This document shows positions 1 to 64,000 of a stretch of DNA of 64,000 nucleotides, one piece after another. Under the pieces are notes generated by a model. It made no database searches. It saw only the letters and a list, made by a program, of their open reading frames with translations, and had not been told where the DNA came from. Position numbers and translations under genes: made by a program. The stretch covers positions 248,001-312,000 of the forward strand of contig OY744464.1 of assembly GCA_963556145.1 (NCBI GenBank). Direction: 5' to 3'. Each line of letters starts with the position of its first letter. Position 1 is the stretch's first letter. The DNA comes from Hygrocybe punicea. Taxonomy: Eukaryota; Basidiomycota; Agaricomycetes; Agaricales; Hygrophoraceae.

Positions 1-1030
1 ACAGGTTTTGTCATCCAGTCCCGTGTCGCCCCCATCTGATCCCACTCCCGATTTATCGATGCCGGTCAACGATTTATCCATTCCATTTCCTATTTCGTCC
101 CCATTATCTCCGGTTTCGTCCCCTCCGGTTTCCATCCACGAACTCGTACCGGACCCACTCCCATTGTCCTTGGATTCTCCAGAAATAGACATTCCGTCCC
201 CGATATTGCCGCCATATTGTCCTCCGTCACCGTCTATCGAGATTCCGTCGACTTTGGTTGAGTATTCCATACCCGTTCCCAATCCGGACTCCATTCCACC
301 CCTTGTATTTGATTTCGATTCCGGTTCCGATTCCGTTATGTCAACCCCTTCGCTCCTGGTTCCCCTCGTCGTTTCTGCTCCCATATCGTTGTCGGTTCTG
401 TCTTCGCCCGCTTGGGGCACCCCGTCGTTTTTAGACCCATCACGCGGCACACCCCTTATATGGGATCATGTCGGTGTCGGCACTCTGGTTCTCAATTTTA
501 TTTTATTCCTCGTTTCCATCTTCATTCTACTTTGTCATCGCATTTTGGACCTCCGCCCCCTCGACACCTCGCTCGAATATTTGCAAGAAGCTCTTCGTCT
601 CCTCTCGTCGTTCCGCCTCCGACCTTCTTTCAGAAACTCTTGTGGGGATGTAGACCCGTTTCCGTCTCCTATTTTTGCGTTTTCGTCTTCCGTTCCGCTT
701 TCCGTTCCCGTTCCCATTTCTCGTTTATTTATATTTTTATTTCCGTTTCTAGTTCTCTTTGTTTCCCGTCCTTTCCGGACCTGTTTCATTTCCATTGTAT
801 TCCGGTGCCATCCTCCTCCTCGACCCCCAGATTCCGGTTATCTTATCTCGTCGTTCTGTTTCCCTCTTTTCCGTTTATAGTTTTATTATGTACTCTATTT
901 TTCTTTATGTACATTGTCCCGCATTCCGTTTTCCCTTTCCGTCCGTTCTCTTTTATTCCCTTCTCCCTTTGTCGAGTTTGGTGTCAATCATGTCGAGTTG
1001 ACCCAGGATATGGGCCTGGTTCGCGCGTAG
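1..1030. other. Pyrimidine-rich low-complexity tract
   Basis: The plus strand is dominated by TCC/TTC/CCG words such as GATTCCGG and CCGTTTCC, so the minus strand is a purine-rich GGAA tract. A 290-codon frame is open on the plus strand, but its Ser/Pro/Leu/Ile translation follows from composition and matches nothing I recognise. On the minus strand the tract lies downstream of the Zn2Cys6-like gene, so it is probably interior sequence of the same LTR element, cut by the window edge. Confidence 0.5.
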
Positions 1031-1967
1031 TCAATTTAGCTCCTTCGTCCAACGGGTTAGCTTGGTGTGGACCTCCGCGACGTATTCAGAAAGGCCATCC
1101 GCGATCGTCGATATCTCCCTTTGCGTTTCTGTCGCCATCTCGCGTACTGCCTGGACATGGTCGTTGATTCCGGCTCCGATCCGCGGGCGCTTGAACGGAT
1201 TCCCTCGCCTCCCATCGTCCCGCTCCAATTCCGTATCTGGTTCGACGTCGGTCAACGTCCGCTTACTCGTCGACGCCTCTCCGGTCCGCAACCTAGGCTT
1301 CCTCACGGGCTTTGGTATCTTCTTCGCGACGACCTTTCTCTTCGGACTACCCGCCTTCGCCTTCCCTTTCCTTTCTGCTTTTCCAGATCCGGTGGCCGGT
1401 CCCTTCATCGACAATCCGCAACGTCGTTTAAGTCTTTTGCACCGATCACACGCGTATCCCTCGATTCCACGACAAACCGCGTTGGCAGTCACGCACGCAT
1501 CGCATTGCCGGATCCGGAATGATTGCATATACTACGGAATTGTTAGACGGAAATGATATACGAGTCCGCGAGATATCACTTACCCCCGGAATCTTTCCCT
1601 TCGGTTCCGCGTCCTCGTTCCCGCTCGCATTCGAGAAATCGTTGCCGCTGTTGTAGTCCCCATGAACGGTCTCGTCGTCCCGGGTGACCCTCTTATCCCG
1701 GTTGAGCTTTTTGTTTTTGATCGCGTTCAGTACTTGGAGTCTTTCGTATTTTCGAAGTTGCTGATTGGACCAGGTGTCCTCCTCGTCCTCGCTTCCGTGA
1801 TCGCTGGTTTGTGCGGTGTAGAGGCTCCGGGCCCTCTGGACCCGAATCCTCTTCATATCCCACTTCGTCCTCGTCCATTCCCATTCACGTATCATCGATT
1901 CCGCCCGTTTCCGGTCTTTTCCGTCGATTCCGCTCCGGATTCCGCCTCCGGAATCGTTCATACTCAA
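1031..1967 (-). CDS. Zn2Cys6-like protein of an LTR element (294 aa, two exons)
   Basis: Exon 1 runs 1967-1584 (128 codons). A 52-nt intron (1583-1532) starts GTAAGT and ends CCGTAG, and exon 2 runs 1531-1031, in phase. Exon 2 carries six cysteines spaced C-x2-C-x6-C-x7-C-x2-C-x6-C followed by a basic KRLKRRC stretch, which is close to the fungal Zn2Cys6 binuclear cluster. The following ~100 residues are Lys/Arg-rich with nuclear-localisation-like runs, and the C-terminus could form a helix. Exon 1 is acidic and polar with no known fold. The start codon lies only 8 bp past the LTR that ends at 1975 on this strand, so the gene is the first one inside the element. It could be a gag replacement, a nucleic-acid chaperone or a captured regulator; the sequence does not decide. 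No lesion is visible. Confidence 0.6.
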
Positions 1968-1974
1968 GATGCGA

Positions 1975-2380
1975 TGTCTCTAACGACCCGGAATCAGTAC
2001 GTATATAGTTACATATGATATATCTTCGTTTCCCGTTACTTAGTACATAGCACCATTCCCCCTATACTCCGCTCCACCTCTCTACCATCAGTTACAGCCT
2101 TTGCTTGTAGTACATAGTTACTACAGCACAGGATCTCTCCCAGTAGTATAAAAGATGTACCCTTATACTACAACATATATATTATCATATCCCACCATAT
2201 CATATTACATCCTATCGTATTGCATCCCTTCAGTTCTACTTCTTAGTCCTCGCTTCGTATCATCTCATTAGTCTTCGTACTCCACTCCCTTCACTTCCCC
2301 TCTGATCCAGAACCCTGGATTCGGGTTGGATTGACTAGACTATAGACAATAAACTCCTCTGATCACTTCTTAGCTGATCA
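1975..2380 (-). repeat. LTR, copy 1 (406 bp)
   Basis: On the minus strand it begins TGATCAGCTAAGAAG and ends GGGTCGTTAGAGACA (TG...CA). It is preceded there by the purine run GGAAAGGG, which fits a polypurine tract and sets the orientation. It matches 3430-3803 almost throughout. An inverted TAGTATAA/TTATACTA pair around 2140-2170 overlaps a possible TATA box (TATAAAAG on plus, TATAAGGG on minus). Confidence 0.7.
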
Positions 2381-2945
2381 CCCTTTCCGTAGATTCCCAT
2401 TCGGGTCTACAACCCCACTCGCCGTCACAGCGGCCTCCTCCCGGTCCCTTTCCGCGGCTGCATCAGCCTCCCTTTTTGCTGCCTCTGCCGCCTTCACCCT
2501 TTCCGCCTCCTCAACCTGTTGTTTCCTCACTTCTTCCTCCTTTTCCTCCTGCAACTGTACAGCTTCCCGACGCCTCGCCTCTTTCTGTTCCCGTTCGTAG
2601 TCTTCCCAGCTCCGCAACCACTCCTCGACCTCCACCACCATCTCTCTGCCCATCGAGAAATCCTTCGGTTCCGTCACGTCGATTCCATTGTCCCGGATTT
2701 CCGTCAGGATTCCCCTGTAGTTCCGCTGCTGGGTATCGTTAGTCCGTGCCGTTTACAGGAACGGGATCTCTTACCATGGCCCGTCGTCGTCTCACCACCC
2801 ATTGCCGTGCTTCATTCTCGAATCCATCACGTACAATATCGATTCTGGCCGCGTCGACTTCTAGTAACTCAGCTACGGCGCTCTTGAAGTCTTGCCGCAT
2901 TTCCGCATTGAGAGTATTGAGGAAAGTGTCATATTCTGTCGACAT
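2378..2945 (-). CDS. Coiled-coil protein of the LTR element (173 aa, two exons)
   Basis: Exon 1 (2945-2775) starts MSTEYDTFLNTLNAEMRQ. A 46-nt intron (2774-2729) has a GTAAGA donor, CTAAC branch site and CCCAG acceptor, and exon 2 reads 2728-2378 in phase. Exon 1 looks globular with alternating helical hydrophobics. Exon 2 has a Trp-rich start, then about 60 residues of Arg/Glu/Ala-rich coiled coil, then ends VVDPNGNLRKG. The TGA stop is the first codon of the LTR. The same VVDPNGNLRKG ending occurs before the other LTR at 3804-3840, so it belongs to the element. I do not recognise the family; a structural gag-like or accessory role is only a guess. Confidence 0.55.
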
Positions 2946-3276
2946 CTGGTGTTGGTATTGGTACTTGTTGGGCTTGTTGAGGTTGTCGTCGAGATTGTTG
3001 AAGTCGCGTTGAAAAGTTTTCTTGTTTGTATTTGTTGACCCATCACGTGACCTTTATTTCGCTGTCCAGCCGTCTCGCCCATACTATTTTGGTAGCTCCG
3101 GATCGCCCCTCCCGACGCTTCGATACCCACCGGCTTCGACTCCGCTCACGTTGTACTCCTGTTTCCGTCTGTTTTCGACATCGCCTCCACTCATTTATTC
3201 CCACGACCCCGGTATCTTCGTTATTTCATATGGATCGACCAGGGATGGTCTCTATCTGAGTCCTGACCAGATGTAG

Positions 3277-3429
3277 AGGCTCCAGACCCTCTGGACCCGA
3301 ATCCTCTTCATATCCCACTTCGTCCCCGTCCATTCCCATTCACGTATCGTTGATTCTGCCCGATTCCGGTCCTCTCCGTCGATTCCGGTCCGGATTCCGC
3401 CTCCGGATTCGTTCCTACATGCACTGCAA
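3277..3429 (-). pseudogene. Remnant of the Zn2Cys6-like gene start
   Basis: Directly downstream (minus strand) of the LTR 3430-3803 the sequence matches 1825-1974, the first ~45 codons of the gene at 1031-1967. Similarity stops near 3276, where unrelated leader sequence of the coiled-coil gene begins. The unit between the two LTRs is thus a deletion derivative that lost most of its first gene, including the cysteine cluster. Confidence 0.6.
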
Positions 3430-3803
3430 TGTCTCTAACGACCCGGAATCAGTACGTTTATAGTCATATATCATGTATCTACGTTTCCCGTCTCCTAGTA
3501 CATAGCATTCCTCCACTCCACTCCACTCCTATCAGTTACAGCCTTCGCTTGTAGTACATAGTTACTACAGCACAGGATCACTCCCAGTAGTATAAAAGAT
3601 GTACCCTTATACTACAAACTATATAGAAAAATACAGGTTATCACTCCCCTTCAGTTCTATTTCTTAGTCCTCGCTTCGTATCGTCTCATCAGTCTTCGTA
3701 CTCCACTCCCTTCACTTCCCCTCTGATCTGGAACCCTTGATTCGGGTTGGATTGACTAGACTACATAGACACTAAACTCCTCTGATCACTTCTTAGCTGA
3801 TCA
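3430..3803 (-). repeat. LTR, copy 2 (374 bp)
   Basis: Same ends as copy 1 (minus strand TGATCAGC...TTAGAGACA), with a small internal deletion relative to it. It is preceded on the minus strand by CTACGAAAAGGGG, the polypurine-like end of a truncated element interior of about 55 bp. No target duplication can be assigned because both LTRs are flanked by element interior, so the arrangement is a tandem LTR-interior-LTR-interior array. Confidence 0.65.
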
Positions 3804-4122
3804 CCCCTTTTCGTAGATTCCCATTTGGGTCTACAACCGAACTCGCCATCACAGCAGTATGCAAGCTTTGTCCACACATATGTAGTCTGGTCATGATCCT
3901 TTTGTTAGATACACTGATTCCAAAAAACCCTGAAATATTTGTTGGAGATTCTGATCTTCTTAACAATCTACAAATGTCCAGTATGCTTTGATGACCATAA
4001 CAAGTGACATGGTTATGCCACTGTTCTTGATGGATATCACAAGCCTTTGTCCCAGCAACTTTTTGGTTATTACAGTCTCGAATACAACATTGAGCATCAC
4101 CGTATTCAGGTATTGTATCCAC
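3804..4122 (-). pseudogene. Cysteine-cluster (KDZ-associated CxC-type) fragment fused to LTR-element tail
   Basis: The frame reads a Cys/His-bearing segment (CCIRDCNNQKV, KACDIHQEQWHNH, then a basic LLRRSE helix) that resembles the cysteine-cluster regions accompanying KDZ transposases. It then switches without a stop to VVDPNGNLRKG, the tail of the LTR-element protein. The junction near 3855 is an element insertion or recombination breakpoint. No start codon or upstream exon is convincing. Assignment to the KDZ neighbourhood rests on motif appearance only. Confidence 0.4.
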
Positions 4123-5840
4123 AATTTCTATTTCTGATAGTTATTACTCACTGTATTATTCTATCAAGTTCACTGACCCTCCCTCCCTAGCACAATATTG
4201 TTTGTTACTCGGATTGTACCCCACAAATTTTTATATGGACTTCTTTCCTCTTCTCTAACCATTTACCTCAGACAGACTCCTGGGAGTCAGATTAGTCCTC
4301 AGACTTGGCTAGGACTTTGCTTGGACTTTGTCTGGACTTTTTTAATTGCTGTTGTTGTTGCTGCTGTTGTTGTATTATGGTTTTCAGTCATGTAGTTGTC
4401 ATTGTCTCAATTCATGTTTCTGTGTTGTCTTTTGTGTTACTGTACTAGTCTTGTGCCTGCAGCAAAACCCATAAGTTTATTGTGTCATTCACTATTCATA
4501 CCTGTAAACTCAAAGATTTATTTATTAGTTAATTCTTGATACTATTACAATATGAAACAATTATATTAACAATGCATATCCATTCTCTATCAATATCAAT
4601 ACCAGCTTCTTCATCATCACTCTTCTCCATATTTCTTGATTCTTGCCAGTGTTCATCCTCTTTGCACCCTGTCTTTGAAATAATTCTTCTCTGGGATATT
4701 TTCACAAGACAACAACATAAATAGTTTCAAAATGTCACTGAATATCTGCTCACAAAAAATTGAAAGACTATTCACTAGGTGCTTAAGGATGATTGAAAAC
4801 AGATGAACTCCAAACCGCCTGTCACAGGAGACAGACAAGTATTTTTTGTGATAATATAATGTGCAAATATCCAGTCACATTTTAAAACTATTTGCTTTAT
4901 TGTTTTCATTATTGTGTACATGTATTCAGAAAAAGAAAAAGACCCAAATATATAGGATTTCTGGCTGGATATCTGTGGATCTTATTGTCAGGCAGATCTT
5001 CTGATCTTGAGATAATTCAGGCACAAGCCAGGTCCCAATTATCTGGCAACCAAATAGTCTACAATTCTGCCCTCACAATAAAAGCCATAGATATTGGTCT
5101 AGAAATCCTAAATATTTGAGTCATTTTCTATTTTCTGAATACATGTTCATAATAATTGTAAGGATGACTGCGGGTTCGCGCGGGGCGTCACTCACTGCAG
5201 GGTTTCCAAGGTATTAATATTACTACCTATTATACATTGTAACTAAGGAGGAGAGAACTTGTACTAACCTGCAGGGTTTCCAAAGTGAAAGAGGTAAAGG
5301 AAACCTGTGGTTGTGGGAAATATGTATATAAGCACGCCGCTTCGGGAAATGCTGGTGTGCGCACATGTGACTTATTATACTGACTACATTCTGGTGTTTG
5401 TATTCTAGGAGAGTAAGAGTGAACTAAGTAAAGGAATATAGAGCATTGGTAGAATATAAAATATAAACTGAGAGTGTCCCCTGACAATAATGAAAATAAT
5501 AAAGGCCTAAATAATTGTAATTTCTGTATGCACTATTTTCTGTATGAATACCACTTTTAGATAATATTATTTTCTGCAATATGTTCACAAGTGAGATAAC
5601 ACAAATAGTTTCAAAATGTGATTGTAGGTATATTTCTCTAAGTCCCCGCAACCTAGAGCTAGAAATACCTAGGTTTTGGGGTGAGTTGACATTTATAAGT
5701 GGTAGAGTAGCGGGAAAATGTATGGAAAGTGGAGATAAATTCACGAAACTCGGTATCATCTGAACATCCATCTGAATCAATTTCAGAGATGTATAGGTAT
5801 TGTTATAAGTATTATTATTGGGTTGACACACCAAACAATC
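4123..5840. other. AT-rich gene-free stretch
   Basis: No frame resembles a protein family. A 15-bp direct repeat (CTGCAGGGTTTCCAA) occurs at 5195-5209 and 5269-5283, followed by a TATATAAG box near 5325, which could be a decayed promoter or LTR. Nothing else is supportable. Confidence 0.5.
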
Positions 5841-5842
5841 CT

Positions 5843-6189
5843 TGCCAACTCTCCGAACATCGATTCATATCAATGTTCGGATGGCTGTAGACATGTATTA
5901 TGTATTCTTATTGGGCAAATAATAATACGTGCTAACTCCATCCAGACATCGAGTCATATCACTGTTCGGATTGGTACAGCATCATTTATCATGTCCTTAT
6001 CACATAATACCTGACAACTCCATCTGAACATCGATGTGAATTGATGTTCGGACTGGGGTCATGTATTATTTCAACATAATAATAATACTTGCCAACTCTC
6101 TCTGAAAATCACTTCTGCCGAATGTTTGGATAAGTATAGCATTTGTTATGTACTTATAATACTTACCAACTGTCAGAACATCAATATGA
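5843..6189. repeat. Palindromic repeat array, left block
   Basis: Units of roughly 80 bp share CCAACTCCATCCGAACAT, a ~12-nt spacer and the inverse ATGTTCGGATGG, giving a 9-12-bp stem, followed by AT-rich DNA ending in AATAATACTTG. The clearest unit is TCCGAACAT at 5852-5860 with its complement at 5873-5881. Others centre near 5955, 6040 and 6113, with a decayed one near 6175. The array resumes at 7168 after an insertion. Confidence 0.7.
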
Positions 6190-6193
6190 ACGA

Positions 6194-7163
6194 TGTAGAT
6201 GCGGGTTCTTGGTGGCTTCGGAACTATATAAAGAAATAATATAAAGATCCTAACCTGTGGGTGTCAGCGTAGAAGTGACTGGATAATTCAGTGTCGGGAA
6301 TAGTAGTAAAAGGAAGTGAAAGTGAAATAAAAGTAAAGCCGCCGCATAAACGGGACTAATAACGACGAATCCGGCGATGAACGGAGTGAAAATGGATAAA
6401 TGACGATGAACCCGACGATGAACGGAGTGAAAACGGACTAATAACGATGAACCCGATGGTGAACGGACTGAAAACGAATGAACCCGACGATGCCGACGAT
6501 GTCGGGTACGGCGGGTCGGGTCGGAAACGATGAACAAATATACGGGAACAATGATAAAGTCGACGAAGTGAACTATAAAAAGCTAAGGAACTACGTGGAT
6601 GAGCATTTGAAGGGATTAAAACAATTCTGACTATGAGGGAAACGGGGACTAATGGTATGTTATTTTGTACGGTCGTCGGGGACCGTTTTTATAGTACAGG
6701 AAACAGTAATCTACTTTCGGACATGTCTACTTCGGCCGATGGTAAGCTACAAAGAAAGGTTGGAATGGGGATGTGGAAAGGGGGGTTGCAAAGCAACGAA
6801 GACAGGAAATGGAGGGGAAAACGAATATGCAAGGAAAAGATCTAGAAAGTCCTACATATCTCCGAAAGGACGATGGGATGCATAAATAAAGTAAATCCGA
6901 AGTCGGGGATTGAGTCCGAAGAGATCCATCTCCTGGAATTGGAACTCCGAGGCGTTTGAGGCTGCCGGATTTGGTCTGAGAGCGGCTGTGACGAAGCGGC
7001 ATACGTCGGGTTATGTCGGTCACGTCGGGTCACGTCACGTCACGTCACGTCGGGTTGCGTCGGGTTACGTCGGGTTCGAATGCAAGTTGAATGGTGGCAT
7101 CGGGTTGGTCCGGATTCGTGATATATTGATGATACGGACTCAGAGGGACGTCGACCCTCTACA
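6194..7163. mobile_element. Solo-LTR-like insertion, 970 bp, target duplication ACGA
   Basis: The insert starts TGTAGATGCGGG and ends GACCCTCTACA (inverted TGTAGA/TCTACA ends). It is flanked by ACGA at 6190-6193 and 7164-7167, and it splits the palindromic array. It contains CACGT and CGGGTTRCGT microrepeats near 7020-7075 and many GATGAACCCGACG-like words near 6400-6500. No protein is evident. Its right-hand ~110 bp recur, inverted, at 29496-29600. Strand is uncertain. Confidence 0.65.
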
Positions 7164-7167
7164 ACGA

Positions 7168-7710
7168 TTTTCAGTTGGAGCTGACAAGCATCATTATTTA
7201 GTTATCAAATAATACTTGCCAACTCTATCCGAACATTGATTCATATCAATGTTCGGATGGGTGTAGCATCATTTATTTTATTATTATCAAATGATACTTG
7301 CCAACTCCATCCGAACATCAAGTCGTATCAATGTTCGGATGGCTGTGAATACTTGCCCACTCCATCTGAACATCAAGTCGTATCAATGTTCGGATGGGTG
7401 TGAATACTTGCCAACTCCATCCAGACTTCGCGTTGAATCAATGTTTGGATGGCTGTGGACATTTATTATTATATACTTATCAAATAATAATACTTTCCAA
7501 CTCTATTGGATTCATGTTTGGAGAAGTAGATGAGTAGACGTACATCTGCAAACATCTATACATATGGAGTTAGCAATTATTATATTTTAATATTTTAATA
7601 ATTATATAGACCGTTCAATTCATATCAATGTTCAGATATGTACATGGATGTCTCCGATGTTATCAATCTTCGGACATGTGTCAGATGCTTTCCGAATATC
7701 TGTACAGGTG
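7168..7710. repeat. Palindromic repeat array, right block
   Basis: Continuation of the 5843-6189 array with at least five more units centred near 7243, 7320, 7380, 7440 and 7630. Spacers between the stem halves are similar but not identical (for example ATTGATTCATATCA and CAAGTCGTATCA). The units near 7310-7400 are the best preserved and only about 60 bp apart. Confidence 0.65.
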
Positions 7711-7788
7711 GCTGTTGTGGCTTGAATAAAATATTTAATAATATCTTACTTACCCACAACTCCTACCCACTCCTCGACACTGGCAACC

Positions 7789-8330
7789 ATGGTTAAAAAG
7801 TCACCAGAAGTATGTGTGCTGAATGACAATGACATGCTTACACTCATGAATGTTTTGTCCCAGGCATCAACGAGTATTATTGCATCTAAGCAGGCTGCAG
7901 ACCTCGCAGCAGACACACTCCAACTTCAAACTCAAGCCCGGCAATGTTTTATTGGCTTCGCACAGGTCAACATCATGGCTGGTCCTTACAAGCTGGAATT
8001 CAGGAACTACAACTGGTGACCATTGTTGAAAAGCCATGGTGACAAACTGTATGACTCAATGATGACAATCGGCATCGAAAGATATGGACCCGATAACGCG
8101 ATACCTCTCCTGATCCCAAAAGCACTTCTGGACGAGACCAGTCTTATGAAAGATGGTCATATGGGTTCGAATCTCCCAATACTAAAGATATGGGACCCAA
8201 CACACAGGCTGAATGCACCAGGCAGTCAACACCAAAAGTATGCTGTGCAATGGATGTGTGAGGAACTGGAGGCCAAGTTGGACAAAGCAAGGCAGTCATT
8301 ATACCGGTCTTCTATGTATATATATACAAT
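7789..8330 (+). pseudogene. ParB-like hypothetical protein remnant
   Basis: A start at 7789 opens 76 codons ending in LEFRNYNW and a TGA. An overlapping continuation from about 8023 reads IPLLIPKALLDE, then GSQHQKYAVQW, then a basic/acidic helix to about 8320. The order GPYKLEFRNYN...IPLLIPK...G-QH-AV resembles a fungal family whose core looks like the ParB/sulfiredoxin GQHR fold, with the usual GGQHR degraded to GSQHQ. The TGA at 8017-8019, the phase change and no good 3' end point to a pseudogene. The family call is tentative. Confidence 0.35.
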
Positions 8331-8682
8331 TCTGGGACATGAAATTGTTGCAGATTTAAGTTGGCAATCCATTTGGCACACTACTTAGGTGCTCTGTACC
8401 AATTTTCTAAGAAATCGGCGGACCGGTTATGGAGAAAGAGTCCATGCAAGTTGGGGGGGGAATCTGTGTTAATGTGGGAAATTAGTCCGAGTTTGGCTAC
8501 TCTTTTATTGATACATGTATGCAACTCTGGTCACCATGTAAAGTGGACTTGTGGCCATGGGGTCTTCAACAGTGTCTAATTCCACTCCACTGGTCATGAT
8601 TGTCTGTATGAGATATTTGTAAATCTAAATTTCATCACAATGGTGTTGATCATGAATGAATTACAAGTGTACTGGTAATAGT

Positions 8683-11586
8683 TCACATCTGGTGAAGACA
8701 TGTAGGACATTCATAACAGTCCCACTGTGTCTGGATCATCTCATCCACAAACTCTGCACCCAGCAACTGTCTCCAATCATTTGGAGCCACCTCTTTATCA
8801 GCCCAGTCACGAGCCTTCTCAATCTTTCGTCCAGTACCAGCCACATGCCAGTCCTTCTGCTGATCCTGACCTTGGCCATTTGAACCCCTGAAAATTGGCA
8901 CGCTCTGTGTCAACTTATCCAAATCATTCAGCTCCTGAAGCGTCACTTCAATGGGCCCTGTGAGGCATCCCTCATGAAGCCATTCTTCACAGTAAACGCA
9001 AAAACGTTGGAGATCCTTGCTTGGACTGTAGACTCTCTTGCAACAGCCTTTCTGAATCCTCTGAGCAGCAAGTCCTTCAGTTAATAACAGCCTTCACTGC
9101 CATGTTTAGCCACTCACCATCACCTCAAGATTCTTGTTCAGGAAGTTGACCTCAAACCGCCAAAACCATGCACCAACACCAATTTCCCGACTGTTGGATC
9201 GCCTGTCATCAAAGTAAGGAATTTTCATAGGGGCTGGCAAGGATAATCCATGTGTTCAATGTGAAGAAATACAACCATCAAGGTAAGCTCACATTCAATA
9301 CTTAGAGCAGGAATGATTTGATCATGATTGCTCTTGATGAGCTCAGTAGAGCTCATCTGCTCAAATGGACTGAAGAGAATGGATGTGTTACGAATCGCTT
9401 CTGTAGCGGGCTCTGGCAACAATCAACTTAACTGGGAGGTGGTTTCCAAAGGAGAGAAGAGCAGTTTTCATTGTTGCTTACTACTAAGACAACACTGCTA
9501 AGAGGGGGGTTCATGGTACAATGTCATTGCGAGCCGTGGGGGTTACCCAAGATAAGGGAGTCTGCCCTAAGAACCAGACTAAACGTAAGGAAAGGAAAAG
9601 AAGAAAAAGTCCGAACCAACAACAAGAACAGTATATATAGTGACTGGTCTTGAGGGGAGGTAAATGGAAAATGCAACCATGAAGCTACAACATGTCCAAC
9701 TACACCATATATTCACCATGAGGCATACATGAGGCGTCCTCATGTCGATGTTCTCGCGATCCAACTGGAGGCCCAGGTGTTATTGAGGATAGAAGAGGTC
9801 CGGATGACTCGGATGATTTGTCATCGGATCATGTGACATGCAGAATTGCCAATTCGGGGTCTACACTTGCTGTAACGGGCAAGTGCACAGTTTGGCAAGT
9901 GCATTGCACGGTTGGGTATCATCAAGTGTGGGGCTGGTGATGAGAGTGTCTTGAGGTAGAGTGGATATAGCAGCAAGGTTAGTATGAAAGAAAATGAAGG
10001 AATGTATAGGGGAAAAAACCAACTAGGACAGTGGGCTAGTCGAAGTCAGACATGTGAACAGCATAAGCTGTACTGGATGATGATGTCTGTGTCAATGACA
10101 TATCGAGGGGCGGTGTCTTGTCCTGTGTGTGGAACAACGCAGTCCACCTGATGTTGGTATTTGTCCAAGAAAGGGTATCATTGTAAACGAGTGTGGGAGG
10201 TATCAAGATTATAGGTGGAAAAGGATAAATGAACGTGGGTCCAGGTTTCGAGTCATGGCATGAGTGACAAGCTGTGGGAACAAGTTTTCGGGTACTGCAT
10301 TGAAGCCGTGTCATGCGAACAATATACGATAGGGGTTGGTTCACTGTTTGGGAAGTCATATGGTCTGTGGTCGAAGTCCAAAAGAGTATGCTCCGGCGAT
10401 GGTCAGATTAGAGAGAACAGTGAAATGTCTCATGATCGGGGATTGTTCAGAGTTCGCATGCAGGTGAGGAATGTCATCGGATCGTCAGGGAGGATAATGG
10501 TAGGCACAGGGTATGAATATGGAAACCAAATATCTGAGAATGGCAATTGTCAATTACATGTCGATATATTGTCAAGGTGGAAGTCGGATGTATCAATGGT
10601 GGAAGGGCGTCTATGCCAAAGATAGATCATGACAATGTAGAAACCGATCAGGAAGGTGATGGCAATGCTGCCAATAACAATTACAGTAATGAGCTGTGTC
10701 GGGAGTACAGCCATTGTGATCGGTTTGTCGTGGGATAGTGTAAACAAGATATCGAAGGGAAAAGACAATGTTGGTGACATCCGTCGGCAAGGAGACTATT
10801 CGGGTACAACAAGGTCATGTGGGATATGTCCATGGTCAGTCTGGATTGTTCCAGAAGAAGGGACAAAAAGAGAACAAGAATAAGAAAATACAAGGATGTC
10901 CAAATGAAGAAACAATGACATTGAAAAGAAGACAAAGGACAAAAAGAAATGAAAAAGGAAGGTGTGTAGTGTAGAATCGTCATGGTGGGTATCGGAATGG
11001 GCATCGGGGTTGGAAGCGGAGTTGGAAATGTAACAGGATGATTCAATCCAAGAATATGATGGACAGATGAATAAATCTTACAGCAAGGCAAGCAGCTTCC
11101 TTTTCAGCCTTTTACTTAACTTTACATCCTGAATGTGCTGCTGGGTGTAAAACCAGGACACCTTTGCCCACAGCTCAGGGGGTTCACCATCGTCACCCTC
11201 AGGTGAGGCTCTGAGATCCTCAATGGTCCCATACCAATAGCAATCTGGATGAAGATGCCCATCTGGCTGTCGAGGAGGAAGAGTAGCATACTCTGTCTCT
11301 GGTGGGATGATTGCCACACTTGGGGAAAGGATGAGCTCAGATCAATGTATAACCATTGTGCATGACGTTCTTACATGCCTTTTCGAACAAAGTTCACTGT
11401 CTCATCTTCATCTACAACTAAGGTTGAAACATTGTCATGTAAGGTTTTCCAAATGAATGTGAATCTCAACTTGCCATGATATGAGGCCCAAGTTTTCATC
11501 TTTGCATACTGAGCATATGTGGTAGGCTTTCCAGCAGGAGCCAGACATCTTTGGTGGAAAACCGCAAGGTTGCTTTGGGAGGCCAT
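8683..11586 (-). CDS. BAH-PHD chromatin-reader-like protein, copy 1 (intron carries a solo LTR)
   Basis: Exon 1 starts MASQSNLAVFHQ at 11586. An intron with GTAAGA donor near 11373 leads to a BAH-like exon (YWYGTIEDLR...LWAKVSWFYTQQHI) ending near 11079. The next intron starts GTAAGATTTATT and ends TTCTCTTCAG near 9370; a 1650-bp solo LTR lies inside it. Following exons read ELIKSNHDQII, then IPYFDD...GAWFWRFEVNF. The last exon holds a PHD-type zinc finger (CC near its start, C-x2-C, WLHEGC, then CYECPTC) and stops at 8683. BAH and PHD modules bind nucleosomes or modified histone tails in other proteins; that role here is inference. It is divergent from the Ulp1-type gene starting at 11806. 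A second copy of the pair is at 29.7-35.7 kb. Exon limits after the LTR are approximate. Confidence 0.6.
9386..11035 (-). mobile_element. Solo LTR, 1650 bp, target duplication GGATG (family A, copy B)
   Basis: Ends are TGTTACG...(inverse) CGTAACA-type: TGTTACGAATCGC at 9386 and GGAAATGTAACA at 11035, with GGATG at 9381-9385 and 11036-11040. It matches 41654-43318 in inverted orientation over its whole length. Near its 3' end on the minus strand is CACTATATATACTG, a likely TATA box, so most of the LTR is U3-like. It lies within an intron of the BAH-PHD gene, 16 bp or fewer from the acceptor, and leaves donor and acceptor intact. It contains the micro-ORF 10550-10714. Confidence 0.85.
10550..10714 (-). 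CDS. LTR-encoded single-span membrane micro-protein, copy B (54 aa)
   Basis: The frame begins MAVLPTQLITVIVIG, continues through a ~25-residue hydrophobic segment ending IVMIYLWH, then a short basic/polar tail rich in Ser, Asp and Asn (…DTSDFHLDNIS…). This predicts a single transmembrane helix with a small polar tail. Homologous frames occur at the same LTR position at 41973-42143 (56 aa) and 29093-29245 (50 aa). An in-frame upstream ATG would give 76 aa, but that extension is not shared with the 29-kb copy, so I chose the common start. No known family is recognised. Confidence 0.55.
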   Translation of the reverse strand: MAVLPTQLITVIVIGSIAITFLIGFYIVMIYLWHRRPSTIDTSDFHLDNISTCN

Positions 11587-11805
11587 TGATAATTATATCC
11601 CAGATAGATGGGTCTTTTATAGGGGATTTTCACCAATATCAAATTCAGGCACCAGTCTGATCAAATATGAAATTGAATGGACAGGTGATGATGGTGCCTA
11701 GCCTCGTGCCCTAATCTGGTGCCTGAGCCTCATGGCCCAGCCAATATATAGCCTTCCAATTGACAATTGACACAACAAATTAAAACCCCAGACAGCTCGA
11801 GTACC
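11587..11805. promoter_or_regulatory. Divergent intergenic promoter of the BAH-PHD / Ulp1-X pair
   Basis: Only 219 bp separate the two start codons (11586 minus, 11806 plus). CCAATATATAG at 11741-11751 combines a CCAAT-like and a TATA-like motif about 60 bp before the plus-strand ATG. Shared regulation of both genes is an inference from the layout. Confidence 0.4.
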
Positions 11806-14400
11806 ATGTTAACAGATCACACCGAACTTCAAAATAGTCTTGCAACCCTTCAACAGTTACTGGATGAAGAATCCAAGCCCGAAACAAATGAGTTGGAGGC
11901 TGACTTGGCAAGTTTACAAATGAACATGGCAAGCTTACAGTCAACCTTTGTAGGAGTTACATTTCTGGTGGAGTATTGTTTCAGAATTGTCCAGTGATTG
12001 CTCTCGCTCACTTTCTCATTATCATAGACATGTGAAGATGAAGGACAAGCACAATGGTTTGACAGTCCTGTTGGTAGCTTGATCTTGTTTCAGATTTTCC
12101 ATGCTCAAACTGAAACATTCAGCCTTCAACACCAGAAGATGTATCTGTTGCATCTGGGTGCAACTCCCCTAGTCAACGCCCTGCAGTTCCATCACAGTCA
12201 ACACCACCTGTCCCCATTTATGTTTCATCTGACGAGGCTTCACAGTCAATCCCTGAGAGTGAAGATGGGACTGGGTCCAACAGTTCATATGAACCTGCAC
12301 CAGCTGTACCAGCTGCAGAAGGGAATGACCCACCTGATCAGGAGGTTGTAGGTCCATCAGTTCTTGGTCAGTCATTCACTCTGAAAACCTCAATCATCTT
12401 ATCACAATGTGTTCATTATTCAGCATTGGAGTTGCTACATCCCCTTAAATGGGGTGGAGCTCTGCTTCAGTTGTCGACACTCAAAGATCGCACATGGCTA
12501 GATGGGTTACTGCTGGACTTCTGGTTGCCTCACCTTTGGCTTGAGCTTGGATGCCCAGTGGGACGATACATTTCATTCAACTGGTGGATGCTGGAAATCA
12601 TAATGGATGTTGAAATTCGGCAATTCTGTGAAACCTACCACTTGCCACTGGAAGAACCATGTGAGCTGGCTCCACTTGTTGGGATGTTAAACATGGGGTG
12701 AAGTCTGAATAAGAAAGGGGATCACCGAGGAGGTAATCACTACTGTGTGGTATACTGGCAACCAGAAGAGCAAAGGGTCCACGTTCTGGGGATGAATTAC
12801 ATGGTATACGGCTCAGAGCTGGTTGCCACAGACTGGGATGCATGGGGTGGGCCACAGATCTGGGAGAAGCTAGCGAAGCTTCATGGTTGGGAGTGCATGG
12901 AGATGACGTTTTCCAAGGTGAACTGGTTGCAGAATGGCCATGACTGTGGACCCACGACAGGTCAGGTGCTTGAAGAGATCTCGACTCGTGGCTTTTGCAC
13001 CCAAGAAGGCCTGTGGCAGAAGCCCAACCTAGCATGTTGCCACAGCATGAGGATTCGTATCGCAAATGAAGTCCACGTCCATGCAGTTGCCGCCTACCAC
13101 GACTATCTCGGCTTGGATGCGGCACATCACAATTTTCCTGCACCAGAGGAAGCAGTGGTGGATGAGCTGGAGAACCATACAGGAAGGAGAGTGAGAGAGG
13201 TAGTGGAGAACCTTCAGAGGGCAATGAAGCGATGTGCTCTCTGCAGACAGCTGTTAACCAGGAACCATGCGAGCTGGCCAGCCAAGCCCCGGCTTCATGG
13301 GTTGTCAGCATGAGGAGGAGACCAGAGAAAGAAGACCATCAATGAAACCCAGGACTCTGACAGTGGATCTGATGGTCATAACTCCAAGGTCAGTAGCCAC
13401 CACCTCAGCAGTGAGACAATGCTTACAAATTGTATTATTACATAGAGTCCACCACCTGCTGTTGTAAACAAGGGAAAACATGTGCAGGACTGGACCATTG
13501 CTCGATTAGGATGGTTCCCTTGACCAGCAAATCCATCAGAACTTCCACCTCTTCAGAGCCTTTGCAACCTATGGCCACGATTCAGCGATGAATTTGATGA
13601 CTACGAGGGTGGACCGACACTGGAGACACTCGATTCCATTCCAGACACCATTCAGCTTGCCTCGCAGTCTTTGGTGTACCTTGCAAATCGGATTGTCAAA
13701 AGTCCATGGACCATATACAAAGACTATGGTTGGCGGTTATTGCCATCATATTCTCATTGGTTTTTCAATCGCCCTCCTGTTCTGGTCAAGGAACATTTGA
13801 TGCCTGTTGGCCTTGCTACACCACCTCTGAATGACCACGAGGACGATATGGAGTGTGATGACAGCTGTATCATGGGTGCAGCTGAGATGATTGAGGAGGC
13901 TCAGCATGCAGGGAACCTGGATGTCTTCCTGACGGGTCTAACTTCGGAGGGCTTACATGTGCGGTTGGACTTGGGGAGAGATGCTGTCAAGCTGGAGGAA
14001 ATTGTTGTGTCCTGGGACATTGACAGCTTGATTTGGATGACAACGGAGCCTGAGTTCAAACACGTGATCAACATCTTTACTTTGCTGCAAATCTGTCACA
14101 AGGCTCCAATTTCCAAGCACAACCATGTTTACATGGAACTACTATTGCCTCAGTCTGAAGAAGATAAGGAGTCTCTGGGAATTCGAAACCAAAAATTTCT
14201 GTCTCAGCAGGCTGCCACATGTTGCCTTTGGCAAGTTGGGAGATGGATCAGGCTTGATGAACTTGTATCTGGTATTTCCTCGCATCTCACATCGGCATGA
14301 ATGAATACACAGGACGATGGATGAGCATGGTGCCTTGGGATATTCAGGGACAGTTTTGGAACAAGGTGGTCAGCCCAGCAATGCTATTGGTGATGGATGA
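11806..14400 (+). pseudogene. Ulp1-type cysteine protease plus large unknown domain, copy 1 (3'-truncated)
   Basis: The N-terminus (MLTDHTELQNSLATLQQ) is a short heptad-like region. The next exons carry the Ulp1/C48 fold: DRTWLDGLLLDFW, GNHYCVVYWQPEEQRVHVLG with the catalytic-type His, and WLQNGHDCGPTTG with Gln and nucleophile Cys. A Cys-x2-Cys remnant (CALCRQL) follows. From about 13600 the frame resembles the large domain of the copy at 29742-34482 (WTIYKDYGWRLLPS, VLVKEHLMPVG, HNHVYMELLLP). The frame then shifts and similarity ends near 14400 in unrelated DNA. Ulp1 proteases remove SUMO-like modifiers; the substrate here is unknown. Several phase changes plus the missing C-terminus make this copy probably inactive. 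Confidence 0.6.
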
Positions 14401-14404
14401 TGCA

Positions 14405-14645
14405 TTCTATCCTAATGGAATCCGAATGGATTCTGAGTTGAGTCCAATGCAGAATAAATGCTAGGACTTTACTCGGAATTCCATAGGATTCCTCAGATTC
14501 CTAGTATTCTGCTTGGATTCCACTCAGAATCAGCTGGGACTAGGAATGCACTATGACTAAGTTTATAGTGATAATTCTAACAATTTGGCTAGACTTGAAA
14601 TTCACTCAGAATCCACTCAGAATCCTAGGAATGTGTGGCTCAGTG
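14405..14645. repeat. GGATTC/GAATCC-rich short-motif insert
   Basis: The stretch is built of variants of GGATTCY, ACTCAGAATCC and CCTAGGAAT in both orientations. It sits between the truncated Ulp1-X copy and the copia gag fragment. No clear terminal inverted repeat or target duplication was found, so it may be a decayed MITE or a simple-sequence expansion. Confidence 0.45.
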
Positions 14646-15154
14646 TAAAGTGCTCCAGAATTGGCTGCCTTCTGCTTTCCATTACCCTTTCCATCGTGCT
14701 TTCCGGTGAACCTCCCGTGCATAGCGACATTGTTAGGATCTCCGCTGTGCTCATGGCACCTGCAGTCTTCCTCCAATAGGATCGCGACTAGCTCATGTGA
14801 TGGCAGTGATGTTCCGTCCTTCTTTGAGCCTAAATACGCTGATGTATACAAGTCCCAACTTTCCAGTAAGGAGGATACAAGTATCATTGCGAAGTCTTCA
14901 TCGGAAACGAGGCATCCCATCAAGTGGAATTCCTCCTGGAGTTTCTGGAGCTTCGATATGTGCTGGATTAGGTCGAATCCTTCTTCGGCAATCGACCAGT
15001 ACAATGCACATCGCGTCGCTAATATTCTGCGCTTCCCCTGGATTCCTTTACCAAGGTTAGCTGCTTTCACATCTCACTCGCCATGTGTGCGCCAATGATA
15101 TGTATCATTTTCATGTCGCCAATTGCAAGCTCGATCCGCGTCCTCATCTTGGTG
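14640..15154 (-). pseudogene. Copia-type gag, C-terminal part
   Basis: Minus-strand frames read RTRIELAIGDMKMIHIIG, then a Leu/Ser helix (LQKLQEEFHLMGCLVSDEDF), LVSSLLESWD, HELVAILLEEDCR and GKGNGKQK. This is the order of copia gag (UBN2-type) before the zinc knuckle. A stop (TGA after GAHMASEM) and a frame change near 15070 show decay, and it ends at about 14650. The N-terminal half lies at 17851-18026. The pieces are separated by a hAT MITE and a solo LTR, and the reading frame rejoins across both. Confidence 0.7.
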
Positions 15155-15162
15155 TCTCCGCC

Positions 15163-16465
15163 TAGTGTTGGGGAAGTTCGGTCTCAGACCGACCCAAACC
15201 CGGTTTAGACCGAACCGAAACCGGCGGTTTCGGTTTCGGTTTGGGAAATTTCGGCTGAGACCGAACCGTTCAGTCTCCGGTTTGGAGATTTGGCCGCGGG
15301 CCGAAACGGTTTCAAACTCAGTTTGAACCGCAAACCGACAGTCCAAAGTCGGCTACATGGCTGACTTCGAAAGTCACCCAAAGTCACCAACCCCACCAAC
15401 AACACCCCCGATATACGCCAAACGAAGACGATGGAGCACCCGAGGTCGACAAAATGGGCGGCGGGGTACTCCCTGCCGCCCGCGTATGTTTTTTATTTTT
15501 ATTTATTCGAACTTAACTAACGCATTTACAAATTACAGGTTGATGCACCACGGCCACCACCACCACCACCACCACCACCACGACAATGACCACGACAACG
15601 GCAACGACAACGGCAACGGTTACAACCACCGTCAACGCCACGCCGGACGCGCCCACAGCAACGCCCATGGCCCACCCCCAGCGCCACGCCAAACGCGTTC
15701 AAAACGCGCGCCAAACGTACGTGAATGGGGTGGAGTCAACAAGGTGGAAGAGCAGCAGGGGTGGTGCATCCACCCCGCTCCTTTGTGGTATGTACCTTTA
15801 TTCATTTTTTCACTGATTTATTCGTCCATTATAGAACGCGGCACCGTACCACCACCACCACGCAACACTAACACCACCGAGGAAGGCCAACGCGGGGTCA
15901 ACCCGGCCGTCGTCGTGTGTACAACGCGTATGACGCGTCCGGACACCCTCGCGAAGAGGCTCCTATGCCACCACCACCACGCGTCCGCCGAAAACAACCA
16001 AAGCGGCCCAGCCGTCGTCGCGTGCACAACGCGTATGACGCGTGGGGCACCACCACCACCACCACCACCACCACCATCACGCATCCACCGAAAACGGCCA
16101 ACGCGGTCAACCCACATCGCATGTACAACGCGTGTGACGCGTCGGGACACCCATGGAGAAGCCCGCGTGCGGCTCAATGCCGGCGCAGGGTGTGCCAGCA
16201 CCCCAGCACCCCAATCTCACCTCGCAAACAGGCTGGCCACGTCAATTGACGTGCACAGCACTGTTGCGAGGTCAGAATGGTGCAGGGGCACTGAGCACTA
16301 GCGGTCCGCGGTTCAGACCGCGTTTGGACCGAAACCGAACCGATGCAAACCGTTTGCATCGGTTTCGGTCTGGTTTGGGGACTTTGGGTGGAAAACCGGA
16401 CCATTCGGTTTCCGGTTTGGGCAAAAAGGCCCCAAACCGGACCAAACCGAACTTCCCCAACACTA
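15163..16465. mobile_element. hAT-type MITE, 1303 bp, target duplication TCTCCGCC (copy 1)
   Basis: Terminal inverted repeats are TAGTGTTGGGGAAGTTCGG and its complement. The element is flanked by a perfect 8-bp duplication TCTCCGCC at 15155-15162 and 16466-16473. The TAGNG-type end and 8-bp duplication are diagnostic of hAT elements. Subterminal DNA is full of AACCG/CGGTT words on both sides. The centre holds (CCA/CAC)n runs encoding poly-His in one frame, and repeated ACGCGTATGACGCGT-like words. A 314-codon open frame (15357-16301) spans it but shows no transposase motif. Confidence 0.85.
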
Positions 16466-16475
16466 TCTCCGCCGC

Positions 16476-17850
16476 TGTCATGACCCCAAACGGTTTTGGG
16501 TGTAATGTCATGGGTTTACCATCAGACCATGGACTTAAATATTTAAGTGCAAGACTATGGATGCACACCTACACTCATTAGTACTCATTCTATGCCTTTC
16601 CACATTACACATGCTAGTGAGCAGACACAAATAGCATATATGCTTACCTTGATATCATTTATTATGGCTTCACTAGCAATGTCCAGACCTGGCCATTTAT
16701 GTATGGTGCACAGAGGCACATCTACCACTCATTAGTATTTATTATATATTTCTCTGTATTGCGCATGCAAGGAGACAAGCCCAACTAGCGTTCTTACCTA
16801 TATTAGCAGTAATGGATTGATTACAAATCTTGTTTACTTGTATTGATCAAAAGCAGCTCAGCTAGATAATGGGAAATGATTAGATAAGATGTGAACAAGA
16901 GGATGATAAGATAGTGATAAGATAGGATGCATCAGAGAGTGATTGTGATAGTCTGCTTACATAAAGACAATGGAGGTCTATTGTTCTGAGCAGTCCTTTG
17001 TTCTAAACAGTCCAAATGGAGATAGAGCCCATTGTTCACAGCCTCTTTGATGCCATCCACTGTTCTCATGACTCAGTCCCATTGTTCTCACTTTCCCATT
17101 GTTCTCAGTCCCCCATTGTTCTCTAACAGTATAAATAGGGCCTCCAAATTCCAGTAGTCAGTAGGATTTCCCCCCTGACCAATCATTAGTCAGTCTTAGT
17201 CTGGGTTCACACAGTGTGTTCCCTCATTCCATTAGTACTAGTAGTTACTCATTGTAGTAGCTAGTGCTTGTAATCCACCCCAGTTTATTCTCATTCTAGT
17301 ATTCTGTCAGATCCCCTTGTCAGCAAGGAGAATTCACTCAGTTCACTTAGTCCAATCAATTTATTAGTCAGCATTAGTCAGCTAGATACACTTCTAAGGT
17401 TAAGGTTTCATCCTAAACAAAACAGAGTATTCAAAAGGTATTAAAGATATCCCTGAACTAGTAGCCAATGTGCGTTTGAAGCTTCGGATTTAAGTCAGAT
17501 ATTATAATACCCAGAGATACTCTTGATTGAATAGGCCCTGTAGCCAAAACAGTTCATATTCAACTGGTGAATATTGTTATCAGTATTCATTAGTTCATAT
17601 TTTTATATTCCAGTATTGAATATTAGTATTTTCAGTACATCACACACCCAGTTACTATTCATACCTACTCAAAGTCTCAATTGTTAATTGAAGAGACCTC
17701 ACTATTACATTCTATTGAATCATATAGTACATATACCCACAAACCCCTTCTTGATAGGTTATTTGGATATTAGAAACCCACAAACAACAAGAAGGTACCT
17801 GAACAAAGTCAACTCCGGTAATTCTTGGTGAAACAAACATTCACATAACA
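16476..17850 (+). mobile_element. Solo LTR inserted in copia gag (about 1375 bp)
   Basis: The segment starts TGTCATGACCCC and ends TTCACATAACA (TG...CA). It interrupts the minus-strand gag between KKWHG and GDTKMRTRIEL. TATAAATAGGG at 17130-17140 is a strong TATA box on the plus strand, preceded by at least five ATTGTTCT repeats (16980-17120), typical of U3 enhancer repeats. Flanks are CCGC and CCAT, which could be a decayed 4-bp duplication, so the outer limits are likely but not proven. Interior 16540-16790 holds a diverged tandem duplication (ACTCATTAGTA...GCATGC). Confidence 0.55.
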
Positions 17851-18026
17851 CCATGCCATTTCTTCATCGCCTTGGATTCCTCTGATGTTAGATGGGATGC
17901 ATCCGCCAGGACAGGGGCCTTTGACTCTGCATTGATGTACGTCTCTAACCCAAGATCCCAAGGCACGGCTAACATCTGTCCCTTCCATGGCATCCAATTG
18001 TTTCCCTTCAATATTGCTGTTTGCAT
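17851..18026 (-). pseudogene. Copia-type gag, N-terminal part
   Basis: The frame starts with an ATG at 18026 and reads ILKGNNWMPWKGQMLAV, LGLETYINAESKAPV, ADASHLTSEES and KAMKKWHG, the usual N-terminal order of copia gag (an N-x-W-x-x-W-K motif, then the acidic linker and KKW). It is cut at KKWHG by the solo LTR. Upstream of the ATG lies only CAA before the truncated MITE copy 2, so the 5' LTR and leader are missing. Confidence 0.7.
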
Positions 18027-18029
18027 TTG

Positions 18030-19291
18030 TTGCCCAAACCGGAAACCGAATGGTCCGGTTTTCCACCCAAAGTCCCCAAACCAGACCGAAACCGATGCAA
18101 ACGGTTTGCATCGGTTCGGTTTCGGTCCAAACGCGGTCTGAACCGCGGACCGCTAGTGCTCAGTGCCCCTGCACCATTCTGACCTCGCAACAGTGCTGTG
18201 CACGTCAATTGACGTGGCCAGCCTGTTTGCGAGGTGAGATTGGGGTGCTGGGGTGCTGGCACACCCTGCGCCGGCATTGAGCCGCACGCGGGCTTCTCCA
18301 TGGGTGTCCCGACGCGTCACACGCGTTGTACATGCGATGTGGGTTGACCGCGTTGGCCGTTTTCGGTGGATGCGTGATGGTGGTGGTGGTGGTGGTGGTG
18401 GTGGTGCCCCACGCGTCATACGCGTTGTGCACGCGACGACGGCTGGGCCGCTTTGGTTGTTTTCGGCGGACGCGTGGTGGTGGTGGCATAGGAGCCTCTT
18501 CGCGAGGGTGTCCGGACGCGTCATACGCGTTGTACACACGACGACGGCCGGGTTGACCCCGCGTTGGCCTTCCTCGGTGGTGTTAGTGTTGCGTGGTGGT
18601 GGTGGTACGGTGCCGCGTTCTATAATGGACGAATAAATCAGTGAAAAAATGAATAAAGGTACATACCACAAAGGAGCGGGGTGGATGCACCACCCCTGCT
18701 GCTCTTCCACCTTGTTGACTCCACCCCATTCACGTACGTTTGGCGCGCGTTTTGAACGCGTTTGGCGTGGCGCTGGGGGTGGGCCATGGGCGTTGCTGTG
18801 GGCGCGTCCGGCGTGGCGTTGACGGTGGTTGTAACCGTTGCCGTTGTCGTTGCCGTTGTCGTGGTCATTGTCGTGGTGGTGGTGGTGGTGGTGGTGGTGG
18901 CCGTGGTGCATCAACCTGTAATTTGTAAATGCGTTAGTTAAGTTCGAATAAATAAAAATAAAAAACATACGCGGGCGGCAGGGAGTACCCCGCCGCCCAT
19001 TTTGTCGACCTCGGGTGCTCCATCGTCTTCGTTTGGCGTATATCGGGGGTGTTGTTGGTGGGGTTGGTGACTTTGGGTGACTTTCGAAGTCAGCCATGTA
19101 GCCGACTTTGGACTGTCGGTTTGCGGTTCAAACTGAGTTTGAAACCGTTTCGGCCCGCGGCCAAATCTCCAAACCGGAGACTGAACGGTTCGGTCTCAGC
19201 CGAAATTTCCCAAACCGAAACCGAAACCGCCGGTTTCGGTTCGGTCTAAACCGGGTTTGGGTCGGTCTGAGACCGAACTTCCCCAACACTA
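18030..19291. mobile_element. hAT-type MITE copy 2, inverted and truncated
   Basis: This is an inverted copy of 15163-16465. The translations of the two copies are identical over the full 314-codon frame and over the opposite-strand 127-codon frame, so divergence is at or near zero. The right end is intact (CCGAACTTCCCCAACACTA at 19291). The left (inner) end lacks about 45 bp including the terminal repeat, and stops at TTGCCCAAACCGG. The expected target duplication partner of CTCCCAGC on the right is therefore absent. Confidence 0.8.
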
Positions 19292-19772
19292 CTCCCAGCA
19301 ATATCACTTGATGGAATGATGTACAGTCATATCGTTGAAGGATCTTTCAGGGCCTCAAGTTTCATGAAGTTCATTTTGGGGCTACTCGATTATTTACAGC
19401 CATATCCTGCTCGGAATTCAGTTATTGTTATGGACAATTGTTGGATTCACAAAGCACCTGAAATACAACAACTCATTGAGGAAAGGTTCGTATTATTTTC
19501 TTTTTTAATTCTACTCCCTTTTATGTAGGTTGCCTAGGGGAATGCGATTGGAATTTCTCCCGGCCTACTCGCCTGACTTTAATCCTATTGAGCAAGCATT
19601 TTTAGCCATCAAAGCTTATATACGACGTCATTATCGCCACTTCACAGGGTCGGATGCTACTGGTACTAATCCTTTGGATGATGCAGAGGTGCATTTGATG
19701 TTGAATGAGGCTATTTACTCAATTACTCCCCAAGATGCTCTCAGATTCTTTCGTCACAGTGGCTATTTGTAG
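19292..19772 (+). pseudogene. DDE transposase fragment (Tc1/mariner-like, DDE_3)
   Basis: Reads PAISLDGMMYSH...VIVMDNCWIHK, a 43-nt intron (19486-19528, GTTCGT...TGTAG), then LEFLPAYSPDFNPIEQAFLA and a stop at 19770-19772. The VMDN and LPAYSPDxNPIE motifs carry the second catalytic Asp and the Glu of the DDE triad. The N-terminal part with the first Asp and the helix-turn-helix is missing, because the frame begins exactly where MITE copy 2 ends. Confidence 0.75.
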
Positions 19773-19989
19773 ATTCAATAGATAATCCCTTTCGCAGAGA
19801 AAAATAAATCTTTGTTTAATAAAACTGAGTACTGAGTGGGGGTTACTTTGAAGACATCAAGCAGGCATATGACACAAAAAATCTACTTGTGATAAGAATC
19901 CATTACCTTGTGAGCCTATCCAGCTTCTCCTTATCCTGCTTTGCCTATTACTAATACGTCTCGCAGTGCCTGGCTTCATATCTACAACG

Positions 19990-21540
19990 TCACAGAGTTC
20001 TGAAGGCATGAAGAGTAAGGTCGTCCAAGTGGAGGATTTCATTCTCAATAAATTTGTCAGTGAAAGCGGTATAGTCGACATGGTCAGCTCCACAGGTTTC
20101 ATGTGAAACAAGCTGCTGGAGCCAGTCTGAAATGAGAGGGTAGCTGACAGTGGAACAGTCAACAGTATCGTTGGCTCTGGGCTGAGGTTGACTGGCAGAA
20201 GGCGCATTTGCCTGTGGCAAGTGCGCGGGATGATAAGGATAAGTGTATGGTATAAAGAATGGTGGAAACAGATATCCTTGCACCCCCATGGGCTGAGGCA
20301 TCACCGCGTGTCCAGGGAAACTGTTGTCATGTGTATTCACAACTGGGATGTTTTTTTTGGGGTTTGGGATTGCAGGACCGGCAGCAGCTGCTGCTTCCTT
20401 TTTGCCCTTGTTGTTGAAGTGAGCATGGATGATGTCTGGAATTTTGTCCTTGGTTGCTGTACCAAGCAGCTGAATATTGCCAAGTCAGTAGGTATCCAGG
20501 ATCAACAACAATTAGACCTACCACAAGTGACATCCAACTGGAAAGCTGCTCCATAGTGAATGGCAAATGAGAGACGGGTGGGCCAGGATTAATCCAGCAG
20601 GGCTTCCCACAGCGCTCACAGTGGTGGATATGCTGAATGTCTGCAAGCACGCGGGTATAAGATTCGGTCTCGATATCATCTTCATCTATATTGGCTTCAG
20701 TTTTGATCATCTTCGCTGCCACTTTCTTACTGCCCTGCTTGTTTGAGAGTTTTAGCCATTAGTGGAACCGATCCAATGCAGGCTGAGGAAGGACAAACCT
20801 TTCACGCGTCAGTCCTAAGATCGACTAAGGTGATACACCAAGCCTTTTGAACACCTTCTTTTCCATGATTCTTTGCATTTTGTGTCTCAAGGTAAGTCCT
20901 CACATGTTGGATCAGCCCATTCTACTCATCCTTGGATTCAAGTGACATCGGTTTCTTTCCAGATGCTTTCTTGAATGGATTGATATAGCCCAGTGCAAGC
21001 CACTCCAGCTTGCACACCATCTTGTCACAAATGATAAGTTGGGCATAATACCATGTCGAAGAAATTGGCATGGTAACTTCCTTCAACCGCCCATCATACG
21101 GGATCTCACATGGAATTTCGAAGGTATCAATGTCAATCACTATACAAATGCAGCATCAGTTATATTCACAAATGATTTGGTTTCTTACAAAGAGGTGATT
21201 TTGCCGGTTTCCTTCCTTTTTTCTTGGGAGCTTCAGCTACCACAACATCTGAATCGTCATCTTCAGACTTTTCACTCTCTGTATCGCTTTCCTCATCCAC
21301 TAAAACCTCGTTGGACCTTTGCTTCAGCCTAAACCTCGGGTAGGAGTCATCCGAAGAATATATCGGGGCCACCTCAGGATGTTTTGCAGTCAGAAGATAA
21401 GTGGCCTCAGTATCAACAGCTTCAATTGGTGCAATGTGAACTATTTCATCAGCTTCGCCACCATCTGCCATTGTGGGCACAGCAACACGAATGGTGACTT
21501 GTTCATTGTTGTTTTGGATGATCTTGTATGTCAGTTTCAC
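19990..21540 (-). pseudogene. SAM-like-domain hypothetical protein, decayed
   Basis: Ordered minus-strand frames are: MKLTYKIIQNNNEQVTIRV... with an acidic Ser/Glu/Asp linker and a KKKGRKP basic patch (21540-21166); DTFEIPCEIPYDGRLKEV (21140-20922); HHCERCGKPCWINPGPPV with four cysteines (about 20650-20580); and a Pro/Gln-rich linker leading to PLISDWLQQLVSHETCG...FIENEILHLDDL (about 20130-20020), which resembles a SAM domain. This is the order of an agaricomycete family I know only as uncharacterised. Phase changes between blocks are partly introns, but several stops remain. Confidence 0.45.
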
Positions 21541-21559
21541 CTCTCATTTGGGTTGATTT

Positions 21560-22375
21560 TGAGGCTGAGATGAAGTTTTTTTAGTGTGTCAGGCATTGCG
21601 TTTGTCTCCCATAGCAGAGTGCAGCAACTTCATGAGGGTGAAAAGAAAAAAAATGGTATGATCATAAATTCTCACATCAATTTTTATTTCGGCAACCAAA
21701 CAGCAGATCCTTCCCGAATATTCTGCAACTCAATGAATTGTATTGTAACAAACACATTTGTATAAAGAACTACATTCCCCTATGAACATACAAGTGACAC
21801 AACCAGCATCTTCGTGATTTGCATCCAAATGCATCCCAAGGTCCAAGAACTAGATGAGCGCATCAATAGAAATGTCGGGTGAATGCTGAGTACATGCAAT
21901 GAGATACTAGACAATAACAAACATTAGTGGGGAGAAGAATAGTGGTTTAAAATGAGGCATACATTAAAGTGATCATTGCTCGGTTTTCCCACCCGAACCA
22001 CTGATGTTTTGGGCAGTGCAACCTCGCCAGTGTCATGAAAATGCTTCAGAACATGCTGTACTGTTCGTAAATTCACAGATGTCAGTGTTTCAATCTCCTG
22101 GGGCGACTTGTTTCACTTGTGATACATGTGGACCAGAACCCGGCATAGGTCACCAGAGACTGGCTGGCGTGGCATTATACTTGGTGGAAGCAGGATAGGA
22201 TGCTATTGTTAGACAATGAGATGACAATGAATAAGAAATTCAGCCTGGGCGCTCACTGGATATAGAGAATGAGTGGTTGCAAATATAGGTATGCTGGAGT
22301 AACAGGAATGTGTCAGAAACTTTCAAAAACAAGAACAGAAACTTGTGGGTACACACAATGCTTCTCCAGGTGAAG
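21560..22375. other. Gene-free spacer
   Basis: No convincing coding region, RNA gene or repeat was seen. It lies between the decayed SAM-like gene and the first fold-back element. Confidence 0.4.
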
Positions 22376-22378
22376 AGA

Positions 22379-22761
22379 CACAGGGTGCATGGTAGCATAC
22401 TGTATAATGCAGTATGTTGAATTTATTGGACAAGTATACTAAATATTGTTATCATATTGTTGCACACAGTATTCAAAAAGCATTCAAAATGATGATTCAA
22501 TATTTTGAAACAAAGTACATTACCAGTATTGAATGGCAATTTTACAATACTACTTCAATAATTTCAGTAAATGTCTTGTTATTCAAGCAGTATTCTAAAA
22601 GTGTCATTCAATACTAGTAATTTACTTTGTCTCAAAATATTGAATCATCATTTTGAATACTCTTTGAATACTGTGTGCAACAATATGATATCAATATTCA
22701 GTATACTTGTCCAATAAATTCAACATACTTCATTACACAGTATGCTACCATGCACCCTGTG
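22379..22761. mobile_element. Fold-back MITE 1, 383 bp, target duplication AGA
   Basis: Starts CACAGGGTGCATGGTAGCAT and ends with its complement. The two halves are inverted copies along almost the whole length (about 180-bp arms, roughly 90% alike by eye). AGA flanks both sides (22376-22378, 22762-22764). A 3-bp duplication with CAC...GTG ends suggests the CACTA/CMC superfamily. Nearly the same sequence, inverted, occurs at 24411-24793. Confidence 0.8.
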
Positions 22762-22994
22762 AGAATTGTTGTGACAAAAGTGGCTTGTTGTTGGCGATCT
22801 TCACTGGTGAGATATTGCTGTTGAAGCAGATCTGTGTGGGCAAAAGGCACTCAATATTGAGGAAAGCGATAGTAGAAGATTGACGCAACTAAAATGTACT
22901 GGCGTGCTGCTCTCAAACAAGCTGATCAAGGTGCAATTGACTGCTAGTTGATATCTTCACTCGTTGTCGAGATATGGCTGTTACAAGTTTGGCA

Positions 22995-23827
22995 CACAGG
23001 GTGCACAGTAGTATCTTGAAAGTACTTGACAAGTATACTAAATATCATTACCATAACATTCAACATGGTATTGTAACAGTATTCAGACATAAACTACAAT
23101 ACTTGTGCTCAAATTCATCTGAAGGTATGAAGGCAAATGAGACTTATATCCTTTCAATAACATCAAGCCTTTTGTTTCACTACTTTTACTGTATCTACAG
23201 CAAAGTACTGTGTAGTTCAGATAGAATACTTGCAGCCTAAGATGAATAAAAGTATTAAACTAGTAAGGAAGTTGTGCCACTTTCACTACTAGGATACCTT
23301 TTTGAATCCTTTCAAGATACAGTGTGAAATAATATAGTACTATTGCCATATTGTGGATTTAAGATACTGTGTCAATACTTTTAAGATACTTTTATTATAA
23401 TAAAAGTACTGAAAAAGTATCTTAAAAGTATTGACACAGTATCTTAAATCTACAATATGGCAACAGTACTATACTATTTCACACTGTATCTTGAAAGGAT
23501 TCAAAAGGTATCCTAGTAGTGAAAGTGGCACAACTTCCTTACTAGTTTAATACTTTTATTCATCTTAGGCTGCAAGTATTCTATCTGAACTATACAGTAC
23601 TTTGCTGTAGATACAGTAAAAGTAGTGAAACAAAAGGCTTGATGTTATTGAAAGGGTATAAGTCTCATTTGCCTTCATACCTTCAGATGAATTTGAGCAC
23701 AAGTATTGTAGTTTATGTCTGAATACTGTTACAATACCATGTTGAATGTTATGGTAATGATATTTAGTATACTTGTCAAGTACTTTCAAGATACTGTGTG
23801 ACATGGTATGCTACTGTGCACCCTGTG
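22995..23827. mobile_element. Fold-back MITE 2, 833 bp, target duplication GCA
   Basis: Starts CACAGGGTGCACAGTAG and ends CTACTGTGCACCCTGTG, with GCA at 22992-22994 and 23828-23830. The arms are about 400 bp inverted copies with a small centre near 23400-23420. The same 89-codon and 79-codon frames appear on opposite arms only because the arms are inverted copies. The terminal 11 bp agree with MITE 1 and 3, but the interior differs, so it is a second subfamily. Confidence 0.8.
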
Positions 23828-24005
23828 GCACCTATTTCCGACCAAAATCAACTGATTGTGTAATACAACACAACAAATGCAAACAGCAATAACTCAATCC
23901 AGTAGGATCCCGATGTGTGCGTGACTTCGTCTGTCATAGTCAGTTGGTATATGAGGTGGTAATGCGATGTTCGGAGGTGCGTGATTGTGTTTCCGTTAAA
24001 GCCGT

Positions 24006-24161
24006 TGGAGAGGTACCAAGGTACCTCTCCGGGGGCTCACGCAGGACTCAAGAGGTAAGACGGGATGGATAGGATGATGGACTGACTACTACATCAGGAA
24101 GGCTACTAACTAGGTCAACCGTGGGAGCCTGGTCACGTGACTGGCAGGTCCCACTACTCCA
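24006..24161 (-). mobile_element. Solo short LTR, 156 bp, target duplication CCGT
   Basis: Plus-strand ends are TGGAGAGGTACC and CCCACTACTCCA. CCGT flanks it at 24002-24005 and 24162-24165. It is a diverged copy of the 158-bp LTRs at 59596-59753 and 62095-62252, sharing CCGGGGGCTCACGCAGGACT and the palindrome around GGTACC. In the 59-62 kb element a polypurine tract puts the LTR on the minus strand, so I give that orientation. Confidence 0.8.
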
Positions 24162-24410
24162 CCGTTCAGGGCTCATAACCTATTGGAATATATAGTTGCA
24201 GTGGTTGTTGACTGCTAAGTTATTTTATGTGGAATGAATTATATTTGCCTCTCTCTGAGAGGGCTTTTATACTACTAGCTAAATCTACTAGAAGTTTCTT
24301 GTGGTGAGTGGAATACATGCTGTGCTTCAGCATTATTCATCAGACAGGTGGGTTTGAGTTCCGGGGTCACGTGATACGGATTACTAATCCCTTCCGCAAC
24401 TATTCGGCCA

Positions 24411-24793
24411 CACAGGGTGCATGGTAGCATACTGTGTAATGAAGTATGTTGAATTTATTGGACAAGTATACTGAATATTGATATCATATCGTTGCACACA
24501 GTATTCAAAGAGTATTCAAAATGATGATTCAATATTTTGAGACAAAGTAAATTACTAGTATTGAATGACACTTTTAGAATACTGCTTGAATAACAAGACA
24601 TTTACTGAAATTATTGAAGTAGTATTGTAAAATTGCCATTCAATACTGGTAATGTACTTTGTTTCAAAATATTGAATCATCATTTTGAATGCTTTTTGAA
24701 TACTGTGTGCAACAATATGATAACAATATTTAGTATACTTCTCCAATAAATTCAACATACTGCATTATACAGTATGCTACCATGCACCCTGTG
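24411..24793. mobile_element. Fold-back MITE 3, 383 bp, target duplication CCA
   Basis: Same length and nearly the same sequence as MITE 1 in inverted orientation (the 67-codon frames on opposite strands differ at one residue). Ends are CACAGGGTGCATGG and its complement, and CCA flanks it at 24408-24410 and 24794-24796. Confidence 0.8.
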
Positions 24794-24960
24794 CCACTAT
24801 TCCCAACATACATAATTCTAGCGCTAGGACTTACATCATACACGGTACTTACCACATGCAGTTATTGGGCGCATGTGGAGCGCCCTAAGGCTTGTCTCCA
24901 CCTTGGCCGTGATGGCAACAGATTCTTCCAAGGCCAAGTTTATTGGTGTCGGCTTAACGT

Positions 24961-27900
24961 ATGGGGAAATGTCGGCACAGCCTCCACTTGAACCAAGACT
25001 CGAAAATATGGAGGTCACTGGCAACGTCGTCCGTATTTCCCCGTCTCACTGAGCTATTTCTTATGGCTCGAAAGCAGAATCGCAAAGTACCTTCCACCGT
25101 CGCAGGGGTTTCCCACAGCCAAGAACCATTAGGACAGGTCCCATCGACCGCTTCTTCCTTTTCGTTGAACACTACGCCGTCCACAGACCCAGATGGCGTT
25201 GACATGGATGTTGGTTTCAGTATACCCGAAGTCTTTGCACGTGGTCTTGGCACCGGCGGGCAGCCAGGTTCCTCGTTTCAAGCATCATCGAGCATATCCC
25301 ATGAGTTACCCAGTACGTCCAACCCCGTTACCGATGTCTCCTTTAATGAACGTTCTCCAATTATCTCGCAACTAGCTTCTCTCATCCAGTCCCATGAAAC
25401 CACTTTGACCGCCGATTATCCGCCAGGCCCACCATCCGCTTACCCTACTTCTGGTGCGACACCCCCGATGAGCGAGAAAGGAAAAGCGAGGGAGGACAAT
25501 CGCGAACGCTCTATTCAAGAATCCTCCAGCAGTATCAACCAATCTTCGAGCGCTGTTGAGCAAGTTGCCTCAAGCAATGATGGATTCCATAGGCTTCGTT
25601 GTCTGGTTGAAGGCGACTCTGTCGTTTTTACAGTCACCGTTCCGCTCTCCTCCGACATCAGTCAATTGAAGGAACTCATTCAGAAGAAGCGAGAACTTGA
25701 CGTTCTCAAGGATGTTGATCCTCATACGCTTGAACTTTGGAAGGTAAGTGGTATTCTAAATACCAATGTTGCACTTTGCGACTCACTTCACCACGCTTTA
25801 CAGGTCGATGTTGATCTCAAGACCAGAGACTCCCTTCGGCGCCTCAAACTTGAGCCTCGTGGCGAAGGTGTTGAAGAGTTGCTGGAGTGGAATTCGGTTT
25901 CAGAGTATTGGTCGGTGCAACCCGTCGATAAGAAGCTCCACGTCTTTGTGAAGGTACCGGCTACCGGTGAGCTCAGGTTGCATTTCACACTTCCGAACGT
26001 TCCTTCATTCCCTTCGGCTTCTCCAGTTTCCCGAAAGCATTTGGTCTCTCACGCAACAACAGAAGAGAATGAACGCGCCGCCAAGAGGCCACGGGAAAGT
26101 CGAGGCACGTATTTCTTCCAATTCGTTCGGCACATACTTGATTGCTGCATTATAACTGTGCTCACGCTTTTTCAAACGCTTTTGCCCATAGAATTGCTTC
26201 CTAATTGGCTCGTCGAGCTTCACGAGAAGCTGTGGGGCAAGGGAAACCTCTTGCACAGTATCATCCGCACTGTGACTCTGAATAAAGCCGATTACATCCA
26301 ACTTCAGAATGAACTTCAACAGCTCCATCCATCTCGTGGGCTCGATTCCTACACACCGGAAAATGTTCAACAGGCCAAATCGGCCTTCTTGCGGTCGAAG
26401 AACGAATTAAGCACCGAAACCTTAGCCAGTCCCGAAGCTGATGATCCCAGAGCGACCATGGACATCGCTAGCTCGTCCGCTGTCGATCATGTTATGGACG
26501 TGGGCGGTTTGTCTAAGTCGAAGACCGATGTTCCTATTCTCTCGGGTGCTACCTCATCGTCCACCGCCGTTTGTACTACAGGCGTAGGCGATCTTGTTGA
26601 GCCGTCCAAATCCCCCTCTGAACTCTCATCGGAACTCACGGAACTGGATGATGACCCGGAACTGGATGATGACGCCACGTCTATTGCAGCTGATGTCTTA
26701 GAAGCGGCACCAATGATTTTCCCTTGCAAAATCCGGTATCTCGACTTGACGGTCTTGGGGTTGAAAGATCGGCCGCGCGTACCGATATTGATGCAGATTC
26801 GACCTGACTGGGATTCAATGATGCAGATTTTACGAGAGTGTCAAAAAGGTTCCGAGGGTACCATCGTCATCACAGGTCAACCCGGAATCGGTCAGCATGT
26901 TTACCCCTCATTTACTATCGTTGCCTGAGTAATTCCTCCAGGAAAAACATGTTTTCTATATTATTGCCTCGTCCTTCGCCTCGTTGCTGCTGAGCATACC
27001 GTATTTCAAGACAAGAACGGATCTGTCTTCAACGTCACAGACCAAGTACGAAAGGAGGGATTCGTCGAAGGCGATGATGTTCTCACACTTGTCGATGCTG
27101 ACGGTCCTATGTACACACCCGATGAAGCTGTTCTCGCTAGGACGGGATACCGAATACTTTTGACGTCGTCGCCAAGGACAAATACAGATCGGAAATGGAT
27201 GGATCAACATTGTGCAACCGCTGGACAAGTACTTATCATGGAACCTTTTTCGTGGGAAGAACTGATCCAACTAGCGTTCGTTAACCTTATTTCCTCAGCT
27301 TCACCTGCTCACGCTCCAGTTAGGCTGTTTATCCTACATTTCGACATCCCTTTCAAACGGATACGGGATGCTGCACAAATTTGCGGAAACATCCCGTGTC
27401 GATGCTTCCAGGCTGCGTATTCAGATGGTGCATTGGCAGAGGCGAAGAACAAGATCATCGACGCTATCGGCAATATTAAAGATGTAGCGACAGCTATACA
27501 TGATGTGCATGGTGATCGTCTTGTGCCACACCGTGCATTTGAAATATATCCTTCTCCCCAGTCAAGGCGGTTCTCACTGTGCCTCGTCCGACCAGTGTCA
27601 CAATGGGCTTTCGAACGGCTGATGGTGGAGGTGGAGAAACAGGAGCAAGATGGCGCCTACAAGTTCTACAAGCAGATCATGGGCGTCGATGATGCTGCCC
27701 CATTTCGTGGTAAGACTTGGGAACGGCGTGTTCACCAGTACTTTCGCTCGATCTCTACGCCGACCACTTTTCGCATGGAATCCCTCGATAACCGAGCCAA
27801 CACCATAGATATCACATTCTCGTCTCAAACATTGCAGGAGACGTTTCCAAACATACAGAACTTGGCAGGCCGATTGGCAGCCTCAGTCCGCGATAAGACT

Positions 27901-28248
27901 TCATGCTACCTCAAGCCAGCATCCACAAGCTTTGCAACTGTTGATTCATTGTTTTATGACTGCAAAGCCCCTTCTCGTTTGATCCTTTGTCAGATGACAG
28001 ATGCCCTCCGACACGACACGAAGACGGTGGGTCTAGCACGTATTCAAGAAGCACTCAAATGCCAGAATCAGCGCCTGAAGACTCTTCGTCCATCGGCATC
28101 GAGACGCTGGATCATTGCTTTTGTTGTTCCCGCACCAATGGGGACCTCGTTTTCGACACAGACGTTTAAAGGTGATGGTGCATCAAACTGGGAATCAAAG
28201 ACTGCCCAATATGTTTTAGAACTGAACATCGAAGATGTGTTTGGGTGA
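24961..28248 (+). CDS. Crinkler (CRN)-type protein: ubiquitin-like N-module, P-loop NTPase, nuclease-like C-domain
   Basis: The protein begins with a Ser/Thr/Pro-rich stretch. The CRN N-module follows: RCLVEGDSVVFTVTVPLSSD, LELWK spliced to VDVDL (60-nt intron 25744-25803, in frame if retained), ending in HVFVKVP, which matches the HVLVxxP signature. After an acidic linker comes a Walker A motif GQPGIGKT, formed only after removal of a 51-nt intron (26891-26941). NTPase sequence follows, including LLTSSPR, PFSWEEL and LFILHFDIPF. The C-terminal ~220 residues (RVHQYF, FYDCKAPSRLILCQMT) resemble the restriction-endonuclease-like domain of CRN proteins. A third intron near 26108-26195 is possible. 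The start may instead be the ATG at 25063 (MARKQNRK). No lesion is seen. CRNs are known as host-nucleus effectors in some parasites, but in free-living fungi the role is unclear. Confidence 0.7.
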
Positions 28249-28249
28249 G

Positions 28250-28790
28250 TTCAATGGTATTCATAGCAGGTTTCGGGCATTTAACCCGCCCCTCCATAGT
28301 GTTGAAAGATAGACACTATGTTGGTATGTGCAAACATAGTCTTCTCACATGGTCTTCTCCAGTCTGTAGGTTCCTCACTTGCTTGCCACATGTCAGTCAG
28401 TTGGTGTATGTACATGCCATGGTTTGATTGTTCTGTTACTTTGTACAACTCTTGGCAGAGAGGATTGAACATGTATTTTTTTCTCTTCCTTTGTTGACCA
28501 AACAACAGTGCTTGAAACTGAGCTGTCTATGCAATTTTATGTCCTCTTTGCTACAGCAGGGAAAGGCCATGCTTCTGATCAAGCAGCTGATGGAGTTTTA
28601 GCCTGGATCATCAGATCATACTTGAGGTCTATTGGTCTCCACTTACATAATTATAAGGGTCAGTGAGTGGAGAGTTGAAATTTTGAGCCCCAAAACTTTC
28701 AGGGATTTAAGGCTCCAAAAGAATCTCCCAGTTGACAGCTTTCCAACAGTGCCCCATAGGTTGAAATTGGCAGAGCGGTTGTGGAGAAAT
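28250..28790. other. Gene-free spacer after the CRN gene
   Basis: No protein family, RNA gene or repeat recognised. Confidence 0.4.
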
Positions 28791-28795
28791 GTGGC

Positions 28796-29495
28796 TGTTA
28801 TGATTCAGCACTGCCACACCTTCCTGAATCGTAACTGTACTGCCACACCATTCCTTTTTTGTTTCCCTTGATCCCTTGTCCCCTTTTGGACATCTTTGTT
28901 TATTCTTGTGGGCTTCATTGTTTATTCTTGTTCTTTTCTCACTGCTGGTTCGAGAAGGTTTGAGACTGATCATGGACAAATCCCCTTGTGACCTCGCTGT
29001 ACCGAATAAGCCCCTTGCTGATGGATACTACCTTGTTCAACATATTGGCATACTGTCTCTCATGTCAAATGACAAACTGATACACAATACCAATGCTCAG
29101 CAAACAGTTCATAACTGTGATCGTTATTGGAGCCATAGCAATTGGCTTCCTTATTGGTTTGTACATTGTCATGCTTTACCTTTGGAGACAACAACCTTCC
29201 TTCATTGATGAAGCAGATATTCGCCTCAACAATATCAACACGTAATTGACTATTGCCATACCTGGATATTTGGTTCCCACTTTCATATCCTGTGCCTACC
29301 ATTATCCTCCCTGACTAACCGACGACATTCCTTCTCTGCATGCTTACTCTGAACAATCCTCAATCACGATACATTTCACTGTTCCCTCTAATCCAACCAT
29401 CTCTGGAGCATACTTCTTCAGGCTTCGACCACAGACCATACAACTTCCCAATACAGTGAACCAACCCCTATCATTTATTGTTCACACAATGTCGC
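28796..29495 (+). mobile_element. Old partial LTR of family A (copy C)
   Basis: Matches the 5' ~700 bp of the LTR at 41654-43318 at clearly lower identity than copy B, including TTTATTCTTGTTCTTTTCTC, the micro-ORF, TGCCTACCATTATCCTCCCT and TTCCCAATACAGTG. The likely start is TGTTATGATTCAG at 28796. It is cut at 29495 by a fragment of the 970-bp element family, and its 3' end is missing. Being the most diverged copy, it is the oldest. Confidence 0.65.
29093..29245 (+). CDS. LTR-encoded single-span membrane micro-protein, copy C (50 aa)
   Basis: Reads MLSKQFITVIVIGAIAIG, continuing with FLIGLYIVMLYLWRQQPSF and an acidic/Asn tail to TAA. Aligned to copy A over the 29 codons from Lys to the residue after YLW, 11 codons are identical, 12 differ only synonymously, and the six replacements are mostly conservative (L/F, I/V, S/A, T/G, F/L, I/L in the span, plus H/R at its edge). 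Neighbouring LTR DNA is more scrambled. That pattern suggests the family was under selection for the peptide when copies diverged. Confidence 0.55.
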   Translation: MLSKQFITVIVIGAIAIGFLIGLYIVMLYLWRQQPSFIDEADIRLNNINT

Positions 29496-29600
29496 TGTAG
29501 AGACTCAACGTCCCTCTGAGTCTGTACCGTCGATATATCACGAATCCGGATGAACCTGACACTTCCAAATGATCCCCATTCCAACCCAACGTAACCCAAC
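29496..29600. mobile_element. Fragment of the 970-bp element family
   Basis: TGTAGAGACTCAACGTCCCT followed by CTGAGTCTGTACCGTCGATA matches, inverted, the right end of the 6194-7163 insert (GACGTCGACCCTCTACA side). Similarity fades by about 29600 and no second end is present. It lies against copy C of the family A LTR. Confidence 0.6.
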
Positions 29601-29741
29601 ATGATGTGGGGGTACAAGGAGGACATTGCTATATCTCAACAATACATTCATAAAACCATCTTGAAGATGATTCCATTGATATCTAATGGTTCAATACCCT
29701 CTAGGACAAGTATTTTCATGCTGCTGACTGTCTAGACACTA

Positions 29742-32700
29742 CTACTCTGAACCTGTCTCATCATTTTCTGAACATGTATCACCACTCTTCTCACTCTCTG
29801 AACTCCCACTGCCACCATCATCCTGTCCCATATCATCACTGTCATCAGTGGAATCACCATTGCTTTCACCGACACTGCTCTCCTCAGATTGGACCTCCTG
29901 TCTTCTTGCTGGAGGCTTATGGAAATTTGCCTTCTTCCAGGACTTTTGACGATCCCTGTATTCACGTCTGCTTACTTTGTATGGGATTCCACGATGCTCT
30001 TGATCCAATTTGGCAGCTATCACAGCCGTGGAAGCCTTTACCCTCCTTCTCACTGGTTTCTTCTCTCTGGTGGCATTCCCAATCCTCACCAGCTTGTAGT
30101 ATCTGGAGTTGGTCACCAGCTCAATGTAACCGTTGCGTGTTTTCCATATCGTTCCGCATCTCCTTCCACCTTCCTGGCATCGTTTGCTGACAGGAAGACA
30201 ATGAAGGTGAGCAAAGATGATGCCAAGCCCCGTCTTAATCTCGAGGAGACGACGCTCAGAGAGGGTCTTGCACAGATGATGATATTCCCCAATGTAACCC
30301 TTATCCATTAATGGCTGCCAAACAGAGTTGGCATTGAAACCAGCATCGGGAGCTGGGAAAAAGATGGAGAGCATGGAGTGAAACGAAGAGTGTTTTTGTC
30401 CCGTCTTTGCACCTCGAAGATTGTAGCTTGAAGCCACGAACATGCAATTACGAAAAGATGCCTGGATGGCTTGTACCATCCAACATTCCATGGCTTCTTG
30501 AAGGGTGGTGGGCTTGGGAGGTAGACCATACATGGCATCGTCCACCACGGTAAGCCAGAGATCGACTGTCATTCTAATAAATAGATCATTGGCCTGGGCA
30601 TGCTGGTCATACATGGCACTCCATTCCCAAGCCTTCAACATCGTCTCTGGTGAGTCTTGAACAGCTTGAACCACCAACTTCCAGGGAGGCGAGTCACCGA
30701 TGGGATACTGAGCATTTGGTTCAGAATTGATGAAATTGATTGTCCTGGCCTTTTTTCATGCCCTCTTGTCCAGCTTCATCACCTTGGCCACCTCGTTGTC
30801 ATCATTTTGCTCCAATCCTGGAAGAAAGATGTTGTTGGAAATGTCTATATCATGCAGAAAGAACATTCCAAATCTTTCTATGCAGGGACCGAAATTGAGG
30901 TCAATGAGAGCCGCGTTAAGATAGCTGTAGGTGTTTATGGGGGTGGTGATGATCCGGATCAGATGCATGATCAGACTAGTGATGATTCCATAGTTGGAAG
31001 GACGTGATTTCGACAACTTGAGTTGGAAGTTTTTGAGCTCCAACATTCTCCTCCTCACAAAGGTGAACCAAAGATCGGATTTAACCCACAACACGGGATC
31101 TGACCGCAAGTAATCCATGCCTGGATCACAAAATATTCCAAGTCAGATGTAGAAGAACACCACCAGACACACTCAGGAAACTGGCCTTTTTTTATGGTGG
31201 ACATCAAAGCCATCTTGATGGCAAGTCCACTTCCACGAATTTCTTCTCTGACCCCGAATGACTTTCTTTTGGCACTGTTGAACATGCCAAGATATCAGTT
31301 GTAACAGTCGAGAAAAGTGGGGGAGGCAAAGTAAGCCTCACGGTCCTCGCAAAAGTAGGAGTTAGACCCTGGATGGCGAATGGCCTCAAAGTACAGGCCA
31401 TAGGAGGAACGAAAAGTAAACTGGACTGCCTTCATCCTCTCCTGTTGCATTTCAGCCTGCATGCCACCGTACTGCGCCAGAGTGTTGGTGTTATGGATGG
31501 TGCTCTGCTTCATCCCAGTGGCTTGATATGAACCTTGCACAACGGGCAGTTTCCAAAGACCGACCAAAGGGGTTGCATCTTTGGAATTTGGATGGAAAGA
31601 AATCCCAAAGTCAAGGAAGAGCTGTCCATTGGATCGATCCATAGCATAGTCCCAATCCATTCCTGGGTACTCCCTCATCAAAGCTTGATAGCGGTCATCC
31701 TCCACGGTAAGGCCTTTGAAGCTTCGAAAGTCGCAAACAAAGAAGAAGGAACCAAAGAGATCGAGATTGTCAGGATTTTCCATAATGATTTTCTTCATGC
31801 AATACTGCAAATCATCAAGGGCAGAAGCACAAACGGGAGTGGTCTTGGTGTCAATGAATCTATGATTTACTGAAGCCTTCCATCTCCACTCATCCAGAGT
31901 AAAATCTGTGTACTCCAAACAGCCAGGAACTGTGGAGGCAATGATGGAAGGGAGGACGACCTCTGTAAACCACAAAGATTGCACTTCAAAAGGAATCCGG
32001 TTGACTCGAAAGCCCCTGAACTCGTCCCGGTGGATCATCCGTGGAAAGAAAACATATATGTTCACACTTCCTGCACCATCTCCAAGATGAGCAAAGTGGG
32101 TGTGAGGTATTCCAGACAAAGGAAATGACTTGGATAGCCACTCTGATTGATCACTGCTGTCCTTGTCAAGCTCTGAATGAGGAAGAAGGATGTCCACATA
32201 AATGTGATTGTTTCTGTGGATAGGAGCTTCCCTCCTTTCGTAAGGCAACACGAACATCTTGATGGCTTGAAGAAAATGGAGTTTGTGAGTGACCCAGATC
32301 ATGCAATTGATGTCAAAACGCGAGGTTATTTCATCTTCCTCCAAATGAACTTTGTCTTCCTCGAGAGATAGGTGGATATAATGGCCATAAGAAGATCGAC
32401 CGCAAAGAAAGGCATTGAAACTCTCTATGGAGTTTTCTCTACCAGCATGAGACAACATGTCTTCCATTCCCATAGTCACGATATTGTTAACATTGACATT
32501 GATGTCCTCGTGACCACGTCTTGCCAGAGAATAATCACCGGTGATGTGATCAGAGATGCTTTCCCCTGCAAGTGAGGACCCGACAGGCAGGAGATGTTCT
32601 TGGACGAGGATGGGGTTGACATTATTGAACATGAGGGCGAAACTGGGTTCCAACCTGTAACCATAGTCTTTGAAATGTTCCCATGACGAATGGGTGGTGG

Positions 32701-34482
32701 GCATGGCATAAGGATTGGTTGGGAAATTGTCGAGATATTTTGGATACGTCGCATTGTCTTCCAAGGTAGGCCCCAGGAAATACTCATCGAAATTGGAATT
32801 AGAAGGAAGAGGGATGAAACATTGGGGTGGCAAGGGAATCGTGTTATCGGTGGCTTTCAACCTACGAGGCGCCAAGAACGCTCTGTTTCGAGCCCCTTTC
32901 ATGAATGTATTATTCTTGAGATGAGCAGGGAATTTTTGTTGTCCTGCAGAATAGCGTCAAGATGAAAGGAATACTCATCAGAGACACAAGAATGTTACTC
33001 ACTGCTCTCCTGGTCCTCGCTCTCCGGATCATTGCCACTCTGGCTATCATCAGAACTTGAATGTGGAAAAGACGAGGATTTGATCTTGGCCGCCATAATG
33101 GTTCTACTTCGTTTGCAATCTGGGCAATGAGATTGGGCCTTCTTAAATTGTTTTGACATTCTGCTGATTTTGGTCAGCCATTCTTGACCAGACTCCAGCA
33201 TATCCATGGAAGCTTGGAGGGGTTCAGTAACCCAAGCAATGGGATGGGACTCTTTCATGGCTTTCCAGGTGGTGAAGCAAATAAATGTTTGTTCCACTAT
33301 AACCTCAAACATATGCTGCCTCTGGAGATGAGCGCAAGGAATGGAGGGACAGAGAATGTGACCGGAATCATCGAATTCCAACCCTCTGGACAAGAGAGCT
33401 AAAATCACCGAGACAGTTATCGGTCCACAGTCCAATCCATTCTGAAAAGAGAAGTGTAAAGAAAGATCAACTGAATTTTGAGCACAAGACAGACCTGACG
33501 CCATTGTCTGGCTACCACCTCGACTTCATTTATGTCTCCAGCTTGCCAACCATGAAGAGCGGCCAAGAAATTCCGCAACCGTGGACCATTCCAATCATGC
33601 CAGGGAAAGTCGATATGATAATAACCTGAGTGAGAGATTCTCGAACCCAGAACATAGGCCATCATTGCAGTGTAATCGAAGATGGCGACAAAAAAATGAT
33701 GAGAATGACCTATAACTGCGATCACAGGACGTGGAGGAAATGGGCGATGTCGACCAGTATAAGATTCATAAGAATCCAATTGCATCTGATTTGGCATAAT
33801 TCTCAAATTCAGAGTCAATTCCAAGTTCACCAGGTAAAAGAGGGCATCGTCTCTGTTGTGGAGCCAATGGTGAAGGAGATAAAAGTTGATTATGGTTTGA
33901 TCCAACCACTTTCCAATGCGCAAAGTTTGAATCTCCAACAGAGGAACACTCCACACCATAGGATTACAAAGAATCAGGTCTTGAAAGATAAATGAGGCTG
34001 AAAGCTAAGCTATGGGATTGTTGAAGCCCACCTTTGTCATGCTGATCATTGTTATCAGGCCCATGTTCATTGTGAGATTCACCAGCATTAGATGTGGAGC
34101 GATTGGTATCCCAGTCTTCAAGTTGCAAAGGTATAATGTCACCAGAAGGCTGATAACCATCAGAAGTGTCCGAGTGTGTGGAATCATTGGAGGAAGAGGA
34201 GGAAGAGGAGGAGAAATTTTGAGAAGGCAACCCAGCTAATACATCAAATGCTGATTGCAGTTGCTTAGAAGTCAACTGAGAGGCCTGAGAGGAGGTCAGG
34301 ATGGATTTCCATGTGGGATTGACAGACAGTGAGTCCATAGGATCAGAAGAAGATGAGGAGGAGGAGACTTGGGAAGCCATCAAGTCCAGCTTTCCTTGAA
34401 ATTCTTTTGCTACAGAGAGCAGGTCATCAGAAAATTTGGAATCCAATGAAGTCGAAGAGTCAGACATGATGACGGTTAGCAA
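29742..34482 (-). CDS. Ulp1-type cysteine protease fused to a large unknown domain, copy 2
   Basis: The N-terminal ~165 residues are Ser-rich and disordered (start 34482, or MSDSS at 34467). After an intron, protease blocks follow: WLDQTIINFYL, HHFFVAIFDYTAMMAYVLG with the His and following acid region, and ARQWRQ spliced to NGLDCGPITV with the nucleophile Cys. A C-x2-C (SHCPDCK) and an acidic tail end this part near 32995. From 32902 to 31295 a 535-residue block of unknown fold is open (YGYRLEPSF, LVQEHLLPVG, NNHIYVDILLPHSELD, GSVNIYVFFPR). Further exons run to 29742 (LFIRMTVDLWLTVV, WQPLMDKGYIGEYHH, then an acidic Ser/Asp/Glu tail). The fold of the large domain is unknown to me. It lies 70 bp downstream of the BAH-PHD stop on the same strand. 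Most exons join without obvious lesions, so it may be functional; introns between 31295 and 30677 are uncertain. Confidence 0.6.
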
Positions 34483-34552
34483 GATGCAATATGTAATACA
34501 GGCACAACCCCCAACCTACATGAGGCATCATGTAATGTGAGCAGGGAAATGA

Positions 34553-35700
34553 CTAAATCCAACTACGTGTGCAATAAGGACATTCATAATACACAGGATT
34601 ATCACCCATAACTCTCCTCACATACTTTTTGCTGAGATTTTGCAGAGAACAGTTCTTCTCCCCTTTATTGGCCTCGGATAACAACCATCTGGAAAACAAT
34701 TGCTGTTCGCCATTGCCGACCAACCCATGAATTGAAAGAAGTCCCCGCTCTATTGGTTTAATTGCAATGGTTAGGAGATCTTCATCAACACCAGCAGGAG
34801 GAGATTTTAGGCCTGTTATTTCGAATGTAGGTTCCTCCTGTTGGACCTCCATACACTCTGTGTGAAACCAGGTCTGACAAGTGGAACACCAACACTGAAT
34901 GTCACTTTCTGGCACATACAAACCGTGACAGCCTATGACACAGGACGTTTTGAGCTACTGAAAATAAGTCAAATCAGCACAGAAATATCAGGAGAAGATG
35001 ATTTAACCGCACTGTGAATGTCATGGATTTGACGTTGAGAGTCCAACGTGAATAATAGGAATCAGTTGGGATGTCGAAATGCAGACACAAAGTGTCATTG
35101 AAGTGTAGCAAGGAAGAGGGTGCTGTCCGACAAGCTCAACTTGCTGGTTGATGTTTGAGAGAAGTCAAAGACTTACATTCAACACAAGCAGCATCAATAA
35201 TGTCCTCATGATTGGAAGCCACCAACTCATTTGAACCCATTTTGTCCAATGGCCTGCTACCCATGAAGCACTATCGGAGAAGGGTACAATGCAATAACCA
35301 CTCACAGATGAGCACTCTCTGTGGGGAAGACAGACCTAATATGGTCTGCAGTATAAAACCAACTTATCTTGATCCAAATCTACTCCAAGATTAGACAGTT
35401 GAAAGTTTTAGAGAATGAAAACAGACCGATCCTGATTTGTCCAAGTTTCCTCGAATGTCCACAATGGTTGCATGATAATAATTATCGGGGTTGGCCAAAA
35501 AACTATCATTATCCAATTCACCCAAGTCTTCTTCATGAGGGACAACCATGACACTAACCGCAAAGAGAGGTTAGATGAGGAAGAAGCAAAAGCAAGACCT
35601 TACTGGTCCCCACGAAAGAATTCCACCAAACCATCCTCTGAGTTACCCATGACTATAGACAAAGAAAGTCCAAGGGTCAATGCCCAGGTAAGTTCAGACA
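34553..35700 (-). CDS. BAH-PHD chromatin-reader-like protein, copy 2
   Basis: Minus-strand exons read MVWWNSFVGTSVMVVPHEED, then DNYYHATIVDIRG (BAH-like, aligning with YWYGTIEDLR of copy 1). A poorly preserved middle follows, then NELVASNHEDIIDAACVECK (matching ELIKSNHDQII of copy 1). The last exon is a PHD finger: CVIGCHGLYVPESDIQCWC, CQTWFHTEC, ending YYECPYCTRSW at 34553. Zinc ligands appear complete. The 5' limit is approximate. The stop codon is only 70 bp from the ATG of the Ulp1-X gene on the same strand, while copy 1 has the two genes divergent, so the pair stays together although its orientation changed. Confidence 0.55.
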
Positions 35701-35849
35701 ACCAACCTACTTTTCAGAGACTCATAGGTGGCCATTTTTCCAAACTTGGAATTATTGGGTTTGAGTTCTTGTCTGATCAAGTTCCGGGATGAAGCCATCT
35801 AATAATCATGGAGAGTTGCATCAGATGAGCGTCAAATACCAAAACCGCA

Positions 35850-36255
35850 TAGAACTGACATGAGGTGAAGAGAGTGAGAGTGAGCTGGGTTAGTCAGCCA
35901 AACGAAATCATGTGAGCAAACAATTGCCAGGTTGGTTAGGATTTTGGGAGTTAGCTGGTCTTTGGTTAGCTTATGGGGATATATGTCTTACTTGTATTAT
36001 GGCCAGTCATGCAGCAATCCAGTTACATTTCAAGTTAGGGTTTTGGGAGTTAGCTGGCTTTTTAGCTTTTTAGCTTAACCTCTTCCTTTATGGTAAGATT
36101 ATAGTCATGCAGCAACGTAGTGAGTAAAAGTGGTCGGAACACTATTAGAAAAAAACCCAACCAAACCCCAGTCTAAGTTTAGTTGCCAGAAAATATAAGC
36201 TAGCAACATCCAAGCCTGAGTATATATGAGAGCAAACAATACGATTCTAACACAT
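35850..36255. other. Gene-free spacer
   Basis: A diverged direct duplication (GTTAGGATTTTGGGAGTTAG near 35934 and TTAGGGTTTTGGGAGTTAGC near 36036) is the only structure seen. Confidence 0.35.
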
Positions 36256-36379
36256 ATCCAGGTCTAACCATTATCTACATGTTGCCTGTGAATGCCAAGG
36301 TCATAGAGATTACCCCTTGCATCAATTCCTGACCGTAAATCCATATGACTTGTGATTAAACAATGTACATCACAATGCA

Positions 36380-36625
36380 AAATCCGTTTAAACACATGTT
36401 GTTTAAACACACATTCATGAAGATTCCATTTATTCTCTCTGCTCCAATCAGCATGTTTAAACATGCAGGTTTAAACCATTTACACAGATTTAAATGCTTA
36501 AACAGACATTCTCTGTGCTCCAATCCATGTGTTTAAACATACAGGTTTAAATATACAGGTTTAAACCATCAGCAGAAATTCAGATGATTAAACAGACATT
36601 ATCCAATGTACTGTTTAAACCGTTA
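36380..36625. repeat. GTTTAAAC cluster downstream of the KDZ gene
   Basis: The 8-bp palindrome GTTTAAAC occurs at least seven times in about 240 bp, often as CAGGTTTAAACC or TGTTTAAACAT, within a diverged ~75-bp tandem unit (TCTGTGCTCCAATC... repeated near 36440 and 36515). It lies directly 3' of the KDZ transposase stop. Such dense palindromic words are typical of subterminal transposase-binding regions, but no terminal inverted repeat was found. A smaller cluster is at 48961-49010. Confidence 0.5.
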
Positions 36626-36636
36626 AAACATCAACT

Positions 36637-39600
36637 CTAGATAATATCACCTTCCAAGGACTTTGTAAATGATATCAGGTCCTCGGCGCGCATAGCAGCT
36701 ACATAATCAGACAAATGGCCCTCAGTCAATCTTACATGCATATATCCAGCCTCGTCAAGTTTCTTCTTGCAGTCATTCTCCATTCGTCCATACATGTCCG
36801 CCTTTTGCCTTGCATAAGCAACATGGCCATCCGAAGAACCTGTCCACAAGACTGAGAGCTGGGACCAAGCTTGTGTCATCCTCTTGAAGCTCCTTATAAC
36901 TCTTAGAAACTCTGCAAGTTTTTGCTCGACCTGTTCCTGCCACCGTTGCATTTCGGCTTCTGCACGAAACCACTGCACACGGTCACCTGTGTGTTGAAGC
37001 AAATTTATGAGTAACCATCTTACGTTTTGTAACAGCCTTACCTTCAGCCTCCCACTCCACCATCTCTTTCGCTGACATTTTACCCCAACCCCCCATGTGC
37101 CAAAGCCATCCTTCCTTTCCCTCTTGTGCTGTCGGAACTACTGTCATATTAAGCATACACTTTGAAAGAATAAATACGTCCATACTGGTGGTACCACTGA
37201 TAAGGTTTCCATCTTGTTTCCTAGCTGTAGTCTTTGCTATTATGGTTGAGCATTACCAAATGCTATACTGATGAAATTGTCATTCATTACCTTTATTTCG
37301 TCGACTCATTTGTGTCCCACTAACTGAAATAAGATGTGTGAGCAATGCCCAACAAGAAACAATGACATCGGCAACACTCACTTGGCAACAGTTCCATCTC
37401 TCCTTGATTGGATACTTGGCTATCCACATGCACCCCGTGCAGGGTTAGATCACCCGTACTGGCCATTTGTCCATGCATCTGCCACAGCTTGCCATCTGTC
37501 CGACGTGAATCACCCAAACCACGGCCGCGCTGTCTTGACTTCATGAAAGTGTCCTCGATGGTGAGAGGAGGAAACGGTGACTCAGGATCATTGCTGTCAA
37601 CAGCCCCAAGCAATATCAGAGCAAGGCGGGCAGATGCATAAGTTTCCATATGATGATCTCGTCGACTCTGGGCATCTCTAATATAAGATCCTGACTTGGT
37701 GTTTTCAGCCTGTCCACGTGCATTCTTGCGTTTCCGATCCTGGATTGCCGTCAAGGTCTTGACTGCAGATTGTATTGCACGTAGCGCATCACATGCTTCG
37801 CCTTCTCGCAACTTTGCCTCTTCGATACCAAGCGCTATGGCCTCGACGGTCTGTTGCTCTTCATGCTCGAAATCTGACGGTAGGAAGAGCTTCTCGTGTT
37901 CAACCTCACATGAACGTTGTCGAGCCACTGCATCTCCAGCCTTGGGCATCAGAAGTCTCTGATCATCACGCCATTTCATGATGCGCAGTCGCAACTTCCC
38001 TCGCCGAGTGCCAATCTCCTTTTCAAGTGACGCAAGGTGGTGTTCACGATCCTCCGCAACTGTTGCTCTCAGTTTTCGTCTAAATACAAATTATCAGCAG
38101 TCAAGCGAAACACCACTGAAACGTTCAGACTCACTGTGCATCCTGAATTCGAAGACCCTCATTAAGAAAGGCAGCGATGGAACCTTGGGGAATGTCAGTG
38201 TCCGAGAACTTGGACTCCTGTGCAAGCATATGCTGATAAATTGCTGCCTGAGAAGGCACTACAGTATATGTGAGTTTGTGAGTTCCAAGTGCTATCAATG
38301 TTACGAAAGACTCACCCTTTGACTTGCAATGTCTGTATACACTCTCCGTCTCTTTCCCCTTTTGCCTGGGCTTACGATCCATTTGATCCCATGCGTCTCG
38401 CTGTTCTGCATATAAAATACATAGCCCTCGAAAATGATCACGCTTTCGAATGTATAATGCTTTAGCAAGGTTGAGGTCGTGTAACAAAGTGGACGCTATT
38501 GCCACCAGTCAATGAAGGTAATGTTAAAGTTCGTGAGCCACTCACCCATTTTCATTGTCTTGAGCCAGTTCCAATCGCCGTGGTGGTCGATCAATGTGTC
38601 TTGGCGATGGCCATTGTTCATTTGTCTGACATGAGGACCAAGTTGATTTGCTTCAGGCCAGTAGTGTTCAGCTGTCTCCCCGTGAAAATGGCCAACACAG
38701 GGCATATATGCGGTTGCAAAGGTGTAGAGACACGTCTCTTTGTGCCCCTGGACATGAAGGGCTGGAACTGACCACCGCATCCTACACACAAGAGGTGCCA
38801 TATCTGGAAAGAACTTCTCAAATCGTTTGATGACGTGGACCGAGTATGAGCAGTTGCTGTCGTAGGAGCAGATATGGTCAACGTCTGCCTCCTCATCCTG
38901 AAGGTTGATGTCTGTTTCCTCCGGTGAAGACCGTTGACGAGCGCCATGTGCAAGCGCAAAGTCAGTATTCGCAAATCTGTTCATAATGTAGGGTAGCGAG
39001 TGGAGGAATCGTAGTGAGACACTGCCACATACCTTTCACCAAATTGCATGTCAACTGACGACCAGATGAAGACGTGACTGCATTGACAATTCACTGTCCC
39101 AGTGATATCCATATTCTTGAATTTCTTCTTATCTTGTTTGTTGACGGCTTTCAGATATGTACATGTTGATTTCTTAACGCCATGTAACCTAATCAATAAA
39201 GAGTTGCACGTTCATATTGTATAATGGTCTAACCTCCTCCGACTTTGGGACATTCCTTAAGTATTCCTTGTAGAGATCGTCCTTTGGGAAATACGCATTT
39301 CCCTGAAAAAGCGATATGTCATCGGGATCACTGTTCTTCTTCATCTTGTTGCACTGGAAGTTGCCGTCAAGGGTCTTCTGTGATTGGTTGAGATGCCTGT
39401 GGCATCTCCTATCAGCAAACATATTCGTCAACACTGCAGTGGGTCCCACCTAAGCTCAAATGGTGTTGGTTTCCATCCCTGCTCAGTATTGAAACCCGGC
39501 TCTGGGCATGCTGGGCAGTGCACGATAAGGTTTCCCGGTCTACGATGTGGTAGCACACGATCGATGCCATGGGCTTGTCCAAGACGCTTGCGAAGGGTGA

Positions 39601-40584
39601 GCCACCGCCAAACTCGGACAACACGGAGGAAATTCGCATAAGGATCCTGGAGAATAGCATGAGACGCGAATATAATAATGTCTTTAAACGCACTGGTACG
39701 TCTGCTGTAAACGCGTTGTCCGTCAGGTGCCTGAGAGCTCCAAAGTAATCGTAGGCTGCCTTTTTCGATTCTAGATTGTGAAGATGGAACTCTTGGAGAA
39801 CCTTGAATGTGAAGGCAGTCTTCGTGTCGCGAGTAGTTGCAGGAAATAGCCGAGCCCGCATGAGCTGCTCAACCTTCGTACTAGCCCCAAGGCAGCCACA
39901 GACAGCCAGTCGTGTGGCGTGAATGCCATTAGTGTCAACAACAGTGAAGAGAATATTGCTCTTGGGGTTGGGGCAACGAGCTCCGTTGTGACCAAGGTAT
40001 ATGGTGAAACCCAACGATGAGATATCATGGCGAACGAAAAAGCCCCGTTCAGCATCCCAAACTTCACCCCAATGGAACGGCAAGTTCTGGTGCGCTTGAA
40101 TAAAACAATCTGTGCACGATGCACAGTACTGTGTACAATCATGGCATTGTGTTGTTCGGACGCCATTGTTGCATGAGCAAAGCGAACCAACTTGGGGATC
40201 CGCCTCAAATTCGATGATAAGCCGTAGAAAATTGTCAAAGTGCCCATCGAAGTCCTCCAGGAGCCGTGAATTCTAGTAGTAGAGTTGTAGTTATACTTTT
40301 AAGCGCTAACATACAGAACAAACCTGTGTCTGCTTTCTAGGCAGGTCATCTTTGTCATCCATCAGGTCAGGCTGGTGGCTGGCATCATCGGTGATCAGGG
40401 GAGAGAGCGTAGTGATCCCCGTGGTACTCGAATCGGATCTGTGTGTCGTGGTGCGTACTTCCATACCAGAATCTCCAACGGTCCGAAAGTGTGCTTTATG
40501 GACGTGTGGGTTTCTAATTCTTGCAGCCTGCCGGGAAAATTGCAGTTCCTCTTCTTCCACAGAAGCTCTCCGTTTTCGGCTCAT
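36637..40584 (-). CDS. KDZ-family transposase with CxC2-like cysteine cluster
   Basis: Starts MSRKRRASVEEEELQFSRQA at 40584. Exons in order give: the cysteine cluster (LCSCNNG, QCHDCTQYCASCTDC, LPFHWGEVW), YDYFGALRHLTDN, NFLRVVRVWRWLTLRKR, VHCPACPEPGFNTEQGW, HLNQSQKTLDGNFQ, YLKAVNKQDKKKFKNMDITG with SHVFI, and RFEKFFPDMAPLV. MRWSVPALHVQGH, GHFHGETAEHYWPEANQLG and RQMNNGHRQDTLIDHHGDWN follow, the strongly conserved KDZ core. The C-terminal ~450 residues are helical and charged, ending at 36637. Small introns (for example around 39450, 39230 and 39000) join these without visible lesions, so the gene looks intact. KDZ transposases mobilise large fungal DNA transposons. The BAH-PHD and Ulp1-X genes follow on the same strand. 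Confidence 0.8.
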
Positions 40585-40793
40585 GTCTCTGGGCCTAATA
40601 TTGAGAATGATGAGTATGGAACAAACACCACCCCAGTCAATCACGGATACGCACTAGGGATGGGCAATCAAGTGAGGTGACTGAAATCAATGGGTTGAGA
40701 GTACGATGCAAAACGAGGAACAATAGACTCAACAGTATGTGGCTTGAGGTGGGTAAATGGCGATCCTTAGATAACATGGCCATGGCAGTGCAG

Positions 40794-41586
40794 AAGAAAT
40801 GACGCAAAGTCCAATCTCTTGTGAGAGGGAGCAACAGACACAAAGTCTAAGTCACCGCCAACCAGGATGACGCGAAGTCTACTTCCTGAGTGTGCATAAG
40901 GAATACAATGTCCACAGCTTCGTCACCTGGCGAGGTTTGTATTGCCCTCCCAACCTCGAGGGGTGGACAGCCATGTCCATTGACGTGGGTCTGGCCCTCC
41001 CGAGGTAATGAGTGCACACCCAAACTTGCCATTTTCCCTGTTACGGTTGTTCGGGAGGGCGCGTGACGGAGGTCATACGGTTCCTGTGGTTGCTGGTGCT
41101 CCTTCCCGATTCTGATGATCCAGGGCAAGACCCGGAAGGCGAGGTCAAGGGTGTCGAAGTGGAGAGTCTCGCACGTTTGCGATGAGACGATGACGGCGCA
41201 TACGTTGACGAACCAGAGTTGCCCGATGCGCGAGAGGCTGTTTTGCGGAGTCAGTGAGTGGAATGTTTAACGGTTGATGTAATAGAATACAAATAGCGTT
41301 GGTGGTTCGAAACAAGTAGAGTCGCAGGACGACTACAATGGGGTTGCGAGTGGATGAAGGAGAGGGCTTAAGGGTACAGGGAGCGTGTAGAGTTGTATTG
41401 TAGCGACGCATACCGATGATCGCGCAAAGACGAGTTCTAGAATGAAGTGTTCGTCAGTAGTGAATGGATATATAGATAGAAATGAGACGACACGAAGTCT
41501 AATCTCCAGCAGAGCCAGCAACTGACGCAGAGTCTAAGTTGCTGCCGTGGCCCATCCAGATTGACGCAAAGTCTAGATCCAGGATG
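40794..41586 (-). repeat. Constant-loop, variable-stem hairpin group, left (six hairpins)
   Basis: Hairpins at 40794-40820, 40827-40859, 40863-40888, 41484-41506, 41516-41544 and 41553-41586. Read on the minus strand the loops are variants of TTAGACTTTGCGTCA, and each loop contains GAC...GTC which can pair to leave a five-base apical loop. Stems differ: CAGGA/TCCTG, GAGA/TCTC, CAGCAAC/GTTGCTG, and others with A-C mismatches or a bulge. The group lies upstream of the KDZ transposase start at 40584, with loop orientation the same as that gene. Confidence 0.7.
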
Positions 41587-41653
41587 TGCCAGTGCACGAG
41601 AATGAGTTTGACACTTACCAGCGACGGTTGGCTCCTCTGAGTCGAAGACATAG

Positions 41654-43318
41654 TGTTACATTTCCATCTCCGCTTCCGACCCCGATGCCCATTCCAATAC
41701 CTACCATGACGATTCTACACTGCCACCTTCCTTTTTTATTTCATTTTGTCCTTTGTCTTTGTTTCGATATCATTGTTTCTTCATTCGGACATCCTTGTAC
41801 TTTCTTGTTCTTGTTCTCTTTTTGTCCCACCTTCTAGAACAATCCAGACCGACCATGGACATATCCACGTGACCTCGTTGTACCCGAATAGTCTCCTTGC
41901 CGACGGATGTCACCGACATTGTCTTTTCCCTTCGATATCTTGTTTACGCTATCCCACGACAAACCGATCACAATGGCTGTACTCCCGAAACAGCTCATTA
42001 CCGTAATTATCATTGGCAGCATCGCCATCACTTTCCTGATCGGTTTCTACATTGTTATGATCTATCTTTGGCATCGGCACCGAAACCCTTCCGCCATCGA
42101 TACTTCCGACTTCCACCTCAACAATATATCAACACGTAATTGACAATTGCCATTCTTGGATATATGGTTTCCACTTTCGTATTCCGTGCCTACCATTATC
42201 CTCCCTGACGATCCGACGACATTCCTCACCTGCTTGAGCACTCTGAACAATCCTCGATCACACGACAATTCACTGTTCCCTCCAAGCCGACCATCGCCGA
42301 AGCACATACATTCAAACTTCGACCATAGACCACACGACTTCCCAATACAGTGACCCGACCCCTATCGTTTATTGTTCACACGACACCGCTTCAATGCAGT
42401 ACCCGACGACTTGTTCCCACAGCTTGTCACTCGTGCCATGACTCGAAACCTGGACCCACATTCATTTATCCTTTTCCATCTTTCATCTTGATACCTCCCA
42501 CACTCGTTTACAATGATACCCTTTCTTGGACGAATACCGACATCAAGTGGACCTTCTTGTTCCACAAACAGGACAAGACACCGCTCCTCGATATGTCATC
42601 AACAGACATCGTCATCCGGTACAGCTTATGCTGTTCATATGTCTGACCTCGACTAGCCCATTGTCCTAGTTGGTTTTTTCCTCTATACATTCCTTCATTT
42701 TCTTTCATACCAACCTTGCCGCTATATCCATGCTACCTCAAGACACCCTCATTGCCAACCCCACACTGGACGATACCCATCTTTGACCCGACCGTGCAAC
42801 GCACTTGCCAAACTGCGCACTTGCCTGTTACAGCAAGTGTAGACCCTGAATTGGCAATTCTGCTTGTCACATGATCCGATGACAAATCATCCGAGTCATC
42901 CGGACCTCTTCTATCCTCAATGACACCCGGGCCTCCAGTTGGATCGCGAGAACATCGACATGAGGACACCTCATGTACGCCTCATGGTGAACACATGGTA
43001 GAGTTGGACATGTTGTGGCTTCATGGTTGTATTCCTATTTACCTCCCCTCAAGACCAGCCACTATATGTACTGTTCTTGTTGTTGGTTCGGACTTTTTCT
43101 TCTTTTCCTTTCCTTACGTTTAGTCTGGTTCTTGGGGCAGACTCATCTTGTTTTGGGTAACCCCCACGGCTCGCAATGACATTAGACCTTGACCCCCCCT
43201 TCTTAGCAGTGTTGTCTTAGCTGTAAGCAACAATGAAAGCTGCTGTTCTCTCCTCTGGAAGCCGATCCCCTGTTAAGTTGATTGTTGCCGGAGCCCGCTG
43301 CAGAAGCGATCCGTAACA
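41654..43318 (+). mobile_element. Solo LTR, 1665 bp, target duplication CATAG (family A, copy A)
   Basis: Ends TGTTACATTTCC and GCGATCCGTAACA, flanked by CATAG at 41649-41653 and 43319-43323. A TATA-like CACTATATGTACTG near 43060 lies close to the 3' end, so about 1.4 kb would be U3. It carries the micro-ORF 41973-42143. The last ~30 bp (TTGTTGCCGGAGCCCGCT...GATCCGTAACA) closely match the 3' end of the gypsy LTR at 55838-56394, placing family A near that gypsy clade. It sits between the two hairpin groups. Confidence 0.85.
41973..42143 (+). CDS. LTR-encoded single-span membrane micro-protein, copy A (56 aa)
   Basis: Reads MAVLPKQLITVIIIGSIAI, continuing TFLIGFYIVMIYLWHRHR and ending in a Ser/Asp/Asn tail with LNNISTRN. 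One predicted transmembrane helix spans about residues 8-33, followed by a basic HRHR patch, which by the positive-inside rule suggests the tail faces the cytosol. It differs from copy B at a few residues and from copy C mainly at synonymous sites. It lies in the U3-like part of the LTR, upstream of the TATA box, so it would be carried at the 3' end of a full-length element RNA or need its own promoter. Confidence 0.6.
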   Translation: MAVLPKQLITVIIIGSIAITFLIGFYIVMIYLWHRHRNPSAIDTSDFHLNNISTRN

Positions 43319-43465
43319 CATAGTGAGTGACTACAAATGCTACATGACCGAATCCAGATTACAAATTCTGTATAAGCCTTTTTTCGTCAACAAATCAGCC
43401 CGTCGACTTCTACGTTTCCATTCAAGTAACAGTAAGTCATACCCGTCTTATCCCAGTCTTCATAC

Positions 43466-43816
43466 CCAGAACTAGACTCTGTGTCATTCTGGTGGAGTTG
43501 AGACTTTGACTTTGCGTCGGTCTCGACTCACAGCGAGAGATTTGACTCTGCGTCGTCTCTTGCACGTACCTCGCAAAGCTGTTCAACATAACTCACAATC
43601 ATTATTCTAGGTTGCCTTGTGGTTCACCAGTATGCCACGTCCCGCGGCATCCAGTGCAAGACAAGTTTCGAGGTGGTAGTTTAACGGTTAGTCCTTTTAT
43701 TTCATCCAACTTTGTGCAATCCCGGAATTTGACTATGCGTCGTTCCAGCAAAGTAGGGACTTTGACTTTGCGTCAGTCTTTACTCACCGCAAGAGATTAG
43801 ACTTTGCGTCGTCTCT
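43466..43816 (+). repeat. Constant-loop, variable-stem hairpin group, right (six hairpins)
   Basis: Hairpins at 43466-43492 (stem CCAGAA/TTCTGG), 43495-43529 (GAGTTGAGAC/GTCTCGACTC, ten pairs, one wobble), 43533-43563 (GCGAGAGA/TCTCTTGC, eight pairs, one wobble), 43724-43746 (GGAA/TTCC), 43752-43784 (AGTAGGGACT/AGTCTTTACT, ten pairs, two wobbles) and 43792-43816 (AGAGA/TCTCT). Loops read TTTGACTTTGCGTCG or close variants on the plus strand. The group directly precedes the gene at 43839, with the last hairpin about 22 bp before its first recognisable exon. Confidence 0.75.
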
Positions 43817-43838
43817 AACCCTCTTCCTTGAATATTAG

Positions 43839-46107
43839 AGTGACTGCTGTCTCAGATTCTGCCGTTAAGTTCATTGGTCCTCAATGTCCATCGATCCGCT
43901 GGAACTCCTTCAACAACGCCGACCTAATGGTACAGGTTGTGTCTATGACAAGAGCTTATACTTATTCATATCATCCTACAGGACCTATAGGCCCATTTGA
44001 TGCTCGTGTTGCTGCAATCATAGATGGTTTCCAGCCCGGAGTAAATGACACGATAATCACATCACCCAACATGGACATCATCTATAAGCCTCCGTTAGGT
44101 AGACGCCTGGTTCGTTTAAGAAATGATTGCCGCTACGCAGACGACGATTACATGTTATGGCCGCAACCTTTTATGGAGGAATATTGCTGGTTGCCCGTTA
44201 TTCCTCGCTGTCCCGAGGATCCTGCTGATCCACTTTCGATCATGTGGTGGAATCCCACTGCTGCTGACTTTATCCCGACAAGTCGGCAATTTGTAGAGGG
44301 TCTTGGTAAGCTTGAAATCTCAAAGGCGGTGAAGTTGCGGGTTGTGTGTGAGGCTCTTTTTGCAAGGATTATGGATTACCAAAAATCAGGCGGAAATAAT
44401 CCCGTTGTGCTGAATCTCCAAGTTGCTTTGCACCACTCAATATGTCGTTTGGAATCTCTCACGACGTTTTACAAGGAGATGGTGTTTGGTGTCACTGAAA
44501 CTCAACGTTGGTACCTGGAACTAGTCGCTGTCGTGGACTATATCACGATTTTCAAGCCACGAATGGAAGGCAGTCTCCCGAAAGCCGAGCGTGTGGCTTT
44601 TGTGGTTGGCGCATTCACCGAGAACCCGCAATATGTTCAGGCCGCCTTCGATGCTGGTATTCCTGTGTGGTTCATGCGACCTCTTCAAACTTTATCTTTG
44701 AGCGTGAACATTATGTCTGTTACTACCCTTCGATCTCCCGAAGATTTTCTCACAATGACCGATTGGACCGAGAGCCCATCATTCCCTGTCATTCACAATG
44801 GGTCAAACAACGTTGAAAAGGTCAGGCAAATCCACAATTACGCCCGCACACGCTTCCAGTACCCAGACCCTTTCGCTGTCATCGACGATCCATTTCTTGT
44901 AGGAGGGAGTGTACCAACAGTTACAGCGACGGTACCAATGGCTGAGCTCGAACGCCCTCGCACGGTTAATGGAGAGAGTGTACCGATGGTTACTGAGAGA
45001 GTATCAGTGGCCGAGCCCGAACACCCTCGCACCGTTAAGGTCACCAAGAAAGCTCGGAAACAGTGCAGTGCCATTAGTTCAGGTATATTATCAAGTCTCT
45101 TCATGTATCAATGCTTATCGCTTCCTGCAGTGGGAACCAAGAAATCTAATTCTAGCTGGAAGCCCGTTCAAGCCAAGTTTTGAGACCCTGACAGTGACCT
45201 CATCCCTCCGTCAATCTTCACATGGGCCAATGCCCTTCTCCACGTTAATACCGAACCTTCTCGACTGAAGGCTCTGTGTAAGAGTAATCCACACGATGGA
45301 CACTTTGTTTTCCCTGATCCCAGGCTCTTGGTGGGCCCGAACACCGAGGCAAGGCAAGCCTTGTACCTCGTCAATTGGTTGGACCAGCGCCAACTATGGA
45401 TATCTCGCGTATCTCGTGCAGACTCTGCTGCTCGAGCTTTGTCAAATCAAGAGTGGCGCGACTGTCTATCAGGTCTATGTTCAGAGCATAACAAACAAAT
45501 GACCTCGACTCGGGCTAGCCAACGCCGTGCCGACATCATCACACTGATCGGCCATTTGTACAAGGGGTCCGGTTTGGTTGCAGACATGCCCCGTACCCAA
45601 ATCTTTTGGAAAGAGCAACAACTGATGGCGCCTGACGGGATGTTGCCTGATCGCAGGATTGTCCAAGAGGTGCTGTGGGAGCTGTATGAGCTTAACTTTC
45701 GTTTCGAATTCCTGGCCCTGGATGGCCGAGCCCATAAACCCAGAATGCCCTCAGGGATCGAACAAGAACCAGAGTTTAGCACCCGCCAATACGAACTTAT
45801 GGCATGCTTCATGGCATCCAACTCTGGTGACCCCAGTTTCCTCGTAACTCAGATCCCTTCGAAGAACGGTGGTCTCGCTGCGGACGACTGGCGTGAGCGT
45901 CTCCAATATCTTTTGGCGATGCACAAGGTAATGAGAACTTGGGATTGCCAACCACCAGATGGGTTTGAGCTTGGGTTTGGAGCCGTTGATACTTTCACAG
46001 AGCCAAGCGTCTCATTGCTTGAAGAAGCGATTGCCACTTTCTACACACAGACTTTTTTTGATTACTTTGGACGTGCGGCCACTATTCCTCACAAACTCCC
46101 GTTTTAA
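43839..46107 (+). pseudogene. Uncharacterised agaricomycete protein with one premature stop
   Basis: The recognisable exon begins after an acceptor-like AATATTAG and reads about 415 codons (KFIGPQCPSIRWNSF, YMLWPQPFMEEYCWLPVIPR, RQFVEGLGKLEISKAVKLR). A 48-nt intron follows (45083-45130, GTATATT...CTGCAG). The next exon reads WKPVQAKF, then TGA at 45181-45183, then in the same frame DPDSDLIPPSIFTWANALL and on to 46107 (LLVGPNTEARQALYLVNW, EVLWELYELNFRFEFLALD). The family is common but uncharacterised in mushroom genomes, so the continuous frame beyond the TGA marks a single nonsense change. The first exon, with the true start, is not certain (an ATG at 43632 is a candidate). Confidence 0.5.
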
Positions 46108-46520
46108 CTTTTAGCTGATGCCATTGTTTCTCCCCATCTTCGTGTAATGTTCTCGTCTCGTAATGTGACTATTCATGACTTCTCATGTGTGGCATGTGAA
46201 TTGTCTGCTCACGGTCATCTTTCACCACAATGGTTTGCAACTAACGAAGATGAAATGAACTGATGTCTATCTTCGTCTGCAGAACTGCCTGTAAGTAATA
46301 TTATTTGCTTCGTGACATCATCTACTGATTCAAGGTACATTTGCTGTCACATTACAGAGGGAACAATAACAGTTACAACAGTGCATGCAATGTCTGAAGG
46401 AGGTTTAAACAAGCGGTGTGGCTTTCTTCGATGAGTGGCCTTCACATTGACTTCAAGGTCAGTTCATATAAAGGTTCTGAATCGTTCCTGTTTCATCAAA
46501 TCCACACCATCCTTTCGTTA
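46108..46520. other. Gene-free spacer
   Basis: Nothing supportable beyond a GGTTTAAAC word near 46402. Confidence 0.35.
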
Positions 46521-46522
46521 CT

Positions 46523-48698
46523 ATGGTCGGACGCAGATCACAGTTTACTCCTGCTCAGGACGCATATATTAACAGCTACATGCAAGCATTCGAGGCCAAG
46601 GTGTACGAGCTTGATCCTGACTTGAAAGGAATGAAGGGTGCTTCCTTAACAAGGTGGAAGCAGGACACTGCGGAAACTATCAAGTCGTCATCTCTGTTTC
46701 AAGACCAACTGCTTTGCGAAGGGGATGTGACTCTGACGACCTGGACCATGGTATGTCAATTCACGTCATGATTCAGGGGATTGATTGGTTCTTCAGCGAA
46801 TCATCCGCAAGTTCACAAACCGCTTCAGCACTATGAAACGAAAAAGCCAGTCCACGTCAAACACTCATGGAGATCAATTTTTTATCAATCTCTCCTCAAG
46901 TGTTACTGGGCGCCAGCTCTATGAACAAGAACGAAAGAACGAGATCAATACTGAGGCTGCGAAACGTCGAAAGGATGCTGATACTGATGGGGGGCATGCA
47001 GGGTTTTACCAAGTCGTTTTGAAGGAGATGTGGGAGGACGAGGAGGATCAGCAGGCATATGAGAAAAGGGCTGAGGAAGTTGAAAGTGATATTCCTCGGT
47101 GTGCATTTCTTGATCTTTCCTATGGCTATGATTTAACACGACCGGGTCACCTTAGAAATCAGAAAGAGTTTATGAAAGCAGCATGGTTTGCCCTCAAGAC
47201 GCTCTGCCAGAATGGTAAGCTTGGCCCTGCCGAGATGATGCTGTTCTTCGCATTCCGTGATGAACATGGCGATCTCGATAGTGGCGTGTAAGTGCACCAA
47301 CCGGCCCTCTGTAGTGCCACACCTAATAAAATGACAGAGTCAATGCCCATTCAGTCCATAACAAGCTTGATATGAGATCCCAGCTCAAAGACTTCACAGA
47401 GCATTTCGAAATGCCATGGTTTCAGTATGCCGAAAGGGTCCTCCCTCGTGAGTTGCTGCATGAACTTGGACACGCTATGTTGCCTTAATCAATTCACCAG
47501 GACCCAGCATCAAGAGTGATGACTCCACAGACCTTCAAATTCCTCGTAACTCTGCAGGAATACCTTTGTTCCCTGCTGTCGAGTTCAACAAGATGATTTT
47601 GGGCGATATTCGTGCCATTCTGGAAAAATACTTCAGCACATTGTGGTGTAAGTCAGTCCAGTACAGCCTTCTGCTGGATTATTTCGAGTGATTACACCTA
47701 GGTCATACCTGGCCAGCCGATCAGCATTTTGCTGCAATACCTTGGGCTGATATTTCCGTTAACCCTTCCGACTATTATGATGTGCAAAGTTTCATCGTCC
47801 CAGTCAAACTGCAAGCGCCAGAGCTTATGTCACTTGCCCACATTATCATTCTCTCGGAGTATCTTGCTTCGACAGCTTCCAGAGACACTGATGAACAACC
47901 ATTTATGTTCCTGCAGAAGGCTGAGATTCTTAGATGCATTGGTGACCGTCAGGCTGACATTGAAGCGCAGCACACAGCTGGTGATGAAGAAGACAGCGAC
48001 GATGATGACACAGAACTTGGGGCCATTGCTGCTGGAGTGCACGTCCCACTTGTGCATGAGTTGCAGCGCAAGGACACAACAAGTGAGGCACCGGTGACAA
48101 GTGTCAGTGAGGCAGAGGATGGTGAAAATGCAGAGGAGAAAGTGGTAAGTGAGAACAATACTACAGAGAGGGTGCTGATGCAGAATTGCAGCATGAGAAT
48201 GCCACAAGTGAGGCTGCGGGGACAAGTGTTGGTGAGGCAGGGAACAGCAAAAACGCAGGGGAGAAAGTGGCAATAAGTGAGAGCCCTACTGCCAAGGAGA
48301 CACTGAGCAACGGCAAGGGTGGACAGGTAGGACATAATTCGGAGGAGATTGAATGCGAAAGCAAGAAGTCGAAGACACAGAGAGGCAGGACAACTGGCGG
48401 CATTCTTTTCAGTACACGAAGGACACGGTCTTGCGTTGCTGAGAACTCACGAAAGACACGATCTTCTGTTGCCGAGAACTCACGAAAGACACGATCTTCT
48501 GTTGCCGAGAACTCACGGAAAACACAGTCTTCTGTCGCCGAGAACTCACAGAAGACATGGAGCGCTCATGGTACAAGTGATGGGACTGTGACTCGTGGGA
48601 CAAAGCGCAAAGCGGCAGGGATTCAGGAAAATCTAGAGTACGCTATCTCCTCCTTTTCCTGCAGCAGCAGCAGAAAAACTGAACTACGGGTTGTTTAG
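46523..48698 (+). CDS. Uncharacterised agaricomycete protein, multi-exon, repetitive C-terminus
   Basis: Starts MVGRRSQFTPAQDAYINSYM, followed by a helical basic region with LTRWKQDTAE, which resembles a Myb/homeodomain-like DNA-binding helix set but lacks clear signature residues. Introns join RIIRKFTNRFSTMKRKS, FYQVVLKEMWEDEEDQQAYE, FLDLSYGYDL and GKLGPAEMMLFFAFRDEHGD, then (intron GTAAGTGCAC...ATGACAG) AHSVHNKLDMRSQL, FPAVEFNKMIL and HTWPADQHFAAIPWADI. The C-terminal part is acidic and ends in repeats of RKTRSSVAENS. The order fits an agaricomycete family I know only as hypothetical. Exons through about 48150 look intact; the repeat-bearing end is in another frame, so an intron or shift lies near 48140-48190. 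Confidence 0.45.
48417..48548 (+). repeat. Tandem 33-bp coding repeat (four units)
   Basis: Four units of CGAAAGACACGATCTTCTGT... (33 bp, 11 codons RKTRSSVAENS). Units 2 and 3 are identical, and units 1 and 4 carry a few substitutions. Length is a multiple of three, so copy number can vary without shifting the frame. Confidence 0.75.
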
Positions 48699-48960
48699 GG
48701 GTAGGCCAAGCAGCAAACGTGCGAATACACAAAATAAACGCAAGACGAGACACTGTATGCTTTAATCCTGTGTGGCATTAACCTGCTAACTTTCCAATTG
48801 TGCAGGTGGCTAGGATTGTGTTTCATCCGATTCAACAATGTTTAATCTGCTCAATGTATTTAATTTAAATCACTTCAACCATGTGTGTTTAATCCACTGA
48901 GCTCTGAATTTCGGATTCCATTAAATCCAAGTTTCATTACCCACTACTTAAATTACTCCT

Positions 48961-49012
48961 GTTTAAACACGTAAAATTAGCTGTCTGTTTAAACAAAGTT
49001 CTGTTTAAACTT
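48961..49012. repeat. Second GTTTAAAC cluster
   Basis: Three GTTTAAAC palindromes (near 48961, 48988 and 49003) in AT-rich DNA, with many TTTAAT words upstream (48830-48950). It resembles the cluster at 36380-36625. Confidence 0.45.
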
Positions 49013-49165
49013 GATTTGCATTATAAAGTACATTGCTTAAGCAAGACTCCTAGGGAGGCTGCTCTGGCGTAGCTGCAGATTGATTGCTTGATCAATCCCT
49101 CACTTGTACCTGCACAGCCCTTAGATTTGTCTATGGAAAGTAAGTGATAGATATTCTATAACATC

Positions 49166-49800
49166 GTGACAATGACATCCTTCATAGAGACTGGCAATGT
49201 GTCACCTATAACCAAAGAAGCACTAGACATCCCTATGCCTTTTCCCACTGACAGAGTGCTGCACTTGTTCCAAAACAACCTCCTTTCAAGATCATCAACC
49301 CTTTGTGAGTCCCATTCCCAGACACGAGATATATCATTTCAGCTAATAATTGATCTGGAAAAGTGAATCTGCACAACAGATAGTTGCAACACCCCTAATC
49401 AAACCTGTTTCCCAGGCTGCCACTCATTCTGTGAACACTGCATCCTCTTCGTCCACCATTGATGCATTGAAGGGAAAGGATAAAGAGAAGCCAATCAAGA
49501 AGGGCCCCATGATGAACCAAATGCAGGCCATGACACCAAAGTGAGTCATTTGAATTCATGCATGTGCTAACACTGATCCCGACTTTACAGGAATCTTTTT
49601 GCCATCGACCACTGCGTGAAGCATCGCATTATGAAGGCCAAGTTTGAACAGGTCGGGGAAGACCTTGATGATGCCACGAAAAATGTATGTCTGCTTATGG
49701 AAGTCTTTTTTGGTTGCAACTACAGAATACATTGGGTAGCATTATGAGGACAAGAGCAAGAAAGTCAAACAGGATGTCAAGGCAGCAAAGGCAGCAGTGG
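49166..49800 (+). pseudogene. Unrecognised small gene fragment
   Basis: Frames read TKEALDIPMPFPTDRVLHLF, then a Ser/Thr linker and KDKEKPIKKGPMMNQMQAMT, an intron-like break (GTGAGTCA...TTTACAG), NLFAIDHCVKHRIMKAKFE, and a Lys/Ala-rich end (KVKQDVKAAKAAVAR) after a second break. Coding character is moderate, but no family is recognised and neither end is firm. Confidence 0.25.
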
Positions 49801-49829
49801 CAAGAGTTGCAGTGGGCTGAGCATTGGGA

Positions 49830-51080
49830 ATAGGAATGGGAATGGGAATGGGAACAGGGAATGGGCAGGGATGAGGGTGGGGGGGATGGGGAATGAATGC
49901 AGAAACTCTCGGAGCACATTGTACAGTACCATAAATGATCGCAAAGGAAATACCATTGTTTTGTAAAGGATATCACTTGAAATCCATATGCTATCATTGC
50001 AAACTTTGTTTTAAATATGCTTATGGGAAATAAAAATATTTTATACTATCTAAAAGGTCCTTAACATATGGACTTCTCACTGGGCTTCAACAGCAAAGCA
50101 CCTTGTTGTAATAAGATCATTAGCTTGAATTCTGGGCATTGGAAAGAAAGCTATGACAATGCTCAATATCTCAATGGATTTGATAGGAACATCCTCAATG
50201 CTAGCAGGACTGGCCACTGGGATGATGAATATGCAGGAACATTTGGATTTCCTGCAGGACACTACATCCGCTTCATATAGCTTAGCACCGTTGCATGCTC
50301 GGCATTCTTAGCTTCTGCAAGTAACCTGTCCAAAAAATGCGATGCGCATACCTCAGGCTGCAACAGCCGGTTCAGTGCAAGGTCAAGACATTGGACAGAG
50401 TTGAACCAAAGATTGGGGGATTGCCAAGGACTTGGGAGAAGCAGTTGGGAGGTTCATCACCAGTGATGGCCTGGGTCAGAAGACAGGATGCACAGGCAAG
50501 GTGGGCCGAGATGGCATTGGCTGCTGAACTAGAGGGTACAGTTGTTGAGGATAGGACCTTGTTATCGCAAGGTGACTGTTGAGAGAGAGTGCCATTCGAC
50601 GAGTGACATAAAACCTGGACTCTGAAAGGGGGGAAGATGTTTTATTTCAAGCAATAGATGTCTCAGAATAGCACAAATTGTTGGTCTTGCTCTATATTAG
50701 TGATTCCTGCAACAAGTCTATCAAATCTATGAGTGGTACTCGATCAAAGTGAAAATAGGCAGGAGTAATGCAAACTTACACTTCACGGCAACCTTCGAAA
50801 TATGCCAAATCCAAATTTCAAAACATTGAAGATGCCTGTGGATTGTAATTAGAAATGATTATTATTGCGAAAAAAAATTCTGACTGACCCACAAAAAATT
50901 CTGGACAAAAACCATGCTTAACATTCATAGTTAGCTTCACCAATAACCAGGCCCCAATGATCCACCACAAAATGTTCATGTTGATGACAACCTTGTATTT
51001 ATTCATGTCGCATGCCACATTGTTGACAATGGTTCTCTTGAGTTTCGCACGATCAGGGCCCATGTTGTAGAGGGGGTGAA
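49830..51080. other. Spacer with no supported gene
   Basis: Contains a GGGAAT/GGGAAC simple-repeat patch at 49827-49870. A 70-codon frame at 50068-50280 (HWDDEYAGTFGFPAGHY) has some coding character but no recognised family. Confidence 0.35.
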
Positions 51081-51091
51081 CCATGAATAAA

Positions 51092-51605
51092 CTGCGAGAA
51101 AGGACCGAATGCCTCAGGTAAGTTGGTTTGCAGGCAATGCAAGATTGGGAGAAAAGACCAAATGCCTTGGGCACAAGTTGGTTGGGGGGAAACCTATCAC
51201 AACTCACAAGAGTGTGAGAAAGCCAGGTTGGTCCGTGAGAAACTGGTCATGGGATTGCAAGAAAAAGACCAAATGTCCTAAGTGTTGGTTTGTGAGAAAC
51301 CTATCATGCTCACAAGACTGCAAGAAAAGCTAGGTTGGTCTGTGAGGAACCTAGCACCGGATTGTGGGAAAAGACCAAATTCCTCAAGGTTGGTCTGAGT
51401 CTGCAGGGAACCTATCACTGGATTGCAGAAAAGACCAAATTCCTTGATGAAGGGCTGGATCACGAGAAACCTGTTACAGGATTTTGAGAAAAGACCAAAT
51501 GCCTTAGGTTTGCGAGAAACCTATCACACTCACAAGACTGAGAAAAACTAGGTCGGTCCACGAGAAACCTATTGCGAGAAAAGACCAAATGCTTCAGGTA
51601 CAGAT
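51092..51605. repeat. Degenerate tandem array
   Basis: Repeats built on GAGAAAAGACCAAATGCCT, AGGTTGGTCTG and TGAGAAACCTATCAC, with period about 60-90 bp, at least seven units. The GACCAAAT word recurs near 51153, 51268, 51370, 51436, 51495 and 51583. Units vary in length by deletion of modules. Confidence 0.7.
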
Positions 51606-51757
51606 TATTTCCGAGAAATTTTACAACTCACAAATGACTTGGAAATCCCTGGCTGAATTATGGAGTTTTATCCAAGTGAGTGGCCATGGGCAATGAGAAT
51701 GATCGTTCTTGATGAGATGAGGTGCTCAGAAAATATCTGATCTTTTCCGATGGGATG

Positions 51758-53880
51758 TCAAGTCTGAATAAGCTCATGAGCATGGTAATCAACCAAATGA
51801 TTCACAAAATATGATTTGAACACATCAAGAGCATCCGTGTAACTGAAGTCTTTGGGAATGAAGCCATGACCATACTGGGGCAAGAGATGTGCAGCCAAAA
51901 CAACTGCATCAAGATGTATAACTTCTAGCAGGGCCTTTCCATAGAGAGTCTCTGGTTTGACAACCCACATCTTAGTTGCCGAATGAGGTTCTGCTGAGAC
52001 CAGAATGAATCATTTGATGAGAGCACAAGAAAGCTCTTTTCGAAGTACAGGGTCATGAAATGAAAAGAAGAGAAGAACCCGTACAATGAGCATGCCATGC
52101 ATGACCTGGGTCTCCTCTGCTGAGTTGTCGTCAGAAACTGTGTCAAAAACTGTGTCAAACCAGGGGTAGCTTTTCCACATTGGATTTGCACGAATACATT
52201 CCCTGTACATGCCAACAGCGCCACAAAGGTCACTTGGGGCATAGAAGGATGCTATTGCAGAATGAAAAACAGAGATTTTCGATAAGAATTCAGGAAGAAG
52301 TTGGGGGAAGTCTTCATAATTGGGGTGGTACTGGGCATAGACAAATTGGCAAAGAGCCATTGGAAAGCCTGGTTGCTTGATATGACAAGCAAGATCATCC
52401 AAGTTTCTCAGATAATTTTGCTCTGACAATCATTTAGCGAAAGTCACGAACCTGAGACAATATATGTGCCACATACCTGGAGTTGTGGCCAACACGACTT
52501 GTGCAAGTGATCCTAGACCAGACAATGGGCCACCATAGTCATCATCATCACTTGTGCCATTGTTATCCTTACTGCTGACATCATCACTCCAATTACCCTA
52601 GCCACTATCCATGTCATCATCATTGTAACCACTCTCGCCATCACCATTGCTATCATAGTTTGTGATAGCATAGGTTTGTGGATGGCCAGGCATGAGTTGC
52701 TTAATATACTGTGATGTGGTTCCTTGGAGCATGCCATGACTTCGAAAGATCCTGCAGAGACACAAGCTTGTCCATTTGTGTGACAGTTGTGATCATTTGA
52801 AGGAGTGCTTTGAACCGGCTAGAACGTCTCCAGGGATGCTTTATGGCCACTTTGTGCTTGGATTCAGTTATTGATGAGCATGTTCCATTAGGAGATCCAA
52901 ATAATTCAATCTTGGAAATGTAATGAAGGAGTGCATGCTGGTGGGGGAGAGATATCGACATGCGAATGCCTGTCTCAATGAAGATATTGCGCAGCTCATG
53001 AAATTGTGAGAGATGTTCAAATGCCTTGAGGTCAGAAGAATCAATGGTGTTATGGCGAGCAATATAGCAACACTCCATAAATTCCGAGATACACTCTACC
53101 ATCTGGTCAGGACCTAGACCATGGATAGCCGCAATATAGACCTAGAAAGTTGAATAAGATGATGAATTACAAGGTAACTGAGGAACAGATAACCTTCATC
53201 AATGCCTTTGAATCATCACCAGTCCATTGGGTAAAATCCTGACCATCCGGAAACCATCGTAACCCAGGAAATTCCAGAACTGCAGAAATACTGGATAACA
53301 TTCAACCCAAGGAAGCTCAGAATAGTAAAGACAAATTACCGGTGATCAATCTCTTGAATATAGGCAAATGCCTGCATTTCGCCATGTTCAATTATTAAGT
53401 ACTCTCCCACCCAAGTGACAAGGTGATCTTTAAACACTCCTTTAACTAACTGATGTAGAATGTTGTGTGTTATAAGATGGTGGATGTCTGCTGGAGGAAA
53501 GTTGTGTGTGAATGGCTGACAAAGTGTCAATGAAGTACTGGAGAGATGCAAGACTATCAACTTACAAGGACATCACTACAAACACCGTAGCTCTCACAAA
53601 TAAGCCTTGAATCAAATTCTTGAATGAGAAATATTGTCTTGTCATTGCAGCGTCAACAGGCATCTGGATCATCTAGATTATCTGGGGTAACCTCGCATCT
53701 AAATAGAGAACTTAGAAACATCCAGAGAGTTGCTAGCTGAATACACATGGCATACCAGTTCCCAACCATTCCCGCCAACCAAACTTGCTCAGGATAATCT
53801 GCAATTTAGGGGCCTAGAGAGAAGATAGCATGGCGAAAGTGTCCATCTGGACAGCAGATTATCTTGGGTTCTGTCATGGA
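51758..53880 (-). pseudogene. Plavaka-type (CACTA/CMC) transposase remnant
   Basis: Minus-strand blocks in order: CPDGHFRHAIFSLGP, IADYPEQVWLAGMVGNW, PDNLDDPDACWR (53880-53640), ADIHHLITHNILHQLVKG with VFKDHLVTWVGEYL (53500-53390), FPGLRWFPDGQDFTQWTGDD and SKALMK (about 53290-53190), ECISEFMECCYIARHNTI, then FGSPNGTCSSITESKHKVAI and HPWRRSSRFKALLQM (53102-52780). A long C-terminal part reaches 51758. These are the hallmark blocks of Plavaka transposases. A stop after IFSLGP, several frame changes and missing N-terminal zinc-finger and catalytic blocks show it is dead. Confidence 0.75.
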
Positions 53881-54299
53881 TGGCTGTAACGATGAGAATA
53901 TGTGTGATAAACAAGCATGATAGGCTTGTCGACAAAAGGACTGAAATTCGGGTCACTTTCAATGCTTTTTACTTGCTATCAATGTGGCTTAGTAGTACAA
54001 TAACATTGGTTAATAGATTATATACTTTTTGGAATTGGGAGCAGTGTGATTGGCTGCATGCCTAGACTATGTGAACGTCACATTGTATTGTCTATGTTAC
54101 CAGCTGTAAATGGGATGGAACTCTTGATGTCCTGTCACCACAGAAACTGTTGTCTTATCACTACCAATAACAATTGGAACAAGCATAGCACTGTGAGCTG
54201 ATGGGTTGTCACAAATTATCTTATTCTATGATATGGCCAGTCAGTACAGAAAAGAAGATGACACAAAGACTCTGACCACCTCTTCCCATGCTAAAGAGC

Positions 54300-55020
54300 T
54301 GGACATTAGATTCGACCATACACAGTCTCCCTTCTTATTAAACTACATGTAAGGAACATAGTCAAGGTGACCCTTAAGCTCCAGTGATGCAATCTGGTTT
54401 TGTAGAACAATGTGTGGATCATGGAAGCAGAGGCTGGCAGCAGGGAGAGAGGAGACTCCCTGCCCCCCGCTGTTCTTGCCGGAGGCACATCGACCAGGTA
54501 TTTCTTGCCAGATACCTCAACGAATGTTGTCCGCACATCAATTGACACAGTCCGTGCACGTTCACGAGGTGTGATGGCTTGGGGGGGCTTGCAACAGGGA
54601 GAGGGGAGAGACTCCCTGCCCCCACTGTTCTCGCCCCATCTGTCATCCTCATCCCCCTTGTTGTCGCCCACCATCAGCCACTGGGTTGGCATTGACATGG
54701 TTGTGGTCATGATCTGGATGGTTAGGAGATGTCGATGGGAACGTATGTTGGGCATGTACCTGGGCTGTTAGGTGGGTGCACAACCCTCCTGGCCTAGCTC
54801 TCTGCCATTGTTGCCTGGTTGTTGGGTTGTTGCCATGCAGGTGGTGGTGACATGGGCGTTGGTCGTGGTCACAGTCATGTCATGGCGCCTTTCGCTGGTC
54901 TGATATCCATGGTTCTTGCGGGATATGTGAGAGGTGGTGGGAGATGGGGAGATGGTGGAAGATGGTGGTGGTGGGTTGTGATATTTGTGCTCATCGTCAC
55001 TGGTGCTGTAAGAAAGTGAG
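54300..55020. other. Region with two GGGAGAG hairpins, no supported gene
   Basis: GCAGGGAG...CTCCCTGC (about 54438-54462) and ACAGGGAG...CTCCCTGC (about 54594-54620) are two hairpins with similar loops (AGAGGAGA-like), about 155 bp apart. A minus-strand frame between them (TVSIDVRTTFVEVSGKKYLV) has coding character but no recognised family. Confidence 0.35.
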
Positions 55021-55139
55021 CTGTCAGCATATTTGAAGCCAGTTGATCTCAGCTGGTGCAGATTTCAAACTCAGTTTTAAAATTATTTTGCACGCAATGT
55101 AGATATATCATTTACTTTGAGAGTAAATACATGTACTGG

Positions 55140-55303
55140 ACTTGCAATAGATACACTGGCTAGCCGGCTGAATAGCCATGCCTAACAGCTACAGGAAATC
55201 ATAGCTGGTTTGTAGCTTAGCCGAGCCAGTCACAAGCCAAGCCAATTTGGTGGCTTGGCTATGGCTAGTAGCTGGCTTCTAGCTGTAGCTGTGGCAACAC
55301 TAG
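55140..55303. repeat. Decayed MITE-like inverted repeat
   Basis: Dense GCTAG/TAGCY words in both orientations, ending AGCTGTGGCAACACTA at 55303. On the minus strand this is TAGTGTTGCCACAGCT, a hAT-type terminal sequence. The left end is too decayed to pair and no 8-bp duplication was found. Confidence 0.4.
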
Positions 55304-55837
55304 TCTTAAGCTCAATTTATCTGGCAATTAGAGCTTTGAAGCTCAGTAAAATGATAATTTGCAAAATCGAATGCAACTCAATCAGGGAAGGGGTTCCAAG
55401 GATTTGATGGGTCTTCATCAGCAAAGGTATGTGGGGTGGCAGGGAATTGGGTGGTAGAACATTTCCATAGTTATCACAAGGAACCGCTATTGAAATATTT
55501 CAGGGAGGATAACCAGAGTCTAGCTAAAAATGGCTCACCATTCAACTCAGGATGTGAAATGACAGTAAAAGAGTCATCAACTTGCACATTTTTCCTCGGA
55601 TGTCCCAGCTTGACATGTCTGTTAAGACCACTAAGCGTGTTGCAGGACTTGCTGCAAAATGTGCAAACATAAGACATTGTAGTGACAGCGAATATGGAAG
55701 TTGACAAAACCTTTCAGAAAAAAAATCATGCCACCAGCCACATCATCCCTCAGAACATATCTCAACATCCCACTTGTTTTTTCCTCTGCTCATTTCTTCT
55801 CCTCCACTCATTTTTTTTTACCAACCCAACTACTTTC

Positions 55838-56394
55838 TGTTACCTTTTACCCCGATCTAACCCCCGTTTCTGACCCCGACTCTGACACCACGTCACAAAA
55901 CAACGTCATAGCTTGGGTCCAAAACATCATCGACGACAATCAACGACAATATCCAAATCCACATGACTATCCTCATCGTCCGATTGCCGCCGATACATCA
56001 TACACGTTGGTACAAGCCCTCAATAATACCGCGCAGCACAATCACAGAATCAGCTGTCTGCTGACACCGGACATGCAACGTAGCCGATGGCCACCACGTT
56101 GGCACCCTAAAACGCACAGACCACGAAGCACACGAAGACGCCGTTCATCTCGGAGCTTATCCTCGACGCAACCACGCATGACGAAGAAGCCAGCCCTGAA
56201 GTCGTTCGATAGTATTTAGTCACGGACAATTGTAGTCAGTAACTTTAAGTTTAGTCTAGCTACTCTTCCCCCGATTGCTACCAGACACCTAGACTCCTCC
56301 CCCTTCGTACATTTGTTTGTACTTCTTTCCAACAAATCATCCTCATTTGGTTCTTTGTTGCCGGAGTCCGCTATAAGAACAGCGATCCGTAACA
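55838..56394 (+). repeat. 5' LTR of the Ty3/gypsy element (557 bp)
   Basis: Begins TGTTACCTTTTACCCC and ends AGCGATCCGTAACA. The interior of the retroelement follows (gag start at 56641). Its 3' end resembles the 3' end of the family A solo LTRs. The 3' LTR lies beyond the window, so the target duplication cannot be checked. Confidence 0.75.
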
Positions 56395-56640
56395 TAAGAC
56401 TAAACTTTCTCTACTCCCCCGACAACGAACCAAAACAACCTGGAACCTCGACGATACCGAACCCCAAACTGGGAACACGACGACGAATATCATCTTGCAC
56501 CCGAGACGTCAGATTCTTCTGACAACGATTTCGACCACTACGTCGCAGAACAGACTACCTTCCGACCCCCGTCTTTCCCCCCGCCATCATTTTCTGCTTC
56601 AACACTTGCTCTTCACCATCAAACACACATACACAACAGA

Positions 56641-57654
56641 ATGTCAGACACCGAAGAAAACCGCGAAACCCAAGACACCACCACTGTTGCACCCGCAGCC
56701 CCGTCATCTCCCAAATCTCATATCGCTCCGCCAGCTAAGTACGATGGGAACAAAGGGGGATTCAAAACATTCCTCCGAAGTGCCCATATCTACATCCGGG
56801 CAAACATTACCGCCTTCGATTCAGAGGAGAAGCAAATCCTTTTTATCCTCTCGTATTTGCAAGGCGGGCTCGCCGGACGATGGGCGGACGAGTACGTCGA
56901 CATTGCCTTACAGCACGACCCCGTCAACTTCGGAAGTCTGGACGACTTCACGAAGGAATTTAGACGACACTTTGAAAAACCGGATCAGAAGAAGGACGCA
57001 TTAACCAAGTTAAACGACTTGCGTCAAGGAAAGATGACAGCAGACGAATTCTGGATCGAGTTCGATACTCTCCGACGTCTCGCTGGACTCAGCGAAATGT
57101 TCAACGAGAGCTATCTTATTCAGCTCGTTGAACTCCACATGAACAAACCATTAATCGATCAAATCTATACTGGGATGGTGATCCCAACAACTATCGAAGA
57201 ATGGTGCGAACAGACGGTCAGACTTGATCAACAATGGCGACGTCGCCAGGAACAAGTACGATCGATGAATCTACCCACAAAAACGCGATACAATCCAAAC
57301 GCGGCAACTACATCGACTACTTCTCGAGCACAACAAACATCAGTACCTCGCCCACAGTCGGAATCCGTCCCAATGGACATCGATAAACAGCAAACGTTAC
57401 CTCAACGACAAACGTTTACTCGTTTGACAGATGAACAACGGTTGGATTTCATGAAGAAAGGAATTTGTTTTAAATGTTGACAACCCGGACATATCTCACG
57501 TAACTGTCCGGAACAACAAGGACGACAACAGATTCGTTCTATGGAGACCGTTCAACAAACACCGAGACAACAGCAAGACGATGGCAAAGACGCCCGGATT
57601 GCCGCTTTGATGGATGAATTGACGGCGCTGAAATTGAAGCAAGAGGGTTTTTGA
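56641..57654 (+). pseudogene. gag: Ty3/gypsy gag with stop in the zinc knuckle
   Basis: Capsid-like gag begins MSDTEENRETQDTTT. Motifs include PPAKYDGNKGGFKTFLRSA, ILSYLQGGLAGRWADEY, DDFTKEFRRHF and LTKLNDLRQGKMTADEFW, the usual retrotrans_gag order. The zinc knuckle reads CFKC, TGA, QPGHISRNC. The TGA (57478-57480) sits exactly where the conserved Gly belongs, one base from GGA. The frame then stays open to a TGA at 57652-57654, preceded by the slippery heptamer. The first stop would truncate the nucleocapsid unless read through; a simple G-to-T mutation is the likelier explanation. Confidence 0.75.
57645..57651 (+). promoter_or_regulatory. Candidate -1 ribosomal frameshift site at the gag-pol junction
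   Basis: In the gag frame the sequence is GAG GGT TTT TGA. The heptamer G GGT TTT fits X XXY YYZ and immediately precedes the gag stop. A -1 slip continues as TTG ATG AAG into the pol frame, which stays open for 558 codons. A downstream stimulatory structure was not modelled. Confidence 0.5.
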
Positions 57655-59595
57655 TGAAGCGACGTGAAGCGCAGGAGGCCACGATCGCACGACTCGAGAA
57701 TGATGTATACGTATGTAAACAATTTGACAACGTTTTCACCAAACTCAAAGTCCTCCGCAACGAATTGAAACAAACACCAATACAAGAGCCGAAAGAGGAA
57801 AGCAACACGTGGCGAGATACCCATGTTGCAGACAAAGAAGAGAAAACCGAACCCCAGAAAAGAAAAACGACAATCGAATCCGAATTCAATGCGACCGAAA
57901 CGATCGTTGCTATTCGTTCAACCACGATGGGTTATGCCCTTGATATCTTGAATGATTGGGACATCCATGATCAATGGACGGATAAGATTTCGCCAGGACT
58001 TGTCTTAACGCTTAATCGACGATCAATCGCAGAAGCAGTGCAATGGTTAGTACAAAATATGCCACAAGATTTACCGCAAGAACCGCAAACATTGGAACCG
58101 ATACGAGCCATAACACAAAAAGATTCCGAACTCCGTATGGCCTTATTGGTTCATGGTTTTGTCTCCGTTCCACAGGATGGACGACAATATCCCATGACAA
58201 GTTTGATTGACTGCGGATGTACTATTTGCGCTATCGACGTCGGTTACGTTAAAGCACATAACATTCCGACAAAACCATACCTGAATCCGTTTAACTCCTA
58301 CATGAGTGATGGAACGCAACCAAAAACAGGACAGATCACGGAATATTGTGAGTTACAAATGCGTGTTGGCGATCATCAAGAATTACTCCGTTTTGCGGTA
58401 ACAACATTGGCCAAGATGGATATTTTCCTCGGATACGATTGGTTGAAGAAGCACAACCCAGAAATTGATTGGCGAGAAAACGAGATCAAGTTTTCTCAAT
58501 GTCTTTCTGGTTGCGGAACGTCATCAATAATACGTTCAACTGAATTTGACACGGTAGTTTGGGAACGACCCCTTTGGTTCGATCAAGTTATGGAGGAAAC
58601 AATGGATCCCATACACTTTCGCTCCTTTATGACGAAGTCAACAGAACTTGCCATCAAGGCACAAGAACAACAAAAAGAAAAGACCTTCGAGGAATTGGTA
58701 CCCGAAACATATCATGAATATCGAGATGTTTTCGAACCGTCCGGCTTCGATGAATTACCTGCACGAAAACCATGGGATCACGCTATAACGTTGAAACCAG
58801 ATGCACCAGATCATCATGATTGCAAATTATATCCATTATCACCGATCGAAAAACAAGACCTCGATAAATTCTTAGACGAAAACCTGAAAACAGGACGAAT
58901 TCGTCCTTCCAAATCGCCTTACGCATCTCCTTTCTTCTTCGTATCGAAGAAAGATGCCGCCGAACGACGACCAATTCAGGATTATCGATGGTTAAATTCA
59001 TGGACAGTCGATGACAAATACCCATTGCCACTGATCAATGATATAATCAATCAATTAGCCGAAGCCAAATATTTCACAAAATTGGATGTACGATGGGGAT
59101 TCAACAATGTCCGCATCAAGGAAGGCGATGAACACAAAGCCGCTTTTCTGACACCAAAAGGTTTATTCGAGCCGACGGTCATGTTCTTTGGCCTGAAGAA
59201 TTCACCACCGACATTTCAACGATTGATGAATCATGTTTTCCGATATGAAATACGCGAAGGATGGCTATTGGTATACATGGACGACATCTTGATATTCTCG
59301 AAATCCCTCGAAGAAAACCGGAAATGAACGAAACAAGTTTTGAAAATCTTCCGCGAGAACAATCTTTTCTTGAAACCAAAGAAATGTACATTCGACAAGG
59401 AAAAGGTCGATTATCTTGGACTTATCGTCGGAGATGGCCAAGTACAGATGGACCCCATCAAAACCAATGCCATTACTGATTGGCCCGTTCCAACAAACCA
59501 AACCGAATTACAACGATTCATTGGTTTCCTGAATTTCTATCGTCGTTTCGTTGAAAACTTCTCACAGATCGCAAGCCCATTACACAAATTGACGG

Positions 59596-59753
59596 TGGAG
59601 TGGTACCGAGGTACCACTCCGGGGGCTCACGCAGGACTCGAGGGAAAGGTCGACTGGATAGGAAGGATGGACTGACTACTACATCTGGAAGGCTACTAAC
59701 TAGGTCAAACCGTGGGAACCTGATCACGTGACTGACCAGGCACAACTACTACA
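59596..59753 (-). repeat. Short LTR, left copy (158 bp)
   Basis: Ends TGGAGTGGTACC and CACAACTACTACA on the plus strand. GGAGTGGTACC and GGTACCACTCC form an 11-bp perfect inverted repeat at one end. It matches the right copy without visible differences, and 24006-24161 at lower identity. Confidence 0.85.
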
Positions 59754-59849
59754 AGTGCCCCTCCTCCTCATGGTGACGTCCTCGTCACCATACCGCTACT
59801 AAAAGAAAACAAAAAGCAAAACAAAACTGACCAAGAAAAAAAAACTCTC

Positions 59850-60175
59850 CAGTCACGACTCCCAGTCCCTCACGATGCCCCGGGCCTTATACGTGAGGCG
59901 GGACCATATCGTCCATCGAAGATCGGTGGTGGCAGATGACCAAACTAGACTCTCTCTCAGCTCTCCAAAACTCCTCAGTCACGACTCCCAGTCCTCCATC
60001 TCATGGAGCGGGACCATATCGTCCATCGAAAACGGTGGTGGTAGATGACCAAACTGATCCATAATCGTAGCGCAGGTTCTTGGTTCTCGTATCGCAGGTT
60101 CTCGGTTCTCGTATCGCAAGTTCTCGGTTCTCTCGGTTCTCGTATCACAGGTTCTTGGTTCGCAGTTCTCGGTCG
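59850..60175. repeat. Tandem repeats near the 3' end of the short-LTR element
   Basis: A ~110-bp unit (AGTCACGACTCCCAGTCC, GGGACCATATCGTCCATCGA, AGATGACCAAACT) occurs twice (about 59851-59952 and 59978-60056). It is followed by a GGTTCTCGGTTCTCGTATCG simple tandem patch at 60068-60165. Confidence 0.7.
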
Positions 60176-60659
60176 GTGCTTGTTTGGTTCTGGTGACTCG
60201 TTGGGTAACTCGGTTGGGTAGCATCTGGTATCCAGGTGACAGATCAAGGGCATAGAAAAATAATGAAACTGAATTGTGGGGGAAACAGAGACAGAGACAG
60301 GGGAAACGAGGGAAAGGAAATTGAGGGAAAGGAAATAGAGAGGAAGGAAACAGAGAGGAAAGGAACCGAGGACAGGAAACAGAGAAGGAAATAGTGGGGA
60401 AAGCTATGTACTTGGGCGCTAGAGCTGGCGCCGGCGTCGAGGGATCTCTTCGCGTGGGCTCTGGGAAACGGTCGCGAGGGGTCGCGAGGGCCAGGGAACG
60501 AGGCTGGGGGTCCTAACGAACGTGCGCGAGTGGGGTGGGGTTGCCGGGGTTGTGGGGTGACGCGAGACGGCGTTTGGGTTCCGGACGTGGTGGGAACGGC
60601 TCGTTCGGGGTGTTGGTGGGACGCAGGGTGCACTGGAGTGGTTAACGGGTCGGCCGCGG

Positions 60660-61720
60660 GCTTGACGAGTGGGCATGGGGCCGCGTAAGTCGACGCAATG
60701 GGGAGCGTGGTGTTGGTCCACCAAAGATGGCGGTGTGGCTCGTTTGAGACAGCGTGGGGCGGTCTCGTTTGGGGTAACGGAGCGCAACGGGGGGCTCTGG
60801 CGTGTGGAACGTGGGTGCCGGGGGTTGGGTGAACGCGGGTGGAGCTTGGTTACACGAAGAAACGGGGTCGAAAGTGATGACGTGGCACGGTGCGTGTTGG
60901 GCGTTGGGTGGGTATGAAACGCCAGGAACGGCTTGTTCGGGGTGACGACGGTGAACGGGGGGCCTCTAGGGAGTCGGACGAGGGTCCGGAGCTCAAACGA
61001 ATGCCCTTTGAGCTGGGGTACACGAAAGAACGGGGGTCCAACGGGGAAGACGTGGAAGATCCGTGGTGTGACCAAAAACGGCGTTGGGGGCTCGTTTGGG
61101 GCGTTAACGAGACACAGGGTGCTCTGGGGGGTGGGCCGCGAGTTTGGTGAGTTGGTCTGGGGCCGGTTGTGCTGGCGGAATGGGGCCGCACGATGGTGAC
61201 GTGGCGCGTGGCTCGGGTGTCCGGAAACGACGGTGGGGGTTCGTTTGGCGCAATGGAGGGGGACGGGGGGTCCTGGCCGGTGGAACGAGGGCACGGGAGG
61301 TCGAATGGGTCCGTGTGATGCTGGGGTACACGAAAGAACGGGGGTCCAACGGGGGGGCGCGACGGATCCGTGGTGTGGCCAAAAAGGTCTGCGACCGTGA
61401 ATTCGGGGTGGCGTAGGCGAGCGCGGAGCTCCAGTACGTCGAACGAGGGTCCGTGGGGTTGGATGAGCGTGGGTTGGGGTGGGCATCCACGGGAGACGGT
61501 GTCGCGGAATGCTGATGTGGGAGTTCGCTGGGATGTCCATAGAGCGGCGGGGCTCGTTTGGGGCGACGAATGGGAACGGGGGGTTCTGGCTAGCGGAACG
61601 AGTGTGCGGGGAGTCGAATGGGTCCGTGTAAGGGTGGGGGTGACGAGAAACGGGGTCCGTGCGGCGGCGCTGCGATTTTCATTGGGTTGTCCTAAACTCG
61701 CAGTAGCGGGCTACGTGGGA
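60660..61720. repeat. G-rich degenerate internal repeats of the short-LTR element
   Basis: The words GGTACACGAAAGAACGGGGG, GCTCGTTTGGGGCG and GGGTGTACACGAAAC-like recur, for example at 61016 and 61322, and near 60750, 61098, 61232 and 61552, in units of about 150-300 bp. One minus-strand frame of 373 codons (60419-61540) is open but encodes Pro/Arg/Thr/Ser repeats that track the DNA repeat, so I do not call a gene. Confidence 0.6.
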
Positions 61721-62094
61721 TCCTGATGGGGAACGCGGGGCTCCGGAACGTCGAACGAAGTTGCGGGGGGTTGTCTGGACATGGCTGGGTCTAAAGAAAG
61801 TGGAAATTCGGGGGGTCGAAAAAAGTGACGTGGCCTGCCGCTTGGGTGCTGAGAAGGGTCGCGGGCGTGTTTTTTGGGTCAACGGGGGGCGACGCGGGGC
61901 CCTATTGGGTTGAACATGTGCACCGGGGGGTAATTTGAGTGTTGTACGGCCGTGAGTGAAGAGAAAATGCGCGGTTGCGCAGCAGTGGGTGGTGAGGCCG
62001 AAAAAAGGTCGTCTCGCGAGAAAGTCGTAAGGAGTGGGAACCCGAGAGAAAAAAGAGAGAGGCGTGGAGTCGAAGAACACTCTCATCACCACGT

Positions 62095-62252
62095 TGGAGT
62101 GGTACCGAGGTACCACTCCGGGGGCTCACGCAGGACTCGAGGGAAAGGTCGACTGGATAGGAAGGATGGACTGACTACTACATCTGGAAGGCTACTAACT
62201 AGGTCAAACCGTGGGAACCTGATCACGTGACTGACCAGGCACAACTACTACA
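62095..62252 (-). repeat. Short LTR, right copy (158 bp)
   Basis: Same sequence as 59596-59753, followed by the ACGG target duplication and the resumption of gypsy pol. Confidence 0.85.
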
Positions 62253-64000
62253 ACGGGAAAAGCAAAATGGGATTGGACAGAAGAACAACAAAATGCATTC
62301 GATCGATTGAAAGCCATCATTACCACCGATCCAATCCTCGTATTACCTGTCCCCGATAAGAAATTCACCATCGAATGTGACGCATCAGATTATGCGATCG
62401 GTGCTATCCTTTCGCAAGAACAACCTGACGGTCTTTTCCGTCCTGTCGCATACATGTCAACAACAATGACACCAGCAGAACGCAATTACCAAGTCTTCGA
62501 TAAAGAATTACTTGCAATTATACGGAGTTTCGAAGAATGGCGACATTTTCTTCTTGGTGCAAAAGAACAAATTGATGTCTTCACCGATCATCGTAACCTC
62601 GAATATTATCGCAAACCGCAAGATCTCACCCGACGACAGGCCCGTTGGATCGCATTCTTACAGGACTATAGTTTCCGTTTGTTATACCGTAAGGGATCAC
62701 AGAACAAAAAAAGCCGATCTCCTTTCACGACGCGTCGACCATAAACCCAAAGAAAAAGACAACGAAGGTATGATCGGTCTTCCTGACTCATTCTTTGTAT
62801 TACCAGAACAAACGATCCGACAAATACTCCATGCAACCTCTACATACGACAACATCATTTCCCTACATCACGATATTCCTACTGCAGGCCATCCTGGACG
62901 TGATAAAACGATTGAATTGATCTCACGAACAACAACATGGCCAACCATCCGAGAAGACGTCGAACGGTATATTAAAGGTTGTGCCGAATGCCAACAAAAT
63001 AAACCACGACGAGGAAAACAATTCGGACAACTTTTCCCTCACGATGTACCACCGTATAATTGGCATACGATTTCTGTCGATGTGATTGGCCCTTTACCTG
63101 AATCACATGGTTTTGACGCCATCTTGGTTATCGTTGACAAACGATCAAAACATCCGATCTTCATCGCAACGAATACAACATTGACATCAGAAGGATGGGC
63201 ACGCCTATTTCGGGATTACGTCTTCAAACGTTTCGGCATGCCCCGCTTCATCATCTCTGATCGCGGCTCGGTCTTCGTTTCACGTTTTATCACTGAATTA
63301 TACTCCTTGATCGGTATCAAAGGACGTCCAACAACAGCATATCATCCACGCGCTGATGGACAAACGGAACGAATGAATCAAGAACTCGAAATTTCTCTTC
63401 GTTTCTTCACCAATTACCGACAAGATGATTGGCACGAATGGCTCGCCCTTGCCGAATTTGCATTAGCCAATCGCGAATCATCCGCGATTAAAACTTCCCC
63501 TTTCTTCGCCACGCAAGGACAACATCCTTGGACCGGTCTCGATGTCGACAAGTATACTCCTATCGCCAACGAAGCCGTTCACGATTTCATTACACGAATG
63601 AAATCAATACAACAGAAAATAGGCGAAATTGCGGACGTTACGAGACAAACCATGAAGGATAAGTATGACAATCATGTCAAGAAAATTGTCTTCTCTCCTG
63701 GTGATAAAGTCTGGCTAAATGGAAAGAATCTGACCACAGATCGTCCGAGTAAAAAGCTTGACAATCAAAAATTCGGTCCGTTCACCGTCCTCGACAAAAT
63801 CGGATCCTCGTCATACAAGTTGAAATTACCGAAGACCTGGAAGATCTTTCCTATATTCAACGTCGCTCTCCTCTCGCCATTCCAACCGCCCTCCTCCTCC
63901 ATACAACAAAAATACCATCTTCGACCACCTCCTGATATTATCGACAACGACGACCATTACGAAATAGAGCATATTCTTGACTCCCGCATACGCCGCAACA

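Follow-up and report, generated by a model that had tools for sequence, protein, structure and literature searches.

The iron-responsive element (IRE) presents the loop CAGUGN together with a fixed bulge, and the Smaug recognition element the loop CNGG. Among introns, introner-like elements are near-identical copies in many host genes and are said to be more structured, and the P-element has a regulated intron. According to passages of PMC11499389, the IRE, the Smaug recognition element and the constitutive decay element (CDE) each combine a constant loop, stems of free sequence and one reader protein. In yeast, the Rpl22 and RPL7B introns are described as cases of autoregulation at the level of splicing, for RPL7B through intron secondary structure (passages of PMC4838235 and PMC12311795). 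The main text of the paper on the Kyakuja lineage of KDZ transposons (PMC12730594) contains the words 'hairpin' and 'subterminal' 0 times, and hairpin arrays are not mentioned there. Here we describe loop-constant hairpins in a Hygrocybe punicea transposon, within a 64,000-nt stretch of contig OY744464.1 (the window).

Twelve hairpins in four inverted modules

A sequence-only reading of this DNA had described 12 hairpins with a constant loop, in two groups. All 12 stem-loops are present, with the core GACTYYGYGTC exact in 11 and carrying one mismatch in the other (43731). Across the window, 18 core matches with at most one mismatch were found against 6.5 expected, and 0/100 shuffles reached 18. 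The longest stem averages 7.08 bp over the 12 sites, compared with 2.93 ± 0.39 bp for 2,000 sets of shuffled flanks, none of which exceeded 4.17 bp. The two groups hold as places, but they resolve into four modules, each with three hairpins, that are arranged in opposite orientation on either side of the centre. These modules (LO, LI, RI and RO) are copies in which three hairpin types follow the fixed order C-B-A. The stem test and alignment gave the following hairpins:

40791..40824, minus strand: h1, type A, module LO
40827..40860, minus strand: h2, type B, module LO
40859..40892, minus strand: h3, type C, module LO
41479..41512, minus strand: h4, type A, module LI
41514..41547, minus strand: h5, type B, module LI
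41553..41586, minus strand: h6, type C, module LI
43462..43495, plus strand: r7, type C, module RI
43495..43528, plus strand: r8, type B, module RI
43531..43564, plus strand: r9, type A, module RI
43718..43751, plus strand: r10, type C, module RO
43751..43784, plus strand: r11, type B, module RO
43787..43820, plus strand: r12, type A, module RO

In the constant part, a fixed GAC/GTC stem follows a 2-nt 5' bulge (TT, TA or TG) and carries a TYYGY pentaloop, which reads UYYGY in 11/12 hairpins and UAUGC (TATGC in DNA) in one. In 8/12 hairpins a T-A or T-G pair joins the base 5' of the bulge to the one that follows GTC. Nine columns of the 12-row alignment are invariant, and the core is an imperfect palindrome. 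The loop strand is the sense strand of the nearer gene in all 12 hairpins. A scan of 40600-44000 against Rfam returned a single match, outside the hairpins (E 0.64; 17.9 bits, the cut-off being 75); within the limits of Rfam, the earlier statement that no such family has been described holds for the sequence.

Conserved and covarying stems

A 5' arm pairs with its own 3' arm at 91.7% of positions; with the 3' arm of a same-type hairpin from a different module the figure is 82.9%, and with that of a different type 47.7%. The stems had been called unrelated in sequence yet paired, which is only partly right: stems of type A are conserved, whereas those of type B do change with pairing kept, as do, with less clarity, those of type C. 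Covariation within types is absent beyond chance in type A, present in type B and intermediate in type C.

Under a shuffle control that ignores the relatedness of the hairpins, the 12-row alignment exceeded 500/500 shuffles in paired cells, in cells changed on both sides and in covariation score, and six slid registers were all lower on each of these three measures. The number of pairs with change on both sides was not unusual (143/500 shuffles as high). With relatedness controlled inside types, summed stem length was 85 against a mean of 67.2 (68/13,824 permutations as high); in the same permutations the count of paired positions 1-6 was moderately unusual (504/13,824), and wider spans were less so (862 to 1,080). 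Paired change on both sides within types is limited to five type-and-position columns (B 3, 4 and 6; C 1 and 4).

On the loop strand, 85 positions pair with G-U allowed, 58 with A-C allowed and 54 by Watson-Crick rules alone. A-C cells number 2 in the stems against 7.9 expected, the excess of G-U over A-C not being significant given base composition (P 0.10 to 0.18); 11/72 inner stem pairs are G-U. Folded singly, just 4/12 hairpins reach z <= -2. Whole-module folds gave z of -2.7 for RI, with all three hairpins, and -2.1 for LI, and the three hairpins together were not recovered when RO and LO were folded whole. Summed folding energies differ little between sense and antisense strands (-146.0 versus -134.8 kcal/mol).

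A Kyakuja-like KDZ transposon carries the arrays

The arrays lie in the centre of a KDZ transposon, between two divergent genes and 4.5 and 5.2 kb away from the element ends. Its main features are:

36335..49061, no strand assigned: KDZ transposon carrying the hairpins, 12.7 kb including a 1.66-kb insertion (copy boundaries, ends, domains)
38496..40585, minus strand: left gene, CxC2 and KDZ transposase, with its ATG at about 40585 (Pfam, open frames)
41656..43317, no strand assigned: 1.66-kb insertion flanked by ACATAGTG (flanks 41648-41655 and 43318-43325)
43828..45183, plus strand: right gene, first part, an ORF of 451 aa here (open frames, matches)

The left gene carries CxC2 in ORF 39412-40083 (Pfam PF18803, E 2.9e-35) and the KDZ transposase in ORF 38496-38984 (PF18758, E 4.7e-25), the transposase domain and CxC-type cysteine cluster by which the KDZ superfamily is recognized. 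The genome has at least 150 CxC2 matches. Unnamed proteins 72-83% identical over ~60% of the CxC2 exon are known from searches. In 11/15 full-length matches the right gene stays open over 762 aa, uninterrupted by stops; its product belongs to an uncharacterised Agaricomycete family, and its structure prediction is poor (pLDDT 46). Searching viral_contigs with both element proteins gave no relative, and a Pfam scan of 11 ORFs, 8 from the window and 3 from a different copy, gave no RNA-binding domain.

The element starts with GTAAATCC and ends with GGAGGCTG, and no terminal inverted repeat was seen between the two by inspection. Among the 7 copies whose ends were compared, all have the termini GT..TG and 4 have identical flanks, a 7-bp target duplication; those without are the window copy, C2:7.90 Mb and C6:0.12 Mb. 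As described in parts of PMC12730594, the Kyakuja lineage of Agaricomycetes likewise has KDZ with CxC2, 7-bp duplications and no terminal inverted repeats. By the same account its termini are CA..TG, whereas the element here has GT..TG, and no TET/JBP gene is present among the eight window ORFs scanned. Because its termini are not CA..TG, we file the element as KDZ, Kyakuja-like, rather than as Kyakuja. Nor is it Zisupton, which has 8-bp duplications and terminal inverted repeats.

The 92-Mb genome holds 16 copies, which at 95-100% likeness amount to nearly one observation. Segregating sites among them are no rarer in hairpins (14/372) than in positions classed as other (49/1,250). The 1.66-kb insertion is found at its place in the window copy only, the 15 other copies compared running from ~41655 to ~43318. 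Sitting in what is presumed to be the divergent promoter, with an inner module on either side, it draws the array out; it is not part of the hairpin system. Palindromes of GTTTAAAC crowd both element ends (10/11 of those in the window). We rejected the idea that the hairpins are subterminal transposase-binding repeats: they lie far from the ends, and GTTTAAAC fills that place.

Each module looks like an intron

Judged by its sequence, each module looks like an intron, a point new with respect to the earlier reading:

40767..40926, minus strand: intron-like module LO, with a weak GTGACG and hairpins C-B-A; CTAAG is taken as the 3' end, with no clear 3' site
41437..41618, minus strand: intron-like module LI, with GTAAGT, hairpins C-B-A, CTGAC and TTCTAG (also fold)
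43432..43610, plus strand: intron-like module RI, with GTAAGT, hairpins C-B-A and TTCTAG (also fold)
43687..43838, plus strand: intron-like module RO, with GTTAGT, hairpins C-B-A, a CTAAC branch point and TATTAG

In three modules GTAAGT, GTAAGT and GTTAGT stand 45, 43 and 44 nt upstream of the first core. The sense strand of the 1.6-kb intergene has no GTDAGT hexamer besides these three, and 0/20,000 shuffles matched their spacing, in a test devised after the sites had been seen. The antisense strand of the same intergene has four GTGAGT hexamers, so little weight attaches to a 5' site by itself and only the constant distance speaks. At the 3' side, LI and RI share TTCTAG, and RO has CTAAC followed by TATTAG; CTGAC in LI and CTAAC in RO follow the hairpins as exact YTRAY, which RI lacks. 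The fourth module, LO, has weak splice sites only, with neither a good 5' nor a clear 3' site. All 16 of the 16 copies agree at both splice sites of LI, RI and RO, and at the branch point of RO, which counts for little because the copies are so alike.

The candidate hairpin introns measure 152-182 nt, compared with 51 nt for the one coding intron measured, itself placed by reading frame, and the three hairpins occupy ~100 nt of each. We looked for a reading frame linking upstream exons to the coding exons and found none, so the introns would lie in untranslated leaders.

The motif is practically confined to one transposon

The hairpins are not a dispersed repeat. The motif TTWGACTYYGYGTC (TTW plus core) has 109 genome matches, compared with 7 for its reversed version as control. 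Among the 100 that were listed, 98 lie in the element, and the two outside it have stems of 2 and 5 bp only. The bare core matches the genome 387 times. At 12 matches outside the element with checked flanks, three of which (L003, L006 and L007) represent the same repeated sequence, the stems measure 1-6 bp, with a mean of 3.4. The predicted excess of paired stems is therefore seen inside the element, but at these 12 matches elsewhere the core does not show the hairpin property. These short stems also count against the suggestion that a short element creates inverted flanks on insertion. That suggestion is not supported, as the hairpins belong to a duplicated module of ~105 nt with alignable linkers.

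Among 30 loci out of 150 CxC2 matches, the motif occurs within 1,500 nt upstream in 8, every one a copy of the element, and is absent at up to one mismatch from the remaining 22; a wider hairpin family in this genome was rejected on these 30 loci. A scan for hairpins with shared loop words covered these 22 together with L063-L065, which stand for the three KDZ families closest to this one (42-44% identity). It flagged L040, L043, L046 and L063, which by eye are ordinary or GC-rich repeats. A further candidate relative, L062, beside an 87%-similar fragment, is without the central region. The model R1 scored 32.6-40.5 bits for the 9/12 window hairpins recovered by filtered search, which proves nothing since it was built from the same 12; among the own-genome loci searched, the best outside the element (L041, core stem 6 bp) reached 16 bits (E 0.057). 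Prokaryote relatives were also dismissed: cores three in a row in 56 genome_contigs stretches look like plain tandem repeats, with the flanks repeated too. Together with one viral_contigs stretch these hold 266 cores whose stems average 3.2 bp and reach 9 at most, and the best R1 score among the prokaryote stretches was 20.5 bits (E 0.0043, L119).

Proposed role and alternatives

The better supported half of the earlier interpretation is a structured RNA or single-stranded DNA motif read by loop and shape. It is favoured by the constant loop, bulge and pentaloop, the covarying B stems, the wobbles on the loop strand, the sense orientation and the intron-like frames. Our leading proposal, which we hold tentatively, is that four leader introns carry the hairpins as cis-acting RNA signals, through which a loop-binding protein may couple the splicing of both genes. 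Two divergent transcripts would start in the ~140-bp element centre (insertion excluded) and each would cross two introns, each with a C-B-A set between its 5' and 3' splice sites. One protein would recognize three features of the hairpins in the pre-mRNA (bulge, GAC/GUC stem and UYYGY loop) and either repress or permit splicing, in both transcripts together; the lower stems would need only to pair. Such a protein is more likely to be encoded by the element than to be a general host factor, given that the element has the motif practically to itself. That it forms a transposon-private RNA code, by which an element-made protein switches the splicing of both genes as a self-contained copy-number control, is more speculative and in our view rather unlikely.

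The intron-like frame could also be accepted with no regulator at all: hairpins might merely shorten long leader introns and prevent misfolding, their common loop being a relic of duplication. The length of the candidate introns (152-182 nt, against 51 nt for the coding intron), the ~100 nt that three hairpins absorb and the origin of the modules as duplicates agree with this. We nevertheless judge it unlikely, given that the core is nearly fixed (9 invariant columns) though B stems and linkers have changed, and that a spacer requires neither a fixed loop nor a bulge. Hairpins remaining in an unspliced mRNA leader, affecting translation or stability as the IRE does, would suit the sense-strand loops upstream of both coding regions and the loop-plus-bulge build; this is improbable, as it leaves the fixed-distance splice-site frame unexplained and ~850 nt separate LI from the left ATG downstream of it.

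Recognition might instead operate on DNA in the divergent promoter, with GAC-N5-GTC half-sites in the double strand, or an extruded single strand or cruciform, serving transcription, replication or transposition. The imperfectly palindromic core and the symmetry of the layout about the presumed promoter speak for this. Paired variable flanks, however, are not needed for double-strand recognition, all 12 hairpins have the sense orientation (though the modules are duplicates), and the ends at which GTTTAAAC crowds are 4.5 and 5.2 kb away; we consider it improbable. A palindromic module could finally have multiplied inside the element to no function, its pairing kept or restored by template switching. 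Same-type stems are indeed largely conserved across modules (82.9% cross-pairing), and paired change on both sides reaches only five type-and-position columns. Template switching should yield perfect complements, yet 11/72 inner pairs are G-U, and the splice-site frame, the fixed loop and the C-B-A order in four diverged modules need another cause, which makes this as improbable as control from an unspliced leader.

Comparison with known systems

Hairpins with a constant loop are a kind already known from the IRE, the Smaug element and the CDE. The loop here, UYYGY closed by GAC/GUC, is neither the IRE nor the Smaug loop, and the hairpins differ from all three in lying inside intron-like sequence, in sets of three, in one transposon family of this genome. 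Our searches of open-licence papers found no DNA transposon whose two genes both have arrays of one such hairpin within leader introns. Rpl22 and RPL7B, as portrayed in parts of their papers, are single genes with a known ligand, whereas here hairpin arrays occur in two genes of a mobile element and the ligand is putative. Introner-like elements and the stwintrons of fungi are multiplied introns of one origin, as the intron-like modules would be; in contrast to them, the modules are four diverged copies inside one element, with TTWGACTYYGYGTC in the element in 98 of the 100 matches listed and, to judge by this motif, not scattered across host genes. With 12 natural variants in each element, the demands on loop, bulge and stem can be tested directly. 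Splicing control, if confirmed, would parallel the regulated intron of the P-element, in an abundant class of mushroom transposons.

Results

Twelve hairpins within a KDZ transposon

The twelve stem-loops described by the sequence-only reading were borne out on re-inspection. Their stems average 7.1 bp, against 2.9 ± 0.4 bp (maximum 4.2) after their flanks were shuffled 2,000 times, and in all 12 the loop strand is the sense strand of the adjoining gene. They are carried, as four modules of three, by a mobile element that was delimited by genome searches with pieces of the window, which spans 248001–312000 of contig C6.

36335–49061: mobile element carrying all twelve hairpins
40767–40926, minus strand: LO, intron-like stretch of the left gene
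41437–41618, minus strand: LI, intron-like stretch of the left gene
43432–43610, plus strand: RI, intron-like stretch of the right gene
43687–43838, plus strand: RO, intron-like stretch of the right gene
41656–43317: insertion bordered by the 8-bp direct repeat ACATAGTG

The element has the termini GTAAATCC and GGAGGCTG, and we class it as a KDZ transposon because its left gene, on the minus strand, encodes CxC2 and KDZ transposase domains. Duplications of 7 bp (ATGACTA, CAAAAAC, ACTTTTC and GATGCCC) flank four of the seven copies whose flanks were compared, and are absent at the window copy and two others. As in Kyakuja (PMC12730594), 7-bp duplications occur without inverted ends; unlike Kyakuja, the element lacks CA..TG termini. 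The left flank of the window copy (36328–36334, CCTGACC) differs from its own right flank and is identical to the one to the right of another copy, C6:114914–125971, as if ends had been exchanged between the two copies. GTTTAAAC palindromes, with 11 in the window versus 1.05 expected, cluster at the element ends (36386–36620 and 48961–49010; 7 left, 3 right, 1 internal) and are likely transposase-binding subterminal repeats. The CxC2 (KDZ) domain is very abundant in the whole genome, with at least 150 scored matches among 261 candidates and several high-copy families.

The 1,001-bp region of the left hairpins is covered by sixteen copies, that in the window included; identity is 98–100% for 15 of them and 95% for the remaining one. 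The 95% copy has 69 base differences in the central region. C-to-T or G-to-A changes account for 45, and 34 of these fall at CpG, the pattern that methylated DNA would be expected to leave as it decays. The other 15 copies examined join ~41655 directly to ~43318; at this place only the window copy has the 1.66-kb insertion, which divides the presumed divergent promoter. A piece 92.6% like 42503–43318 sits elsewhere in another copy (L020), in its left gene beside a part resembling window position 39968. Without the insertion the order is compact and symmetrical: left gene, LO, LI, ~140 bp, RI, RO, right gene. The four modules can be aligned with one another, linkers included, and each has its hairpins in the order C–B–A, read in the sense of its gene. 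Between LI and LO, 41044–41293 shows 77% identity to C7:2214865–2215112, with a partly common frame (..ASGNSGSST.APSS.HRKRARLST..), and appears to be host gene material taken up by the element, comprising the end of an intron and an exon.

The right gene, on the plus strand, has a 762-aa frame free of internal stops in 11 of 15 full-length matches; the window copy is broken at 45183–45328, leaving 451 aa. Its product is uncharacterised, with five relatives at 27–30% identity (Grifola, Marasmius, Paramarasmius, Pleurotus) and one more at 22%.

Near confinement of the motif to one element

The hairpin core GACTYYGYGTC is not enriched by itself, since its 387 matches in the 92.2-Mb genome are fewer than the 509 of the reversed control; at 12 matches examined outside the element, stems were 1–6 bp (mean 3.4). 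By contrast with 7 matches for the reversed pattern, TTWGACTYYGYGTC has 109, and among the 100 listed, 98 lie inside element copies; at the two located elsewhere the stems measure 2 and 5 bp. It was absent upstream of all 22 other KDZ loci examined, and did not turn up when the three nearest other KDZ families were scanned for loop-sharing hairpins. Rfam gave no match above threshold. Prokaryote stretches with three cores were considered as relatives and rejected, as they appear to be tandem repeats. Literature searches, mostly outside subscription papers, on Kyakuja introns or hairpins, KDZ, introner-like elements, loop-conserved intron stem-loops and loop-constant elements found nothing comparable.

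Stem pairing depends on hairpin type

In the 12-row hairpin alignment, 82.1% of cells are paired and 35 are changed on both sides, compared with 65.1% and 15.1 in a shuffle control that ignores the relatedness of the hairpins (0/500 as high). All slid registers fall below the native one on each measure. Pairs with change on both sides are not unusual in this alignment (9 versus 7.9 shuffled; 143/500 as high). At inner positions, native arms pair in 66 of 72 cases, same-type arms of other modules in 179 of 216 and other-type arms in 275 of 576. When 3′ arms were permuted within types, the native longest-stem total of 85 (permutation mean 67.2) was reached by 68 of 13,824 arrangements; counting the native one, arrangements as good numbered 2/24 for B, 3/24 for C and 10/24 for A. 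Counts of paired positions were less telling (504 to 1,080 of 13,824). The type-sorted pairing and the permutations thus limit the earlier proposal that only pairing is conserved in the stems: it holds for type B, part-way for C, and fails for A.

On the loop strand, summed stem length rises from 54 to 85 with G–U allowed, and to only 58 with A–C instead. The six inner pairs contain 11 G–U cells (13.7 expected from permutations) and 2 A–C cells (7.9 expected); A–C is depleted (P = 0.003), and the difference between the two wobbles is not significant (P = 0.10). This pattern leans towards RNA of the loop strand, short of proof. The two strands differ little in folding energy, and z-scores of −2 or less against shuffles were reached by 4 of the 12 hairpins folded singly.

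Intron-like frame of the modules

GTAAGT precedes LI and RI, and GTTAGT precedes RO; the first core follows at 45, 43 and 44 nt, respectively. These are the only sense-strand GTDAGT hexamers in the whole 1.6-kb intergene; its antisense strand has four of this type. At least three of four modules carried such a site in 24 of 20,000 shuffles, and none of the 20,000 placed such sites at distances agreeing to within 3 nt, the distance test having been devised after the sites had been seen. TTCTAG closes LI and RI, 52 and 56 nt past the last core, and RO has CTAAC and TATTAG, 28 nt past it. For LO, the splice-signal listing gave only GTGACG, at a distance of 47 nt, and for the 3′ end no clear site. 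Those signals examined in LI, RI and RO are invariant in 16/16 copies, and that of LO is variable. When each module is folded as a whole, all three hairpins appear in RI (z = −2.7); LI yields h6 and h5 in their drawn shape and an alternative structure for h4 (z = −2.1); RO and LO do not form theirs. Because coding frames could not be joined by eye across these intron-like stretches, they would be leader introns.

Discussion

Splicing is the proposed target because the hairpins sit in the putative introns of both transcripts, on whose splicing they would act. For splicing autoregulation, yeast Rpl22 and RPL7B are precedents. The motif being private to the element makes a reader encoded by the element itself attractive; no RNA-binding domain was found in the ORFs scanned, and the right protein gave a low-quality structure model. 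We propose a protein as reader because protein-read hairpins are marked by a fixed loop and bulge together with a lower stem of free sequence; this protein may recognise the loop and bulge. Iron-responsive, Smaug and constitutive decay elements are examples of hairpins read by a protein (PMC11499389).
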